From positions 43,182 through 107,181 of the forward strand of contig NZ_VJXQ01000004.1 in assembly GCF_007655485.1 (NCBI RefSeq): a stretch of DNA of 64,000 nt. The letters run 5' to 3'. The notes beneath the pieces were generated by a model. The model searched no databases, was not told where the DNA came from, and was given only the letters and a program-made list of their open reading frames with translations. This document shows, piece by piece, positions 1-64,000 of this stretch; the stretch's first letter is position 1, and each line of letters starts with the position of its first letter. The DNA is from Halobellus captivus (lineage in GTDB: Archaea > Halobacteriota > Halobacteria > Halobacteriales > Haloferacaceae). A program made the translations under genes and the position numbers.

Positions 1-100
1 CGGCACCGACGCCACTTACCAGTAGGTTGTGCGTGCCGTCGATTTGTGCCTCGAACAACTCCGCTACCCGGGCTTGATTGTCTGTAACAATATCGTTCAC
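1..100 (-). CDS. 5' end of an unidentified gene, cut by the window edge
   Basis: An open frame of about 33 codons starts at a GTG (98-100) on the minus strand and runs off the left edge without a stop. It begins M-N-D-I-V-T-D-N and is mildly acidic, as haloarchaeal coding sequence usually is. It would be divergent from the ATP-grasp gene that starts at 157. The piece is too short to assign a family, and it may not be coding at all. Confidence 0.35.
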   Translation of the reverse strand, partial: MNDIVTDNQARVAELFEAQIDGTHNLLVSGVGA

Positions 101-156
101 CGGATAGAATCGAACTATGCACTCGAACAGCGGCAGTCTCACCTGTAGGGGAACCG

Positions 157-1491
157 ATGGATGACGACCCCGTTCGGGTGGGTGTCCTGAGTCTTCACAA
201 CAGCAAGGAGACGAAGGCCATACTGAACGCCATCGAAGCACTCGGACACGAAACGGAGTGGATCCGAGCGGAGAACACGGTCGTTCGCTTCGGCGACGGC
301 GACGCCAGATTCAGTCCGGACGTCGACGTCATCGTCAACCGACTCCTCCTCTCGAACACGGAGCAACCGGCCGAGGAGCTGGGACTGGCGTACACGCTGT
401 CTGGTATTCGACCGATGCTAAACACCCCGGACGCGACGGCGCGAGCCGCGCACAAGACGGCCGCGGCAGTGGCCTTGGTCAACGAGGGCATCCCCGTCCC
501 GAAGACGGCGTTGGCGCTTTCCAGCCCCCAGCTCAACCGACTCCGAGAGGTGTTCGGCGAGGAAGCCGTCTACAAGACCGCGATCGGAACGCACGGCGGC
601 GGGGTCTGGAAGGTCCATATGAGTGACCCGCTCACCGCCAACGTCGGCAAACGACGGGCGTTCCTTCAGGAGCTCATCGGCCACGAGCGCGACACCCCCC
701 GTGACCTTCGGGTGTACGTGGTCGGCGAGGAGGTGATCGGGGCGATGTACCGCTACGCGGCGGCGAGCGACTGGCGGACGAACGTCGCCCGCGGCGGTCG
801 CGTCGAGGACGCGAGCGAGTCGGCCCCGGTCGAGGTTCTCGATATCGCGCGGCAGGCCACAACGGCGCTCGGCCTCGACTACGCGGGCGTCGATATGATC
901 GGCGATGGCGACGCGTGGTACGTGTTGGAGGTCAATCCGACGGCCGGGTTCAAGGGGTTCTACGAGGCTACCGGGCACAGTCCAGGCCCACACATCGCCA
1001 AGCAGGCGATCGAGTTCGCGGGCGGGTCCGTGGACGATGACCGCGTCGAACAACTCGCCTCGACGCTCGACGACTCCGTCCCCACCTGCAGACCGGTGAC
1101 GGACTCGTTTTCGTCGGATGACGTGATGACCATCGGCTTCACAGAACGCGTCGTCGTCAGCGGAAGCAGCGGGACGGAGACCGTTATCGCGAAGTCGGAC
1201 ACCGGAGCCGCCAGCACGAGTATCGATCTCCGCCTCGCGGCCGCCATCGGTGCGGGACCCATTCACACGACCTCCCGCGTGCGTTCGGGGAGCTCCAAAC
1301 AGTCCAAGACGCGCCCTGTCGTCGATCTCGTGATCGGCATCGGCGGCGATCAGTACACCGTCGCGGCGAATGTCGAGGACCGCAAACATATGTCACACCC
1401 GCTGCTTCTGGGACGGGACGTTCTGAAACACTACCGACTCGAAGTCGGACGCCGAGTCGAAGATCACGCCGAGGTCGCGGGGGAGGAATGA
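157..1491 (+). CDS. RimK-like ATP-grasp protein fused to an aspartyl-protease-like domain
   Basis: The protein has 444 residues in two parts. Residues about 1-300 are a RimK/LysX-type ATP-grasp ligase: a Rossmann-like pre-domain, a lysine-glycine-rich nucleotide loop (YKTAIGTHGGG) and the metal-binding EVNPT motif near residue 270. Enzymes of this fold join an amino acid, often glutamate, to a carboxyl group using ATP. Residues about 330-435 match the RimK-associated retropepsin-like domain (PF05618 type), with a D-T-G-A active-site-like motif at Asp348 and a LLGRDVL segment near the end. The ATG at 157 follows a purine-rich AGGGGAA stretch that could act as a ribosome binding site. The ligase substrate and any proteolytic activity cannot be read from the sequence. 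Confidence 0.85.
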   Translation: MDDDPVRVGVLSLHNSKETKAILNAIEALGHETEWIRAENTVVRFGDGDARFSPDVDVIVNRLLLSNTEQPAEELGLAYTLSGIRPMLNTPDATARAAHKTAAAVALVNEGIPVPKTALALSSPQLNRLREVFGEEAVYKTAIGTHGGGVWKVHMSDPLTANVGKRRAFLQELIGHERDTPRDLRVYVVGEEVIGAMYRYAAASDWRTNVARGGRVEDASESAPVEVLDIARQATTALGLDYAGVDMIGDGDAWYVLEVNPTAGFKGFYEATGHSPGPHIAKQAIEFAGGSVDDDRVEQLASTLDDSVPTCRPVTDSFSSDDVMTIGFTERVVVSGSSGTETVIAKSDTGAASTSIDLRLAAAIGAGPIHTTSRVRSGSSKQSKTRPVVDLVIGIGGDQYTVAANVEDRKHMSHPLLLGRDVLKHYRLEVGRRVEDHAEVAGEE

Positions 1492-1647
1492 GGGCGAGAC
1501 TGCGGTCTTGGCTCGTTGTTCACGGCAGTCGGTCCGATCGCAGTCGCAATTCGAGTCCGTCCGCACTCGCGTCGCTGTCCTCTCTGGTCGCGAAAAAGAA
1601 ATCGAATGCCGTCTGTCGCGGATCTCCGAGTTGGTTCGACGACTTCC

Positions 1648-3024
1648 TCAGTCGTTCTGCTGCGCTTCCCGCTTCGCGCCGAGCTTCGCCTGCTCGCGAG
1701 CGCTCGGGTTGACAGACTCTTTGAACGGCACTTCCGCGACGGTGGCGAACACCGGCTCGCCGTCCTCCTCTGCGTACTCGTCGGGGAGATGCACCTGGAA
1801 CTCCAGATCCAGGTCGTTCTCGTAGATCTCGTCGTCGAGGGTGGCCTGTGCGGCGTCTTCGAGTTTGTCGGCGGGGACGAACCCGAGCCCGATGTTGGTC
1901 TCTAGGTCGGGGTTCCACCACGGCGACGTCATGTAGCCGCATTCCTCGCCCGTCTCCGGATCAGAGATGAGCCAGAAGTCGGACGCGTAGTCGCGGATCG
2001 GTTCTCCGGCCATCTTGAGCCCGACCAGCTTGAGGTTGAACGGGTACTCGCCGCTCTCGATGAGTTCCTTCTGCCGTTCGAGTTCCTCTTTCCCGATGTA
2101 GTCGCCCTCCTTATCGTCCGGCACCTGATACCCGAGGTTGACCTGGAACGGGGAGGTCTCGTGGTCCATATCCTGCCCCCACGAGAGGATTCCCGCGGCG
2201 ATGCGGCGGTGGTGACCGGGCGCGATCTGCCGTCCGCCGTGGTCCTTGACCGTGTCGAGCACCGGATCCCACACCCGCTCGGCGTTCTCCATCGCGTCGC
2301 GGACGTAGATCTCGAAGCCCTTCTCGCCGGAGAAGCCGGTCTGGCTCACGAGCACCGAAGCACCGTTGATCTCGGCTTCCATCAGCCCGTAGTAGGGGAT
2401 ATCTGAGACTCCCTCGCCGACGACTTCCCGCATCACGTCTTCGGAGCGCGGCCCCTGGATCTGCATCGGTGCGACATCGATCTCGTCGACCTCGACGTCG
2501 AAGTCCATCCCGACGTTGACGCCCTGAAGCCACTGCATCAACGTCGAGTCCGAGATCGAGAACCAGAATTCGTCCTCGGCGACGCGCAGGAGGATCGGGT
2601 CGTTGAGGATGCCGCCGTTCTCGTTGCAGAGGATGACGTACTTGCCCTCCATCGGCTCGATTCCCGTTGCGTCTCGCGTGATGACGTAGTCCGTGAGCGC
2701 CTCCGCGTCGGGGCCCTTCACGCGGATCTGGCGCTCGACGGCGACGTCCCACAGGGTGACCGTGTTCGTCAGCGCCTCGTACTCTGCCATCGCACCGCCG
2801 TCTTCCGGTTTGACGAGGCCGCGCGGGTGATAGATTCGATTGTACACCGTACATCGCCAGGCACCCTCTTCGTTGAACGACTTATCGAAGAAGGGGGACT
2901 TTCGAACGCGGGTCGACACCAGCATCTGAATCCCGGGATCTCCGGTCTGCCGGAGGTTCCGCGGGAGGGTTCTGTCGGATTGGTCGATACTCGGGTGGTT
3001 CGGATGATCGTAGTCCCCTGACAT
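1648..3024 (-). CDS. Aminomethyltransferase-fold (GcvT/DmdA-like) demethylase
   Basis: This is a 458-residue protein of the GcvT family, folate-dependent enzymes that take a methyl or aminomethyl group from a small substrate. The segment L-W-D-V-A-V-E-R-Q near residue 95 and N-E-N-G-G-I-L-N-D-P resemble dimethylsulfoniopropionate demethylase (DmdA) more than glycine-cleavage T protein, as I remember those families. It is longer than bacterial DmdA (about 370 residues) because of an extended acidic C-terminal region. The frame stays open upstream, but the ATG at 3024 is preferred because an archaeal TATA-like element lies about 30 nt before it. No glycine-cleavage partners are adjacent. The methyl donor is unknown; DMSP, sarcosine or dimethylglycine are all possible. 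Confidence 0.8.
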   Translation of the reverse strand: MSGDYDHPNHPSIDQSDRTLPRNLRQTGDPGIQMLVSTRVRKSPFFDKSFNEEGAWRCTVYNRIYHPRGLVKPEDGGAMAEYEALTNTVTLWDVAVERQIRVKGPDAEALTDYVITRDATGIEPMEGKYVILCNENGGILNDPILLRVAEDEFWFSISDSTLMQWLQGVNVGMDFDVEVDEIDVAPMQIQGPRSEDVMREVVGEGVSDIPYYGLMEAEINGASVLVSQTGFSGEKGFEIYVRDAMENAERVWDPVLDTVKDHGGRQIAPGHHRRIAAGILSWGQDMDHETSPFQVNLGYQVPDDKEGDYIGKEELERQKELIESGEYPFNLKLVGLKMAGEPIRDYASDFWLISDPETGEECGYMTSPWWNPDLETNIGLGFVPADKLEDAAQATLDDEIYENDLDLEFQVHLPDEYAEEDGEPVFATVAEVPFKESVNPSAREQAKLGAKREAQQND

Positions 3025-3047
3025 CCTCTGTAACAAGATAGCACACA

Positions 3048-3058
3048 TCAATAAAATG
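3048..3058 (-). promoter_or_regulatory. TATA-like promoter element of the GcvT/DmdA-like gene
   Basis: Read on the minus strand, CATTTTATTGA is centred about 30 nt upstream of the ATG at 3024. That is the usual distance for a leaderless or very short-leader haloarchaeal transcript. It supports the 3024 start over the longer frame. Confidence 0.5.
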
Positions 3059-3388
3059 GCACCCTGATAGTACCGCACTTTTATTCCGGATGTCGAACTT
3101 TCCTGATGGTCGCGGGGAATGAACGTACCCGCTGCACGCGCCGCTCAAGTCGCTCGGAGAGGTGGGGACGTCACGTCCTTTTGGCAATCAACACGTCCAA
3201 TTCGGGCACGACTGGCGACGATACAACCCCGATTTTCGAAATTCTCCGCCGACGAAACGTATATGTAGCAACGATCGAAGCTATCTGGTACGTATCCACG
3301 TGTCGTCCTGTCACTGTTCGCACCGTTATCCTGAGGCCCTTCGAGCGGTGTCCTCCGCTCTCGCGGCGCCGCCTACCGTATCGCCGCT
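3059..3388. other. Intergenic region between two divergent genes
   Basis: About 330 bases separate the demethylase promoter from the histidine kinase start. Short frames cross the region on both strands, but none has a recognisable protein pattern. The stretch must hold the kinase promoter, for which I see no clear TATA box. Confidence 0.5.
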
Positions 3389-5059
3389 ATGACGCTGGTC
3401 CAGTCGTCTCCGGCGGTCCTCCTGTTGTTTCTCGCGGCCACGACCTCGCTCGTGTGTGGTCTCTACGGGATCAAAAAACTCGACCGGGGGTCGCGTGATC
3501 CCTACGTTTGGTCCTTTATTCTGCTCTGTTTTGCCGCCAGCGTTTGGGCCGCCGTCTACGCCGTTCAGCTCTCGGTCTCGACGCTCGGCGCGAAGCTGCT
3601 CGCGTATAAGCTGCTACACGTCGGCGGGGTCGCGGTTCCGCCCGCCTGGTTCGTCTTCGCGCTCTCGTACTCCGGACGCTCTTCGTGGTTGACGCCGCCG
3701 ACGATCGCCGGAATCGTTGCCATCCCGGTCGTGACGCTCGCGGCGCTGCCGTCGAACCCCCACTCGCTCGTCATCGCGTCGATCGCCCTCGAATCATCGG
3801 GTGGCGTTCCGACGCTCGTTACCGGTGAGGGTCCCCTGTATCTGCTCCACCTCGCGTACTCCTACGTGATTATCTGCGCCGGAGTGGGGGTGATCGGCTA
3901 CACCGCGCTCCGCTCTCCCATCTGGGTTCGTCGCCAATCGGTTCTCCTCGTGACGGGCGCGCTCGTCCCCCTCGCACTCAACGTGGCGAACGTCTTCGAG
4001 ATACCACCGCTCGGGACGCTCGGAATCAATCTGACGCCGGTGTCGCTGTCGGTCTCGACGGTCCTCTTCGGGGTCGCTATCTTCCAGTACGGTGCGTTGG
4101 ATCTGACCCCCGTTGCGTGGAACACGGTATTGGCACAAATGGACGAGGGCGTCGTCGTGATCGACGAGCGCGAACGAATCGTGGAACTCAATCGCGCCGC
4201 GGGGTCGCTTCTCGGGATTCCGGACCGCGCGTTGGGCCGCCCGATCGCTTCGGTGCTCCCGCAGTACGATCGGCTGCAGCGCACGTCCGATCCGGTCACG
4301 GTCGATCGCGACGGCTCCGGTGAGCAGATAATCCAGTTGTCGCGCTCCCGATTGGCGGGCCACGGGGCGATGCACGGCTGGGTGCTTATTCTGCAGGACG
4401 TGACGGTTCCGGAGCGACAGCGACGCGAGTTAGCGGAGCAGAACGAACGGTTGGACGCGTTCGCACGCGTCGTCTCTCACGACCTGCGCAACCCGCTCGC
4501 CGTCGCCTCGGGATGGCTCGAAATCGCCCGCGAGGAACACGACTCAACGGAGCTGCGGAAGGTAGCGCAGGCGCAAGAGCGGATCCAGACGCTGATCGAA
4601 GAGCTTCTCATCCTGGCGCGACAGCGAGAACCCCTCGGCGAGGACGACACCGCGACTGTCGCTCTCGGTAGCGTCGCGCGGGCGGCGTGGGAGAACGTTG
4701 AAACGGCTGAGGCGCGGCTCTCCGTCGAGGTCGAGGTCGACGTCCTCGCGGACCCCTCTCGGCTGACACAGCTGTTCGAGAACGTTTTCAGGAACGCGAT
4801 CGACCACGGCGGTCCCGACGTCAGCATAACGGTCGGGGCGCTCGATTCGGGGTTCTACGTCGGAGACGACGGCCCGGGGATCCCGCCCGAGGATCTCGAC
4901 CGCGTGCTCGATTCGGGATTCACCACTCGGGACGGCGGGACCGGCTTCGGACTCGCAATCGTCTCGACCATCGCCGAGGCGCACAAGTGGGACGTTTGCG
5001 CGACTAACGGAACGTCCGGGGGTGCACGAATAGAAATTCGCGGTGTTGAGGTTCTATAA
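3389..5059 (+). CDS. Sensor histidine kinase with N-terminal 7TM domain and PAS domain
   Basis: The protein has 556 residues. Residues about 1-230 hold seven hydrophobic segments of the HisKA_7TM type. A PAS-like sensor domain follows (about 245-345, starting M-D-E-G-V-V-V-I-D). The dimerisation/phosphoacceptor helix carries the H-box S-H-D-L-R-N-P with His364. The ATP-binding domain (about 440-555) has an N-box (NVFRNAIDHG), a G1 box (DDGPGIP) and a G2 box (GTGFGLAIV). It should autophosphorylate on His364 in response to a membrane or cytoplasmic signal. No receiver-domain partner is adjacent, which is common for haloarchaeal orphan kinases. The ATG at 3389 begins right at the first membrane segment. 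Confidence 0.92.
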   Translation: MTLVQSSPAVLLLFLAATTSLVCGLYGIKKLDRGSRDPYVWSFILLCFAASVWAAVYAVQLSVSTLGAKLLAYKLLHVGGVAVPPAWFVFALSYSGRSSWLTPPTIAGIVAIPVVTLAALPSNPHSLVIASIALESSGGVPTLVTGEGPLYLLHLAYSYVIICAGVGVIGYTALRSPIWVRRQSVLLVTGALVPLALNVANVFEIPPLGTLGINLTPVSLSVSTVLFGVAIFQYGALDLTPVAWNTVLAQMDEGVVVIDERERIVELNRAAGSLLGIPDRALGRPIASVLPQYDRLQRTSDPVTVDRDGSGEQIIQLSRSRLAGHGAMHGWVLILQDVTVPERQRRELAEQNERLDAFARVVSHDLRNPLAVASGWLEIAREEHDSTELRKVAQAQERIQTLIEELLILARQREPLGEDDTATVALGSVARAAWENVETAEARLSVEVEVDVLADPSRLTQLFENVFRNAIDHGGPDVSITVGALDSGFYVGDDGPGIPPEDLDRVLDSGFTTRDGGTGFGLAIVSTIAEAHKWDVCATNGTSGGARIEIRGVEVL

Positions 5060-5125
5060 TAATCGTATATTGCCGATACGGTTACGACTCGTATCCCTTA
5101 TCTTCCCGCATCACAAAACGATGCT

Positions 5126-5383
5126 ATGACTCCCTATCGATCGAAGCCGGGCCCGGATGCCGCGCGGGCGTTCCGTCTCGGCATCGTCGCGGGCGGGCTC
5201 GTCGGCCTGGCGGTCGCGGCGCTGCTGTACTGGTTTGGCACGATGACACTCTTCGCGTTCGGATACGTGTTCGTACTGCTGTTCCCGGTCTACCTCGTTC
5301 TCGTCGCGATCGGACTCAGCGTGTGGTTGGGCTACGATCAAGACGTCACGTCTCTCCGTCCCGTCTATCGGACAGAACGGTAA
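5126..5383 (+). CDS. Small two-TM membrane protein
   Basis: This is an 85-residue protein with two predicted membrane helices (about 18-38 and 44-68), a short charged N-terminus and a soluble C-terminal tail. It lies 66 nt after the histidine kinase on the same strand and could share its transcript. I do not recognise the family. The codon pattern is typical of the window and the ATG at 5126 is the first in frame. Confidence 0.65.
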   Translation: MTPYRSKPGPDAARAFRLGIVAGGLVGLAVAALLYWFGTMTLFAFGYVFVLLFPVYLVLVAIGLSVWLGYDQDVTSLRPVYRTER

Positions 5384-5404
5384 CTGACGCCGTCCGACCT
5401 GATC

Positions 5405-5560
5405 GGCGGTCACCTCCCTTTCGACGCTCGTTCTCACGTCTCTGCCCGCTCCTTTCCGCCCTTCTCTCTCCTCGCACCTCCCTGCTCTTCTCTCTCCTCG
5501 CACCCCCTCTTCTTTCATCCTTGCACCCCATCTTCTCTCATCTGACCCCTCTCACTGATT
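5405..5560 (+). repeat. Polypyrimidine tract with a 26-bp direct repeat
   Basis: About 150 bases are almost entirely C and T on the plus strand. An 18-bp block (CTTCTCTCTCCTCGCACC) occurs at 5461-5478 and again at 5487-5504, and weaker copies follow. The tract fills the gap between the small membrane protein and the MOSC gene. Such a strand asymmetry could form a triplex or act as a pyrimidine-rich archaeal terminator. No protein is encoded in it. Confidence 0.75.
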
Positions 5561-5576
5561 CTCGAACGTCACTGTA

Positions 5577-6377
5577 ATGTCCCTGCCCGACGATTCACGA
5601 GCAATGGCGCAACTCGAACGTATCCGGGTGTACCCTGTGAAGGGATTCGACGGCGTCGAGGTCGACGCGGCCGACGTTCTCGACGGCGGAACGCTCGCGG
5701 GCGACCGTGAGTTCGCCTTCTTCGAGGCCGACGGAACGGTGCTCAACGGCAAACGCTCGGCCCTCGTCCACGAACTCGCGACCGATATGGATGCTGATTC
5801 GGGTGCGTTCGTCGTCGAAACGCCGACGGGCGAGACCGAACGGTTCGACCTTTCGAGCGAGCGCCAGCGGGCCGAGGCGTGGTTCGGCGACTACTTCGAC
5901 GCCGATCTCACGCTCCGACGCGACGTCGACCTCGGATACGTCGACCGCCGCGAGATGGGTCCGTCGGTCGTGAGCGAGCGAACGCTCGAGGCGATCGAGA
6001 CGTGGTTTGACGAACTGACTGTCGACGGGGTGCGCCGCCGACTCCGGGCCAACGTCGAAGTATCCGGCGTTCCGGCGTTCTGGGAGGATCGATTCGTCGG
6101 TGACGACGCCCCCGCTTTCGCTGTCGGCGACGTCAGGTTCGAGGGCGTCACGTCCTGCGGTCGATGCGTCGTCCCCGGCCGCGATCCCGACACCGGAGCG
6201 GTCACGCCCGACTTCAGAGCCACGTTCGTCGAAAAGCGCCGCGAGACGTTCCCCGAATGGGCCGACGAGGACGCGTTCCAGCACTTCTTCACCGCGATGC
6301 TCATCGCGTCCGTCCCCGAATCCGATGGGGGGCGTCGCCTCCGCGTGGGCGACCCGGTCGCCGTCATCGAGGACTGA
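5577..6377 (+). CDS. MOSC-domain protein (mARC/YcbX-like molybdenum cofactor protein)
   Basis: This 266-residue protein has an N-terminal MOSC beta-barrel (R-I-R-V-Y-P-V-K-G near the start) and a C-terminal MOSC domain. The MOSC domain contains S-C-G-R-C-V-V-P-G-R-D-P, with the conserved cysteine expected to bind molybdenum cofactor in mARC and YcbX proteins. Such enzymes reduce N-hydroxylated compounds. The C-terminal ferredoxin domain found in YcbX is absent, so the electron donor must be a separate protein. An ATG at 5604, directly before the conserved barrel, is an alternative start. The gene stands alone, behind the polypyrimidine tract. Confidence 0.85.
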   Translation: MSLPDDSRAMAQLERIRVYPVKGFDGVEVDAADVLDGGTLAGDREFAFFEADGTVLNGKRSALVHELATDMDADSGAFVVETPTGETERFDLSSERQRAEAWFGDYFDADLTLRRDVDLGYVDRREMGPSVVSERTLEAIETWFDELTVDGVRRRLRANVEVSGVPAFWEDRFVGDDAPAFAVGDVRFEGVTSCGRCVVPGRDPDTGAVTPDFRATFVEKRRETFPEWADEDAFQHFFTAMLIASVPESDGGRRLRVGDPVAVIED

Positions 6378-6475
6378 TACTGTCGATATCGGTCTATAAC
6401 GAATTTCGTCACTTCGAGGCGACGAATAGTTCGAACCGGGTGTTCAACAGTATGCGACGCGGAGCCCGTCGACCC

Positions 6476-7126
6476 TCACTCGCGCTCGGCGATGGTGGCC
6501 GCGATCAGGTTCCGCATCCCGCGTCGGAGTCGGCCGCTCATCGCCGTCGAGGAGAGCCCCATATCGTCGGCGACTTCGCTCAGCGAGATATCTCGCGGTT
6601 CGTTGAAATATCCCTTCGAGAAGGCGAGCTGTAGCGCGTCCAGTTGCTCGTCGGTGAGGCCGTAGGAGGACTCGCCGCCCGCGTCGTCGTTGCTGTATAT
6701 CTCGATGATATCCAGCGCGATGTCGTTTTCTCTCGCGTACTCCCAGATGGCGTTGAGCGCGCCTCGATCGGGTAACAACAGGTGAACGAGCCAGCCCCCG
6801 TCCTTCGTCTCCGTGTGAACGAGGAAGCCGTTCTCCCGGGTGACCACGCTACTGATGAGCTTGGTCTGTGGCGTGTGTTCGATGTAGTAGATCGCGGTGT
6901 CTCCGGTGCGATCGATCAACTCGAACTGCTCGACGGTGACGTCGGCTTCGAGCATCGATTCGAGTTCCTCGTGATCGTCGTACTCGATCAAGAACGGGAA
7001 GTACGTCGACCCCGGGTCTGTCGTTCCCTGCGTGATCACTCGGATGTTGACGCCGTCGAGATGCTGCAGCGTCGGCACGAGCGCGAGGTGTTCGTGTTCG
7101 ATGTGTACCTTTGCTGTGATCGACAT
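6476..7126 (-). CDS. Bat-type helix-turn-helix transcription regulator
   Basis: This 216-residue protein is of the bacterio-opsin-activator family. Residues about 1-145 form the beta-rich sensor region found in such regulators. Residues about 155-210 are the HTH_10 DNA-binding domain, starting G-L-T-D-E-Q-L-D-A-L and containing the typical I-S-L-S-E-V-A-D-D-M-G-L-S helix. These haloarchaeal regulators respond to redox, light or metabolite signals. It lies downstream of the TRAP operon on the same strand with a gap of about 230 bp, so it could control that operon, but nothing here proves it. Confidence 0.85.
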   Translation of the reverse strand: MSITAKVHIEHEHLALVPTLQHLDGVNIRVITQGTTDPGSTYFPFLIEYDDHEELESMLEADVTVEQFELIDRTGDTAIYYIEHTPQTKLISSVVTRENGFLVHTETKDGGWLVHLLLPDRGALNAIWEYARENDIALDIIEIYSNDDAGGESSYGLTDEQLDALQLAFSKGYFNEPRDISLSEVADDMGLSSTAMSGRLRRGMRNLIAATIAERE

Positions 7127-7358
7127 TGTTGAGTGGTCTCCGTTCGCCGCTGCCCCGAATTCCGTCTCCCGTCTCCGTAGCTCCCCCAGCGCCGACCGTT
7201 ACAGCCTGATTTTCAGGAGACTAATAGTGTCTGTCGGTTCCGGCTAATCGGAACCCCTCGGACAGCGAACGGAACTGTGGGGCCTTCGATCCCGGATTTC
7301 GGGCCGGAATGCTCTCCTCAACGCTGAGAAACAAGCATCCAGGCCGGGGCGCCGTGCG

Positions 7359-10058
7359 CTATGCCGAGACGCTCTCGGCCCGTCCGCGCGTCGACGTCGA
7401 CTCACGCTTGTTCTTCGCGACGAGGGCGACGAAGAGGGCGAACCCGACGCCCCGCAGGGCGAGATCCAGCAAAAGCGCGTTGACGGAGATCGTCACGCCG
7501 AAGACGCCGAGGAGATCGAACACCGCCGACGAGAGGAGGCCGGGGGCCATCAACAGCAGCGAACTGAGTGCGAACCCGGTCCGCTCGATTCGGTTGACGT
7601 TCCCGTACAGTGTTCCGATGACGGTCGCACCGAGGGCGATGACGCCGAGGAACACTCCGATTACGGGGACCAGGATCTCGGGGACGGAGTACGACAGTTC
7701 CGCGAGGTCGGCGAAGTTGACGACGCGGTGCTGTTCGCGGAGGGGCAACTCCGCGGCGTTTTCCTTCCGGCGAAGGAGGACGATTCCCGGAGCGAGCACG
7801 AAGGCGAAGGGGACGATCGCCTTGTTCAGCGACAGCGAGAACGCCTTGACGCCCGTCTCGAAGGGATCTGACTTCGCGACCCCGCTCGCCGCGTAGGCGG
7901 CGACGGCCACGGGCGGCGTGATGTCCGCGATGACGCCGAAGTAGAGGATGAACAGGTGTGCGGCGAGCAGCGGGATCCCGAACTCGACCAGCGGCGTTGC
8001 GAGCATCGAGATCAGGATGATGTAGGTGACGGTCGTGGGCATTCCCATTCCGAGGATGATGCTGGCGACTGCGGTCACGAGTAACATCACGACGATCGAG
8101 CCGCCTGAGAGCGCGAGGAGCAGCGACGTGAGGTTCGGACCGAGCCCCGAGACGCTGATGACGCCGGGGATGATACCCGCCGCGGCGACGGCGATCACGA
8201 CGGGGACGGCGGTCCGCGCGCCCTCCTCCATCGACTTGATCACGAACGTCCCCACGCGGAACAGTTGGTTCTCATCGAGGTCGCGACCGGTGATCTCGCT
8301 GGCAGTCTCGGCCGAACTCTGTATGGTCGGGTTAAGCGCCAACACTTTCGACTCCATCTTGGGATGAGTCAGCATCGTGATCGCGCTGGCGAGCATCGCG
8401 TACCAGCCGATCCGGGGGCCGATGACCGAGAACGCCTCTTCGAGTCCGACGCCCGCGCCACTGGCTCCGGTAAGGGCTCCGGTCACGGCGACTCCCGTGA
8501 GAGCGTAGGTCGCGAGTTCGACGCCGAAGATGACTGTGAGAGAGCCGAGGAGGAACGCGCGAGTGTCATCGTTATACGCCGCGATGAACGCGATGAGGGC
8601 GACGAGGGCGACGAGCGTAAACCACGCGGAACGGGAGACCGAAAGCCGCTCGATGATGAGGTAATACAGGAGGAGGAAGATCGGAACGAGGTAGAACCAG
8701 CCCCGCTTCAGATGCGATCGAAGCGGCGTCGTCTCCTCGAGTCCGCCGATTCCCTCCTGCACCGCTTTGAGGTGCACCATCACCCAGACACCGAAGAAGA
8801 ACACAATTGCGGGAATCGTCGCGAGAACGATGATTTCGCGGAACGGCGTGGCGGTGTACTGGACCATCAGGAAGGCCGCGGCTCCCATCACCGGGGGGAG
8901 GATCTGCCCGCCCGAGGACGCCGAGGATTCGACGGCTCCGGAGAACTCCGGAGAGTAGCCGGAGCGCTTCATCAGCGGGATCGTGAACGCGCCCGTCGTG
9001 ACAGTGTTCGCGATCGACGATCCCGAGATCGTTCCCATGAACCCGCTCGCGAGAATACTCGCTTTCGCGGGGCCGCCCTTCCGCTTTCCCGTGGCCGAGT
9101 ACGCGAGGTCGATGAACCACTGCCCCGCGCCGCTCATCTCGAGGAACGACCCGAACAGGATGAAGATGTAAATGAAGCTGACGGAGACCGTAACCGGAAT
9201 ACCGAAAACACCGTTTTCGGTGTTGTACCAGAGATTCTGAACGATGTCCGGCCACGTCAGTTCCGGGATGGCGAGCAGTCCGAGAAATGGTGTTCCAGAA
9301 CTTATGAGGTACCCCCATCGGGCGTAGACGATAAACGTCGCGACGATGAGCATCAGCGGGAGGCCGAGCGTCCGCCGGGTCGCTTCCAGTACGAGGAGGA
9401 CGCCGATGACGCCCAGAATCATCGCGTAGGAGTACTCGCTGATGAACGGGACGCCGCCCAAAACCGGTTCGAGAAACGTGTAGATCTCGGTGACCGGACG
9501 GCCGGATTCGAGACCGAACACGCGCATATCCTGGATCTCGGGGAACTCCATTATGAAATAGATCGCCGACAGCGCCGCAGCGATCATACAGAGTACGTCG
9601 AACGGCGTGACGCGACTGCGGTGCGGATCGAGGAAGGTCCAGCGGACGATGGCCCGAACCCGACCGAAGATGCTCGATACCGGATTATTCGACCCGACTG
9701 CGGACTCCATCGTCTCGTTCACACGGCCGAGACCACGTGCAACGAACCCGTCGCCCATACTTGCCGGGAACATCAAGAACGTGAGTACGAGTGCGAACGC
9801 GACGTGGATCGCATTCGCCTGCAAGAGCTGCAAGGAGATCTGGAGGTTCTCGACGACCGGCAGCGGAATCGTGAACGTGAAGCTACGCGCCGCGAGTGCC
9901 AACTGAAACAGCGAGAACGCGATCCCGATGACGGCGACGGCGAGGGCGGCGAGGCCCTTCAGGGACCGTCGCCGTTCGATCTCCTCGATGAGCTCTTCGG
10001 CCTCCTCTTTCGTTATCTCTGCGTCCATCTCGCCGTCTGCTGCGTTGTTCGTACTCAT
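7359..10058 (-). CDS. TRAP transporter fused permease (DctQ-DctM, TAXI type)
   Basis: The protein has 899 residues and about 20 hydrophobic segments. It fuses the small (DctQ) and large (DctM) TRAP permease subunits; the DctM part carries G-A-A-A-F-L-M-V-Q-Y and G-M-G-M-P-T-T-V-T-Y. The C-terminal 180 residues resemble the DUF3394 extension typical of TAXI-type permeases. It moves an organic acid, perhaps glutamate or another carboxylate, using the sodium gradient. Its ATG overlaps the stop of the DUF1850 gene (ATGA at 10055-10058), so the two are translationally coupled. The receptor gene lies just upstream, giving a complete three-gene transporter. Confidence 0.93.
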   Translation of the reverse strand: MSTNNAADGEMDAEITKEEAEELIEEIERRRSLKGLAALAVAVIGIAFSLFQLALAARSFTFTIPLPVVENLQISLQLLQANAIHVAFALVLTFLMFPASMGDGFVARGLGRVNETMESAVGSNNPVSSIFGRVRAIVRWTFLDPHRSRVTPFDVLCMIAAALSAIYFIMEFPEIQDMRVFGLESGRPVTEIYTFLEPVLGGVPFISEYSYAMILGVIGVLLVLEATRRTLGLPLMLIVATFIVYARWGYLISSGTPFLGLLAIPELTWPDIVQNLWYNTENGVFGIPVTVSVSFIYIFILFGSFLEMSGAGQWFIDLAYSATGKRKGGPAKASILASGFMGTISGSSIANTVTTGAFTIPLMKRSGYSPEFSGAVESSASSGGQILPPVMGAAAFLMVQYTATPFREIIVLATIPAIVFFFGVWVMVHLKAVQEGIGGLEETTPLRSHLKRGWFYLVPIFLLLYYLIIERLSVSRSAWFTLVALVALIAFIAAYNDDTRAFLLGSLTVIFGVELATYALTGVAVTGALTGASGAGVGLEEAFSVIGPRIGWYAMLASAITMLTHPKMESKVLALNPTIQSSAETASEITGRDLDENQLFRVGTFVIKSMEEGARTAVPVVIAVAAAGIIPGVISVSGLGPNLTSLLLALSGGSIVVMLLVTAVASIILGMGMPTTVTYIILISMLATPLVEFGIPLLAAHLFILYFGVIADITPPVAVAAYAASGVAKSDPFETGVKAFSLSLNKAIVPFAFVLAPGIVLLRRKENAAELPLREQHRVVNFADLAELSYSVPEILVPVIGVFLGVIALGATVIGTLYGNVNRIERTGFALSSLLLMAPGLLSSAVFDLLGVFGVTISVNALLLDLALRGVGFALFVALVAKNKRESTSTRGRAESVSA

Positions 10059-10549
10059 AGGAGCATCGTCATCAGTGACTGCCGCTCGATGTGGATTCGA
10101 ACGTCGTTCGCGTTCGCCGCTGCGACCAGGTCGTACTGTCGGTCGTCGACGATCAGCGTGTGACCTGCGATCTCTCCGGGAGAGACCGACAGCGTTTCCA
10201 ACTCCGTGATCGGCTCGTCAGGCTCGTAGACGAGCGTCCCGTTGACGTTCGTGACGTTGACCCGGGATGGGAGACCCCAGCCGTAGGACTCGAACTCCAT
10301 CCGCGTGTTCACGAGCGTCTCGCCCGAAACCCGGTATTCGTCGTACACGCGGGACTTTTCGACGCTGTGCATATATTCGAGCCCGACCGTACTCCCATCG
10401 TCAACGGGTTGCGTAATATACTGTTCGCCCGTGTCGACGTCCTCGACGACTAGCACTGCCTGTGTCGGGACGATCGTAATCGCGACGAGAAGCGCGCCTG
10501 CGAGGAGGAGCGCCACGGCTCTCACCTTCGAAGCCTTGGGACGCTCCAT
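10055..10549 (-). CDS. DUF1850 protein of the TAXI-TRAP operon
   Basis: This 164-residue protein has one N-terminal hydrophobic segment (signal or anchor, about residues 8-28) and an extracytoplasmic domain. The domain contains the DUF1850 signature Y-M-H-S-V-E-K-S-R-V-Y-D-E-Y. DUF1850 genes are commonly placed between a TAXI receptor and its fused permease, as here, so a role as accessory subunit of the transporter is likely although unproven. The ATG at 10549 is chosen over an in-frame ATG six codons upstream because the hydrophobic segment starts soon after it; either is possible. Confidence 0.8.
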   Translation of the reverse strand: MERPKASKVRAVALLLAGALLVAITIVPTQAVLVVEDVDTGEQYITQPVDDGSTVGLEYMHSVEKSRVYDEYRVSGETLVNTRMEFESYGWGLPSRVNVTNVNGTLVYEPDEPITELETLSVSPGEIAGHTLIVDDRQYDLVAAANANDVRIHIERQSLMTMLL

Positions 10550-10687
10550 ACTCGTCTTTCGATTCACCGGTTCAAATAATTAAACGTGTTCTCTTGACGC
10601 CTACGATCGGGTGCGCGGAGTTCGCGTTGGCAACCCGCGGATCCGGAGTGACAACGAATGAGCCGCGGTTGACGACGAATCAATCGC

Positions 10688-10748
10688 CGGTGCGACGATC
10701 CGTCGGTGCGACGATCCGTCGGTGCGACGATCCGCCGGTACCGACGAT
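10688..10748. repeat. 16-bp tandem repeat, three copies plus a partial copy
   Basis: The unit CGGTGCGACGATCCGT occurs at 10688-10703 and 10704-10719, with one mismatch at 10720-10735 and a degenerate part-copy to 10748. The array ends 11 bp before the TAXI receptor stop codon (10760) and lies inside the transporter operon, between receptor and DUF1850 genes. It could affect mRNA stability or processing between receptor and permease, which are needed in different amounts. Confidence 0.85.
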
Positions 10749-10759
10749 GTGCCGCGCGA

Positions 10760-11815
10760 TTACTCGCCGAAGTACGCCGCTGCGCCTTCGTGAAGCTCGA
10801 TCGACATCCCGTCCTGTGCGCTGTCGACGGTGATGAAGTCGGTCTTGATCGTGAGGCTGTCGAGGTTGTCGAAGATGGCCGCAGTGATCGCCTCGACGGT
10901 GTCGGCGGGCACGCCAGCGTGGGTCGCGATCATCGCCTGCACGGCGACCGTCTCGATGTCCTCGTCGACGCCGGTGTACGTTCCGCCCGGAATCGTGTCG
11001 TCGGCGAACCAGGAGGCCGCCTCCTTGACGGCCTCGCGGTTCTCTCCTTCGATGGGGACGATCTGAACGTCGTTCGTGTTGGCGAGGTCTTCGATCGCGC
11101 CGACGGGCCACCCGCCGACGACGAAGGCCGCGTCGATGTCGCCGTTCGCGAGCTGCTCGGAAGCCTGCGAGAACCCGGCGTTCTGCTCGTTGAAGTCCGT
11201 GACCCCGACTGCTTCGAGGATCTGCAGCGCGTTGACCTGCGTCCCCGAGCCGAGGTCGCCGGTGTTGATCGTCGCGCCGCTGAGATCGTCGAGCGTCTCG
11301 ATGCCGCTCTCTGCGAGCGTGACGAGCGTGATCGTTTCTGGGTACAAGGTCGCGACGCCGCGGAGGTTCTCGATGGCGTTATCCTGGAACGTCTCGATGC
11401 CCGTCCCGTTGCGCGCGAAGTACGCGATGTCGTTTTGAATCAGCGCGAAGTCTGCGGACTCGCTGGCGAGGCTGCCGACGTTCTCGACGCTCGCACCCGT
11501 CGATTGGACGTTCAGCGAGAAATCCGTGTTCTCCTCGACGATGGTCTTGATCTCGTTCGACAGCGGGTAGTACGTCCCGCCGGTGCCACCCGCGTGCCAA
11601 CTCAGACGCGACGCGGTCCCGCCGTCGTCGCCCGTTTCGGTTTCGGTTGCCGTGTCTTCGCCGCCGTCCCCGCTGCCGTCGTCACCGTCCCCGCTTCCAT
11701 CACCGCTCCCGTCACCGCTTCCGTCGCCACCGTTGCCGCTACATCCAGCGAGTGCGGCGACACCTGCGAGACCGGCCGCTTCGAGAAATCTTCGTCGAGT
11801 TTCTTCGGATGACAT
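10760..11815 (-). CDS. TAXI-family TRAP transporter substrate-binding lipoprotein
   Basis: This 351-residue protein starts with a Tat signal (R-R-R-F-L-E-A-A-G) leading to the lipobox A-L-A-G-C at residue 25. A Gly/Ser/Asp-rich linker of about 40 residues follows, which tethers haloarchaeal binding proteins to the membrane. From residue about 75 (W-H-A-G-G-T-G-G-T-Y-Y-P) it is a TAXI-type receptor (TRAP-associated extracytoplasmic immunogenic protein). It captures the substrate outside the cell and hands it to the fused permease encoded downstream. It is the first gene of the operon and has a TATA box 31 nt before its ATG. Confidence 0.92.
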   Translation of the reverse strand: MSSEETRRRFLEAAGLAGVAALAGCSGNGGDGSGDGSGDGSGDGDDGSGDGGEDTATETETGDDGGTASRLSWHAGGTGGTYYPLSNEIKTIVEENTDFSLNVQSTGASVENVGSLASESADFALIQNDIAYFARNGTGIETFQDNAIENLRGVATLYPETITLVTLAESGIETLDDLSGATINTGDLGSGTQVNALQILEAVGVTDFNEQNAGFSQASEQLANGDIDAAFVVGGWPVGAIEDLANTNDVQIVPIEGENREAVKEAASWFADDTIPGGTYTGVDEDIETVAVQAMIATHAGVPADTVEAITAAIFDNLDSLTIKTDFITVDSAQDGMSIELHEGAAAYFGE

Positions 11816-11840
11816 ACCAACTCACAGTAACACTACGGAG

Positions 11841-11849
11841 GTTTAAATC
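11841..11849 (-). promoter_or_regulatory. TATA box of the TAXI-TRAP operon
   Basis: On the minus strand GATTTAAAC is centred 31 nt upstream of the receptor ATG at 11815, the spacing expected for a nearly leaderless haloarchaeal transcript. Confidence 0.6.
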
Positions 11850-12199
11850 TCTGGCTATTTCGCATCGAAACCAAAACATACTCGAATTATTTGGTCAGTA
11901 AACTTCTCGTAATGGCTGCAAATTTCGATAAACAGTATATGTTGATTTTCCAATGTTTGTTATATGGTGTGTAATATCTCGGCTCTCCGAGAGCAATATA
12001 ATACACCGTACTATCAAACCCCAACCGTTATTAACCGTCTATTACGGGACCTCAACAACACCACTATGTCCGTAGTAACACGGACACGCATACCAAAAAG
12101 GCGGGAGAATTCAGCGCTTCTGTTCTCTCTGATATCCGGACCTCGAAATACCGCGTTCGGTGTTCGAAACGCGACACCTCGAAGCGCCAGCAGCGGTAA
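11850..12199. other. AT-rich intergenic region
   Basis: About 350 bases of clearly lower G+C than the surroundings lie between the TRAP operon promoter and the aldo/keto reductase stop codon. A plus-strand frame (11964-12509) enters the reductase gene but looks non-coding. I see short AT-rich TATA-like strings and no gene. Confidence 0.6.
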
Positions 12200-13048
12200 T
12201 TACTCGGTTAACCGCCGCATTTCGGCGTCGGATAGTTCGAGGTGCGACGCAGCCACGTTCTCTTTGAGGTGCGGTATCGACGACGTCCCGGGAATCGGCA
12301 GGACTACGGGAGAACGTTGGAGCAGCCACGCGAGTGCGACCTGGTACTCCGAGGCGTCGTGGCTCTCGGCGATCTCCGCGAGAACTGACGATTTCTCGCC
12401 GAGGTCCCCCGCGCCCAGCGGGAAATACGGAATGAAGCCGATGTCCGCCGATTCACAGACGTCGAGTACGTCCGCGGAGTCGCGGACCGTCAGATTGTAC
12501 TGGTTCTGAACGGTCGCGATGTCGGCGATCTCTCGGGCGGCCTCCAACTGATCGACGCTGACGTTACTCAGTCCGATGTGCTCGATTACGCCGTCGTCTT
12601 TCAACTCGGCGAGCGCGGTCACCGATGTCTCGAAGTCGACCTCGGGATCGGGTCGGTGATACTGATATAAATCGATGCAGTCCACGCCGAGCCGATCGAG
12701 GCTGCAGAGGAGCGCGTTCCTGAGCGAGTCCGGATCTCCCCGCTTGAGCCATTCTCCCTCGCGGTTTCTGAGCAGTCCGCCCTTCGTCGCGATCACGACG
12801 TCGTCCGCATACGGCGAGAGCGTCTCGCGGATCAGTCGCTCGCTGACGCCGGGACCGTACGAATCGGCGGTGTCGATGAAATCGATCCCGAGACTCACGG
12901 CCGTTTGGAGAACTCGCTTGGCGTTTTCGACGTTTTCGGGTTCGCCGAGGACGTTGTCGCCGGTCAGTCGCAGCGCACCGAATCCGAGCCGGTGAACGGT
13001 CAGTTCCCCGCCGATATCGAACGTGCCGCTCGCGTTTCGTCGTGTCAC
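12200..13048 (-). CDS. Aldo/keto reductase
   Basis: This 282-residue (beta/alpha)8 oxidoreductase has all four catalytic residues of the family: Asp and Tyr in D-T-A-D-S-Y-G-P, Lys in A-T-K-G-G and His in Y-Q-Y-H-R-P-D. The C-terminal P-I-P-G-T-S-S segment is the NADP(H)-binding site. The substrate is unknown. The start is a GTG at 13048. It is transcribed divergently from the arsenic operon, sharing a 258-bp region with it; whether it takes part in arsenic stress is unclear. Confidence 0.9.
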   Translation of the reverse strand: MTRRNASGTFDIGGELTVHRLGFGALRLTGDNVLGEPENVENAKRVLQTAVSLGIDFIDTADSYGPGVSERLIRETLSPYADDVVIATKGGLLRNREGEWLKRGDPDSLRNALLCSLDRLGVDCIDLYQYHRPDPEVDFETSVTALAELKDDGVIEHIGLSNVSVDQLEAAREIADIATVQNQYNLTVRDSADVLDVCESADIGFIPYFPLGAGDLGEKSSVLAEIAESHDASEYQVALAWLLQRSPVVLPIPGTSSIPHLKENVAASHLELSDAEMRRLTE

Positions 13049-13203
13049 TGTGATCTCTCAGACGGGCACATCACCTAAAACCAACCGGGTACAATCTGTG
13101 CGACCTCGTTCTTCGGTCAGTCCAATCGATCCCGCGTCATCTGTAGTGAACGCCGATTCCAACGCCTCCATTGATTCTGATTTTGCTCAATCGTATTTAG
13201 TAC

Positions 13204-13224
13204 AAACTATTTAAAATATAGTTT
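13204..13224. promoter_or_regulatory. Inverted repeat over the arsR TATA box, probable operator
   Basis: AAACTAT (13204-13210) and ATAGTTT (13218-13224) form a perfect 7-bp inverted repeat around a TTAAAAT spacer that looks like the TATA box. Transcription would start near 13245, leaving a leader of about 60 nt before the arsR ATG. An ArsR-type repressor bound here would block the TATA-binding protein. A second palindrome, TTCAATTGAA (13293-13302), lies just before the ATG. Confidence 0.6.
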
Positions 13225-13306
13225 ATATTCTATCTTGTACCATTCAACTCGGCTCTATCAGGAGCCTCTCGAAACACTTACTTTAGAATCCATTCAATTG
13301 AAACCG

Positions 13307-13759
13307 ATGTCAACCGCGACTCGTCGACTGCAACGCTATCTCGAAGACGAACTCGTCGACTGCCGATCCGAGGACGTCGACCGACGGCTCGACGAACTGG
13401 ACGCGCTCGAATCCGTACTCTCCGACGAGCAAATTGGGGCGGATCTCGACGTGCTCTCCGCGCTGTCGAACGAGACGCGGTACAAACTCGTTCGGCTCCT
13501 CGTGGCGGCCGAAGAGGAGTTATGCGTCTGCGAACTGAACGCGATGGTCGACGCCAGCGAGAGTGCGATCAGCCACGCGCTCGGGACGCTCACCGACGCG
13601 GGCGTAGTGATCCGTCGCAAGGACGGTCGTTGGCGGAAGTACCGCGCCTCGAACGTCGCCGTCTCGTTGGTTACGCTCCTCGACGGGCTCGGACCGTCAG
13701 CGGCTGAACGTCCGCCCGCGTCGTCGAGGGACGCGAACGCGGGATGTGGATGCGAATGA
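13307..13759 (+). CDS. arsR: ArsR-family arsenic-responsive repressor
   Basis: This 150-residue winged-helix protein begins its HTH around residue 45 (L-S-A-L-S-N-E-T-R-Y-K-L-V). The recognition region carries E-L-C-V-C-E-L, with Cys73 and Cys75, the classic ArsR arsenite/antimonite-binding motif. A second cysteine pair, C-G-C at 147-149, ends the protein and may complete or modify the site. It is the first gene of the arsenic operon and probably represses it. The ATG at 13307 is preferred over an upstream in-frame start at 13235, which would lie before the expected transcription start. Confidence 0.92.
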   Translation: MSTATRRLQRYLEDELVDCRSEDVDRRLDELDALESVLSDEQIGADLDVLSALSNETRYKLVRLLVAAEEELCVCELNAMVDASESAISHALGTLTDAGVVIRRKDGRWRKYRASNVAVSLVTLLDGLGPSAAERPPASSRDANAGCGCE

Positions 13760-14919
13760 GCGCCGCGGCCCGCGACCACGGACCGGACTGCGACTGCGAG
13801 TCCTGCGGCGATCCGCGGTCGATGGACGTGCTCGATAAGTACCTCACCGTCTGGATCTTCGGTGCGATGGCCGTCGGTGTCGGGCTCGGTTACGTCGCTC
13901 CCACGGTCACCCGACCGATTCAGAACCTCCACCTCGTCGAGATCGGCCTCGTGTTGATGATGTACCCGCCGCTCGCGAAAGCCGATTACTCGCAGTTGCG
14001 GACCGTCTTTCGGAACTGGCGGGTGCTCGGACTGAGTCTCATCCAGAACTGGCTCATCGGCCCCACGCTGATGTTCGGGCTGGCCGTGATCTTCTTCAGC
14101 GGTCTCGTTCCCGGACTCCCGGCGCGTCCGGAGTACTTTCTCGGGCTCGTCTTCATCGGGATGGCGCGCTGCATCGCGATGGTGCTCGTCTGGAACGAGT
14201 TGGCCGAGGGGTCGACCGAGTACGTGACCGGACTCGTCGCGTTCAACAGCCTCTTTCAGATCGTCACCTACGGCGTGTACGTCTGGTTCTTCGCGCTCTT
14301 CCTCCCGCCGCTTCTCGGAATGGAGTCGCTCGCCGCCGGGATCACGGCCTTCGATATCACGCCGATGCAGGTAGTCGAGGCGATCGTGATCTTCCTCGGG
14401 ATCCCGTTCGCGGGCGGGTTCCTCACCCGCTACGTCGGGACGCGTGCGAAGGGTCGCGAGTGGTACGACGAGCGGTTCGTGCCGAAGATCGAACCGCTCA
14501 CGCTCGTCGCGCTCCTCTTCACGGTGATCGTGATGTTCGCGACCCAGGGGGGAACGATCGTGGCCTCGCCGGGCGACGTTCTCCTCATTGCCGTCCCGCT
14601 GACGATCTACTTCGTCGTGATGTTCCTCGTGAGCTTCTGGATGGGCCGCGAGATCGGCGCTGACTACTCGACGACGACGGCGATCGGATTCACCGCGGCA
14701 TCGAACAACTTCGAGCTCGCGATCGCCGTCAGCGTCGCCGTGTTCGGCGTCGGCTCCGGCGTCGCCTTCGCGACCGTCGTCGGCCCGCTCATCGAGGTTC
14801 CCGTCTTGCTCGCGCTCGTCAACGTCGCGCTGTACTTCCAGCGTAGATTCGACTGGCGCGGCTTCGAGACCGGCGCGCTCGATTCGACCGCCGCGGAAGC
14901 GATCCCCGAAAACGACTGA
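13756..14919 (+). CDS. acr3: Arsenite efflux transporter, Acr3 family
   Basis: This 387-residue membrane protein with about ten helices exports arsenite. The Acr3 hallmark cysteine is present in M-A-R-C-I-A-M-V-L-V-W-N (Cys139). The start at 13756 overlaps the arsR stop codon (ATGA), indicating translational coupling. The N-terminal extension before the first helix contains Cys12, Cys14 and Cys17 (C-D-C-E-S-C), which could bind As(III) and pass it to the pore; this is an inference from the spacing. Confidence 0.94.
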   Translation: MSAAARDHGPDCDCESCGDPRSMDVLDKYLTVWIFGAMAVGVGLGYVAPTVTRPIQNLHLVEIGLVLMMYPPLAKADYSQLRTVFRNWRVLGLSLIQNWLIGPTLMFGLAVIFFSGLVPGLPARPEYFLGLVFIGMARCIAMVLVWNELAEGSTEYVTGLVAFNSLFQIVTYGVYVWFFALFLPPLLGMESLAAGITAFDITPMQVVEAIVIFLGIPFAGGFLTRYVGTRAKGREWYDERFVPKIEPLTLVALLFTVIVMFATQGGTIVASPGDVLLIAVPLTIYFVVMFLVSFWMGREIGADYSTTTAIGFTAASNNFELAIAVSVAVFGVGSGVAFATVVGPLIEVPVLLALVNVALYFQRRFDWRGFETGALDSTAAEAIPEND

Positions 14920-14932
14920 CCCCAATTCACCG

Positions 14933-15436
14933 ATGGCTCACAACACAGGCCCCACCGCCGAACCCTCGTCTGCTCGACCTGCCTCGTCCGATCACCCCGA
15001 TTCGACTCCCACGCGCATCGCGTTCGTCTGCGTGCAGAACGCGGGACGCTCGCAGATGGCGTATGCCTTCGCACAGCGCGAGTTGGAGCAGCGCGGCTTG
15101 GCGGACGATATCGAGCTACTCACCGGCGGGACGCGACCGACGGATCACGTTCACGAGGAGGTCGTCGACGCGATGGCCGACGTGGGCATCGACGTCTCGG
15201 GGCGAACGCCTCGGGAGATCACCTTCGAGGAAATCCGGTCGAGCGATTACGTCATCACGATGGGCTGTTCGGCCGAAGACGTCTGTCCAGCTGGCTGGGC
15301 GGGTGAGAACTGCGACTGGGGCCTTGACGATCCCGACGGGGAATCCTCATCGGCTGTCGCCCGAATCCGCGACGAGATCGAACGTCGCGTTCGCGGCCTG
15401 TTCGAAGAATTGGACACGTCCCCGCCTGAGAGGTAA
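14933..15436 (+). CDS. arsC: Arsenate reductase, low-molecular-weight phosphatase type
   Basis: This 167-residue protein has the phosphatase-like P-loop C-V-Q-N-A-G-R-S (Cys33, Arg39). Two further cysteine-containing segments (M-G-C-S-A-E-D-V-C-P and G-E-N-C-D-W) match thioredoxin- or thiol-coupled arsenate reductases, which reduce arsenate to arsenite for export by Acr3. A disordered, Pro/Ser-rich stretch of about 25 residues precedes the catalytic domain. It is the last gene of the operon, 13 bp after acr3. A pure tyrosine-phosphatase role is unlikely in this setting. Confidence 0.9.
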   Translation: MAHNTGPTAEPSSARPASSDHPDSTPTRIAFVCVQNAGRSQMAYAFAQRELEQRGLADDIELLTGGTRPTDHVHEEVVDAMADVGIDVSGRTPREITFEEIRSSDYVITMGCSAEDVCPAGWAGENCDWGLDDPDGESSSAVARIRDEIERRVRGLFEELDTSPPER

Positions 15437-15519
15437 TCGACCCCCTCGCGCTCCGCCGGTCACGAAGGTCCAATTCGCCACACTAACTGCGACAGTCACA
15501 CGGGAATCAGTTTTTCCGC

Positions 15520-16647
15520 CTACCAGCCGATCTCAGTCAACCCCTCCAGCAGCCGTTCGACGTCCGATTCGTTGTTGTAGACGTGCAGCGAGGCCCGGAC
15601 TGCGCCCTCGGGGGCCGGAAGCGATCGAACGATCACGTCGTACTCCTCGCGGAGCCGCTCGACGGTCGCATCCGGGTCGTCGACGCGGACGGTGACAAGC
15701 CCGGATTCGGGCTGGTGCGGGCTCACGAGCCGCCCTTCGGGGACGCCGTCGACGAACCGCCGCGCGAGGTCGTCGATATGGGCCTCTATCGTGTCGAGGC
15801 CGACCGATTCGAGAATGTCGATCGATTCCGACAGCGCCGCGTACGGCGCGGGGTTCGTCGTTCCGATCTCGAAGCGGGCCGCGCCGTCCTTCAGTTCGTA
15901 CTCCTCCGCACCTGACTCCTCGACGCTCCGATAGCCGATCTGGCCGGGATGGAGCTCCTCGACGACGTCCTCGTTCACGTAGAGGAAGCCGCCGCCCCAG
16001 AGGCCGAGCATCCACTTGTGACTCGCCATCGCGACGGCGTCCGCGCCCCACTCGCCCACGTCAACGTCGCACTGCCCCGGTACCTGCACGGCGTCGACAA
16101 GCACGCGCGCCCCGGCGTCGTGGGCGTCCGCCACCAGTTCTTCGACGGGCAAGTGCGTCCCGTAGTTCCACGTCAACGCGCTGAGACAGACGAGCTTCGC
16201 GTCGGCGACGGCGTCGCGATAGGCGTCGCGGTCGATTCTCCCGTCGGTCGTCCGCGCGATTCGGACCTCACAGCCCCGGCGTTCGAGCCGCTCCCAGGGA
16301 AGAATCCCGGCGGGGTGTTCGAGGTCGGTCCGGACGATCACGTCTCCCGATTCCCACTCCATCGCCCCGGCGATGCGGTTGATCCCGTCAGTCGTGCTCT
16401 GGGTCAGCGCGATTTCGTGGGCCTCGGCTCCGATGAACGAGGCGGCATCGGCGCGGGCGTCCTCGTAGACGCCGAAGGCGTACGGATAGGGTCCCGGATC
16501 GGCGGCTGATTCCCACTCGTGCCGTTCGATCGTCTCCTGGGCACGCTCGACCACCGGTCGCGGGCTCGGCCCGCTCGCCCCGGTGTTCAGATATCTCGCC
16601 TCCTCGAAGACCGGTGTGGACTTCCGAACCTCGGCTGGTGTCGCCAT
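15520..16647 (-). CDS. Class V aminotransferase (cysteine-desulfurase-like fold)
   Basis: This 375-residue PLP-dependent enzyme has the Schiff-base lysine at S-H-K-W-M (Lys211) after A-D-A-V-A-M-A. The N-terminus L-N-T-G-A-S-G-P-S-P and the T-Q-S-T-T-D-G-I-N segment are typical of class V aminotransferases. The cysteine loop expected of SufS or IscS is not evident, so sulfur transfer is not supported; an aminotransferase, lyase or isopenicillin-epimerase-like role is more likely. The ATG at 16647 is used because the longer frame adds 43 basic residues unlike haloarchaeal protein. Confidence 0.85.
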   Translation of the reverse strand: MATPAEVRKSTPVFEEARYLNTGASGPSPRPVVERAQETIERHEWESAADPGPYPYAFGVYEDARADAASFIGAEAHEIALTQSTTDGINRIAGAMEWESGDVIVRTDLEHPAGILPWERLERRGCEVRIARTTDGRIDRDAYRDAVADAKLVCLSALTWNYGTHLPVEELVADAHDAGARVLVDAVQVPGQCDVDVGEWGADAVAMASHKWMLGLWGGGFLYVNEDVVEELHPGQIGYRSVEESGAEEYELKDGAARFEIGTTNPAPYAALSESIDILESVGLDTIEAHIDDLARRFVDGVPEGRLVSPHQPESGLVTVRVDDPDATVERLREEYDVIVRSLPAPEGAVRASLHVYNNESDVERLLEGLTEIGW

Positions 16648-16825
16648 TGTGATCGGGTTCGGACCGTCGACACTTAGTGTCTGATGTCGTCCGGTTCCGT
16701 CTGTCTCATCGATACAGTTCCGGCTCCTCCGTCGACTGCACCTGGAATCTATCCCACGCCGGTTCTTAATCGCCACACTCCGTTCCGATGAGTGAGCGCG
16801 TGTCCCCTGCTATCACTCCGCCGAG

Positions 16826-17860
16826 ATGCTTATGTCCGGTGAGTGCAGCCTTTATTACGTGTTCCTCGGTCACGCCCTCTTCGCGTTCGCGCTCGCTGTG
16901 CTGTTTGCGGAGTGGCGCGACTGGCCCGTTCAACGGGCGCTCACGCTCGGCGTCGTTACGGGAGCGTTCGCGGCGCTGCCAGACGTCGACGTCGTCTACG
17001 CGCTGGCTGCGATTGACGGCGGGCAGTTCATCACTGGCGGCGCGGTGGATCCGGAGGTGTTCTGGAGCGCCGCGAACGAAGTCCACCGGTCGATGACGCA
17101 CTCGCTCGTCATCGCCGGGATTGCTGGCCCCGCCTTCGGGCTTTGGGCGGTTCGGCGTGCCCCGTCCCGGCGTACGTGGCTCGCTCGAACTGCCGCGGTG
17201 CTTCTCTTGGTATCTCTGGTGGCCGTGTCGACGGTCGTCAGCGGCCCGCTCGGAACGCTCGTGATGGGTGCGTTCGTAATCGCTGGTGCGGTACTCGCAG
17301 CGTTCGCCGCGCGGAGGACGTCGCTGTCGCCGCGTACGATTGGTTTTTCGGCGACCGCGGGGCTTTTCACGCATCCGTGGGGCGATCTCGTCACCGGCGA
17401 ACCCCCGCGCCTGTTGTACCCGCTGCAGTTGACGGTGTTCGATGGTCGAGTCGTCCTACATCCGGATCCGACGATCAATCTCCTGAGCGCGTTCGCGTTG
17501 GAACTCGCGGTCGTCTGGATCGCGCTGTTGGCCGTCGTTCGACTGACTGACCACTCTCTGTGGTTGTTTTCGGATCGCTCCGTTGTCCTGGGCGCGGCGT
17601 ACGGGGCGGCGGCAGTGGTGCTCGTGCCCCCGACACTCGAGGTCTCGTATCACTTCGTGTTCTCGATTCTCGCCGTCGGCACTGTTTGCGGCGTGCTCTC
17701 GTGGTACCGCTCTCTCCCGCCCGTTCACGCGGTGTTTCGGAGTCCCGACTTCGACCCGCGGGCGTTCCGACCGGACCTCGCGTTCGTCGCGATCGCACTG
17801 GCGGGAACGACGATTGCGCTGCTCGGCTACGTGATCGTGTACGTGGCACTCGTCTCGTAA
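16826..17860 (+). CDS. Membrane-bound metal-dependent hydrolase family (DUF457/YdjM-like)
   Basis: This protein of about 344 residues has roughly eight membrane segments. It carries the family signature A-A-L-P-D-V-D-V-V-Y near residue 55 and E-V-H-R-S-M-T-H-S near residue 90; the Asp and His residues are the presumed metal ligands of YdjM-like proteins. Function in this family is poorly known. An ATG at 16832 is an alternative start. It is divergent from the aminotransferase gene. Confidence 0.85.
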   Translation: MLMSGECSLYYVFLGHALFAFALAVLFAEWRDWPVQRALTLGVVTGAFAALPDVDVVYALAAIDGGQFITGGAVDPEVFWSAANEVHRSMTHSLVIAGIAGPAFGLWAVRRAPSRRTWLARTAAVLLLVSLVAVSTVVSGPLGTLVMGAFVIAGAVLAAFAARRTSLSPRTIGFSATAGLFTHPWGDLVTGEPPRLLYPLQLTVFDGRVVLHPDPTINLLSAFALELAVVWIALLAVVRLTDHSLWLFSDRSVVLGAAYGAAAVVLVPPTLEVSYHFVFSILAVGTVCGVLSWYRSLPPVHAVFRSPDFDPRAFRPDLAFVAIALAGTTIALLGYVIVYVALVS

Positions 17861-18176
17861 GCGGTCGTTGTCGCGGTCGAGTGTGCTCGGAGCGGTAACG
17901 AGGCGCTACCGCGCTACCGTACCCGGTTCGACCCCGACCTGGTCGGAGGCGTCGCTCGGACGGTAGTTCCGAAAAATGTCCATCGGACGAATGGCGACGT
18001 TCGCTCGTGTACCCCTACCCGGGCGCCCGCCTGCATTCGTCCGCGACCGTATCCGGAATATTACACGAAATGAGTAAAAGTCTTGTGTAAGTATGCCGCC
18101 GTTTATGCAGGACCGTGTATATATCTCACGCACCGAGGGTGAGGAGCTCCCGTCTTCCGATGGTTCCGTCGTATCC
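17861..18176. other. Intergenic region without a supported gene
   Basis: About 316 bases lie between two converging genes. A minus-strand frame (17906-18292) is Met/Thr-rich and overlaps the end of the FG-GAP gene out of frame, so it is taken as a shadow. An AT-rich part near 18050-18125 may hold terminators for both genes. Confidence 0.6.
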
Positions 18177-21100
18177 CTAGTCGTCGTCATCTGACTCGTC
18201 ATCATCGTCTTCATCCGACTCGTCATCGTCGTCATCGGATTGGTCAGCATCTGATTCGTCGTCATCGTTATCCGGTGAATCGTCTGTCTCAAGTTCAGGT
18301 TCTTCTGTTTCAGGTTCTTCTGTCTCCGACTCCCTCGACTCGGTCTCTGTATCTGCTTCTTCAGGAGTCTGTGTTGAAGTCGTGGTGGATTCTTCGGATA
18401 CCGTCGATGTCACAGCAGTCGATAGTTCCGTTGTTGATTCCTCTTCCGTGATTGACGGTGATTCGGTCGTAACCTCCGCCTGTATTTCCACTTCCGTCAC
18501 CGGAGCGGACGCTTCGGCGACCGACTGTTCTTCGGTCGGTTCTTCAGTTGGTTCTTCAGTTGGTTCTTCAGTTGGTTCTTCGGTCGGCTCCGATGTCGGC
18601 TCAGATGTTGGCTCTTCCGTCGTGGATGTGGCTTCCGCGGTGGTTGTCGTTGTCGTCGGCGTCGACGGTTCCGCGGTGGTTGCCGTTGTCGTCGACGTGG
18701 TTGCTGGCTCTCCGCTTGTGGTGATCGAATCGCCGTCATCCACCTCGACGGGGGCGTAGATTCCATCTACAGTTAGTTCGGTACTGATTTCACCGCCCGT
18801 CGCCTCGAAGGCACCCTCGGATTGCCACTGAGATCCGTCGTAGCGCCACAGTTCGACCTCGTCGCCGCTGACAGCCGACTGGTCGTATCCGAGACTCACG
18901 TTCGCGCTTCCGACGTTGACGATTTCGACTCCGTCACCCACGGCTTGCGCGTCGTCTGGGAGCGCGGGGAGAGACCCTTGTTCGACAGTTTCGATTGCTA
19001 CTGCCTCGTCGGTGAAGTCGAACTCCGCGTTATCTCCGATTTCGAGTTGCGTAGCGGTCACTGACGGCTCTCTGAACCCGCCCCGCGCGTCGAGTTCCAA
19101 GCCGTCGTTGTCCCGGGCGCTTACGCGCTGTAATTCGTTCCCGCCGCTGGAAATCCGAATGCCCGCGTCCCCGTTTCCTTCGACGGTGGTGTCTCGGACG
19201 GTGTTCGAGCTGCTGTCATCGGCGAATCTGATCCCGTGCTCTCCGTTGTTTTCGACGGTGGATTCGGTGATCGTGTTGCGGAACACGTCCGTTCCCATAT
19301 GAACACCGTTTCGACCGTTATCCGTGGCCGTCACGCGGCTGAATTCGCTGTCGCCAACGAGGTCCCACAGATACAGCCCGAACTGTTGGTTGTCGCTGAC
19401 ACTGATTTCTCGGAAACGCACGTCACTCGTCTCCCAGAGCGTAATTCCGCTGTTTCCGTTCCCGTTAGCCGTCACCGATTCGAGTTCCGACCCGGAGGCT
19501 TCCACGAGAAAGATTCCATCATACTGGTTTTCGTTCGACGCGACGTCGACGAGTTCCACCGTCACCGAATGGGTGTCCTGGAAATTCCCGAGTTCGATGC
19601 CGGTCCCCCAGTTTTCGACTCGCAGGTCGCGTACGGTGACGTTCTCGATTTCCGATCGGGCCGGGTCGTACACCTGGAGACCGGTGCTACCGTCCGCGCC
19701 CTGTCCGCCGATCAGATGATCGCCTCCAGTGAGCACAACGTCGCTCGAACTGATACGCAGGCAGACGTCACCGCTTCCATTTTGGACGTCAGACGTCAGC
19801 GCGTACCTTCCGGGCTCATCGATGACCGTACACGAGTCGATGGCCCGGGCACCGTCGGTTGGTGTCGGAGACCCCGGCGACGTGGGCGTGTCGGTCGGCG
19901 TCGTGTTGTTGTCCGGAGGTTCGGTTACGGGCTCGTCCGTGGGCGTGTCAGTGCCGTCGCGGTCTCTGCCATCTCGATTCCGATCGTCTCGTTCACGGTT
20001 TCGGTCGTCGCGATCCCGATCTCTGTCACCGTGGCGACCGTCGCGATCCCGATCTCTGTCACCCCGATCTCTGTCTCTATCATCTTTCTCGTCCTTGTCG
20101 TCTCGCCCGTGTCGATCCGGTCTGTCGGCCCCGGTTCCGTCGTCCGAGTCCGGCTTTTTGTCGTCCGCAGTCACACAGCTCCCGCCGATCAGATACACCG
20201 CACCGCCGTTCGTCGACGCGTTGTCGGCGAACGGTGCGCCGACGAGGACGTCACTCGCGTCGTCCCCCGTCACGTCGGTGACGCTCGCGACTGACCACCC
20301 GGTGCGGTCGAACGCCGCCGCACCGTTGAGTCGAACGTCCTCCTCGTCCAGTTGTCGTTCGCCATCCAGGCCGCCGGGGACGACGTAGGCCGCACCGGAT
20401 TCGGCGACGTTGTCCCCGCTCAGCGGTGCGCCGACCACGAGATCATCGTGACCGGTACAACGGAGTTCAGTGTCGCCAGCGACGCTCCAACCCAGTGCGT
20501 CGCCCTCGCTCTCGCCGGTCAGCATCGCGTCAACGTCCGCCAGTGACTGCTGCCCTTTTGGCTTCTCGGGATTGAGGACGTAGACCGCTCCAGCGTTGGA
20601 TTCAGCGGCGTCACTGAACGGCGCACCGACCGCGATGTCGGTGCCGTATCCATCGCGCGCGTCGTCGGAGCCTTTCAGCGCGCGCCCTGCGGCAGTCACC
20701 GCGAAGCCAGCGTGATCTCCCGCGTCAACGCCTTCGAGCGTGAGGCCGGTATCGACGTCGACGACGTCACCGGACGCGCGACCCCCGTCGCGACTCGCAT
20801 CCGACCAATCCGAATCGTGCGGCGTCGACGAGAGCACGTACGCCGCTCCCGACTCGGACCCGTTGCTGTCGGTAAACGGCGCGCCGACGAGTACTTCTTC
20901 GGTCCCGTCGCCGGTGACGTCGGCGGCGTCTACGGCCCATCCGGCCCCGTCGTCTGCGGACGCGCCAGCGTAGGTCACGGCGGCAGCGTCGTCGACGCTG
21001 TGCTCGCCCGAAACTGTCGATTCTACCAGATACACGGCGCCGGTCTCCTCACCCTTCGGGTCGGCGTACGGCGCGCCGATGAGCAGCGCGTCAGTTGCTT

Positions 21101-21887
21101 GGCTTCCACTGGTTCTCGACGCTGCACTCGCTCCCAAACTGCTCGCCCCGCGGCGGCTTTTCGAGATCGTCGCGACCGCGTGTCCCGCCCGATCCGCTTC
21201 GTCAACGCCGTAGTAAGTCGTATGTGAGTCGGTCGATAGGTCGACCTGTCCGGAGTTGATGTCGGAACCGCGGACCACGTACACCGCTCCGGCGTTCCTA
21301 CCGTTCCCCTCGTCGGTGAACGGCGCGCCGACGACGATGTCGGACCCGCGGTCGCCATTGCCGGTCAGATCCCCGATGGCGACCGACCACCCGGTGCCGT
21401 CATTGCCGCTCTCGATGAACGTCACGTCCGCCTCGTCGGTGTCGAGAGCGGTCGATTCGATCGGTCCGTAAAACAGGTAGAGCTCCCCCGACTCCTCCGT
21501 TACGTTGGCTCGCTGCGGATCCGATTCGTTCGCCGCGGCCGGTGCCGTGATGAGAACGTCTCGGACCCCGTCGCCATCGACGTCACCCGTTGCGACGTCG
21601 TAGCCCGCAGACCCGTTCGGATTAGTCCCATCGAACGTCGTATTGACCCCGTGCAGACCGCTCTCCCCGCTGAGTTCGGCGACTTGATCCGGTTCAGCGA
21701 CCTGTCCCTCCTCACCGGCGAGTGCATTCAGGTCCCGCTCGTCGAGGTTCGGGTCGGCGAGGATCGACTCTGGTGACTGATCGTCGTCGATGAACTCACT
21801 GACCGCGACGACCGCGCCGCCCAATACGACGAACATTGTCAGTACGAACACGAGAGGGAGGCCTTCCTGCAAGGCGCTGCGATCCAT
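18177..21887 (-). CDS. Giant surface protein: seven FG-GAP repeats, charged linker, parallel beta-helix, acidic tail
   Basis: The protein has about 1236 residues. A single N-terminal hydrophobic segment (about 8-28, without twin arginines) suggests export by Sec or membrane anchoring. Residues about 50-560 contain seven FG-GAP units, each ending in a form of V-G-A-P-F-x-D, several with calcium-loop-like D-V-D-G-D-G-V-R-D; this fits an integrin-like seven-bladed propeller. A linker of Asp-Arg dipeptides follows (about 580-640). Next is a NosD-type right-handed beta-helix (about 690-960), with repeated asparagine-glycine turns, and a small beta-sandwich. The last 200 residues are Thr/Glu/Pro repeats and an Asp/Ser tail. 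The ATG at 21887 is preferred over a TTG at 21923. Confidence 0.85.
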   Translation of the reverse strand: MDRSALQEGLPLVFVLTMFVVLGGAVVAVSEFIDDDQSPESILADPNLDERDLNALAGEEGQVAEPDQVAELSGESGLHGVNTTFDGTNPNGSAGYDVATGDVDGDGVRDVLITAPAAANESDPQRANVTEESGELYLFYGPIESTALDTDEADVTFIESGNDGTGWSVAIGDLTGNGDRGSDIVVGAPFTDEGNGRNAGAVYVVRGSDINSGQVDLSTDSHTTYYGVDEADRAGHAVATISKSRRGASSLGASAASRTSGSQATDALLIGAPYADPKGEETGAVYLVESTVSGEHSVDDAAAVTYAGASADDGAGWAVDAADVTGDGTEEVLVGAPFTDSNGSESGAAYVLSSTPHDSDWSDASRDGGRASGDVVDVDTGLTLEGVDAGDHAGFAVTAAGRALKGSDDARDGYGTDIAVGAPFSDAAESNAGAVYVLNPEKPKGQQSLADVDAMLTGESEGDALGWSVAGDTELRCTGHDDLVVGAPLSGDNVAESGAAYVVPGGLDGERQLDEEDVRLNGAAAFDRTGWSVASVTDVTGDDASDVLVGAPFADNASTNGGAVYLIGGSCVTADDKKPDSDDGTGADRPDRHGRDDKDEKDDRDRDRGDRDRDRDGRHGDRDRDRDDRNRERDDRNRDGRDRDGTDTPTDEPVTEPPDNNTTPTDTPTSPGSPTPTDGARAIDSCTVIDEPGRYALTSDVQNGSGDVCLRISSSDVVLTGGDHLIGGQGADGSTGLQVYDPARSEIENVTVRDLRVENWGTGIELGNFQDTHSVTVELVDVASNENQYDGIFLVEASGSELESVTANGNGNSGITLWETSDVRFREISVSDNQQFGLYLWDLVGDSEFSRVTATDNGRNGVHMGTDVFRNTITESTVENNGEHGIRFADDSSSNTVRDTTVEGNGDAGIRISSGGNELQRVSARDNDGLELDARGGFREPSVTATQLEIGDNAEFDFTDEAVAIETVEQGSLPALPDDAQAVGDGVEIVNVGSANVSLGYDQSAVSGDEVELWRYDGSQWQSEGAFEATGGEISTELTVDGIYAPVEVDDGDSITTSGEPATTSTTTATTAEPSTPTTTTTTAEATSTTEEPTSEPTSEPTEEPTEEPTEEPTEEPTEEQSVAEASAPVTEVEIQAEVTTESPSITEEESTTELSTAVTSTVSEESTTTSTQTPEEADTETESRESETEEPETEEPELETDDSPDNDDDESDADQSDDDDDESDEDDDDESDDDD
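18526..18585. repeat. 12-bp coding repeat, five copies
   Basis: Five consecutive 12-bp units, close to GGTTCTTCAGTT on the plus strand, encode E-E-P-T repeats in the C-terminal stalk of the FG-GAP/beta-helix protein. Perfect identity between inner copies suggests recent slippage. Confidence 0.85.
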
Positions 21888-22023
21888 ACATCGACGCGAC
21901 GGTGAAGCCTCTTTGTTATCCAATGGACGGTGAATAAAAACCGAAACTTACCACAACCATCGGTGAGGGACGGTCAGTAACTGGTCCGAATCGGAGACCC
22001 TGCTCGCCTGCCGGAAGGGACGA

Positions 22024-23061
22024 CTACGCTCCTTTGATGAACTGGGTCATTCCGAGGGCTTCAGAGACGATCCACACGACGAACAGGCCGTACGTGAAGA
22101 GCAGCGCGTAGGCCTCCGAGTTCGTGATAACCAGATCAGTCCGAAGGACCGTAAAGAGGAGTACGGTGGCGAAGGTGAGCACGCCGAACATCGGGGCGGC
22201 GACGGCGAAGTTCACCGGCATACTGCCCGCGATCAACACGCCGATCGGAATCGCGACTAACAGATCGAACGTGTTCGATCCGAACACGTTGCCGAGGCTC
22301 GTGATGTCGTTACCCGACGAGGCGGAACGAACGCTGACGAGTAAATCCGGCAGGCTGGTCGCCGCGGCGATGATCGTGACACCGGCGAGGAACTCGGGGA
22401 CGCCGAACGTCTGCCCGAGGGAGTCGACGCTTCCCACCAGTTGCTCTACGGCGAGTAAGATGAGCAGTAAGCCGCCCGCGAGTCGCATCCACTCGCGGCC
22501 CACGGCGATCCCCTCGGGGGCGTCGTCCGCGTCGTGATCGCTCACGTCCTGCCACTGAATGAAGAGATACAGCCCGTACAACAGGAGTGGAAGCAGCGCC
22601 AACGGGCGAGTCAGCTGTCCGCTCAGCTCCGGAATCTCCGGGTCCGGGGCATAAATCACCGCCAGCGCGAACGTGATGACCAGCGCAGACACGGCGAGCA
22701 TGTAGAACTGCGCTTCCTTGTACACGACAGTGCGGTCCGTTTCGAGGTGCCCATCGGACGTGAGACCGGAGAGCGCCGGAATCACGAGAATGTTGAAAAT
22801 TGCGGACCCGACGATCGCTCCGATCCCCATATTGAACGTGCCCGCGAGCGCGGTGAACACGACGCTCGCCAGTTCGGGAAAGCTGGACCCGATCGCGACG
22901 ACGATCGAGCCCTGAACGACCGGTGGCAGGCCGTAATACGCCGAGAGGTGCTCGGCTGAGCTCTCGAGCCATCCGCTGCCGAACCAGATGACGCCGGTCG
23001 CGATCACGATAAGGAACACCTGAATGAGCGGAGTATCCGGTAAGAGACCACCGAGGACCAT
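22024..23061 (-). CDS. Sodium/calcium antiporter (CaCA superfamily)
   Basis: This 345-residue protein has about ten helices and the two alpha-repeats of cation/Ca2+ exchangers: G-S-S-F-P-E-L-A-S near residue 60 and A-T-S-L-P-D-L-L-V-S near residue 235. Each is followed by a G-N/G-S-x-x-F motif. The acidic residues in both repeats (Glu and Asp) are the ion ligands. It should export calcium in exchange for sodium or protons. The gene is flanked by the FG-GAP protein and the pckA remnant and does not appear to be in an operon with either. Confidence 0.9.
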   Translation of the reverse strand: MVLGGLLPDTPLIQVFLIVIATGVIWFGSGWLESSAEHLSAYYGLPPVVQGSIVVAIGSSFPELASVVFTALAGTFNMGIGAIVGSAIFNILVIPALSGLTSDGHLETDRTVVYKEAQFYMLAVSALVITFALAVIYAPDPEIPELSGQLTRPLALLPLLLYGLYLFIQWQDVSDHDADDAPEGIAVGREWMRLAGGLLLILLAVEQLVGSVDSLGQTFGVPEFLAGVTIIAAATSLPDLLVSVRSASSGNDITSLGNVFGSNTFDLLVAIPIGVLIAGSMPVNFAVAAPMFGVLTFATVLLFTVLRTDLVITNSEAYALLFTYGLFVVWIVSEALGMTQFIKGA

Positions 23062-23204
23062 CGTCTCGTTGACTCTCCGTCGCCGCGGTTAATTATTTTC
23101 TTTGCGCCGCACGGTGTGATATCTTCGCCACGTCGGACGAGAAACGGGACTGTCGAGGAAAAATGCGGACCTTACTGCCTCGCATCGCGCGTTCCGCCGA
23201 CGTC

Positions 23205-24747
23205 TCAGTAGGCGGCGTCTACGATTTCACCGTCGAGATTGGTGAACGCCGCGAGGTAGGCGCGGCGTTCGGCGCGGAGCGACTCGTGAGCGTCCTCGAA
23301 GTCGTCGACGTGCGCCGCGACCGCGAACCGATCGATGTCGATGCCGGGAACGTTCGCGGGGACCGCCAGCCCGAGGTCGTCGTCGTGTGTCCACTCGATG
23401 CTGCCGCGCGCGGTTCCTTCGAGGACGGCGACGGTCTCCTCGACGCCGACGTCCACCGGGTCGTCCGTGCCGACGGCCCCGGTGTTGATGATGAAGCAAT
23501 CGACGTCCAGGTCGTCGATCAGGTCGCGGAAGCGGTTCCCCTCTTCGCCCTCGGAGCCGACGATGAACGGGTTCGTTCCGACGACCCGGATGGACTCGCC
23601 GATGCGGGAGGGATCGCCCGCGCTCGTCTCGATGGACTCTCCGAGCATGAACGCCGCCGCCGCCTGCGTCTTCGTGAGTTTCGCGATCGGCGGCATCAGC
23701 GGGTTTCGGGTGATGAAAAACACCTGATCGACCCGCGGCAGGTCGATCTCTTCGGCGGAGCTCTCTAGGTGCGCCCGGCGGATCACCGCCCGCGCATTTC
23801 TCCCGTAGCGCGGTTCGTCGAAGTGGACCGTTCCGTCGCCCTCGATGGGGCGGGACGTCGTGTCGCTTGCAGACGACGGGGTTGGCCCGCCGTCGACGTC
23901 GACGTTTTCGAGTACGGCCCCCTCGTCGGTCGCGGCGTCGTACAGTTCGGGTTGTTCGTCAGCGTCCAACCCGAGCGTCTTGATGTAGAGGCCGCCACCC
24001 TCGCTGCCCGCGACGGTACCTGAGGGAAGCAGCGCGCACACGTCGTCTTGGAGCATCTCCGCGTGCTCCCGTCCGTGCAACCACAGCCCGTGACTGGTCA
24101 GGGTCGACTTCCCGGTTCCGGAGAGGCCCAAGAAGAGTTGTCCGACCTCGCGTCGCCCCTCACTGTCATCGAGCGTGACCCGCTTGCTTCCCGCGTGAAG
24201 GCCGAGGCCGCCCGCTCGCTTCGCGCGGTGCATAAACAGGCGGAGGAACGACTTCTTCGCCTCCCCGGTGTAATCGCTGCCGAGGACGGCAGTCAGTCCC
24301 GCTTCCGGAAGGATACGGATTCGCGGCTCCTCGGTGGCGTCCGGAAGCTGGACGGTGACGAAATCGGGTTCGGCGCCGCCTGCGGGATCGAGGAGCTTCG
24401 CCCACGCGAGCGCGATCCGACCGGCACACCGCCGAGACTTCCTCGTGTCGACCCACCACTCGATCGACGCAGAGCACGTCGTTGGCGGGATCGTTTACCC
24501 ACTCCAGGGCCTCCTCGAACGACCTGAGATCCGCCTCGTCGAACGCCGTATCGACCGCGTTCGCGGTTCGATCCGAGCTCCGAGAGCGGTACTCGCTCAC
24601 GTACGATGGGGCCCCGAATTCCGTCGTGGTCTCGAGATGCGCGGAATACGCTCTGAGATCGGCGAACGAGGGATTGTGCGTAACGTGGTCCGCAGCCGCG
24701 GGATCGGGGAACTCGTCGATCGTCGGCTGACGGGTCGAGTGTGCCAT
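23205..24747 (-). pseudogene. pckA: ATP-dependent phosphoenolpyruvate carboxykinase, frameshifted
   Basis: Two frames together give a nearly full ATP-type PEP carboxykinase. The first runs from the ATG at 24747 to about 24421 (109 codons: F-A-D-L-R-A-Y through V-C-R). The second runs from 24419 to the stop at 23205, starting R-I-A-L-A-W-A-K-L-L and continuing through G-S-D-Y-T-G-E-A-K-K-S-F, the P-loop G-L-S-G-T-G-K-S-T-L and F-I-T-R-N-P. They are in different frames, and the expected 8 or so residues between V-C-R and R-I-A-L are missing, which fits a deletion of about 23 nt at 24420. Everything else looks intact and under normal codon use, so the lesion is recent or a sequencing error. The enzyme makes PEP from oxaloacetate in gluconeogenesis. 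Confidence 0.88.
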
Positions 24748-25110
24748 CTTAGTAGTCGATCGGCGAGTACGTCGCATAAGTTTGCTGAATGCGCCGTTTT
24801 CCTCAGGATAATGATGTAGGTTCCCGTACGGTATTGGAGTTGTCTCTCCGGCTCGATCTGACTAACAGAGAGACGCCCAGACGATCACGCTGGGTGAAGC
24901 TCTCGGGACGACTGACTGAAACGGTACGGTGCTGTGCATCTGACCACACATTCGATTGGCACGTTGACCGGTACCAAACTGATCGGCTCGTTGTGCATTC
25001 TGCCGGTGGTCACTAAGTGAACATTTCCCGTAGAACGGCGTATCGAGCTACCCCAAGACGTCAGTAAGTCTCAAACCCGATTGCAACTCGAATTTTGTTC
25101 GAAACCTGAT
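24748..25110. other. Intergenic region without a supported gene
   Basis: About 360 bases separate the pckA start from the KDPG aldolase stop. One short plus-strand frame (24789-25016) shows no recognisable pattern. The pckA promoter must lie at its left end, but I see no convincing TATA box. Confidence 0.5.
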
Positions 25111-25758
25111 TTATCTTTCGTCGATCACGTCTCGGAACGCGGCGGCGCGCTCGGTCAGCGCGTCGTAGTCCTCGTCGGCAACGGCGTCGGCGTCGACGAG
25201 TCCCCCACCGACGCCCACCGCGTCGGCACCGGCTTCGAGGAACGCCTCGACGTTGTCCAGCGAGACGCCACCCGTCGGGATCAGCGGCAGGTGTTCGAGC
25301 GGTCCCTTCAGGCTCCGGACGTGTCCGGGGCCGAGTGATGACGCGGGGAATACTTTCAGGACGTCAGCGCCCGCCTCGTAGGCGGTGACGGCCTCCGTCG
25401 GAGTCATCACTCCCGGTGCGACGACGGCCCCGTATCGGTTGCACGTGCGGACCACCGCTTCGTCGAAATTTGGGGTGACGACGAACGACGCGCCCGCGCG
25501 GAGCGCCGCGCCCGCGGTATCGGCGTCGAGGACGGTTCCCGCCCCGATGAGGGCCTCGGAGCGGTCGAACCGCTCGCGCAACCGCGAAACCGTGTCGAGC
25601 GCGCCGTCGGTGTCCGCGGTCACCTCGATCACGTCGACGCCGCCCGCGACGAGGGCGTCCGCAACGTCGACGGTCTGTGCCGCCGGGACGCCGCGGAGGA
25701 CACCGATGATCCCCGTTTCGAGCAATCGGTCCAAATCTGCGTGTCGCTGTGGGCTCAT
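25111..25758 (-). CDS. kdgA: KDPG/KHG aldolase
   Basis: This 215-residue class I aldolase is of the bacterial Eda type. The Schiff-base lysine is in D-V-L-K-V-F-P-A-S, the active-site glutamate in D-V-I-E-V-T, and the phosphate-binding loop is I-P-T-G-G-V near residue 160. It cleaves 2-keto-3-deoxy-6-phosphogluconate to pyruvate and glyceraldehyde 3-phosphate, the last step of the semi-phosphorylative Entner-Doudoroff route used by haloarchaea. The gene stands alone with its own TATA box and a palindrome at the probable start of transcription. Confidence 0.92.
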   Translation of the reverse strand: MSPQRHADLDRLLETGIIGVLRGVPAAQTVDVADALVAGGVDVIEVTADTDGALDTVSRLRERFDRSEALIGAGTVLDADTAGAALRAGASFVVTPNFDEAVVRTCNRYGAVVAPGVMTPTEAVTAYEAGADVLKVFPASSLGPGHVRSLKGPLEHLPLIPTGGVSLDNVEAFLEAGADAVGVGGGLVDADAVADEDYDALTERAAAFRDVIDER

Positions 25759-25761
25759 ACC

Positions 25762-25790
25762 CGTTTCGTGGCGCGAAACGCTGATAAATT
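25762..25790 (-). promoter_or_regulatory. TATA box and 7-bp palindrome upstream of the KDPG aldolase
   Basis: On the minus strand AATTTATCAG (25781-25790) is a TATA-like element about 28 nt from the ATG. Between it and the gene, CGTTTCG (25762-25768) and CGAAACG (25774-25780) form a perfect inverted repeat with a 5-bp spacer. Its place over the transcription start suggests an operator, perhaps for a sugar-responsive regulator. Confidence 0.6.
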
Positions 25791-26059
25791 CCCCGACGAC
25801 TCACACACTCGGGTACGTTTCCAATTGAGTGTCGTCACGACGAACTCGGCTACGGTCCATCTGCGGTGTGAGTAATACTGACTGTTCTCCGATCACTATC
25901 GTAGCGTCTGCAACTAAGTGCTCAGTCGATCCCCCGCCCCGTGCGATCGCGCGAGCGAGGATTTGCAAACGATACGACAGCCATCTGTCGGCGGTTCTCA
26001 CCAACCGAGAACTGGCCACGTCGCTTATAGCCGTGTGACCCTGATACAATACAACCAGT

Positions 26060-26725
26060 ATGCAACGACGGACCGTTCTTCGGGCTGTCTCGGCCGCGGG
26101 CGTTGTCGGCACCGCGGGCTGTCTCGGCCTCGGTGACTCCAACCCCCACGTCGTTCTCGACGAGCCCGACCGCGACTACGCGAGCGACGAACTCCCCTAC
26201 CCCGCGTGGGGGCAGCGCGTTCCGGACGTGACGCTTCCTGACCCAATCAGTGGGGACTCGTTCTCCACGCGCTCCGTTGAGATGCCCGCGGTCTACACGT
26301 TCTTCTTCAGCCACTGCGACACCGTCTGTCCCGTGCTGATCCAATCTCTGCGGAACGTACAGACGCATGCTATCGAGGAGGAGTACGCCGACGCGGTCGC
26401 CTTCTTCCCGGTGACGTTCGACCCCGAACGCGACGACCGCGAGCGTCTCGAAACCTACGCCGCGGAAATGAACGTCGCGCTCGACGCTGGAAACTGGCAC
26501 TTCTTGCGCCCGGAATCGGTCGACCGCGCGAAGGCGACCGTCGAGGAGGAGTTCGGCGTCGCGTTCGAGAAAACGCGTCCCGAAGATATGGATACGTATA
26601 TGTTCGTCCACGCGGCGATGACGTACCTCGTGAACGCGGACGGCTACGTGGAGCGTGCGTACCGGACCGACACTCCTGATCCCGAACGACTCATCGAGGA
26701 CCTTCGAGTCGTTCGAAACGGCTAA
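26060..26725 (+). CDS. SCO1/SenC-family copper chaperone lipoprotein
   Basis: This 221-residue protein has a twin-arginine-like start (Q-R-R-T-V-L-R) and a lipobox T-A-G-C at Cys21. The thioredoxin-like domain has the copper-binding C-D-T-V-C (Cys86, Cys90), and a distal histidine in V-H-A-A-M completes the SCO metal site. SCO proteins load copper into the Cu(A) centre of terminal oxidases. A TATA-like CTTATAG lies about 34 nt before the ATG. It heads a run with tlpA-like and ccdA genes, pointing to cuproprotein or cytochrome maturation outside the membrane. Confidence 0.9.
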   Translation: MQRRTVLRAVSAAGVVGTAGCLGLGDSNPHVVLDEPDRDYASDELPYPAWGQRVPDVTLPDPISGDSFSTRSVEMPAVYTFFFSHCDTVCPVLIQSLRNVQTHAIEEEYADAVAFFPVTFDPERDDRERLETYAAEMNVALDAGNWHFLRPESVDRAKATVEEEFGVAFEKTRPEDMDTYMFVHAAMTYLVNADGYVERAYRTDTPDPERLIEDLRVVRNG

Positions 26726-26752
26726 CCCTCACGTTCGAGAGGATCCGACACG

Positions 26753-27289
26753 ATGAACCGACGACACTTCCTGACGGCGATCGGCGGACTCGGGCTCACC
26801 GGTGGGAGTGTCCTCGCCGTCCGCGGCGACTTCCCGAACCTGTTCGGCGAATCCTCGTCCCTCCCGGTCCGCGTCGAAACGATCGACGCGCCCGGGTCCT
26901 CCGCGGGCGAGGTCACGGTCCCGAACGCCGGATCGCCGACGCTCATCGACCTCTTTGCGACCTGGTGTGCCCCTTGTAAGGAACAGATGGACGAACTCTC
27001 GTCAGTCTACGAGGAATACGGCGACCGCGTGACGTTTGTTTCGATCACGAACGAGCGACTCGGCGACACGCTCACCGAACGTGACATCCGTGGGTGGTGG
27101 CGACGCCACCACGGTGCGTGGGCCGTGGGCGTCGACCCCAACAGCGACCTGATGGCTGCCCTCGGCGCAGGCGGGATTCCGTACCACGCGATCGCCGACG
27201 CGTCGGGGACGATCCGCTGGCAACAGGCGGGGCTTTCGACGGCCGAAACGCTTCGGACGGAACTGGACCGGGTGCTCGAAGCGCCGTGA
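26753..27289 (+). CDS. TlpA/ResA-like thioredoxin
   Basis: This 178-residue protein starts with a Tat-like signal (N-R-R-H-F-L-T-A) and has no lipobox cysteine. The thioredoxin fold carries F-A-T-W-C-A-P-C-K (Cys72, Cys75) and the cis-proline in G-I-P-Y-H near residue 143. It probably reduces disulfides or delivers electrons to SCO or apocytochromes, with electrons from the CcdA protein encoded next. The stop codon overlaps the GTG start of ccdA by four bases. Confidence 0.88.
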   Translation: MNRRHFLTAIGGLGLTGGSVLAVRGDFPNLFGESSSLPVRVETIDAPGSSAGEVTVPNAGSPTLIDLFATWCAPCKEQMDELSSVYEEYGDRVTFVSITNERLGDTLTERDIRGWWRRHHGAWAVGVDPNSDLMAALGAGGIPYHAIADASGTIRWQQAGLSTAETLRTELDRVLEAP

Positions 27290-28011
27290 ACCCCCCGATC
27301 AGTTCCCTCGTCGACGGGACCATCGGATGTTTCGGGTTCGTCGGAAGCCTCGGAGCAACCGGCTCAACGGCCTTCCTCGGTGCCGTCGTCTTCGCCGCCA
27401 GCGCCGGAATCGCGACGTTTTTCGCCCCGTGTGCGTTCCCGCTCCTCCCCGGCTACGTCGGGTTTTACCTCGGCCGCGACGACAGCTCTCCGGCGCTCGT
27501 TTCCGGACTCACGGTAGCCACGGGGGCGATCCTGGCTCTCGGTGGGATCGCCGGACTCGCGTTCGCCGTCGGACAGCGCCTCACCTCGGTTCTCCCGCTT
27601 TTCGAGCCGATTATCGGCGGCGCGCTGGTCGTCTTCGGTGTGCTCGTCCTCTCCGGACGCGCCTCACCGACGATACCGCTCCCGAACCGGCCCGAGTCGC
27701 TGTTCGGGTTCGGCGTCTTCGGTGCCGTTTACGCACTCGCGGCGGCGGGCTGCGTCGTTCCGCTCTTTCTCGGCGTCCTCGCGCAGGCCTCGTCGCTGCC
27801 GCCCGGCCGCGGACTCCTCGTGTTGGGGACGTACGCCGGAACCGTCGCCGTTCCGTTGCTGGGCGTAACCCTGCTCTCCGACGCAGGCGTCACCGCTTGG
27901 CGCTCGCTCGGCGGATATGCCGGGCGGATGAAGCAGGCTTCCGGTGTTCTCCTCGTCCTCGCTGGAATCGGCCAACTGTACCTCTCGATCGTCGTCCTGA
28001 ACGTTATCTGA
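27286..28011 (+). CDS. ccdA: Cytochrome c biogenesis / thiol-transfer membrane protein CcdA
   Basis: This 241-residue protein has six membrane helices. The two redox cysteines sit in F-F-A-P-C-A-F-P-L-L-P-G-Y (helix 1) and A-A-A-G-C-V-V-P-L-F (helix 4), the DsbD/CcdA pattern. It carries reducing equivalents across the membrane to the TlpA-like protein. The GTG at 27286 overlaps the tlpA stop (GTGA). The frame stays open upstream of it, but that part is a shadow of tlpA. Confidence 0.9.
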   Translation: MNPPISSLVDGTIGCFGFVGSLGATGSTAFLGAVVFAASAGIATFFAPCAFPLLPGYVGFYLGRDDSSPALVSGLTVATGAILALGGIAGLAFAVGQRLTSVLPLFEPIIGGALVVFGVLVLSGRASPTIPLPNRPESLFGFGVFGAVYALAAAGCVVPLFLGVLAQASSLPPGRGLLVLGTYAGTVAVPLLGVTLLSDAGVTAWRSLGGYAGRMKQASGVLLVLAGIGQLYLSIVVLNVI

Positions 28012-28091
28012 GCCGAGAGCGGCCGTCTGATCCCGAGTTGGGCTTGGGGCGAAAGACGCTTCACATTCGGAGACCTTCTTCTGTGTACTGG

Positions 28092-28973
28092 ATGACAGAC
28101 TCGACAGTTTCACCGGACCTCCCCGCTGACACCCGTCTCGGCCGGACCGCGCTCCGCGTCGACGATCTAGAGGCGATGATCGACTTCTATCGGACGGTCG
28201 TCGGTTTGGAACTCTTCGATCGGCGCGCCGATGGCGCGACATTGGGCGTCGACAACACCCCACTTCTCGAACTCGACCGCGATTCCGACGCGCCGCCTCG
28301 CGAGCGGAACCAGGCCGGACTGTTTCACAACGCGTTCCTCGTCCCGTCACGGACCGCGCTGGGGGCCGCACTCGAACGCGTTCAAGACCACTGGCGGCTC
28401 GACGGCGCCTCGGACCATCGAGTGAGCGAGGCGCTGTACCTCTCGGACCCCGAAGGGAACGGAATCGAAATCTACCGCGACCGCCCCCGAGACCAGTGGC
28501 CGAGGACGGCCGACGGCGGCGTCGAGATGCCGACGCTCCCGCTGGATCTCGACGACGTCGCCTCGGCGTCCGACGGCGCCCCGGTGGCTCCCGAAGGGAC
28601 GACGCTCGGCCACGTTCACTTGGAAGTTACTTCGATCGCTGAGACGCGCCGATTCTACGTCGAGACGCTCGGGTTCGACGTGCAGATGGACGTCGGCTCC
28701 GCGCTGTTCGTCTCCGCGGGCGGGTATCACCACCACTTCGGGCTGAACGCCTGGAACGGCCGGTCGGCACCGGCGGGCGGCCGCGGACTGGCGTGGGTAG
28801 AGATCGTTGTCCCCGGCGGCGACGCGCTCGACCGATTCCGCGAGCGACTCGAAGGTGCCGAAATCGACGCATCCGACGTCGATCCCGGAGATCCGGATAA
28901 CGGTCAGTCGGCGATTCACGTCGTCGATCCGAACGGTATTCCGCTTCGGGTCCGCGTTGACCCGTCCTGCTGA
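28092..28973 (+). CDS. Two-domain VOC (glyoxalase/extradiol dioxygenase-like) protein, CatE type
   Basis: This 293-residue protein has two VOC modules, about residues 12-125 (G-R-T-A-L-R-V-D-D-L) and 165-290 (G-H-V-H-L-E-V-T-S). Histidine and glutamate residues of the second half (H-V-H, E-I-V-V) could bind a divalent metal. The arrangement resembles CatE-like catechol 2,3-dioxygenase homologues, but the substrate cannot be told. The ATG at 28092 is the first in frame with sensible sequence. It lies 80 bp after ccdA on the same strand and may not belong to the thiol pathway. Confidence 0.85.
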   Translation: MTDSTVSPDLPADTRLGRTALRVDDLEAMIDFYRTVVGLELFDRRADGATLGVDNTPLLELDRDSDAPPRERNQAGLFHNAFLVPSRTALGAALERVQDHWRLDGASDHRVSEALYLSDPEGNGIEIYRDRPRDQWPRTADGGVEMPTLPLDLDDVASASDGAPVAPEGTTLGHVHLEVTSIAETRRFYVETLGFDVQMDVGSALFVSAGGYHHHFGLNAWNGRSAPAGGRGLAWVEIVVPGGDALDRFRERLEGAEIDASDVDPGDPDNGQSAIHVVDPNGIPLRVRVDPSC

Positions 28974-28995
28974 CCCATCCCGCTGACCCGTCCTG
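28957..28995. repeat. 13-bp tandem repeat across a stop codon
   Basis: TGACCCGTCCTGC occurs at 28957-28969 and 28983-28995, with a two-mismatch copy between them (28970-28982). The array covers the last codons and the TGA of the VOC gene, so slippage here could move the stop. Confidence 0.85.
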
Positions 28996-29058
28996 CTAAC
29001 GACTCAGGCTGTGGATACGTTTGGGGTTTGCGTCCTTGCCGTTGACGCACGTTCGACC

Positions 29059-31692
<2,634 letters not shown>

Positions 31693-31991
31693 TGGGAGAA
31701 GATAGCCGAGTACGACTTATTAACTTCACTGCTACTAAACCGGGTGATCTTCCCCTCTTCTTAACAAATTTCTATATTTAGTTATTACTCGAACCGGCAT
31801 CTCTCCGCATTACCAGTGTGGGTTGTCAACACGGCCGACAGTATAAATACAGCGTAGCGCGCATCACTCAATTATATCGTGTATCGGCGCTGCCGCAGTC
31901 AGATAGACGCTGCCGACGATTCCCCGATGGACGCTTCTATCGGCATCGAACCCGCCTCAAACACTCCGCTGCTACCCACGTTCTCCCATCG
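31693..31991. other. AT-rich intergenic region with a TATA-like element
   Basis: About 300 bases separate the P-type ATPase and the dehydrogenase, which are divergent. The part near 31750-31790 is AT-rich, and AGTATAAATACA near 31838-31850 is a good TATA candidate for the plus-strand cluster, implying a leader of about 115 nt. Confidence 0.5.
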
Positions 31992-33026
31992 ATGAACCGG
32001 AAGTCCCTGTTCTTTACCGAGCCTCACGGAACCGCGATCAGGTCCACCTCCGTGGATATGGACTCGACGGACGTGCTCGTCGAAACGAGCGTGTCGGGCG
32101 TCAGCGCCGGGACCGAACTGCTCATCTACCGCGGCGAGGCGCCGACGGAACTCCCGGCCGACGAGACGCTCGATTCGCTCGACGGCGATCTCTCGTTCCC
32201 GCTTCGGTACGGCTACGCCGCCGTCGGCGACGTGGTTTCGGTCGGTGACGCGGTCGACGACGAGTGGGTGGGCCGATCGGTGTTCGCGCTCACGCCGCAC
32301 GAGACCCACTTCGCGATTCCGCCCGCTGACGTGATCCCGGTGCCCGAAGACGTCGACAGCGAGTCGATGGCGCTGTTTCCCTCGGTCGAGACGGCGACGT
32401 CGCTCGTGCTCGACGGCCGACCGCGGATCGGCGAGGAGGTCGTGGTGTTCGGAGCGGGCGTCGTCGGCCTCTGTACGATCGCGATCCTCTCGTCGTTCCC
32501 CCTCGACCGACTCATCGCGGTCGAACCGATCCCGGAACGGCGCGACCGTGCCGTGGCGATGGGTGCGGACCTCGCCGTCGCTCCGGACGCGCTCGACGAT
32601 GTCCTTGACGCGGAGGCGGGCGGTGCGAGCGCCCGCGATCACTCGTCACCGTCCGGTGCCGACCTGGTGTACGAACTCTCCGGTCGACCGGAGACGCTCG
32701 ACGCCGCGGTCGCGGCCGCCGGATACGACAGTCGCGTCGTCGTGGGGTCGTGGTACGGTGACAAGCCGTCGACGGTCGATCTCGGCGGATCGTTTCACCG
32801 CGACCGAATCTCGGTCGAATCGAGTCAGGTGAGCACCCTCGCACCGGCGATCCGGGGTCGGTGGACGAACGTCCGCCGCGCGTCGGTGGCGCTCGAAGAA
32901 CTCCGCGCGATGGACGCCGCGTCACTCATCACCCATCGGATTCCGTTCGACGAGGCCTCAGAGGCGTATCGTCTTCTCGACGAACGCGCGGACGGCGTCC
33001 TGCAAGTCCTGCTCACCTACGAGTGA
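31992..33026 (+). CDS. Medium-chain dehydrogenase (zinc-less alcohol dehydrogenase-like)
   Basis: This 344-residue MDR-superfamily protein has the Rossmann motif V-V-F-G-A-G-V-V-G-L near residue 160 and an acidic residue after the second strand (A-V-E-P-I-P), favouring NAD(H). The catalytic-zinc cysteine and histidine of classical alcohol dehydrogenases are not apparent. It ends 6 bp before the PTPS-fold gene, so the two are probably co-transcribed and act on the same, unknown, product. The ATG at 31992 is chosen because the longer frame adds a Cys/Arg-rich leader. Confidence 0.87.
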   Translation: MNRKSLFFTEPHGTAIRSTSVDMDSTDVLVETSVSGVSAGTELLIYRGEAPTELPADETLDSLDGDLSFPLRYGYAAVGDVVSVGDAVDDEWVGRSVFALTPHETHFAIPPADVIPVPEDVDSESMALFPSVETATSLVLDGRPRIGEEVVVFGAGVVGLCTIAILSSFPLDRLIAVEPIPERRDRAVAMGADLAVAPDALDDVLDAEAGGASARDHSSPSGADLVYELSGRPETLDAAVAAAGYDSRVVVGSWYGDKPSTVDLGGSFHRDRISVESSQVSTLAPAIRGRWTNVRRASVALEELRAMDAASLITHRIPFDEASEAYRLLDERADGVLQVLLTYE

Positions 33027-33032
33027 TTCATT

Positions 33033-33440
33033 ATGTTCGACCCTGAGCGTACTGACGTGTACGAACTGACGGTCACGCGGGACTTCATGGCTCAGCACTT
33101 TCTCACCGTGCCCGACCCAGGGCCGGAGGGAGACGTTCACAGCCACCACTTCACGGTCGAAATCTGCTTCGAGGGCCCGGTACTGGGCGAATACGGATAC
33201 CTGGTCGATATCGACGTTGTCGAGACTATCCTCGACGATCTGGAGGATCGATACCGCGACGCGCTTCTCAACGACCTCCCCGAGTTCGAGGGGTTGAATC
33301 CGAGCGTCGAACACTTCGCCCGTCTGTTCGGCGACCGCGTCGAGAGCTACCTCGCAGATCCGACACCGGAGGGGTTGACCGTCCGAATCTGGGAGGACGA
33401 CGTCTCGTGGGCCGGACACACCCGACGGCTCGACGGGTGA
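33033..33440 (+). CDS. 6-pyruvoyl-tetrahydropterin synthase-fold protein with altered catalytic residues
   Basis: This 135-residue protein is of the PTPS/QueD family (COG0720). The zinc ligands are kept: His22 in A-Q-H, and His36 and His38 in H-S-H. The pterin-anchoring glutamates appear kept too, Glu93 in N-P-S-V-E and Glu121 in I-W-E-D. The catalytic cysteine that normally stands a few residues before H-G-H is replaced, with Glu32 at about that place. The Asp-His of the catalytic triad is not recognisable near residue 77. It should bind a pterin-like molecule but probably does not do the QueD or PTPS reaction. It sits between a dehydrogenase (6 bp) and a methyltransferase (19 bp). Confidence 0.85.
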   Translation: MFDPERTDVYELTVTRDFMAQHFLTVPDPGPEGDVHSHHFTVEICFEGPVLGEYGYLVDIDVVETILDDLEDRYRDALLNDLPEFEGLNPSVEHFARLFGDRVESYLADPTPEGLTVRIWEDDVSWAGHTRRLDG

Positions 33441-33459
33441 TGCCGGTGTCCGATCACCA

Positions 33460-34362
33460 ATGAACCACGCTCGCGCCCGATATCTGGAGTCGAAGCGCTC
33501 CGTCGACGACCGCGCGCTCGCTCCCCGCGTCACCGAACGAATGCGTTCGGAACTCGACTCGAACCCGACCGTCGTCGAAGTGGGATGCGGCACCGGAGCG
33601 ACGGTCCCGCGCCTGCTCGCTTGGGGGATCGACTCTGGGGAGTATCACGGGGTCGATACCGACGAGACCGTCGTCTCCTTCGCTCGCCGTGTGCGCCCGA
33701 TGGGGCTCGAACGGGCTGGATACACGGTTGTCGACACTGCCGCTGACCGGTCGCTATCGATTTCCGGATCCGCCGGTGGGTCGACAGAGGGCTGCGATTT
33801 CACTGTCTCCGATCTCCGCGTCACGTTCGAGGCGTGCGAGGCGATCGAGACGCTCACGTCGATTTCCGATATCGATCTCGTGGTCGCGCAGTCGTTCGCT
33901 GATCTGGTCTCGCTCCCGCTGTTGATCGACGCGATCGAGGCGGCGCTCCGCCCCGGCGGGTTGGCGTATCTCCCGATCACCTTCGACGGTGGGACGATCT
34001 TCCAACCGGACCACCCGGCCGACGAGTCGGTTGAGCGTGCCTACCACGCCGCGATCGACGACCTCCCCGGGCGCGACGTTCACGCGGGACGGCACCTGGC
34101 CGACCTCCTCCGCCGACGCGAGGGGGAACTGATCGCGATGGCGAGTTCGGACTGGATCGTCCGTCCCCAGAACGGTTCCTACCCGGACGACGAACGGTAT
34201 TTCCTCGGACAGATCCTCCGGTTCGTCGAGGAGGCGATTTCGTCGGCTTCGGCTGAGCCGTCCGAGTTCGACGATTGGCTCGCGACGCGTCGTCGACAGC
34301 TCGACGCGGGGGAACTCCTGTACGTCGCGCACGGATACGATCTCCTCTATCGGACTCGGTAG
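33460..34362 (+). CDS. Class I SAM-dependent methyltransferase
   Basis: This 300-residue protein has motif I V-V-E-V-G-C-G-T-G-A-T near residue 38 and an acidic residue in Y-H-G-V-D-T-D that would hold the SAM ribose. The post-motif strand L-V-V-A-Q-S-F-A-D ends in a place typical of small-molecule methylases. It closes the three-gene cluster with the dehydrogenase and PTPS-like gene and may modify the same product. The specific substrate is unknown. Confidence 0.85.
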   Translation: MNHARARYLESKRSVDDRALAPRVTERMRSELDSNPTVVEVGCGTGATVPRLLAWGIDSGEYHGVDTDETVVSFARRVRPMGLERAGYTVVDTAADRSLSISGSAGGSTEGCDFTVSDLRVTFEACEAIETLTSISDIDLVVAQSFADLVSLPLLIDAIEAALRPGGLAYLPITFDGGTIFQPDHPADESVERAYHAAIDDLPGRDVHAGRHLADLLRRREGELIAMASSDWIVRPQNGSYPDDERYFLGQILRFVEEAISSASAEPSEFDDWLATRRRQLDAGELLYVAHGYDLLYRTR

Positions 34363-34587
34363 TTCCAGTTGTTGAACATTTCCCTGGGAGACACCGTCAT
34401 TATTGATAATTCAACTTTCATATAGTTAAAAATGACAGTAAATTTCTCCCTACGACGATATTTGTATTCAACAACTACCCTAACCGCTTGAATGCAGTTT
34501 TCTATGTACCAAATCTATTTTGAATAGATTATACTACTAAATATATTACTATTCCTTTCCATTTTCCGAGGCACGAGTCGGACGGGC
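34363..34587. other. AT-rich island with inverted repeats
   Basis: The stretch is much richer in A+T than its surroundings. AGTTGTTGAA (34367-34376) and TTCAACAACT (34467-34476) are perfect 10-bp inverted repeats 90 bp apart. AATCTATT/AATAGATT (34512-34530) is an 8-bp hairpin with a 3-nt loop. No gene is seen. It may end the methyltransferase transcript, or be an old insertion. Confidence 0.65.
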
Positions 34588-34598
34588 AAATATAAATC
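34588..34598 (+). promoter_or_regulatory. TATA box of the DUF1028 gene
   Basis: AAATATAAATC is centred about 28 nt before the ATG at 34621, the classic spacing for a leaderless haloarchaeal transcript; no ribosome binding site is needed. Confidence 0.75.
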
Positions 34599-34620
34599 AG
34601 TGCAGGGAACAAGCAACGGT

Positions 34621-35310
34621 ATGCGCTACGCCCCTGGAACTTTCTCGATAGCCGCACGCGACCCCGAAACCGAGACGTTCGGTACAGCAGTGACCACGGG
34701 GACCGTTTCGGTCGGCGCGACGTGCCCGTACGTGAGTTCGAACGCGGCCGCGCTGACGCAGGCGTTCACGAGGACGGAGCACGGGCGCGACGCCGTGGCG
34801 CGGGTCGATTCGGCTGAATCGGTCGATGACGCCTTCGAGTCGCTTCTCGCGGCCGACGAGCACGCCGACTACCGACAGGTGCACGGCGTCGACGCCGAAA
34901 CGGAGTTCGTCTTTACGGGCGATCACTGCAGCGAGTGGGCGGGCTCTCGCGTCGGCGAGCACTACACTGTCGCCGGAAATCTCCTTGCTGGCCCCGAAGT
35001 GGTCGAGGCCGCGGCCGACGCGTACGAGGAAACTCAGGGCGATATGGCCGAACGACTCGTTTCCGCGCTGGAGGCGGGCGAACGTGCCGGTGGCGACGAC
35101 CGCGGCGAGATGAGCGCGGCGATTCTCGTTCACGCGCCCGAGCCGGAGTTCTATCACAACCTCCGGGTAGACCTCTCCGAGACGCCGGTCTCCGATCTCC
35201 GAACGCTGCTCGAAGAGGCGCGCGAGGCGAAAGAGCGGGTTCGGATCGAGACCGACAAGTTGTTCGAGGAGTACCCCGCGGAACTACTGGATTTCGGCGT
35301 GAAATACTGA
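34621..35310 (+). CDS. DUF1028 protein (Ntn-hydrolase-like)
   Basis: This 229-residue protein starts with T-F-S-I-A-A-R-D-P, the DUF1028 hallmark, followed by G-T-A-V-T-T and a G-A-T-C-P-Y-V segment. The C-terminal region ends in Leu/Glu-rich helices. The family is thought to be an Ntn-hydrolase relative often found near peptide or amino-acid metabolism genes; here a peptide-type ABC importer lies just downstream on the opposite strand. Its exact reaction is not known. The ATG at 34621 is supported by the TATA spacing. Confidence 0.85.
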   Translation: MRYAPGTFSIAARDPETETFGTAVTTGTVSVGATCPYVSSNAAALTQAFTRTEHGRDAVARVDSAESVDDAFESLLAADEHADYRQVHGVDAETEFVFTGDHCSEWAGSRVGEHYTVAGNLLAGPEVVEAAADAYEETQGDMAERLVSALEAGERAGGDDRGEMSAAILVHAPEPEFYHNLRVDLSETPVSDLRTLLEEAREAKERVRIETDKLFEEYPAELLDFGVKY

Positions 35311-35337
35311 AAAACGCGCGGCGGTCGGTCCGCCTCC

Positions 35338-37509
35338 TCAGTCGGATCCAGCGACCTCTCTTTTCTCTCTGGGGGCGATGAACGAGTCGCGCTCGCTCAT
35401 CTCAGCGACCGAGAGGTGACAGGAGATGCGGTGGTCGTCGTCCCCGACCGCCTCCAACTCCGGTACCTCTTGCTCGCAGACGTCGCCGATCTTCTTCGGA
35501 CAGCGCGTCTGGAACGGGCAACCCGACGGCGGATCGATCGGGCTGGGGACGCTTCCTTCCAGGAGGATCCGGTCGGTTTTCCGCTTCGGATCCGCGTGCG
35601 GGACCGCCGACAGGAGACTCTCCGTGTAGGGGTGGAAGGGTGCCGAGAAGATGTCACCGATACGTCCGAACTCGGCGATCTTGCCGAGGTACATCACGGC
35701 CACGCGGTCGCAGATGTGCCGGACGACGCCGATGTTGTGCGAGATGAACAGATACGAGATGTTCGACTCCTCTTGGATCTCGTTGAGCAGATTCAGGATC
35801 TGCGCCTGGACGCTCACGTCGAGCGCGGACACTGGCTCGTCGCAGACGATGAGCTTGGGTTCGACGGCGAGCGCGTGCGCGATGGCGACGCGCTGCTGTT
35901 GGCCGCCGGAGAACTCGTGGGGGTACTTGTTCGCGGCGTCGCCCGAGAGGCCGACGCGTTCGAGCAGCTCTCGAACCCGCTGGCGCTTCTCCTCGCCGGT
36001 CGCGATGTCGTGTCGCTCCATCGCGCGGCCGATGATCCGTCCCACGGGCTTTCGCGGATTGAGCGAGCTGTGCGGGTCCTGGAAGATGATCTGCATCTCG
36101 CGGCGCAGACTTCGGATGGCGCCGGATCCAAGGTCGTGGATCGGTTCGCCCTCGAAGTACACCTCGCCGCCGGTCGGTTCCAACAGCCGGAGCACCGTGC
36201 GGGCGACCGTCGACTTGCCACAGCCGGATTCGCCGACGAGGCCGACCGTTTCGCCCGGATAGATGTCGAAGCTCACGTCGTCGACGGCCTTGACGTACCG
36301 TCGTTCGATCGTCGGCAGACCGCCGCCCTCGCGGGAGAGTCGAACGTTTCCGAGCAGCCCTTCGCCCGCACTGAAGTACTTCTTTAGGTTGCGGACCTCG
36401 AACAGCGGCTCCCCCGAGCGGTCGATCTCCCTCCTTCCGCCGCCCGATTTGGCGGCGGTGCTCTCAGAGAGGTCGAGGTCGTCGGCGTGAATACACGCCG
36501 CTCGCGAGGATCCGTCACCGACTCCTTCGAGCGCTGGATCGCCCCCGCTCCGACAGGCCTCCGTGGCGTGCGGACACCGCGGCGCGAAGTTGCAGCCGCT
36601 CGGCAGATCCGAGAGGTCGGGCATCGCCCCGTCGAGCGTCGGCAGCTCGTCGTATTCGGTTTCGACCTCCGGAATCGAATCGATGAGTGACCGCGTGTAG
36701 GGGTGTCGCGGACGCTCGAAGAGGTGATCCAGTTCGGCCGTCTCGACGAGGTTCCCCGCGTACATCACGCCGACGTGGTCGCACGTCTGCGCGACGACGC
36801 CGAGGTTGTGGGTGATCATCAGGACGGCCGTGTTCTCGCGCTCCTGCATCTCGTTGAGCAGGTCGAGAATCTTCGCCTGGGTCGTCACGTCGAGCGCCGT
36901 CGTCGGTTCGTCGGCGATGATGAGGTCCGGTTCGCAGGAGAACCCGATGGCGACAAGCACGCGCTGGCGCATCCCGCCGGAGAACTCGTGCGGGTAGTCG
37001 TCGATTCGCTCTTCGGCGTCCGGGATACCCACGTCGTCCATCGACTCGATCGCGAGCCGTCGCGCCTCGGACTTCGAGACGCTCTGGTGTCGCCGGATCG
37101 TCTCGATGATCTGCTCGCCGACCGTCATCACCGGGTTCAGTGACGACATCGGGTCCTGCGGGATCATCGCGATCCGGTTCCCGCGGATGTCGCGCATCTC
37201 CTTTTCGCTCTTCTGCAGGAGGTCCTCTCCGTCGAAGACGACCTGCCCGTCGGTGATCTCTCCGGGCGGGTCGATCAATCGCATTATCGATCTCGCGGTG
37301 ACGGACTTCCCGGCACCGGACTCGCCGACGAGCCCCATCGTGTCGCCGCGTTCCAACGAGAACGACACCCTGTTGGACGCGACGACCGGTTCGGTTTCCG
37401 TTCGGAATTCGGTTCGCAGCCCACGCACGTCGAGCAGGGGCTGGTCCGCCGACGAGTCGGCGGTGGACGATGCGACCGGGTCGGCGTCTTCGGCCTGTTG
37501 TGCGCTCAT
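35338..37509 (-). CDS. Peptide ABC transporter ATP-binding protein, fused DppD-DppF
   Basis: This 723-residue protein has two complete ATPase domains. The first has G-E-S-G-A-G-K-S (Walker A), F-S-G-G-M-R-Q-R (signature) and I-I-A-D-E-P (Walker B). The second has G-E-S-G-C-G-K-S-T, F-S-G-G-Q-Q-Q-R and I-V-C-D-E-P. Each is followed by an oligopeptide-type C-terminal domain with cysteines (C-N-F-A-P-R-C-P and C-P-F-Q-T-R-C-P) that in Dpp/Opp systems may hold an Fe-S cluster. It powers uptake through the two permeases. Its start overlaps the dppC stop by four bases. Confidence 0.94.
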   Translation of the reverse strand: MSAQQAEDADPVASSTADSSADQPLLDVRGLRTEFRTETEPVVASNRVSFSLERGDTMGLVGESGAGKSVTARSIMRLIDPPGEITDGQVVFDGEDLLQKSEKEMRDIRGNRIAMIPQDPMSSLNPVMTVGEQIIETIRRHQSVSKSEARRLAIESMDDVGIPDAEERIDDYPHEFSGGMRQRVLVAIGFSCEPDLIIADEPTTALDVTTQAKILDLLNEMQERENTAVLMITHNLGVVAQTCDHVGVMYAGNLVETAELDHLFERPRHPYTRSLIDSIPEVETEYDELPTLDGAMPDLSDLPSGCNFAPRCPHATEACRSGGDPALEGVGDGSSRAACIHADDLDLSESTAAKSGGGRREIDRSGEPLFEVRNLKKYFSAGEGLLGNVRLSREGGGLPTIERRYVKAVDDVSFDIYPGETVGLVGESGCGKSTVARTVLRLLEPTGGEVYFEGEPIHDLGSGAIRSLRREMQIIFQDPHSSLNPRKPVGRIIGRAMERHDIATGEEKRQRVRELLERVGLSGDAANKYPHEFSGGQQQRVAIAHALAVEPKLIVCDEPVSALDVSVQAQILNLLNEIQEESNISYLFISHNIGVVRHICDRVAVMYLGKIAEFGRIGDIFSAPFHPYTESLLSAVPHADPKRKTDRILLEGSVPSPIDPPSGCPFQTRCPKKIGDVCEQEVPELEAVGDDDHRISCHLSVAEMSERDSFIAPREKREVAGSD

Positions 37510-38411
37510 TCTATCGCCTCCACCTTCGGATCGAGGACGTCGCGGAGGCCGTCACCGAGCATATTGAACCCGACGACGGCGATACCGATCGCCAGCGCCG
37601 GGAACAGCAGCATCCACGGCGCGGTCTCCATGAATCCGCGACCGGTGTTGATCATCAGCCCCCACGACGGACGGGGCGGCTGTGCGCCGAGCCCGAGGAA
37701 CGAGAGGCTCGCTTCCGCGAGAATCGCGAACGATACGTTGAGCGATCCCTGGACCAGTATCGGTGCCATACAGTTCGGGAACACCTCGCTGAAGACGATC
37801 CGCGTGTCGCTCTCGCCGCGGGCGACGGCCGACTCCACGTAGGCTTCATTGCGTTCGGCGAGAGCCGCACTCCGCGAGACCCTCGCGATGTACGGCGTGT
37901 AGACGAACGCGAGCGCGATGATGACGTTGACCAACTCCGGCCCCAACACGACCAGTAAGGTCAGCGCCAGTAACACCGGTGGGAACGCCATCGCGGCGTC
38001 CATCACCCGCATTATGATCTCGTCGGTCAGCCCACCGGCGTACCCCGATACGACGCCGACGACGGCGCCGACGAGGAGCGCGCCCGAGATCGCGCCGAAC
38101 CCGACGTACAGCGAGATTCGGCTACCGAGCACGACTCGGCTGAAGATGTCGCGGCCGAGGTCGTCAGTGCCGAAGGGGTGCTCGACCGACGGCGCTTGCG
38201 TCCGGTCTTCGACGCTCGTATCGTTCATCTCATACGGCGCGATAAACGGCGCGAACACGGCGACGAAGATCAACGAGAGGACGATGACCAGGCCGACCAT
38301 CGCCTTCGTGTTGGATCGGAACTTCTTCGCGAAGGCGCGGATCCGCTCCTTTTGGGACTCCGACAGGAAGCCGCCGTCTTCCTCACTCCCGCCGTGCTGT
38401 TCGACTGCCAT
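37506..38411 (-). CDS. Peptide ABC transporter permease, DppC type
   Basis: This 301-residue inner-membrane protein has about six helices and the coupling-helix motif E-A-S-L-S-F-L-G-L-G near residue 235, typical of DppC/OppC. An N-terminal cytoplasmic stretch of about 35 residues comes first. The ATG at 38411 overlaps the dppB stop by one base, and its stop overlaps the ATPase start, so the three are coupled. Confidence 0.92.
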   Translation of the reverse strand: MAVEQHGGSEEDGGFLSESQKERIRAFAKKFRSNTKAMVGLVIVLSLIFVAVFAPFIAPYEMNDTSVEDRTQAPSVEHPFGTDDLGRDIFSRVVLGSRISLYVGFGAISGALLVGAVVGVVSGYAGGLTDEIIMRVMDAAMAFPPVLLALTLLVVLGPELVNVIIALAFVYTPYIARVSRSAALAERNEAYVESAVARGESDTRIVFSEVFPNCMAPILVQGSLNVSFAILAEASLSFLGLGAQPPRPSWGLMINTGRGFMETAPWMLLFPALAIGIAVVGFNMLGDGLRDVLDPKVEAIE

Positions 38412-39364
38412 TACTCGTCACCTCCGTATCGGATCCGCGGATCGAAGTACGCGTACAACAGGTCCGCGGCGAAGTTCGATATCATGTAGATCAGCGCGAC
38501 GACGATGATGCAGCCCTGAATGAGCGGGATGTCGCGGCTCTGAATTGCGGTCAGCGTCAACCGGCCGATACCGGGCCAGAAGAACACCTCTTCGAGCACG
38601 ACGACGCCGCCGAAGGCGTAGCTGAACTGGAACGCGATGACCGTGATGACGGGTATCACCGCGTTCTTCAGCGCGTGTCTCAGCACGACGACCCGCTGGC
38701 TCATTCCCTTCGCCCGTGCCAGCTTGATGTACTCGGCGCTCAGCACCTCTAGCATCGAGGACCGAGTCATCCGCATAATGTATGCAGTGAGGGCGAATCC
38801 CATCGCCCCTGCTGGGAGTACCAACCGTTTCAGCGAGCCAAGGAGGCTCTCAGTCGGTGAGGTGTATCCGCCCGTCGGGAAGATGTTAAACCAGACGGCG
38901 AACACCAAAATAAACACTAATCCCCACAGGAATATCGGCATCGAGATGCCGATGAACGCGAACATCGACGCCGCCACGTCGGGTGCCTCGTTTTGATTGA
39001 CGGCGGCGTAGACGCCCAGCGGGATCGAGAGCGCGACCGCGATGAGGGTCGCACTCACGGCGAGCAGCAGCGATCGGGGAAGCCGTTCAGCGATAAGCGC
39101 TGAAACCGGCTCACCGAATCGAAGCGATTGGCCCATCTCCCCCTGTAGGAGCCCGAGTACCCAGTCGAAGTACTGTACGTACAGCGGACGGTTGAGACCC
39201 AACTGCGCCTGCAGCGCCGCGAGCGATTCCTCGGTGGCGTTGGGGCCCAAGATCACGAGCGCGACGTTTCCGGGGAGGATGTTCGTGACGGCAAACGCGA
39301 TAAGCGTCACTAAGAACAGCGTCACCGCCATAAACCCGACGCGCCGTAACACGTAGTTGTACAT
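38411..39364 (-). CDS. Peptide ABC transporter permease, DppB type
   Basis: This 317-residue protein starts M-Y-N-Y-V-L-R-R-V, typical of DppB/OppB permeases. It has six predicted helices and the coupling motif E-Y-I-K-L-A-R-A-K-G near residue 220. It pairs with the DppC-type permease. The start lies 18 bp after the binding-protein stop. Confidence 0.92.
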   Translation of the reverse strand: MYNYVLRRVGFMAVTLFLVTLIAFAVTNILPGNVALVILGPNATEESLAALQAQLGLNRPLYVQYFDWVLGLLQGEMGQSLRFGEPVSALIAERLPRSLLLAVSATLIAVALSIPLGVYAAVNQNEAPDVAASMFAFIGISMPIFLWGLVFILVFAVWFNIFPTGGYTSPTESLLGSLKRLVLPAGAMGFALTAYIMRMTRSSMLEVLSAEYIKLARAKGMSQRVVVLRHALKNAVIPVITVIAFQFSYAFGGVVVLEEVFFWPGIGRLTLTAIQSRDIPLIQGCIIVVALIYMISNFAADLLYAYFDPRIRYGGDE

Positions 39365-39382
39365 CGATAGTCTGTCGACGAG

Positions 39383-40990
39383 TTAGCGGTCGAGCCAGTT
39401 GTCCGCGAACTGGAGCGTCGATCCGTCTGGTGCGCCGATGTCACCTTTGTACTGCGGTGCCGCGGCGTACAGGCTCGGCTGCCACCAGAGGAGGAGGTGA
39501 CCGGCACGCTCCTCGTGCATGATCTCCGTCGCCTGGTGGTACAGGTCGGCGCGCTGGTCCTCGTCGTACATCGTTCGAGCCTCTTCGACGAGGGAGTTGT
39601 AGTCCTCGTTCACCCAGTTGGTGAAGAAGAACGCTCCGTTCGGGTGGAGGAACTTGTAGAACGACACGTCCGGGTACCACAGCGCGAGGTAGGAACTCGT
39701 CGTCGCCTGGAAGTTCTGATCGGTGAACACATCAGAAAGCCAGGAGTTCCAGGTGATCTGTTGGATCTCCAGGTCGATCCCTGCTTCCGCGGCGTCGTCG
39801 GCGATGACTTCCGCCGCTTGCACCTGCGTCGGGTACGACTGCGGGATCTTGAACGTCGCGGAGTAGCCGTCGGGCATCCCGGCCGCGTCGAGGTGCTCCT
39901 GCACCTTATCGAGGTCGCGCTCGCGGGGGCCGATGTCGGGATGCACCCACGGACTTCCGGGTGCCGCGGGCGAGGCAGTCGTCTGCCCGGTGCCGTACAG
40001 CGCAGCCTCCGCCACTTTCTCCTTGTCGATCGCGTAATCGAGCGCGAGGCGGGCGTCCTTGTTGTCGAACGGCTCACGGTCACAATTCAGGCCGAGGTAG
40101 ACGAGCGACTTCGGGAACTGGCTCTCGAACCTGGCGTCGGGGTTCTGCTCGACGGTCGAGGCGTCCTTGGGGGCGACCCCGTTGATGAAGTCGTACTCGC
40201 CAGCTTGGAACGACTGGAGTCGAACGCTCGCGTCCGGTACTTCGCTCTTTTCAATCGTGTCGATGAACGGGCCGTCCTCATCGGAGGCTCCCCAGTAGTC
40301 CTCGTATCGGGACATCGTGAACGAGGTCTCGATTTCGCGATCCTCGAACTTGTAGGGGCCGGTTCCGATCGGCTCCTCGACCATGTCCTTTTCGGCGTTC
40401 TCGGCAGGCATCACCGAAAGTTCGGCCGTCGCCATCTTCGCGAGGAAGGGTGCGAACGGTTCCGTCAGTTGGATCTCGAACGTGTAGTCGTCGGGTGCGC
40501 GGAGCTCCTCGACGTGTTCGAAGAAGCCGGTCGCGAGGTAGTCGCCGTTCTGGACGCGCTCGTACGTCGCGAGCACGTCTTTTGACGTCATCTCTTTCCC
40601 GTTGTGGAACGTGACGCCCTCGCGGAGCTCGAACGTCAGGAGCGTGTTGTCCTCGGACTGCTCGAAGGACTTCGCGAGGTGAGGTTCGATCGAGTAGTCG
40701 TCCTGCAGTGCGACGACCTCCTCGTAGATGTTCTCCAGGACGCGCTTGGACGCGGCCGAGGTGTCGATGTGCGGGTCGAGGCCCTGCACCGGAACGGCGC
40801 CGCCCCACTGCAGCGTGCCGCCCATTTGTGCGTTACCGGATGACCCGTCGCCGCTCCCGGAGTCGCCGTCCCCACCGCTCCCGTCGCCGGACCCGTCTCC
40901 GGATCCGTCGCCCGAGTTGCCACCCGTACAACCGGCGAGCGCCGCCGCCCCCGTCGTCGCTGCGGCTCCAAGGAACGTTCGTCGCCCCAC
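39383..40990 (-). CDS. Peptide ABC transporter substrate-binding lipoprotein, DppA type
   Basis: This protein of about 535 residues has a Tat signal (G-R-R-T-F-L-G) and the lipobox L-A-G-C at Cys21, then a Gly/Ser/Asp linker. The family-5 extracytoplasmic solute-binding domain starts near residue 60 (G-G-T-L-Q-W-G). It catches peptides, or possibly nickel or a sugar acid, for the DppB-DppC-DppDF complex. The only start that gives the signal peptide is a GTG at 40990; an ATG at 41106 opens a different frame, so a start error or frameshift upstream cannot be excluded. It is the first gene of the operon. Confidence 0.9.
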   Translation of the reverse strand: MGRRTFLGAAATTGAAALAGCTGGNSGDGSGDGSGDGSGGDGDSGSGDGSSGNAQMGGTLQWGGAVPVQGLDPHIDTSAASKRVLENIYEEVVALQDDYSIEPHLAKSFEQSEDNTLLTFELREGVTFHNGKEMTSKDVLATYERVQNGDYLATGFFEHVEELRAPDDYTFEIQLTEPFAPFLAKMATAELSVMPAENAEKDMVEEPIGTGPYKFEDREIETSFTMSRYEDYWGASDEDGPFIDTIEKSEVPDASVRLQSFQAGEYDFINGVAPKDASTVEQNPDARFESQFPKSLVYLGLNCDREPFDNKDARLALDYAIDKEKVAEAALYGTGQTTASPAAPGSPWVHPDIGPRERDLDKVQEHLDAAGMPDGYSATFKIPQSYPTQVQAAEVIADDAAEAGIDLEIQQITWNSWLSDVFTDQNFQATTSSYLALWYPDVSFYKFLHPNGAFFFTNWVNEDYNSLVEEARTMYDEDQRADLYHQATEIMHEERAGHLLLWWQPSLYAAAPQYKGDIGAPDGSTLQFADNWLDR

Positions 40991-41220
40991 GCGACTGCGC
41001 GGAGGACTGCGAATGGGGCGATCTCGGTGCCGTCCCCGATCCGACAGTCCTCGACCACTCGCGGCCCGCGGCTCGTCTCCGTGTCCCTCGAGGTTTCAGC
41101 GTCCATACCACGCGACTCGCGGCGACTCACAAAGGTATAGACTCGTTACGGGGGTTCGATTTCGTTGAGAGAGCATAACGATAGGTCGGCGAGGAGTAGC
41201 CGCGAACGGATCTCACAGCT

Positions 41221-42354
41221 ATGTACAACGAAAACGTCGTCGGGGTCGTCGTTCCGGCGTACAACGAGGAGGGGTTTGTCGGCAGGGTGATCGAGACCCT
41301 GCCGCCGTTCGTGGACCGCGCGTACGTGATCGACGACTGCTCGACCGACGGAACGTGGGATGAGATACAGGCCGCCGCCAAGGAGGTCAACTCCTCCGTC
41401 GACGCCCGCGATCGAGGGCCGAGTCGGTCGTCAAATGGCATCGGGCTGTCGGATGACAGTGCGCTCGCGACCCGACACAGCCACCGCAGCGACGGCGGAT
41501 CCGTCGATGGAGCGGTTCGGTACGACAGGGGGAACGGGTCCGACGACGTCGCGTTCGACGGTCGAATCGTTCCGATTCAGCACGAGCGCAATCGCGGCGT
41601 CGGCGGCGCGATCAAGACCGGGTACCAGCGCGCTCTGACGGACGGAATCGACGTCGTCGCCGTGATGGGTGGGGACGGACAGATGCGCCCGGAGGAGTTA
41701 CACCGGTACCTCGATCCCATCGTCGCGGGCGAGGTAGATTACACCAAGGGGAACCGACTGCTCAATCGGGAGTTCCGGCAGAGTATGTCCTCTTGGCGGT
41801 TGTTCGGAAACTGGATTCTCACGTTTCTCACGAAGATCGCCAGCGGATACTGGCGAACGATGGACCCCCAGAACGGCTACACGGCGATCTCGCGGGAGGC
41901 CCTCGAGGCGGTCGACATCGATCGGATGTACGAGGACTACGGCTACTGTAACGACCTCCTCGTCCGGTTGAACGTGGCGGAACTCCGCGTCGGCGACGTC
42001 CCGCGGCGAGCCAACTACGGCGACGAGACCAGTAGCATCCGATATCACACCTACATTCCCCGCGTCTCGGCGATGCTGCTTCGGGATTTCCTCTGGCGGC
42101 TCCGCGTGAAGTACCTCGTTCGCCGCTTCCACCCGTTGACCCTGTTGTACGGCCTCGGCGCCGGTGCCACCGCCTACGGAGCGGTCTCCCTGCTACGCGC
42201 GGTGCTCCCGCGGAGTCGCGCCCGCGATTCGGAACCGGTCACCGATGTGACGTCCGGCGTCACGCTGGTCGTCCTCGGTTGGATCGCGATGGTGCTCGCG
42301 ATGGTGTTCGACCTGGAGGAAAACGCCGACAAGGAGCGGCGGTTCGACGAGTGA
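41221..42354 (+). CDS. Family 2 glycosyltransferase with an inserted disordered loop and C-terminal membrane helices
   Basis: This 377-residue protein has the GT2 start V-V-V-P-A-Y-N-E-E, the sugar-nucleotide aspartates in D-D-C-S-T-D-G-T and a metal/acceptor motif near M-G-G-D-G-Q-M. Between the second strand and E-R-N-R-G-V-G-G, about 55 residues of Ser/Asp/Arg-rich sequence (about 58-113) are inserted; this part is missing in typical dolichyl-phosphate sugar synthases. Two helices near the C-terminus (about 300-365) place it on the membrane. It probably makes a lipid-linked sugar for surface glycans. The ATG at 41221 is the first residue of the fold. Confidence 0.88.
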   Translation: MYNENVVGVVVPAYNEEGFVGRVIETLPPFVDRAYVIDDCSTDGTWDEIQAAAKEVNSSVDARDRGPSRSSNGIGLSDDSALATRHSHRSDGGSVDGAVRYDRGNGSDDVAFDGRIVPIQHERNRGVGGAIKTGYQRALTDGIDVVAVMGGDGQMRPEELHRYLDPIVAGEVDYTKGNRLLNREFRQSMSSWRLFGNWILTFLTKIASGYWRTMDPQNGYTAISREALEAVDIDRMYEDYGYCNDLLVRLNVAELRVGDVPRRANYGDETSSIRYHTYIPRVSAMLLRDFLWRLRVKYLVRRFHPLTLLYGLGAGATAYGAVSLLRAVLPRSRARDSEPVTDVTSGVTLVVLGWIAMVLAMVFDLEENADKERRFDE

Positions 42355-42489
42355 GCGTGTGCCCGCACGTCGGCGACACAGCCTCCCAAGCGGATTACGT
42401 CTCGGTAGCGGTACCCTTCGATGATGGCCGCTCGATGTCGGCGAGACGGTAGCCGACCGTTACGTGCGAAAGAATTTGTAGCTACTTGA

Positions 42490-42498
42490 TACTTAATA
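42490..42498 (+). promoter_or_regulatory. TATA-like element of the MBL-fold gene
   Basis: TACTTAATA is centred about 28 nt before the ATG at 42523, consistent with a leaderless transcript. Confidence 0.55.
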
Positions 42499-42522
42499 GC
42501 GACCCTGTGCGACCTGGATTCA

Positions 42523-43866
42523 ATGCAGGTAACGTACCTCAGTTCCGCGGCTATCGTGGTCGAAACTGCCGATGCGTCAGTGCTGTGTGATCCGTGGCTC
42601 GTCGACGGCGCGTTCGAGGGATCGTGGTGTCACTACCCACCGCTCGACGTCGAACCGGAGGAGTTCGACGGCGTCGACTACATATACATCTCGCACATCC
42701 ACCCGGACCACTTCGATCCGGCGACGCTCCGGCGGATGGACACCGACATTCCGGTGTTGATTCACGACTACCGCTGGGATTATCTGAAAAACGAGATCGA
42801 GGCGCTCGGCTTCGAGGTGATCGAGCTCGATCACAACAGCCGAATGCACCTCACGGGCGATGTCCACGTCAACATCCTCGCTGCCGACGCGTGCGACCCC
42901 GAGGTCTGCGGCAACTACTTCGGCTGTTCGTGGGTCGAGGGGAATCCGGAACTCGGTTCCACACAGGTCGATTCGATGGCGGTCTTCGACGACGGCGAAT
43001 ACACGGTCGTCAATATGAACGACTGTCCGTACCCGATGGTCGAGCGGAGTATGCGACAGGTCAAGGGGAGGTACGGCGACATCGATCTGGTCTGTCACCA
43101 GTACAGCGCGGCCCAGTTCTACCCGCAGTGTATGGAGGATTACTCCCACGAGGAAAAACTGCAAGCGCGACGCGACGTAATCCTCGAAAAACATGAGCTC
43201 GCGACGGAGTTCATCGACCTGTTCGACCCCGAGTACTACATGCCGTTCGCCGGGGAGTACGTCCTCGCGGGTCGCCTCGCGCCGCTCAACCAGTACACGG
43301 CGAACCCCCCGCGGATTGAGGCGCTCGAATGGTTCGAGGCGAACGTCCCCGACGATCACCAGTGCGTGTTCCTCAACTCCGGCGAACATCTCGATCTCTC
43401 GGAAGGCACCGTTTCGAAGCCCTACGAACCGGTCGACCAGGAGGCGAAGAGCGAGTACATCGAGAACGAGCTTTCGACCCGTCGATTCGCGTACGAACAC
43501 GATCCGATGCCGGACGTCGATGAGTTGCATGCGCTGATCGAACCCGCCTTCCAAAAGTTCGAGGAGAAGCGCCGGACGCTCGGATACGAGACCGCGACCA
43601 CAGCGCTGATCGGTATCGCGCCCGAGCAGTACGTCGAACTCTCGTTCACGGGAGATGGGTACGACTTCGTCGACGATCCCGATCTTTCCAGCTACGACGG
43701 CTACGTGAAATTCGAACTCGATCCCCGACTCTTGGCCCGGCTCCTGTCGGGGCCGGATGCGGTTCACTGGGCGGACGCGAAGATCGGTTCTCACCTCGGT
43801 ATCAGTAAACAGCCGGACATCTACGAGCGGCAACTGTACAACTGCTTGGGCTCCTTCCACGCGTGA
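42523..43866 (+). CDS. Metallo-beta-lactamase-fold protein, CMAH/UlaG-like
   Basis: This 447-residue protein starts with the strand-rich MBL core, and the zinc motif is S-H-I-H-P-D-H near residue 64. Further ligand candidates are the aspartate in V-N-M-N-D-C and the histidine in L-V-C-H-Q-Y. The long C-terminal half resembles the helical domain of CMP-N-acetylneuraminate hydroxylase-like (CMAH-like) proteins rather than short UlaG. Such proteins often stand in surface-sugar clusters; the GT2 gene upstream and the Gfo/Idh/MocA gene downstream agree with that. The reaction is unknown. Confidence 0.85.
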   Translation: MQVTYLSSAAIVVETADASVLCDPWLVDGAFEGSWCHYPPLDVEPEEFDGVDYIYISHIHPDHFDPATLRRMDTDIPVLIHDYRWDYLKNEIEALGFEVIELDHNSRMHLTGDVHVNILAADACDPEVCGNYFGCSWVEGNPELGSTQVDSMAVFDDGEYTVVNMNDCPYPMVERSMRQVKGRYGDIDLVCHQYSAAQFYPQCMEDYSHEEKLQARRDVILEKHELATEFIDLFDPEYYMPFAGEYVLAGRLAPLNQYTANPPRIEALEWFEANVPDDHQCVFLNSGEHLDLSEGTVSKPYEPVDQEAKSEYIENELSTRRFAYEHDPMPDVDELHALIEPAFQKFEEKRRTLGYETATTALIGIAPEQYVELSFTGDGYDFVDDPDLSSYDGYVKFELDPRLLARLLSGPDAVHWADAKIGSHLGISKQPDIYERQLYNCLGSFHA

Positions 43867-43999
43867 ATCAACTGCTCGAGTACCGCGGACCGCTATCGCA
43901 GAGCAGTACCCCCGTCATATGCTGTCCTTCGTGAACCGACAGTAGGGGACCCGATTTCCCTGCCGGAACAGCGGTTCTCGCTGTTATATTTTCGATTGT

Positions 44000-44032
44000 C
44001 GCGGTTTGGTTTCGGTTTTTCGCGGTTTGGTT
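44000..44032. repeat. 12-bp direct repeat in the promoter region of the oxidoreductase gene
   Basis: CGCGGTTTGGTT occurs at 44000-44011 and at 44021-44032, two helical turns apart (21 bp centre to centre). This spacing suits two regulator molecules bound on one face of the DNA before the gene at 44071. Confidence 0.7.
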
Positions 44033-44070
44033 CTTCATAACTATGGATATGCCTCGACGCTCTGCAACTG

Positions 44071-45174
44071 ATGACGCTACGATCGGCAGTCGTCGGCGCG
44101 GGTGTCGTCTCCGAACGGCACCTCTCCGGATTGGAAAAGAACCCTCGGACGGACCTCGTCGCGATCTGTGACCGCGATAAAGAGCGAGCCCGAGAGAAGG
44201 CATTGGACTACGGGATCAAGGCGTACTACGACACGACCACACTGTTCGAAGACGAGGATCTCGATTGGGTACACGTCTGCACGCCGGTCGCCACGCACGT
44301 GCCGATCGCCGTGGAAGCCATCGAGGCTGGCGTTCCCGTTCTCATCGAGAAACCCGTCGCAGAGACGGTCGACGAGGTCGAGGAGTTGGCGGCGGCCGCC
44401 GAAGCCGCCGCCGTCACCGTCTCGGTGGTCCACAATCACGTGTTCGACCCCGTGATCAGAAAACTCCGAGAGCGGATCGACCGCGGGGATCTCGGCGAGA
44501 TGCGCGGGATCGATCTCCAGTACACGGGATCGACGCCGCCGGACACGCCGAACCGCGGCAGCTGGGCCTTCGACCTCCTCGGCGGCGAGTTCGAGGAGGG
44601 GCTCCCGCACCCGCTGTATCTCGGGCTGCGAATCGGCGGCTATCCGGACGACCGAGCGCGGGTCTCCTCGCACACGGCACTCTGTGGCGAGTACGAGCAG
44701 GCGTTCGGGTACGACGGCGCACAGGTGGGGTATGTCACCGACGACGGCGTGCTGTGCAACGTCACGATGCTGTCGGGGACGATTCCCATTCGGATTCTCT
44801 ACGTTCACGGCACCGAAACGTCGTTCGCGGCCGACATCGTTTCACAGACGCTCGTCGAGTTCGACCGCGATTACAAAGGCTCTCCGACCGGCCGTATGCT
44901 GAACAACGTGGATCAGGCCGTCGATCGGTTCACCGGCACAGTCGCAAACGCCGTGTCGGTTCTCCGCCGGTCCCGCGACGACAGCTGGGACGTCGCCACC
45001 GACCTGGATTCGCTGTATCACCAACTGGACCGCGAGGCAGAGGCGCTCCTCACCGGCGGCGAACCCGCCGTTCCGATCGAGGAGGCGCGCTGGACGATCG
45101 CGCTGATGGAGTCGATTCGGGAAAGTTCGGAACCGCGGGACGAGGCGAGCGCCACCGAGGCGCTGCAGGACTAA
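44071..45174 (+). CDS. Gfo/Idh/MocA-family oxidoreductase
   Basis: This 367-residue protein has the N-terminal NAD(P)-binding motif V-V-G-A-G-V-V-S-E-R-H near residue 7 and E-K-P-V-A near residue 94, the EKP motif of sugar dehydrogenases. The C-terminal domain is the usual open beta-sheet. It oxidises or epimerises a (nucleotide-)sugar, probably for the surface glycans made by the neighbouring genes. The C-terminal 40 residues are Glu-rich and less conserved. Confidence 0.88.
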   Translation: MTLRSAVVGAGVVSERHLSGLEKNPRTDLVAICDRDKERAREKALDYGIKAYYDTTTLFEDEDLDWVHVCTPVATHVPIAVEAIEAGVPVLIEKPVAETVDEVEELAAAAEAAAVTVSVVHNHVFDPVIRKLRERIDRGDLGEMRGIDLQYTGSTPPDTPNRGSWAFDLLGGEFEEGLPHPLYLGLRIGGYPDDRARVSSHTALCGEYEQAFGYDGAQVGYVTDDGVLCNVTMLSGTIPIRILYVHGTETSFAADIVSQTLVEFDRDYKGSPTGRMLNNVDQAVDRFTGTVANAVSVLRRSRDDSWDVATDLDSLYHQLDREAEALLTGGEPAVPIEEARWTIALMESIRESSEPRDEASATEALQD

Positions 45175-45253
45175 CGCCATCGCTTGCGGCGCGTGCTGTC
45201 TTCACCCTCGTAGCGGGCGGTCCGACCCACGGAACGGCGACGTTGTAACCGCC

Positions 45254-45301
45254 TCCGCATCCGAGCGAACAACTGTTTCCGCATCCGAGCGAACGACTGC
45301 T
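45254..45301. repeat. 24-bp tandem repeat, two copies
   Basis: TCCGCATCCGAGCGAAC begins at 45254 and at 45278; the two 24-bp copies differ at only a few places. The array starts 80 bp after the Gfo/Idh/MocA stop codon. Confidence 0.75.
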
Positions 45302-45670
45302 GTCTGCGGTCGCGTGCGTGAATCCGTGCGCGACTCCCGTCTCGTGATGCGCAACTGCGACTGCCATCTCGTGGTCCCGACGTTGTCCTAGGTCCATACG
45401 GGCTTTCTCTTCCGACGATTTGCTCGCGCTATTTTCAACGCCCTGTTTGCAGCGTTCGGCTGCTTCGGCCGTGAGGTCGCGTTCGTCGCTCGGAATTTGA
45501 TTCCCCACCGACGTCCCGAGGCTACGAGCGACGAGCGGTAGCTACGATCCGAGAAAACGGGTTATCGACCCAGTAGTCGGTGCCTAACGGCGTATTTTGT
45601 CATCGTTCCCGAAGCAATCGGTGGCCGATCCGGCGTATCCGCCGTCGATATCTCCTACGCGTGGACACGA

Positions 45671-45695
45671 AAAACAGGCTCAATTAGCCTGTTTT
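45671..45695. terminator. Perfect 10-bp hairpin ending in TTTT
   Basis: AAAACAGGCT (45671-45680), loop CAATT, and AGCCTGTTTT (45686-45695) form a perfect stem with T's at the end. It looks like an intrinsic terminator, but it lies 500 bp beyond the oxidoreductase stop and 290 bp before the next gene. An operator or the rest of a small RNA is equally possible. Confidence 0.45.
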
Positions 45696-45983
45696 ACGGC
45701 TGTATGGAACCCTTACCGCCCATTATGGTATCCTGTCACCTCCGGATCCGAACGCTCACTGTGGTCTCGTTACTGCTCGAAGATCGTAATCCCCTCCTAC
45801 CCACTTGATTCGTCGCGCGCGCTCAGTAGGCAGATCCTACGACCAGACGCAGCCAGCGAACACGTACGCACAAGCAACTGATAATCATCCGTTAACCATC
45901 GGCTACGTAAGTATGAACAGCCTACTCGTTGACCCAATGAACCCACAAAAACGCTCTTTTCGGTAATCGCACTCTACCCGGAT

Positions 45984-47939
45984 ATGGCAAACAGCCATAA
46001 CGGTAACGACGAACGTGGTTCGGGTGTCGGTCGCCGATCGTACCTGAAGCTTCTGGGTGGGGCAGTCGGTATGGCCACCATTACCGGGAGTACGGTCGCA
46101 CAGAGTGCCGAGACCGACTCCGTCGTCAACCTGGGCGAACAGGGGTTGACTGACGGCGACGTAATCGACGACTACCTCGAGGAGTACTTCGAGAGCGGCG
46201 TCGAAGTGCGAGTTCCCGAGGGAGAGTACGAGTACCACGGCTCCGGATTCGGTGGTAATCGAAGCAACGCGGCGGTCGTCGGCGAGGGCGAGGTCATCAT
46301 CACCAACGAAGCCGGTGAATACGGGGAAACGATCGAGGCCGAAAGCGGCGTCGTGGAAATCCGGAACTTCACGCTCCGCGGTGAATCCGGCCCTGACAAA
46401 ACCCGATTCCGCCTGGAGGCCCAGTCGGAGGGCCACGTGCTGATCGACAACTTCAACCTTCCCGACGGGAACGTCAACCCCGGCGACGCGCGCGGGTTCT
46501 ACGTCCCCTCCGGTCACGCTGGCGTCGTCGAGATCCAGAACTGTTACGTTGCCAATTTCTCGAACAACGGGATCTACGCGAGTTCGCCCGGGAAAGGCGA
46601 GGGCGGTCGGGTCATCGTCGAGAACTGTTTCGTCCACAACAACAACATCTCGGGCATTCGAATCGGCGGCACAGACAGCGTCGCCCGCAACTGTCTCGTC
46701 CTCAACGACGGCAGTCCACCGACGATCGACGAGGGCGGCACGGTCAATATGCGCGGTATTCGAATCGACACCGCGGGCGACGACGTGTTGATCGAAAACT
46801 GTGAAGTCATCCACTCCTACGAGGGAGCGGGCGCACCGATCGAACTCCACGACGAAGCCGAAGGCGGAAGCGGAACGATCCGAAACACGCTCATCGAGAA
46901 CAACAGCGGGACGGACGCGATCCACGAGAAGGGAAGCTCCGCGAGCGGTTGGAGCGCGGAGAACGTCTCTATCAGCGGTGACGGTAGCCTCGAATATCCC
47001 TCCAACTTCAACGGCGTTTGCGTCGGCGACGACTGTCCGGTCCCGACCGGTGACGACCCGCAGGGCGAGGGAAGTGCGGACGGCTCCGACGACAGCGGTT
47101 CGAGCGACGGATCGTCGGACGACTCTCCCGATAGCTCGAACGACGGGGCGACCGACTCCGATTCGGAGGACTCCAGTTCTGGAACGGACGAGACGGACGA
47201 TTCCCAGACGGACGATTCCCAGACGGACGATTCCGAATCGGAACCCGACGAGTCGTCGGGTTCGGAGACGACCGTCGGAACTGATGGCACGGAGCTCGTG
47301 GTTCTCTCCGAGAACTCAAACGGCGTCGATTACGAGTTCACCACGACCGGCGAGATCACGGGACTGTACGAGCGCGACCAGTACAGCGCGGATACGGCCG
47401 CACCCGCCGACGAAGTGACGGAGAACAACGACGGCACGTGGACCGCGACCGGATCGACCGGCGGCGGCAGTGCCAGCGGGGACGCCTTCCACTACGATGG
47501 CGCGATGGAGTCGTTCTCGGCTTCGGGCGACGTCCGCCAGATGACCCTGATCGCCGACGGCGAAGAGGTCACGTCTGATGACCTCCTCGCGGCCGAGGCC
47601 CCCGAAGACGAGACCGGCAGCGACACCGAGGAATCGTCTGGATCGACTTCGGACGACGAGTCCTCGCAGGATGACTCCCGCGAGAAGACCATCGTCTTCG
47701 ACGGAACGACTGCGGACACGGTGGCCGCATACACCTTCCGCGTCTCCGGTGAAGTCACGCGCGATTCCTCGATCAGCACGGCTCCCGACGATAACCGCTT
47801 CGACAACCTCGAAGACTATGTCGTCGACGACACCGTCAGCGGGATCTTGGGCAAGGGCATCGACGGGTACCGTTACACCGGCCACATCGTCGAAATCGAA
47901 TTCGACGGTGCTGCCGCAGTCACGATCGACGGTCAGTGA
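45984..47939 (+). CDS. Secreted right-handed beta-helix protein with two C-terminal beta domains
   Basis: This 651-residue protein has a Tat signal (G-R-R-S-Y-L-K-L-L-G-G) and probable cleavage after V-A-Q-S. A pectate-lyase-like parallel beta-helix spans residues about 45-350, with asparagine ladders (E-N-C, R-N-C) and S-N-N-G-I-Y. A Ser/Asp/Thr-rich linker follows, with three D-D-S-Q-T-type repeats. Two related beta domains of about 100 residues each end the protein (from about 432 and 572); they may bind polysaccharide. It resembles the lipoprotein encoded at 50222-51685. The role is probably binding or cleaving surface or environmental glycans. Confidence 0.85.
   Translation: MANSHNGNDERGSGVGRRSYLKLLGGAVGMATITGSTVAQSAETDSVVNLGEQGLTDGDVIDDYLEEYFESGVEVRVPEGEYEYHGSGFGGNRSNAAVVGEGEVIITNEAGEYGETIEAESGVVEIRNFTLRGESGPDKTRFRLEAQSEGHVLIDNFNLPDGNVNPGDARGFYVPSGHAGVVEIQNCYVANFSNNGIYASSPGKGEGGRVIVENCFVHNNNISGIRIGGTDSVARNCLVLNDGSPPTIDEGGTVNMRGIRIDTAGDDVLIENCEVIHSYEGAGAPIELHDEAEGGSGTIRNTLIENNSGTDAIHEKGSSASGWSAENVSISGDGSLEYPSNFNGVCVGDDCPVPTGDDPQGEGSADGSDDSGSSDGSSDDSPDSSNDGATDSDSEDSSSGTDETDDSQTDDSQTDDSESEPDESSGSETTVGTDGTELVVLSENSNGVDYEFTTTGEITGLYERDQYSADTAAPADEVTENNDGTWTATGSTGGGSASGDAFHYDGAMESFSASGDVRQMTLIADGEEVTSDDLLAAEAPEDETGSDTEESSGSTSDDESSQDDSREKTIVFDGTTADTVAAYTFRVSGEVTRDSSISTAPDDNRFDNLEDYVVDDTVSGILGKGIDGYRYTGHIVEIEFDGAAAVTIDGQ
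47191..47235. repeat. 15-bp coding repeat, three copies
   Basis: AGACGGACGATTCCC occurs three times in a row (one mismatch in the last copy) and encodes Q-T-D-D-S in the linker of the beta-helix protein. Confidence 0.85.
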
Positions 47940-47940
47940 G

Positions 47941-48162
47941 GTGACGAGCGTGTACTCGTCGGACTCCTGGAAGCGAATCGCGACCGATCCTGACCCGGTT
48001 CGGGATCTCGGATACGACCTCGCCGAGTGGGAGTCACATCGAGTCACGTACCGCGACGGCGACCGGTTCGTGTTCGTTCCCGTCGACGAGGACGCGTTCG
48101 ATCGGGAGGCGTACATCGTAGCGACTGAGGATGCGATGTGCGACACGCTCGAACGTCGCTGA
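47941..48162 (+). CDS. Small conserved-looking acidic protein
   Basis: This protein has about 73 residues and starts at a GTG (47941, or 47950), one base after the stop of the beta-helix gene. It contains D-L-G-Y-D-L-A-E-W-E and F-V-P-V-D-E-D-A-F. The composition is typically haloarchaeal and it is likely co-transcribed with the secreted protein. I recall similar short proteins in other haloarchaea but no name or function. Confidence 0.65.
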   Translation: MTSVYSSDSWKRIATDPDPVRDLGYDLAEWESHRVTYRDGDRFVFVPVDEDAFDREAYIVATEDAMCDTLERR

Positions 48163-48269
48163 AGTCCGGTCGGTCCGACTTCCGAGAGGGGGTTGATCCG
48201 ACATCTGCGAGGCGGGTGATCTCGGTGTCGGTTCCTTTTATTCACTCCTCTTCACAGTACTCGTCATCG

Positions 48270-50111
48270 CTACTCGTCAGTCCCACGGAGCCGATAGAGC
48301 GTGTACCCGCCGTTGTCTTGAATCCGGTTCGACCCCGGTTCGGCGTCTAACGCCTCGAATCCAGCGGAGCCATACCGGAATCCCCTGTAGAGTTCGACCT
48401 CTTTCTTCCGGTCTTTCGTTCTCACGATGAGATAGCGATCCTCCTCGTAGTGTGACGTCACGTTGGTGTTAAAGACGGGTTCGGGGACCGAGTCGCCGAT
48501 ACCAGGAATGGCGATTCCTTCGGCGGTGTTCGTGCCGTAAATGGCGTCGACGTACCGGGTGGACCCCGACCGAACCCCGGTTAGTGACGTCTGTCCGTCG
48601 TGATACTGGAACGTCCGGTCGTACCCGTCCATCACTGTCTCGGTCACGCGGTCGTTCGGTTGGTAGATGTACGGGGACGGGTGAACCGTTGCGAGGCTGA
48701 TCGCGATCATCGCGACGAGGATGAGGCTCATCACCGTCCAGGTCCGCTGCCGGGTCAATATTCCGCCGAACCGGCCGCTCGCGCCTTCGAGCGTGTCCGC
48801 CAGTATCGAAATCGCGACGACTGCGAGGAGGCTCACCGTGACCATAATGAACCCGAAGAACCGGAAGTAGTGGTCGCCCTGATCGGCGATAAAAATCGCG
48901 ACGAATCCGAGCGTTGGGAATACGAGCGAGGCGGCGAGGACGGCTAATAGGGCGTTTCTGCGACTTTCGCTGTGATCGATCACACCGATGACTAACGCGA
49001 GTATCAGGGCACCGGTGAGGATCATCAACAGGGTGCTCACCGAGAACAGCTTGAGGTACAGTTCCATCAGGCTGCCGCCGAGGTCGATGAGGGACGCCCC
49101 GCGAGTGCCGGTCTCTTCGAGCACCGTCGGATCGCGGGAGAGGAGGCTATCCAACACGAACGAGAGTCGAGAGCGGGCGCGTCCCTGCCGACGAATCCAC
49201 GTGACGAACAGGACGCCCAGGACGATCGTATGCAGGTACACCGGTCGGAAGGACGCGATCGGGTGCGTGTCCCAGTACCGACGCACGACGAGTTGCAGAA
49301 TCGCAATTCCGCCGAGCATCGCGAGGTACGTCATCGCCTCCTGCGGGTGGACGAACAGGTAGCCGCTGGAGACGAGAAGCAGGAGCGCTCCCGTCGGAGT
49401 CGTGAACGCGAACCCGTCGTCACTCGCGTGGAGAAACAGGAGGAGGCAGAACAGCACAACCGGAAACAGGAGGATCGCTTGACTGGACGCGTGCGGGTTC
49501 AGATGCACGCTGACGTTGTTGATCGGAACGAACATCGCCCCGACGATAGCCCCCGCCGCCGCGGTTCGGTGGCTCCTCGACACGTAGTACGCGCACGCGG
49601 CGAAGGCCCCCACGAACAGCAGCGGAATCACGACAGACACGAGCGTCAGCATCGCCGTTCGAACGGGGAGACCGAGCACCTCGGCGAACTGCACGGACAG
49701 GAGGTGGACGCCGGGATACACGATTCCGTCCGGCGGAATCACACCGGCCTGAATCTCGCGGGCCCAACCCAGGTGGCTCAACGAATCGCCTGACCCGTAA
49801 AAATAGTACGACCGAAGTACCGGAAGTCCGATAACGGTGAGTACACCGAGCGTCGAGAGGAGCACTCCGGCGTCTCTCGTTCGCGAGCGCTCGTCCGAAC
49901 GGACAGCGACCGCGGCAGCGATGAGAACGGCGATGCCGACACCGATCCAGAAATCCGTCGGGACCTCGGTGTAGAGAGAGAGTTCGTAGTCCGTTATCGG
50001 GGTTCGAGACGCCTGTACCACGCCGACCGCGAGCGCGAGATACCCCACGATCAGCGCGAGTTTTTGCCAGTGGTTCCCCGTGGATCGCCGCGCAGAAGAA
50101 TTCACGTTCAT
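48270..50111 (-). CDS. Multi-spanning membrane protein, GT-C glycosyltransferase-like
   Basis: This 613-residue protein has about 12 membrane helices and an extracytoplasmic C-terminal part (about 470-613). The first large loop carries G-S-G-D-S-L-S-H-L-G-W, an Asp/His arrangement in the place where GT-C glycosyltransferases hold their catalytic acid. This and its place among glycan genes suggest transfer of a lipid-linked sugar on the outer face. No exact family is recognised. It lies between the two beta-helix proteins. Confidence 0.7.
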   Translation of the reverse strand: MNVNSSARRSTGNHWQKLALIVGYLALAVGVVQASRTPITDYELSLYTEVPTDFWIGVGIAVLIAAAVAVRSDERSRTRDAGVLLSTLGVLTVIGLPVLRSYYFYGSGDSLSHLGWAREIQAGVIPPDGIVYPGVHLLSVQFAEVLGLPVRTAMLTLVSVVIPLLFVGAFAACAYYVSRSHRTAAAGAIVGAMFVPINNVSVHLNPHASSQAILLFPVVLFCLLLFLHASDDGFAFTTPTGALLLLVSSGYLFVHPQEAMTYLAMLGGIAILQLVVRRYWDTHPIASFRPVYLHTIVLGVLFVTWIRRQGRARSRLSFVLDSLLSRDPTVLEETGTRGASLIDLGGSLMELYLKLFSVSTLLMILTGALILALVIGVIDHSESRRNALLAVLAASLVFPTLGFVAIFIADQGDHYFRFFGFIMVTVSLLAVVAISILADTLEGASGRFGGILTRQRTWTVMSLILVAMIAISLATVHPSPYIYQPNDRVTETVMDGYDRTFQYHDGQTSLTGVRSGSTRYVDAIYGTNTAEGIAIPGIGDSVPEPVFNTNVTSHYEEDRYLIVRTKDRKKEVELYRGFRYGSAGFEALDAEPGSNRIQDNGGYTLYRLRGTDE

Positions 50112-50221
50112 TATTGCTGTCGAGGGCTCTCAGCACGTATCCGGCGCTCTCTTCGACCGGAGTCCGTCTGTTACGGTTCCGAGTAGCCCGAACGTCTGTA
50201 TTGTTATGCTGTGGTTTACCG

Positions 50222-51685
50222 TCACTCGTCTTCGTCCTCGGTGGTGCTATGGATTTCTCGTTCTTCGACATTCGTATCGATCGTCTCTACACTGGCATTC
50301 TGCAGCAGTATCGGGATCCCCCCGACGTCGACTGTCGCATCTCGCAGGACGTTGTCGTGCGAGCGTTGAAAGCCGATCCCGTTCCGATTCGAGGCGGCTT
50401 GCGTCACCTCGATACCCTCCAGCGTACAGCCACCCCGTCCATCGATCTTCACGGCGAACCCGTTGTCCGCGCTCCCGGTGACCGTTACGCCTTGGCAGTC
50501 GACCCACAGGTTCGACGCAGATTCGGTGAGTTCGTCCGCTGGCATCTTCGCCCAGATGCCGTTGACGTTGTCGGCGTCGATCCGAATCTCGGTGTTTCGA
50601 ATCGTCGCCGACGGTATCTCCGACGAAACGGTGATCCCTCCGTCGCTCGATGGGACCCCGAGCATTTCGACGAGACAGTTTTCGACGATCGGCGGCTCCG
50701 AGTCGGGATCGGCCTCGAAGTTGGTGAGGCGGATCCCCCGCATATTCTCGAACTCGCTTGAAGCGTCGTCACAGCGGACGTGGACGTTTCTGACGACGCA
50801 ATCCGCGCGGACCCGAACGTTTGCGATTCCGTTGTTCGCGTAATATCCGCCGTCGACGATTATCCGCCCCACGGCGGGATCCGCATAGAGCCCGTTATCG
50901 CCGAATCCGACGATGTGGCAATCTTTGAACGTGATCTCGCCGCGGTTGTCGTCGCCGACGTAACATCCCGTGATCGGCTCGTCGGCGGCGGAACCGTCCG
51001 GAAGCCGAAGCCGTTCGACGATACCCGAGCCGTCGGAATCGGTGACATCGACGCGGACCGGCCCGCGCCCCCCTTCGAGTTCACCGCTCACCGAGACGTC
51101 ACGGATGACTAAGTCGTCCGGAGCCCGAATATCGAGCGCTCTGACGCCCGTGTCCGCGCCGCGAAAATCGAACTGCAGATTTTGGATGTGAACGGCACCC
51201 TCTCCGCCGATGTAGAACAGTGCGCCGGACGCGTCGTCCATCGGGATAATCGTTGCACCGTCGCCGATGATCCCGAACCGTTCGAGCCCGCTGAGGTCGA
51301 TACCGTCTTCGATTCGATACTCGCCGGGCGGGAGAAAGAGAAGTTGGCCGTCGGCTGCCGCCTCCTGAACCACCGCTCCGATGGGATCGCCGCCTGTCGG
51401 CTCGATCCCGAGGTCTGTCAGATCAGTCATCGAATCGAACGGTGCCGGAACGGGTGTCTCGGTATTTTCGAGCGCTCCCGGGGGAGGCGAGGCGAGCTCG
51501 TCTGTGGTGCGCCCGGGGTCCCGTCGCCCGCCGCACCCCGCCAGAGAGAACAGTCCGAGCGTCGCCGCCGCGGTCCGTCTAAGGAGTCTCCGGCGACTCG
51601 TTCGATGCTGTCCCGAATCGGACCCGCTGTCCCCGGAGAGAGCGCAATCTGATCTGGGGTGGCCCCCCCGCTCTCGATCGGACAT
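50222..51685 (-). CDS. Secreted beta-helix lipoprotein (pectate-lyase-like)
   Basis: This 487-residue protein has a Tat signal (S-R-R-R-L-L-R-R) after a polar leader of about 28 residues, then the lipobox L-A-G-C. The mature part begins with a Pro/Thr linker and L-F-L-P-P-G-E-Y, the start of a pectate-lyase-like right-handed beta-helix running to about residue 470. The pattern D-N-G-L-Y-A and M-R-G-I-R is shared with the beta-helix protein at 45984-47939, so they are paralogues. The start is 1 bp from the stop of the winged-helix gene, so both are probably on one transcript. Confidence 0.85.
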   Translation of the reverse strand: MSDRERGGHPRSDCALSGDSGSDSGQHRTSRRRLLRRTAAATLGLFSLAGCGGRRDPGRTTDELASPPPGALENTETPVPAPFDSMTDLTDLGIEPTGGDPIGAVVQEAAADGQLLFLPPGEYRIEDGIDLSGLERFGIIGDGATIIPMDDASGALFYIGGEGAVHIQNLQFDFRGADTGVRALDIRAPDDLVIRDVSVSGELEGGRGPVRVDVTDSDGSGIVERLRLPDGSAADEPITGCYVGDDNRGEITFKDCHIVGFGDNGLYADPAVGRIIVDGGYYANNGIANVRVRADCVVRNVHVRCDDASSEFENMRGIRLTNFEADPDSEPPIVENCLVEMLGVPSSDGGITVSSEIPSATIRNTEIRIDADNVNGIWAKMPADELTESASNLWVDCQGVTVTGSADNGFAVKIDGRGGCTLEGIEVTQAASNRNGIGFQRSHDNVLRDATVDVGGIPILLQNASVETIDTNVEEREIHSTTEDEDE

Positions 51686-51686
51686 C

Positions 51687-51965
51687 TCACTCAGCCAATC
51701 CGGCCGATTGTATCTGTTGCCACATTCGCGTTCCCTTCGCTGTGAGGTCGTACTGTCGGTTCTTCCGCTGCTCTTCCGGAACGACGAGTTCGACGATCGA
51801 GCGCTTTCGAAGCCGCCGCAGCGCGCGGGAGACGTGTGACGGTGACAGGCTTTCGGCGTTCGCGATCTCGGTCGTCGTCGCGGGTCCGTCCTGGAGGACG
51901 TTTAGCACGGCGAGCCGGTACTTCGAGGAGATGACGAACCCGATTGCGTCCCACTGTGATGACAT
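51687..51965 (-). CDS. Winged-helix transcription regulator (MarR/PadR-like)
   Basis: This 92-residue protein has a winged helix: R-L-A-V-L-N-V-L, T-E-I-A-N-A-E, then S-P-S-H-V-S-R-A-L-R-R-L as recognition helix, and an R-K-N-R-Q-Y-D-L wing. It is almost all DNA-binding domain, so it probably acts as a dimer without a separate sensor. It is the first gene of a two-gene unit with the beta-helix lipoprotein and may control it and itself through the repeats upstream (52155-52213). Confidence 0.87.
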   Translation of the reverse strand: MSSQWDAIGFVISSKYRLAVLNVLQDGPATTTEIANAESLSPSHVSRALRRLRKRSIVELVVPEEQRKNRQYDLTAKGTRMWQQIQSAGLAE

Positions 51966-52154
51966 CGCCTCCCCGTTGTCTCAGAACCGCCTTTGGTATT
52001 CGCTCGCTACAACGTTAGTGAGTGCTATCGGGTGTGGACACAGCGCGGGTTAGTCCGGCGTGGTCCGAGCTTCTATCCCCGTCCCAATCCGGTAGCGGGC
52101 CGGTGTTGCAGCTGAATTCACTCGGGTAAACCGCTGCTTTACTTATATACTGTT

Positions 52155-52213
52155 ACACAAATACGTATGTAAAGAAAAGCAGCTTATCGCAACCGATACA
52201 CAAATCTATGTAA
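52155..52213. promoter_or_regulatory. Repeated ACACAAAT-TATGTAA boxes between divergent genes
   Basis: TTACACAAATACGTATGTAA (52153-52172) has TTACA/TGTAA ends in inverted order, and a close copy without two bases is at 52198-52213. The boxes lie in the 312-bp AT-rich gap (51966-52277) between the winged-helix gene and the DUF7511-like gene, near TATA-like CTTATATAC (52142-52150). They look like operator sites for a dimeric regulator. I see nothing else in this gap. Confidence 0.55.
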
Positions 52214-52277
52214 CCGCCACAAACCGGGTAGTAGGAACTGGATTACAAGTTACTCCCGTTTCAGATTGTTCATTGGT

Positions 52278-52457
52278 ATGTCATCAAAAGGGGACCTGAA
52301 CGGGGAAGTGTTCTCCCTTCGGGCGACTATCGTCGAGTACGAGCACGGTCCGGACGAGTGCACGATCCATCCACTGGACCCGACGGAATCGGGCCGAACG
52401 ACGGAGTGGATCACCGCCCTGGAAGGATCCTACGTGCCGCTCGGGCGATGCCGATAA
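52278..52457 (+). CDS. Small DUF7511-like protein
   Basis: This 59-residue protein starts M-S-S-K-G-D-L-N and contains the short family pattern R-A-T-I-V-E-Y-E-H-G-P-D-E-C-T-I-H-P followed by W-I-T-A. I recall this pattern from the haloarchaeal DUF7511 proteins; the function is unknown. It is monocistronic. Confidence 0.65.
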   Translation: MSSKGDLNGEVFSLRATIVEYEHGPDECTIHPLDPTESGRTTEWITALEGSYVPLGRCR

Positions 52458-52681
52458 CCGACTGTACACTCGGCACTCCTCATTCGCGAGTTGCGCTCCG
52501 AATCCTCGGAGGCCTCGTGTCGGTCTGAGCTGCAATCGATCTGTTCGATTCGGCACCCGGTCCCACGGCAGGGGGTGATCGGACCTCCCCGTGACTGAGA
52601 ATGGATCTCGTGGTATCCGTGCCGCGCTGACGCACTTTGCGTCCCGATTTTCGATTGGGGGCGCAGAAGGTCTTGATACGG

Positions 52682-53704
52682 TTATTCGGCGGTCGGTGTG
52701 GCCGGTGTCGTAGCCCCTTCAGTCGTCTCGTCAGTCGCCTCCTCTGTCGTCTCGTCTGTCGCCTCTCCTGTCATCCCTTCGGTCGCCTCCTCTGTCGTCT
52801 CGTCAGTCGTCCCTTCGGCCGTCTCTGTCTCTTCAGTCATCTCCGTCCCCTCCTCCGTGGCCGTGCCCATTTCCCCGCCCTCCATCGTGTCGGTGGCGAC
52901 TGTGAGGTCGAACGGTTCGTCAGTCGGTGCCCCGCTCGAGTCCAGATATCCCATCGCGAACGCCGTGTATCCGGTCCCCGATTCGAGGTCGACGTCGAAC
53001 GAAGCGACGGCGTCGCTCTCACCCGCGGCACGGACTTCGAGCGTATACGCGTCTGCGGGTACGGTCGCGTATTGGCTGGCCTCTCCGAACGCAAGTTCAG
53101 CGATCAACGGTTCCTCCTCGCCTGCAACGGCGATATCCACGCTCGGGGCGTCGGGCGACGCGTGAAGGACGCGGACCCGAGATTCCCCGTCGCCAACGGT
53201 GGTGACGTCGTCCTCGAAGGCTCGAACCTCGAACGTCTCCGCCTCTAATTCGCCGAGAGCGACCAGCGACGTCGCCGACCCACCCGTGAGCGATACCTCC
53301 TCGTCGAAGACGACGGTTTCTTCGTCCCCTGCGGCGGTGATCTGCACCTGATACGCCTCAGCGGGCAGTGTAAGGTAGTCGCTGACGGTCCGGAACGGAA
53401 CGTCAGTCAGCACCGATTCCTCGTCGACGTAGATGTCCACGTTCGGCGCGTCCGGAGAAGCGTGTACCGCCCGCACGAGCGCCTCTGATTCCCCTCCGTC
53501 CTCCGTCGTTGTTTCCTCGCCCTCGGTCGTCGGAGCGTCTGTTTCAGTGGATTCTTCGGCCCCGGTCGGCGTGACGGATTCCTCCATCTGTCCGTTTCCG
53601 GAATCTCCTGTGTCCGCTCCCCCGCCGCAACCCGCGAGGCCGATTGTCGATATCGCGGTGACTGTACCAACGAACCGCCGTCTGCTGAGGTGTGGTTGCA
53701 CCAT
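52682..53704 (-). CDS. DUF4397-domain lipoprotein
   Basis: This 340-residue protein has a Tat signal (S-R-R-R-F-V-G-T) and the lipobox L-A-G-C near residue 26. A Thr/Glu linker leads to two DUF4397 modules, each starting V-R-x-x-H-A-S-P-D-A-P-x-V-D (near residues 79 and 172). The last 70 residues are repeats of Thr, Glu and Ala. DUF4397 proteins are cell-surface beta-sandwich proteins of unclear role. The gene stands alone; 52458-52681 before it holds no gene. Confidence 0.88.
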   Translation of the reverse strand: MVQPHLSRRRFVGTVTAISTIGLAGCGGGADTGDSGNGQMEESVTPTGAEESTETDAPTTEGEETTTEDGGESEALVRAVHASPDAPNVDIYVDEESVLTDVPFRTVSDYLTLPAEAYQVQITAAGDEETVVFDEEVSLTGGSATSLVALGELEAETFEVRAFEDDVTTVGDGESRVRVLHASPDAPSVDIAVAGEEEPLIAELAFGEASQYATVPADAYTLEVRAAGESDAVASFDVDLESGTGYTAFAMGYLDSSGAPTDEPFDLTVATDTMEGGEMGTATEEGTEMTEETETAEGTTDETTEEATEGMTGEATDETTEEATDETTEGATTPATPTAE

Positions 53705-53916
53705 ACAGGTGGCTGGGAGGGGATACGTAAGTCGCTATTTTCCACCTGTCTCGGTATTGTCGTTCTGTTTGCAGAAAGCGTGCCGTTACACTTCGGTTTC
53801 GATCACCCTACACCCGTCAACACCCGATATTGAACGCCTGCTGTTAGTGTTCGTAGGAGAACCATATATCAGATAACGAATGTATACTATTGCGGTACGG
53901 CTGTCTCTCTCCTCGT

Positions 53917-55185
53917 ATGGTGGAATTATCCAGACCGACCGTCCTTTCGATTGTGCTCGTGATCGTACTGTCGGTAGCGCTGAGCGGAACGAGCGTTGCG
54001 ATGCCGACAGCTGCGACCAGTTCGATGGGCTCGGATGGACCCACAGCCGCACAACTCCAAGAAAACGGGGATGCAGTCGCTGATGGACCGTTTTTCGAAA
54101 TCACGGATGTCCGAACGAATATGCCGGTTAAGGCGGGCGAAACCGTCGAAGTGACCGTCACTGTGCTGAATAGCGGAAACGCAACAGGTGAAAAAGAGGT
54201 GTGGTTCCACCTCGATCAGTACTACAAGGACGACGCCCAATTGGAGTTAGCGCCCGGAGAATCCGAGACGGTAACGCTCACGTACGTGAGCAAGAGCGAG
54301 AACGCGAAAGATTGGACGCTTCGGGTGGACACACCGGACGACCGGCACGAAGAAACAGTAACCATCGAGAAACCCGCCCAACATAGCACTACACGGTCGA
54401 GCGGCGGAGGCAGTGACGGTCACCCCCACTTCGACATCGTCGATATGACTGTCGAGGAACCGATCACGGCGGGCGATCCGCTCCGGATGAGTGCCACCGT
54501 CGAAAACACCGGCCGCGATCTCGGGGAGAAACTGGTCTGGTTCACGGTCGACGGAGAAACCGTGAACGAAACGATCATCGAGCTCCCGGAGGGCCACTCG
54601 ACGACCGTCACGGCCGAATACAACACGTCCATCGAGGCCGCTGGAGAGCACCTCGTCACGGCGAATACCTCCGACGACGTGGTCCGCCGATCGATCGAGT
54701 TTAACGAACCCGTGCGTGCGTTCGAGGTGAAGACTGTCGACACCTCCGAATCGATTATCGCCGGAGAGCAACTGACTGTGACGGCGACCGTCGAAAACGT
54801 CGGCGATATCCCCGCGACTGTCCCTGTCCGGATGACTATCGACGGCCACTTCATCGATGAAGAGCGGGTCGACGTGGCACCGAACGAGTCGGCGACCGTT
54901 GAACTGCAGTATCGAACCAACACGTGGACGACCGGCGAGATAGACGTGACTGTCGGTGCCGAAAACGCATCGGTCTCGCGGCTGGTCACCGTCGTCGAAC
55001 CGACGCCGACGGAGACGACTGAACGGCTGACCGAACCGGAGTCGACGGCGGAACCCGTCGACACGGCCACGACCGCGACGGTGACACCTGCGTCGCAGTC
55101 GTCGTGGAGCGGACCGAATCCCGGCCTCTCGATGCTGGTCGTGATGTTGTTCGTCGGGGCCCTCGCAATCACTCGGTGGGGGTGA
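53917..55185 (+). CDS. CARDB-repeat surface protein with a C-terminal anchor
   Basis: This 422-residue protein has a Sec-type signal (about residues 8-28, ending S-V-A-M-P). Three CARDB-like beta-sandwich domains follow, starting near F-E-I-T-D-V-R, F-D-I-V-D-M-T and F-E-V-K-T-V-D. A Thr/Glu/Pro stalk (about 360-395) leads to P-N-P-G-L, a hydrophobic helix and a short basic end, I-T-R-W-G. The end resembles a divergent PGF-CTERM archaeosortase signal, with Leu in place of Phe. The role is probably cell-surface adhesion. TATA-like strings lie at 53863-53889. Confidence 0.85.
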   Translation: MVELSRPTVLSIVLVIVLSVALSGTSVAMPTAATSSMGSDGPTAAQLQENGDAVADGPFFEITDVRTNMPVKAGETVEVTVTVLNSGNATGEKEVWFHLDQYYKDDAQLELAPGESETVTLTYVSKSENAKDWTLRVDTPDDRHEETVTIEKPAQHSTTRSSGGGSDGHPHFDIVDMTVEEPITAGDPLRMSATVENTGRDLGEKLVWFTVDGETVNETIIELPEGHSTTVTAEYNTSIEAAGEHLVTANTSDDVVRRSIEFNEPVRAFEVKTVDTSESIIAGEQLTVTATVENVGDIPATVPVRMTIDGHFIDEERVDVAPNESATVELQYRTNTWTTGEIDVTVGAENASVSRLVTVVEPTPTETTERLTEPESTAEPVDTATTATVTPASQSSWSGPNPGLSMLVVMLFVGALAITRWG

Positions 55186-55468
55186 TCCCGATCGGGGGGA
55201 TGGGGTGCCGCGTCCGTTTGGCCCCCACGCTCACCGAACGTGACCCCACTGACAAGTAGTGTGTGTCACTTTCACAGTAATCTCGGTGTATTCGAACGCG
55301 TCGCCGACTTCCCCGATTCGGGTAAGTTTCCCTTTCACCCGCTAGAGTGAAAAACCTACTTAGAACGTCTCTCGGTACGATTATCGGATATTCGGATACA
55401 CGCTGTATTACAATACCGGTCCCGGAGCAATGCTGTATCTGTCCCGAGTTCACCCTCGGGGAGTGACT

Positions 55469-56695
55469 ATGGTAGATCCGAACCAACCACAGCCGTCATC
55501 GGTGGAACAGCAGCGCCAGTATCAGCAGCCGTCTCAACAGCAGCCCGCCCGGGGACAGTTCACACCCGTGCAGGCGCAGCCCGCGCAGACACAGCCACAA
55601 TCTCCGCAAACACAGCAGCAACAGCCACAATCTCCGCAAACACAGCAACAGCCTCCGCAAACTCAGGCCCAACAGCCGCAGACCCAACAGTCGGAGTTCG
55701 GGCAGGCGTGGGGTGGATCTCAGCAGAATCCTCAGCAGGGGGGACAGCAACCGAATACGCAACAGCCGCAGACCCAGCAATCCGCTCCCCAGCAAACGGG
55801 TTTCCAGCAGCCGAACCCGCAGCAGGGTGCACAGCAGCCGTTCTCCCAGCAGCCGCAGTCGCAGCAGTCGGCGTTCGGGCAGCAGCCCCAGTCGTCGATC
55901 CCACAGTCGGGACCGCAGGGAGCCCAGTCACCGCAACCCCAGCCGTCGGCCCAACCGGGGTCCGGCGGTCAGCAACAGCCCACCCAGCCGTTCGGTCAGG
56001 GAGCGCAGTACACGCCGCCGACGGCGATCCAGCCGCAGTCGCCGGCGGGTCAGCAGTCGGCGGGACAGGCTCAGGGCGCGGCGATGCAGACTCCCGGGTC
56101 CGCATCCAGTAGCTCCCAGGGGCCACAGCCGGTGCAGGTGACCCCCGTTTCGTCGATACCGCCACAGTCGGGTGCGACGATGCAGACCCAGGGGTCCGAA
56201 AATCCCTTCGCCCAGAGCCAACAGACGTTGGGACAGTCCGGACAGCGTATCGGCGGCCAACAGGGTCAGGGGAGCCAGCAGGCCTCGCAGAGCGAATCAA
56301 GTACCGCTGGAGGCCAGCAGGCGATGCTCTTCGGCAGCCAGTACGAACAGTCGGTTCCGCAGGAGGTTCGAGCCGCGATCGAGGATATGAACCACCTCGA
56401 CAACGTCCTCGGATGGGCGAAAACCCGTCTCGCCCAGCGCGGTAACGGATCGGCTACGAGAGCGTGCGAGGATCTCCACGACTGCGCCGAGATGACGAGG
56501 GAGCTTATGATCCGCGACTCCCCGTTCGCGTCTGCCGCAGTCCGCGAACTCCAGCAGACGATTCAGGGCACCTCTCAGGAACTTCAGCAGTACTCCACTG
56601 AACCCGAGGTCCAGGAGGTTCTGAACCGGATCCAGCAGACGAGCGGTTCCATCGAACAGAGCGTCCCGCGACTCCACTCGGGCTCGCTCGCGTAG
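55469..56695 (+). CDS. Gln/Pro-rich disordered protein with a helical C-terminal domain
   Basis: This 408-residue protein is split sharply. Residues about 1-285 are almost only Gln, Pro, Ser, Gly, Ala and Thr with very few charges, a prion-like composition that is strikingly unlike the acidic proteins around it. Residues about 290-408 are a normal helical domain (V-P-Q-E-V-R-A-A-I-E-D-M-N-H-L-D-N-V) with two cysteines in A-C-E-D-L-H-D-C. There is no signal peptide or membrane segment, so it is cytoplasmic. An Hsp20 gene follows after 8 bp. I do not recognise the family. An in-frame ATG at 55430 is an alternative start. Confidence 0.85.
   Translation: MVDPNQPQPSSVEQQRQYQQPSQQQPARGQFTPVQAQPAQTQPQSPQTQQQQPQSPQTQQQPPQTQAQQPQTQQSEFGQAWGGSQQNPQQGGQQPNTQQPQTQQSAPQQTGFQQPNPQQGAQQPFSQQPQSQQSAFGQQPQSSIPQSGPQGAQSPQPQPSAQPGSGGQQQPTQPFGQGAQYTPPTAIQPQSPAGQQSAGQAQGAAMQTPGSASSSSQGPQPVQVTPVSSIPPQSGATMQTQGSENPFAQSQQTLGQSGQRIGGQQGQGSQQASQSESSTAGGQQAMLFGSQYEQSVPQEVRAAIEDMNHLDNVLGWAKTRLAQRGNGSATRACEDLHDCAEMTRELMIRDSPFASAAVRELQQTIQGTSQELQQYSTEPEVQEVLNRIQQTSGSIEQSVPRLHSGSLA
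55591..55646. repeat. 30-bp tandem repeat in the Gln-rich region
   Basis: ACAGCCACAATCTCCGCAAA and the following bases are repeated exactly at 55621, period 30 bp. This is the clearest part of a longer run of CAG/CAA-rich units that encode Q-Q-P-Q-S-P-Q-T. Confidence 0.85.
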
Positions 56696-56703
56696 GTGTC
56701 ACA

Positions 56704-57192
56704 ATGTCATCAGAACCCTACCGACCGCAGACGCCGTACGCACACCCTGGCGGCTGGCCAGCCGAACAACTGTCGGGACAGGCGCAGTCGACGAGTCCCG
56801 ACGCGATGAGCACGCAGTCCGCCGCACTGGAGTCGGCCTCGATCACCTCAACGGGTGGGCTCCCGATGACGCCGACCCCGTCGATCGATCTCATCGAAAA
56901 CACCGACGAGATCTGGGTGTTCATCGACCTTCCGGGGTTCAAGTCCGACGAAATACAACTCGAGGGCGACCCCCGAACGCTTCACGTCAGCGCCTCGCGG
57001 CCGTCCGAGGTCGAGGACGGCAGAAACGTGCTCGTGAACGAACGAGTGGTCCAGATCGACCGGATGATTCAACTTCCGGCCGACGTCGAGATGGACGAGA
57101 TCGACGCCGTCTTTGAGGACGGCGTGTGTAAGATCACGGTTCCGAAAGCGGCCAGTGAACGGTACCGCGAGATAGACATCCGCTCCGAATAA
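56704..57192 (+). CDS. Hsp20/alpha-crystallin small heat-shock protein
   Basis: This 162-residue protein has a Gln/Ser/Pro-rich N-terminal arm of about 50 residues, similar in composition to the protein encoded just upstream. Next is the alpha-crystallin domain (about 60-160): I-D-L-I-E-N-T-D-E-I-W-V and V-F-E-D-G-V-C-K-I-T-V-P, the conserved end strand. It would hold unfolding proteins in soluble form. The start is 8 bp after the Gln-rich gene, with GGTG as a weak ribosome binding site, so the pair is an operon. It may be the dedicated chaperone of that protein. Confidence 0.9.
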   Translation: MSSEPYRPQTPYAHPGGWPAEQLSGQAQSTSPDAMSTQSAALESASITSTGGLPMTPTPSIDLIENTDEIWVFIDLPGFKSDEIQLEGDPRTLHVSASRPSEVEDGRNVLVNERVVQIDRMIQLPADVEMDEIDAVFEDGVCKITVPKAASERYREIDIRSE

Positions 57193-57266
57193 CGGCGGCG
57201 ACGGCGCACCCGAGCGCCGTCAGTCTCCCGTATCCGACCCTGTGGCGAAGTATCGAGACATCCGAT

Positions 57267-59174
57267 GTGACGATATCCAGCGACCGGCGATCATCGAAGC
57301 CGTCCGGAGGATACAGCTCTCTTATCCGCCGACTGTACGCCGAGTACGGTGTTAGCCACCGGCGATACGCTGTCGTCGGGGTTTTCGCAACTCTCGTTGG
57401 TAGAGTGCTCGGGCTCCTGCCAGCGTTCATCATCGGCCTCGCAGTCGACGCCGTGTTCCTCGGAGAGCGGACCTTCGTCCTCCCGCTCGTCCCGGTCGAG
57501 TGGATCCCGGAACTACCGGTCGCGCAGTTACGGCTGTCGATCCTCATCCTGTTGGCGGCGACCTCGCTCGGCGCCGTCGTCTCATGGATCGAAGACTGGT
57601 GCTGGAGCGTCTTCGCCCAGCGAATCCAGCGAAGCGTTCGCGTCGATGCCTACGCTGGACTGCAGCGCCAGGAGCTGCAGTACTTCACCCGCCGTCGAAC
57701 AGGCGATCTGATGAGCGTCCTCAACAGCGACATCAACGCCTTGGAGACGTTTCTGAAGGACGGCCTGAGCGCGACGTTCTGGATCCTCGCGACGGTCGGC
57801 GGAATCGGGGTGATTCTCGCGACGCTGAACCTCCCGTTGACGGTGCTCACGCTCCTTCCGATCCCGGTTCTCGCGGCGTTTACGCTACTTTTCACGCGAG
57901 TGATCGAGCCGCGGTATCTCTCCGTTCGCGAGGAGATCGGCGAACTGAGCGCGCGTTTGGAAAACAGCATCTCGGGAATCGAGACGATCAAGACCCAGCA
58001 CGCTGAGGAGTTTGAGGTCGAGCGGTTACGGGACGCGGCCGAAGACTACCTTCGAGCACAACTCTCGGCCGTTCGCGCGCAGATCACGTACTTTCCTGGA
58101 CTCTCCGTCATCTCCGGAGTCGGTTTCGCGGCGACGTTCCTCGTCGGCGGCTTCTGGGTACTCGAAATCCCGGTGTTTGGCCTGTATCAGCCGCTCGCAC
58201 CCGGGGAGTTCGTGACATTTCTCATCTACGCCCAGCAGTTCGTCTGGCCGATCATCCGCCTCGGCGACGTCGTCGACGATTACGAGCGCGCGAAGACGGC
58301 GAGCATCCGAATCGACGCCGTCCTCTCCCGCAAACCACGGATTCGGGATGCGACGACCGCGACTCCGCTAGTCATTACGGAGGGCGCGGTCAGCGTCGAC
58401 GACGTCACGTTCGGCTACGCCGAAAGAGAGACCCTCCGAGAGATATACATCGAGGTGCCGGGCGGTGACACGGTCGGGATCGTGGGTCCAACGGGTGCGG
58501 GAAAATCAACGCTCTTGAAACTGCTCGCGCGGCTCTACGACACCGACGCTGGCGAAATCAGAATCGATGGGCAGGATATCAGAGAGGTGACAATCGAGAG
58601 TCTCAGGCGTTCTATCGGGTACGTCAGTCAGGAACCGTTCCTGTTTTTCGGTACTGTCCGCGAAAACATTCGATACGGCTCCTTCGATGCGACCGATCGG
58701 GAAGTCGAACGAGCCGCTCGGCACGCCCAGGTTCACGAGTTCGTTCGACGACTCCCCGACGGCTACGACACCCTTGTCGGCGAGCGCGGAGTGAAACTGT
58801 CCGCGGGCCAACGCCAACGGATCACGATCGCGCGAACGATCCTGAAAGATCCCCCGATATTGCTGTTAGACGAAGCGACGAGCGCCCTCGATACGGAAAC
58901 CGAGGCGCTCATTCAGTCGAGTCTCGGAGGTTTCACCACGGAGCGAACGACGTTCGTCGTCGCCCACCGACTGTCGACAGTTCGACACGCAGATCGAATT
59001 CTCGTCCTCGATGATGGGGCGGTCGTCGAGGACGGTACCCACCGGGACTTGCTGAGCGAGAACGGTCTGTACGCGAACCTCTGGCGGGTCCAGATCGGTG
59101 ATATCGGTTCGCTCCCCAGTGAGTTTCTCCGGCGGGCGCTCCAACGCGAGACGACTCCCGACCGCGACGAGTGA
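57267..59174 (+). CDS. ABC exporter, fused permease-ATPase
   Basis: This 635-residue protein starts at a GTG. Residues about 30-350 hold six helices of a type 1 exporter (ABC transmembrane domain). The ATPase (about 370-610) has Walker A G-P-T-G-A-G-K-S-T, the signature L-S-A-G-Q-R and Walker B L-L-L-D-E-A-T-S-A-L-D, then the H-loop V-A-H-R-L-S. It would work as a homodimer, exporting lipids, drugs or peptides. It lies 74 bp after the Hsp20 gene, so a link to the Gln-rich protein is possible but not shown. Confidence 0.92.
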   Translation: MTISSDRRSSKPSGGYSSLIRRLYAEYGVSHRRYAVVGVFATLVGRVLGLLPAFIIGLAVDAVFLGERTFVLPLVPVEWIPELPVAQLRLSILILLAATSLGAVVSWIEDWCWSVFAQRIQRSVRVDAYAGLQRQELQYFTRRRTGDLMSVLNSDINALETFLKDGLSATFWILATVGGIGVILATLNLPLTVLTLLPIPVLAAFTLLFTRVIEPRYLSVREEIGELSARLENSISGIETIKTQHAEEFEVERLRDAAEDYLRAQLSAVRAQITYFPGLSVISGVGFAATFLVGGFWVLEIPVFGLYQPLAPGEFVTFLIYAQQFVWPIIRLGDVVDDYERAKTASIRIDAVLSRKPRIRDATTATPLVITEGAVSVDDVTFGYAERETLREIYIEVPGGDTVGIVGPTGAGKSTLLKLLARLYDTDAGEIRIDGQDIREVTIESLRRSIGYVSQEPFLFFGTVRENIRYGSFDATDREVERAARHAQVHEFVRRLPDGYDTLVGERGVKLSAGQRQRITIARTILKDPPILLLDEATSALDTETEALIQSSLGGFTTERTTFVVAHRLSTVRHADRILVLDDGAVVEDGTHRDLLSENGLYANLWRVQIGDIGSLPSEFLRRALQRETTPDRDE

Positions 59175-59840
59175 GTGCTGTTCGGGCATCGCTTCCTTCA
59201 CGCCTCGAACGCCCCATTCTCGCCCTGTTTCGGTTTGGTCTTCTCAATATCCGCCGCTTCATCTCCCATTTGTACTATCTTTTCGTATCTCTGCTTTCTT
59301 CGGTTGAGTCGCTGACGCACGCTTCCGACCGTGGTCCGAACGCTCCCCCGAGTGGCCGAGTTCTGGTCACTGTGATCGACGAGACTGGGGAGAGACTGGT
59401 ATGCATTCCCGATTTCGAGTGCCAACCCATCACTAATATATACATATTAAAAATATGAGTGTTCAAATCATTTCATTTTTAAATCGTCTATCCACTCGAT
59501 ATATCCCTGAAAAATACTCATTTAACACGCTCAGATTTAGTAGTGTATTTGTGATATCTTAGATCATAATGAGTAATATACACTTACCGCTTTTACACCT
59601 TGCTCTACCCGTGGAGTTCTATGTTATTCAATACTAACTGAATATAATGAATACAACTGGTGAACACAACTAGTGAATTTATTCAGTGAACACAATTGAT
59701 GATTGTGCATATCCACTCGTACTCCCCCACGTATTGTTTGTTATCGTGCGGTAGGTCGCCGTCCCCTATTGCGAACGCGATCAGGCACCGACTGAAAACC
59801 AAAGTTCGTATATCGGCGCAACCGCGTATGGGTACACAAG
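59175..59840. other. AT-rich intergenic island
   Basis: About 660 bases have far lower G+C than the neighbours from 59440 on. A minus-strand frame at 59198-59425 (75 codons) is basic and not family-like. The island holds the 13-bp repeats at 59649-59700 and a TATA-like CGTATATCG (59806-59814) about 31 nt before proC. No gene is supported. Confidence 0.65.
59649..59700. repeat. 13-bp imperfect tandem repeat, four copies
   Basis: Four 13-bp units follow one another from 59649: GAATACAACTGGT, GAACACAACTAGT, GAATTTATTCAGT, GAACACAATTGAT. Each starts with GAA and ends with a GT or AT. They lie about 140-190 bp before proC and may be binding sites for a regulator or leftover slippage. Confidence 0.75.
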
Positions 59841-60614
59841 ATGATCGACGTCAGCGTAATCGGCTGTGGAAATATGGGCGGTGCCCTCATCACGGGGCTC
59901 TCCCAGGCTGGTGGGTACAAGATCACTGCCTACGACGTGGACCCGAACGCATTCGAGCGGATCGAAGCGTACGCGGACCGGACGACAACCGACCTCGACG
60001 ACGTTCGCGACTCCGAAGTCGTCGTCATCGCTGTCAAACCGGACATCGTCCCGTTGGTACTCGACGATCTGGAACTCACGGCCGATCAGACGCTCGTCAC
60101 GATTGCGGCTGGCGTCTCGAAGGCGGTCGTGGAGGCGGAGACGGAGGCGACAGTCGTCCGGATTATGCCGAATCTGGCTGCGAGAACGCGCAATATGGCG
60201 GCCGCCGTCGCGTGGGACGCACCGGACGAGCACGTCGAACAGATGCTCTCGGACCTCGGTTCGTTCGTCGTCATCGACGAGGATCTGATGGACGTCGCCA
60301 CCGCGCTGAACGGCAGCGGCCCGGCGTTCGTGTTCTACCTCATCGGCGCGATGCAGCAGCGCGCCGTCGACGAGGGGATGGACGCGGAGAAAGCGCGCGT
60401 TCTCGCCGCACAGACGTTCAAAGGAGCCGCCGAGACCGTGCTGCGCTCCGACGAATCGATCGAGGATCTCATCGACGCCGTCTGCTCGCCGGGGGGAACG
60501 ACGATCGAGGGGATGGAAGTGCTGTGGGACAGCGACGTCGAGGACGTCGTCGGCGACGCGCTGAGTGCCGCCGCGCGCCGCTCGGCGGAACTCGCCGAGG
60601 AAGCCGAGAAATGA
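59841..60614 (+). CDS. proC: Pyrroline-5-carboxylate reductase
   Basis: This 257-residue protein has the Rossmann motif I-G-C-G-N-M-G-G-A at residue 7 and the family signature near residue 220 (S-P-G-G-T-T-I-E-G). It reduces pyrroline-5-carboxylate to proline with NAD(P)H, the last step of proline synthesis. The start is the first ATG after a TATA-like element. The stop overlaps the proB start (ATGA), so the two are coupled. Confidence 0.95.
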
Positions 60615-61438
60615 GCGGGGCCGTCACCTCCTCGGAAGTCGCGTCGGCCCGCCGACTCGCGGCGAACGCCGGTCGCGTCGTCGTCAAGGCGGGGACGAAC
60701 TCCCTGACCGACGAGACGTCGAACCTGGACGACGACAAACTCGATAAGCTCGTCGACGACGTCGCCGGGCTCGTCGAGCGCGGCAAGGAGGTCATTCTCG
60801 TCTCCTCCGGCGCTGTCGGTGCCGGAAAGGGCCGAATCGGCTTCGATCCCGAGGACACCGTCGAGGAGTCGCAGGCGCTCTCGACCATCGGACAGAGCCA
60901 CCTGATGCGACGCTACACCGAGAGCTTCGAGCGGTACGGCCTGACGGTCGCTCAGATTCTCGTCACCGAACACGACCTCGACGACACCGATCGATTCACC
61001 AACTTCAAGAACACGATCGACACCCTGCTGGAGTGGGGCGTCGTCCCGATCGTCAACGAGAACGACGCCGTCGCGACGGAGGAGATCCGAATCGGCGACA
61101 ACGATATGATCTCCTCGTCGATCGCGATCGGCGTCGACGCCGACCTGCTCGTCACGCTCACCGACGTCGGTGGCGTCTACACGGGCAACCCCAAGCGGGA
61201 CGCCGACGCAGAACGCATCGAAGCCGTCGGTCGGAACTACGACGAGGTCGAGCGGATCATCGAGAAAACCGCAAGCGACTCCTTCGGCGGCATCCGAACG
61301 AAGGTACAGGGGGCGCGAACGGTGAGCGAACACGGTCGCCCCGCGATCATCGCTCGCTCGACAGAACCCGACGTGCTCGAACAGGTCGCGACGGAGCGGT
61401 CCGTCGGAACCATCTTCATCCCGGTCAACGGTGAGTGA
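60611..61438 (+). CDS. proB: Glutamate 5-kinase
   Basis: This 275-residue protein is an amino-acid kinase: V-V-K-A-G-T-N-S near residue 24, V-S-S-G-A-V-G-A-G near residue 60 and I-V-N-E-N-D-A-V near residue 145. The PUA domain found at the C-terminus of bacterial ProB is absent, so proline feedback control may differ. It phosphorylates glutamate, the first step of the route. It starts inside the proC stop codon. Confidence 0.94.
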
Positions 61439-61445
61439 ACCAACG

Positions 61446-62801
61446 ATGACTGAACACACCACGACGGCCGAGAAATCGGCCGAGACGAAAGTGACTGAGG
61501 CACAGTCCGCGGCACTGGAACTGGCGAACCTCTCGGAAACGACGCGAAACGACGCGCTTTACGCCATTGCCGACGCAATCGAGGCCAACTGCGAGGCGAT
61601 CCTCGAAGCCAACGCGAAGGATGTCGCGGCTGGCGAGGAACTCCTCGAAGCGGGCGAGTACAGCCAGGCGTTCGTCGATCGACTGAAACTCTCCGAATCG
61701 AAACTCGAGAGCATCGCCGAGATGGTGCGCAGCGTCGCCGCGCAGGCGGACCCGCTCGGGCGGACGCTCCAAGCGCGTCGGCTCGACGAGGACCTCGAAC
61801 TGTACAAGCTGGCCGTCCCGATTGGCGTGTTGGGAACGGTCTTCGAGTCCCGGCCGGACGCCCTCGTGCAGATCGCCGCGCTCAGCCTGAAATCGGGGAA
61901 CGCCGTCATTCTGAAGGGCGGCAGCGAGGCGGCCCACTCGAACCGGGTCCTCTACGACACCATCGTCGATGCGGTCTCCGACGCACCCGACGGCTGGGCG
62001 CAGCTCATCGAGGCCCGCGAGGACGTCGAGACCCTGCTCGAACGAGACGACGCCGTCGACCTGCTTATGCCCCGCGGAAGTTCGGAGTTCGTCAGCTACG
62101 TCGAGGACAACACGAAAATCCCCGTGCTCGGCCACACCGAAGGCATCTGTCACATCTTCGTCGACGAGGACGCGGACCTCGAAATGGCCTCGGACGTCGC
62201 GTTCGACGCGAAGGTGCAGTATCCCGCCGTCTGCAACGCCGTCGAAACGCTGCTCGTCGACGAGTCGGCCGCTGCGGACTTCCTCCCCGGACTCGCGGAC
62301 CGATACCGCGAGGCCGACGTCGAACTCCGCGGCGACGAGCGCGCGCGAGAGATTACCGAAATGAAGGCCGCGACCGACGCGGACTGGGACACCGAGTACG
62401 GCGATCTCGTCCTGGCGATCAAGGTCGTCGACTCACTGGAGGACGCGATCGGTCACATCAACGCGCACGGCTCGAAGCACACCGAATCGATCGTCACCGA
62501 AACACCGGACCACGCCGAACAGTTTATGCGTCGCATCGACGCCGCGAGCGTCTTCCACAACGCCTCGACGCGCTTCGCCGACGGCTACCGCTTCGGTCTG
62601 GGCGCGGAGGTCGGCATCAGCACCGGAAAGACGCACGCCCGCGGTCCCGTCGGCCTCGAAGGCCTGACGACGTACAAGTACCACCTCGAAGGCGACGGCC
62701 AGCTCGTCGCGACCTACGCGGGTGAGAACGCGAAGCCGTTCCTCCACGAGGACTTCGCTGGCGAGTGGACTCCCGGTCGACTCTCAGGCGACCAATCGTA
62801 A
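61446..62801 (+). CDS. proA: Glutamate-5-semialdehyde dehydrogenase
   Basis: This 451-residue aldehyde-dehydrogenase-superfamily protein has the nucleotide-binding region L-G-T-V-F-E-S-R-P-D near residue 123. The catalytic cysteine is in Q-Y-P-A-V-C-N-A. It reduces glutamyl-5-phosphate. It is the third gene of the proline operon, starting 7 bp after proB; an upstream in-frame GTG (61431) would overlap the proB stop. The order proC-proB-proA puts the last enzyme first. Confidence 0.94.
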   Translation: MTEHTTTAEKSAETKVTEAQSAALELANLSETTRNDALYAIADAIEANCEAILEANAKDVAAGEELLEAGEYSQAFVDRLKLSESKLESIAEMVRSVAAQADPLGRTLQARRLDEDLELYKLAVPIGVLGTVFESRPDALVQIAALSLKSGNAVILKGGSEAAHSNRVLYDTIVDAVSDAPDGWAQLIEAREDVETLLERDDAVDLLMPRGSSEFVSYVEDNTKIPVLGHTEGICHIFVDEDADLEMASDVAFDAKVQYPAVCNAVETLLVDESAAADFLPGLADRYREADVELRGDERAREITEMKAATDADWDTEYGDLVLAIKVVDSLEDAIGHINAHGSKHTESIVTETPDHAEQFMRRIDAASVFHNASTRFADGYRFGLGAEVGISTGKTHARGPVGLEGLTTYKYHLEGDGQLVATYAGENAKPFLHEDFAGEWTPGRLSGDQS

Positions 62802-62806
62802 TCGGT

Positions 62807-63109
62807 TCACGCCTCCGGGTGCGAATCGGATTCCGGGTCTGCGTCGCTTTCTGACTCCTGGATTTCATCGATCCGCTCCTGCAACTCTTCGAGTGCCGGT
62901 TCATCGACCGTGCCCCAGTACGCGACGAGGATGATCGAAAGGAGGAATACGACCCCCCAGCCCAGCGTCGCGTACCCATCGGGGACGTAGAGGCCGAAGA
63001 TGCCGTCAATGACGCCTTCCAAGGAGAACACGATGATGACGGGGCCGACGACGTCTCGGGGCAGAAAGTGATCGAGATATGCCTTCAGTACTGTCAGATC
63101 CGGGGCCAT
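62807..63109 (-). CDS. Small two-TM membrane protein
   Basis: This 100-residue protein has two predicted helices (about 20-40 and 47-64) and an acidic Glu/Ser/Asp-rich tail with a short coiled-coil-like L-E-E-L-Q-E-R-I. It is convergent with proA. The family is unknown to me, but the composition is typically haloarchaeal. Confidence 0.75.
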   Translation of the reverse strand: MAPDLTVLKAYLDHFLPRDVVGPVIIVFSLEGVIDGIFGLYVPDGYATLGWGVVFLLSIILVAYWGTVDEPALEELQERIDEIQESESDADPESDSHPEA

Positions 63110-63158
63110 ACCCGCTCACTCCAGCCGGTTCGGGTAAATAGTTGCGCTCTCGGAGAGA

Positions 63159-63695
63159 TCACGCGGCGGATCGAATCAGTTCCTCGAACTTCTCTCGCAC
63201 CGTTTCGACCTTTGGCGCGGCGTGCATCCGACAGTACGCGTCTTTCGGATTCTTCTCGAAGTAATCCTGATGGTGCTCTTCTGCGGGCCAGAACTTCTCG
63301 AGGGATTCGATCTCTGTCACGACCTCGTCGTCGTACTCCGCATCGAGCGCGTCGACGTACGCCTCCGCCTGTCGTTTCTGTTCGTCGTCGTGATAGAGCA
63401 CGATCGATCGGTACTGCGAGCCGACGTCGGGTCCCTGTCGGTTCAGTTGCGTCGGATCGTGGGTCGCGAAGAACACCTCCAGTAGCTCGGCGTACTCGAC
63501 GACGTCGTTGTCGAACTCGACCTGCACGACCTCCGCGTGACCGGTGGTGCCCGAACAGACCTCCCGATACGTCGGGTTCTGGGTATCACCGCCCGCGTAA
63601 CCCGACGTCACCGACTCGACGCCAGCGAGTTCCTTCATCGCCGCTTCGGTACACCAGAAACACCCGCCGCCGAACGTCGCCGTTTCGATCGCCAT
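63159..63695 (-). CDS. msrA: Peptide methionine sulfoxide reductase A
   Basis: This 178-residue protein has the MsrA start motif F-G-G-G-C-F-W-C-T-E (Cys12 is the active-site nucleophile) and G-T-T-G-H-A-E-V-V-Q-V. It repairs methionine-S-sulfoxide in proteins after oxidative damage. The ATG at 63695 is chosen because it sits directly before the conserved motif, while the longer frame adds 50 basic residues. Confidence 0.94.
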   Translation of the reverse strand: MAIETATFGGGCFWCTEAAMKELAGVESVTSGYAGGDTQNPTYREVCSGTTGHAEVVQVEFDNDVVEYAELLEVFFATHDPTQLNRQGPDVGSQYRSIVLYHDDEQKRQAEAYVDALDAEYDDEVVTEIESLEKFWPAEEHHQDYFEKNPKDAYCRMHAAPKVETVREKFEELIRSAA

Positions 63696-64000
63696 ACCAG
63701 CAGTTGGACCCGAGTTCGTATGTACTTGACGCGGGGCTCCGTCGGAGGGTTCGAAACGGCCGTGACGCCGACGAAATCGAGTGCGCCGCCAACGCAGATC
63801 GATCGTATGCGTGCGGAGGGTTATATACGAAGGGGCGGCCAGCACCTCCGTGATCTGACCGTCGCCCCACGTCGCTTCGCGGTTGTTCGGTACACCGACG
63901 TGGGATCGAGGACTGTCGCCGCACTCCGTCAGCGCGACCGCCTCAGCGCGTGCCGACTGTTCGCCAATACGCCGGTTCGCGACTCGCGCGTATCGAGGGC
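63696..64000. other. Right end of the window without a supported gene
   Basis: About 300 bases upstream of msrA. TTATATACG (63820-63828) is a TATA-like string. Short frames at the edge have no recognisable pattern, so any gene here would start beyond the window. Confidence 0.5.

Follow-up and report, generated by a model that had tools for sequence, protein, structure and literature searches.

The glutamine (Gln, Q)-rich, nearly uncharged protein encoded in the window, by which we mean the whole 64,000-nt stretch of haloarchaeal DNA analyzed here, is one instance of a real and recurrent pairing between such a protein and a small heat-shock protein (Hsp20) that carries a GVC motif. Among 29 GVC-type Hsp20 genes from several families (one gene per genome, the AGMC variant of genome G239 included), 28 had a Q-rich, low-charge partner directly upstream or fused to them, 26 as a separate gene and two as fusions (G208, G288), the remaining one having none (G412), versus 0 of 37 ordinary Hsp20 controls with a Q-rich open reading frame (ORF) at the 5' side; the Fisher p of about 8e-18 for this association is descriptive only, as the genes are related. 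Locus L191, initially taken as an "ordinary" control, turned out to hold a pair and is counted with the pairs. A first-pass annotation of the window had credited the Q-rich protein with "its own" Hsp20, and the recurrence of the pairing across several haloarchaeal families, together with fusion in two species, bears this out. To judge from gene content, the recurrence suggests an undescribed two- or three-gene haloarchaeal system. The annotation knew of no described system of this kind, and none was found in the open-access PMC literature searched, an earlier account elsewhere being possible; likewise, no family library or paper searched has a name for the pairing, for the Q-rich partner, or for the third gene. 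Genes outside annotated records were called with our own ORF and codon scripts, and the genome set includes partly contaminated genomes (G410); L, G, and C numbers are our labels for loci, genomes, and contigs.

The gene pair in the window

The features of the locus are given in Table 1. The Met assigned as the start of the Q-rich protein (MVDPNQ) also begins three congeneric homologues, and about 50-95 nt 5' of the start codon lies a block common to four congeneric carriers that looks promoter-like in the alignment. The Hsp20 follows at the distance that had been annotated. Genes for an HTH protein, a DUF4397 protein, and a CARDB-repeat protein flank the pair at window positions 51687-55185; DUF4397 and CARDB lie upstream of the pair in 4/4 congeneric carriers, and inspection of the proC locus in seven non-carriers revealed neither.

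Table 1 Features of the Q-rich/Hsp20 locus in window coordinates, with examples of the third gene at other loci
Feature	Position	Strand	Basis
Q-rich protein gene, 408 aa	55469..56695	+	ORF call, composition, dN/dS
Low-complexity arm, residues 1-285	55469..56323	+	35% Q, 15% P, 87% QPSGAT, 2.8% charged
Cys-poor Csp-like four-helix-bundle domain (predicted)	56321..56692	+	CSP3 profile match, AF2, Foldseek; helical core about 56360-56674
8-bp intergenic spacer	56696..56703	+	TAG stop of Q-rich gene to ATG of Hsp20
Q-associated Hsp20 gene, 162 aa	56704..57192	+	PF00011 E 7.5e-16; clade membership
Hsp20 N-terminal low-complexity arm, residues 1-58	56704..56877	+	72% QPSGAT, 8.6% Q
Alpha-crystallin domain (ACD) of Hsp20	56878..57189	+	PF00011
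Cys142 codon of "DGVC" motif	57127..57129	+	Marks Q-associated Hsp20 clade; GVL in ordinary Hsp20
Conserved upstream block	55373..55418	+	Alignment of upstream DNA of G000, G219, G408, G410
Third-gene examples	L182:2073-2258(+), L172:1060-1245(-), L152:7701-7919(+)		Adjoining GVC-type Hsp20

The first 285 or so residues of the Q-rich protein are, as the annotation had it, nearly all Gln, Pro, Ser, Gly, Ala, and Thr and nearly uncharged, with 34.7% Gln, 14.7% Pro, and a net charge of about 0, compared with a mean of 2.2 ± 1.0% Gln and 24% charged residues in 27 well-called window genes; the richest 100-residue stretch holds 47 Gln, the next-best window gene reaching 9. Its Gln codons are CAG at a fraction of 0.80 versus 0.85 in the window's other genes, and comparison with the nearest congener gives a dN/dS of about 0.34 for the arm and 0.11 for the C-terminal domain (about 0.35 and 0.04 for the arm and the ACD of the Hsp20). 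By its Gln codon use and these dN/dS values the Q-rich ORF is a real gene, and the substitution ratios show it to be under purifying selection. Triplet slippage was rejected as the sole source of the Gln runs, as the Gln codons are mixed like those of other genes. Congeneric arms are 57, 52, and 40% identical to that of the window with 40-96 gapped columns, their composition being kept while sequence and length diverge fast. The arm of the Hsp20, which had been described as similarly Gln/Ser/Pro-rich, does have a biased composition over its 58 residues, with so little Gln, however, that it is better called Pro/Ser/Thr/Gln-rich than Gln-rich. Another Q-rich spot in the same genome (C15) was set aside, since it encodes a small coiled-coil protein whose tail is Q-rich and which we read as prefoldin.

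No Pfam family reached its cut-off over the full length of the Q-rich protein, which gave only sub-threshold chance matches. The protein is probably cytosolic, since no signal peptide was seen by eye, and its composition makes it probably disordered. LEA proteins and small heat-shock proteins often cooperate in desiccation tolerance, and a very hydrophilic chain of low complexity (mean KD -1.4) could accordingly be pictured as a hydrophilin- or LEA-like protectant, a Q/G/S-rich, water-replacing shield against aggregation on drying or dilution with a small heat-shock protein as partner. We consider this distinctly improbable, as the high Pro and Gln and the few charges are unlike typical charged LEA proteins and as co-inheritance with one special Hsp20 clade, fusions included, would be left unexplained.

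A separate clade of Hsp20s

The match of the window Hsp20 to PF00011 lies above the family cut-off, so that an alpha-crystallin domain is present, and the protein carries DGVC in place of the GVL-type motif of ordinary haloarchaeal Hsp20s. A profile built from paired Hsp20s returned, from 391 Halobacteria genomes, long matches scoring well above the bulk of Hsp20s, and one census counted GVC-type units in 26/391 genomes. This figure is a minimum, since the scores did not set at least one pair (that of G239) apart from ordinary Hsp20s. In a tree of the ACD only, which rests on 104 columns and leaves many inner forks unresolved, the Q-associated Hsp20s fell on one side of a branch (support 95/74) and 40 of 41 ordinary Hsp20s on another (100/99), with subgroups of pairs that have the C-terminal domain of the window protein (97/88), pairs that lack it (92/76), and fusions (96/82). 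The motif is GVC throughout the clade except for AGMC in G239 and GVV in a solo group. Q-associated and ordinary GVL Hsp20s share the alpha-crystallin domain and a C-terminal I-x-I-type ending, and the former differ in the GVC motif, a different ACD signature, a low-complexity arm, a separate clade, and a Q-rich neighbor.

The solo group comprises Hsp20s of G301, G220, and G406 (L167, L169, L151) that have their own Q-rich arm and no partner; they are nearly identical in different families, which suggests recent transfer. At the base of the clade stands an Hsp20 of G039 (L184:787-1983(+)) whose long arm is highly charged, made of Arg/Glu/Pro repeats, and not Q-rich. The gas-vesicle family GvpH was considered and rejected: no gvp genes were recognized near the pairs, and there was no GvpH match.

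Imperfect repeats in the Q-rich arm, and its divergence at a faster pace than the C-terminal domain, might be taken to mean that a repeat-expanded low-complexity gene has come to lie incidentally before an Hsp20. That the two are chance neighbors is nonetheless scarcely credible given the recurrence, the separate clade, the fusions, and the purifying selection.

The recurrent unit, its variable partner, and a third gene

In the recurrent unit, a gene for a Q-rich protein of low charge, about 225-500 aa long, is followed after a small gap or with an overlap by that of a GVC Hsp20 with a low-complexity arm. Most units have -4 to 17 bp between the two genes, one genus showing ATGA overlaps, and 25 of 25 partners listed have 22-47% Gln, 4-16% charged residues, and a net charge near 0. 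Each fusion (L174:763-1983(+) in G208 and L185:952-1995(+) in G288) places a Q-rich segment of some 230-300 aa in front of a GVC-type Hsp20 within one polypeptide. The partner ends in a bundle resembling copper-storage proteins (Csps) in the window genus, Halobaculum, and G362, and elsewhere either in a short motif of another kind, "LADALARRLGLTSQQLAQVLPQL" (family f2), or without any recognizable domain; because the folded domain varies in this way, it is the Q-rich chain that accompanies the Hsp20. In Halobaculum the pair is plasmid-borne, with the Q-rich protein annotated as "hypothetical protein"; on plasmids of H. marinum (L243) and H. lipolyticum (L245) it adjoins an orc1/cdc6 replication gene.

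In units without the Csp-like domain, the GVC Hsp20 is adjoined by a third gene of about 65 codons ("YRLVSELVRPGD...VRVTYLKPV"), which was present in every such unit examined except the G288 fusion and in no unit with the domain. It is convergent at the G208 fusion and is also found in G412 beside the GVC-type Hsp20 that has no Q-rich partner. The gene occurred in 18/391 genomes, 17 of the 18 at GVC-type Hsp20 units, the other being a weak match (G063); a phylum-level sample added no genera, and no match was obtained in Pfam, NCBIfam, PHROGs, the PDB, or plasmids. Genome G376 has an extra copy (L242:1426-1686(+), C9), in whose vicinity neither a Q-rich gene nor an Hsp20 was seen.

A predicted copper-storage fold depleted of cysteines

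No Pfam family matched the C-terminal domain of the window protein above cut-off. The annotation had held that membership of this domain in a well-described family of other function would count against its reading, and the domain did prove to be kin to the four-helix bundles of copper-storage proteins, albeit without their cysteines. A profile of the family (A1) matched CSP3 in the PDB with an E of 1.7e-7 and Csp1 at about 1e-3, and the NCBIfam Csp1 model TIGR04401 matched 18 of 54 family members (best 3.9e-8), its curated cut-off of 100 bits being passed by no haloarchaeal match in the 145 genomes searched. The window copy alone matched neither TIGR04401 nor, by BLASTP, the canonical Csp of its own genome, to which a Cys-rich, Q-armed member of the family is 50% identical over 101 residues; on these comparisons, Csp homology is established through the family, not through the single window sequence. 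AlphaFold2, run without templates on an alignment of the window domain and 17 relatives (Cys-rich ones included), predicted four long helices in a four-helix bundle at a mean pLDDT of 86.6, and in Foldseek Csp3/Csp1 chains made up 10 of the 11 best matches, with target TM of 0.75-0.87 and E of only 0.01-0.05.

Characterized Csp3s have 16-19 Cys (PMC10155185). Armless haloarchaeal Csps have 14-17, several Q-armed ones 9, those of Natrialbaceae and some Haladaptataceae mostly 4-5, and those of the clade of the window 0-2, a range that covers all Hsp20-paired copies; the window domain has two. Like Csp3/Csp1 (DUF326, TIGR04401) in predicted fold and profile homology, the window domain differs from them in having lost the core cysteines and gained a Q-rich arm, and the Cys-lined core of Csps is absent from it. 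By profile and model it is a relative of copper-storage bundles without their metal core, and with its cysteines lost the window protein is unlikely to store copper. The homology, and the existence of Q-armed relatives with 9 Cys, could still be read as a sign that the domain stores or senses Cu(I) and that the Q arm localizes it, which is very unlikely given the Cys counts of paired copies, the separate Cys-rich Csp in the same genome, and the paired Q-rich proteins that do without the domain. That ordinary copper-storage protein, with 15 Cys, is encoded about 35 kb past the window (L092:1384-1740(+), G000 C16). In G228, two tandem Csp-like domains occur within one Q-rich protein (L042:6350-7510(+)).

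Relatives of the domain were present in 70 genomes of 29 genera in the search of 391 Halobacteria genomes, nearly all with a Q-rich arm before the domain and often after it too. The annotation had asked whether an hsp20 gene always adjoins the domain and had held that relatives lacking the Q-rich part or the hsp20 neighbor would count against its reading: the arms are kept, and hsp20, against that reading, is far from constant, being a neighbor at 8/61 domain loci examined, G362 included. The carriers of domain and hsp20, namely those eight genomes and the congeners G408 and G410, fall in the window's genus (4/17 genomes), Halobaculum, and one Natrialbaceae MAG (G362). Two groups of paired copies appear in the domain tree, both inside the Cys-poor clade and amid Q-armed proteins that are unpaired, which implies repeated gain or loss of the pairing between the domain and Hsp20. 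The Csp-like domain was therefore rejected as the element that pairs with the Hsp20, since most of its relatives are unpaired and most pairs lack it.

A related-locus search with the window domain found nothing, and a diverse alignment gave no usable pattern; a tighter alignment of the domain yielded 17 named Natrialbaceae/Haladaptatus loci. In Natrialbaceae, the Q-armed Csp-like genes that are unpaired (L039:6014-6736(-) and 20 loci like it, in 9 genera) have a DUF5828 gene downstream on the same strand and, upstream, a divergent uracil phosphoribosyltransferase-like gene, an arrangement that is probably old synteny.

Unpaired Q-armed proteins also bear on whether the Hsp20 is a co-translated holdase dedicated to the solubility of a Q-rich protein that has some other structural job and would precipitate in salt. 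The closeness of the two genes and their ATGA overlaps point to synthesis being coupled, and a near-uncharged protein is unusual within this proteome; many Q-armed Csp-like proteins, however, have no dedicated Hsp20, and in the fusions chaperone and client would stay tethered permanently. We regard this explanation as rather unlikely.

Discussion

We read the pair as a small heat-shock protein and its low-complexity companion, and it stands a fair chance of being a condensate system in its own right. The haloarchaeal cytosol contains molar KCl, and the formation of condensates, fibrils, or a gel by the Q-rich protein under the control of the Hsp20, as the annotation had proposed, is physically plausible by analogy. 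In the reading that we favor, which has in our estimate not quite an even chance of being right, the Q-rich protein would be an intracellular scaffold whose uncharged arm self-associates in molar KCl into reversible, salt-promoted condensates or gels, and the dedicated Hsp20 would keep these dynamic or use them to park misfolded proteins. The Hsp20 would enter the assembly through its own low-complexity arm and allow the uptake of misfolded proteins, and the high Pro content would argue against amyloid and for a liquid or gel. In the window version, the Csp-like four-helix bundle would probably act as an oligomerizing node that makes the arms multivalent, since characterized Csps form tetramers (PMC10155185) and the domain could supply multivalency in the same way. 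More tentatively, and as a possibility that we rate somewhat lower, the units may together represent a widespread undescribed condensate system, in which a Q-rich scaffold phase-separating in molar KCl is served by a dedicated Hsp20 clade and by interchangeable folded modules, these being the Csp-like bundle on the scaffold or the third small protein.

Several findings count against the scaffold model: only 3.5% of the residues in the arm are aromatic "stickers", there is little Gln in the arm of the window Hsp20, the Hsp20 of G412 is partnerless, and the Q-armed Csp-like proteins of most other families have no neighboring Hsp20. Precedents exist for its physical basis. FUS, a largely uncharged disordered protein, phase-separates again above 1.5 M KCl (PMC7889641), and theory is available for uncharged disordered proteins near 3 M salt (PMC13269793). 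The Q-rich protein resembles such uncharged low-complexity proteins in its low charge and Q/G/S/P-rich composition, but it has fewer aromatics, much Pro and Gln, and no RNA-binding domain that we could see.

Small heat-shock proteins regulate condensates, and sequestration by yeast Hsp42 depends on an N-terminal extension that includes a prion-like domain (reviewed in PMC13287201). The haloarchaeal pair may be a two-gene analogue of Hsp42, in that a small heat-shock protein would work with a low-complexity, prion-like chain, which in the two fusions is an N-terminal extension of the Hsp20. In Hsp42, however, the prion-like part is on the chaperone itself, whereas the haloarchaeal chain is usually a separate upstream gene and is Gln/Pro-rich; the likeness is one of layout. 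In the HSR1-hsp20 operon of Archaeoglobus fulgidus, another archaeal hsp20 lies behind a partner gene and is transcribed together with it (PMC9133787), with the difference that HSR1 is a DNA-binding regulator and not a low-complexity protein.

Most of what is known about condensates and the chaperones that act on them comes from eukaryotes, where salt is about 0.15 M. Were an Hsp20 indeed devoted to a low-complexity chain in cytoplasm of molar salt, nature would offer a test of phase separation at high salt, a regime so far observed in vitro, and such a pair would offer the archaea a simple, genetically tractable model of a chaperone and its condensate.
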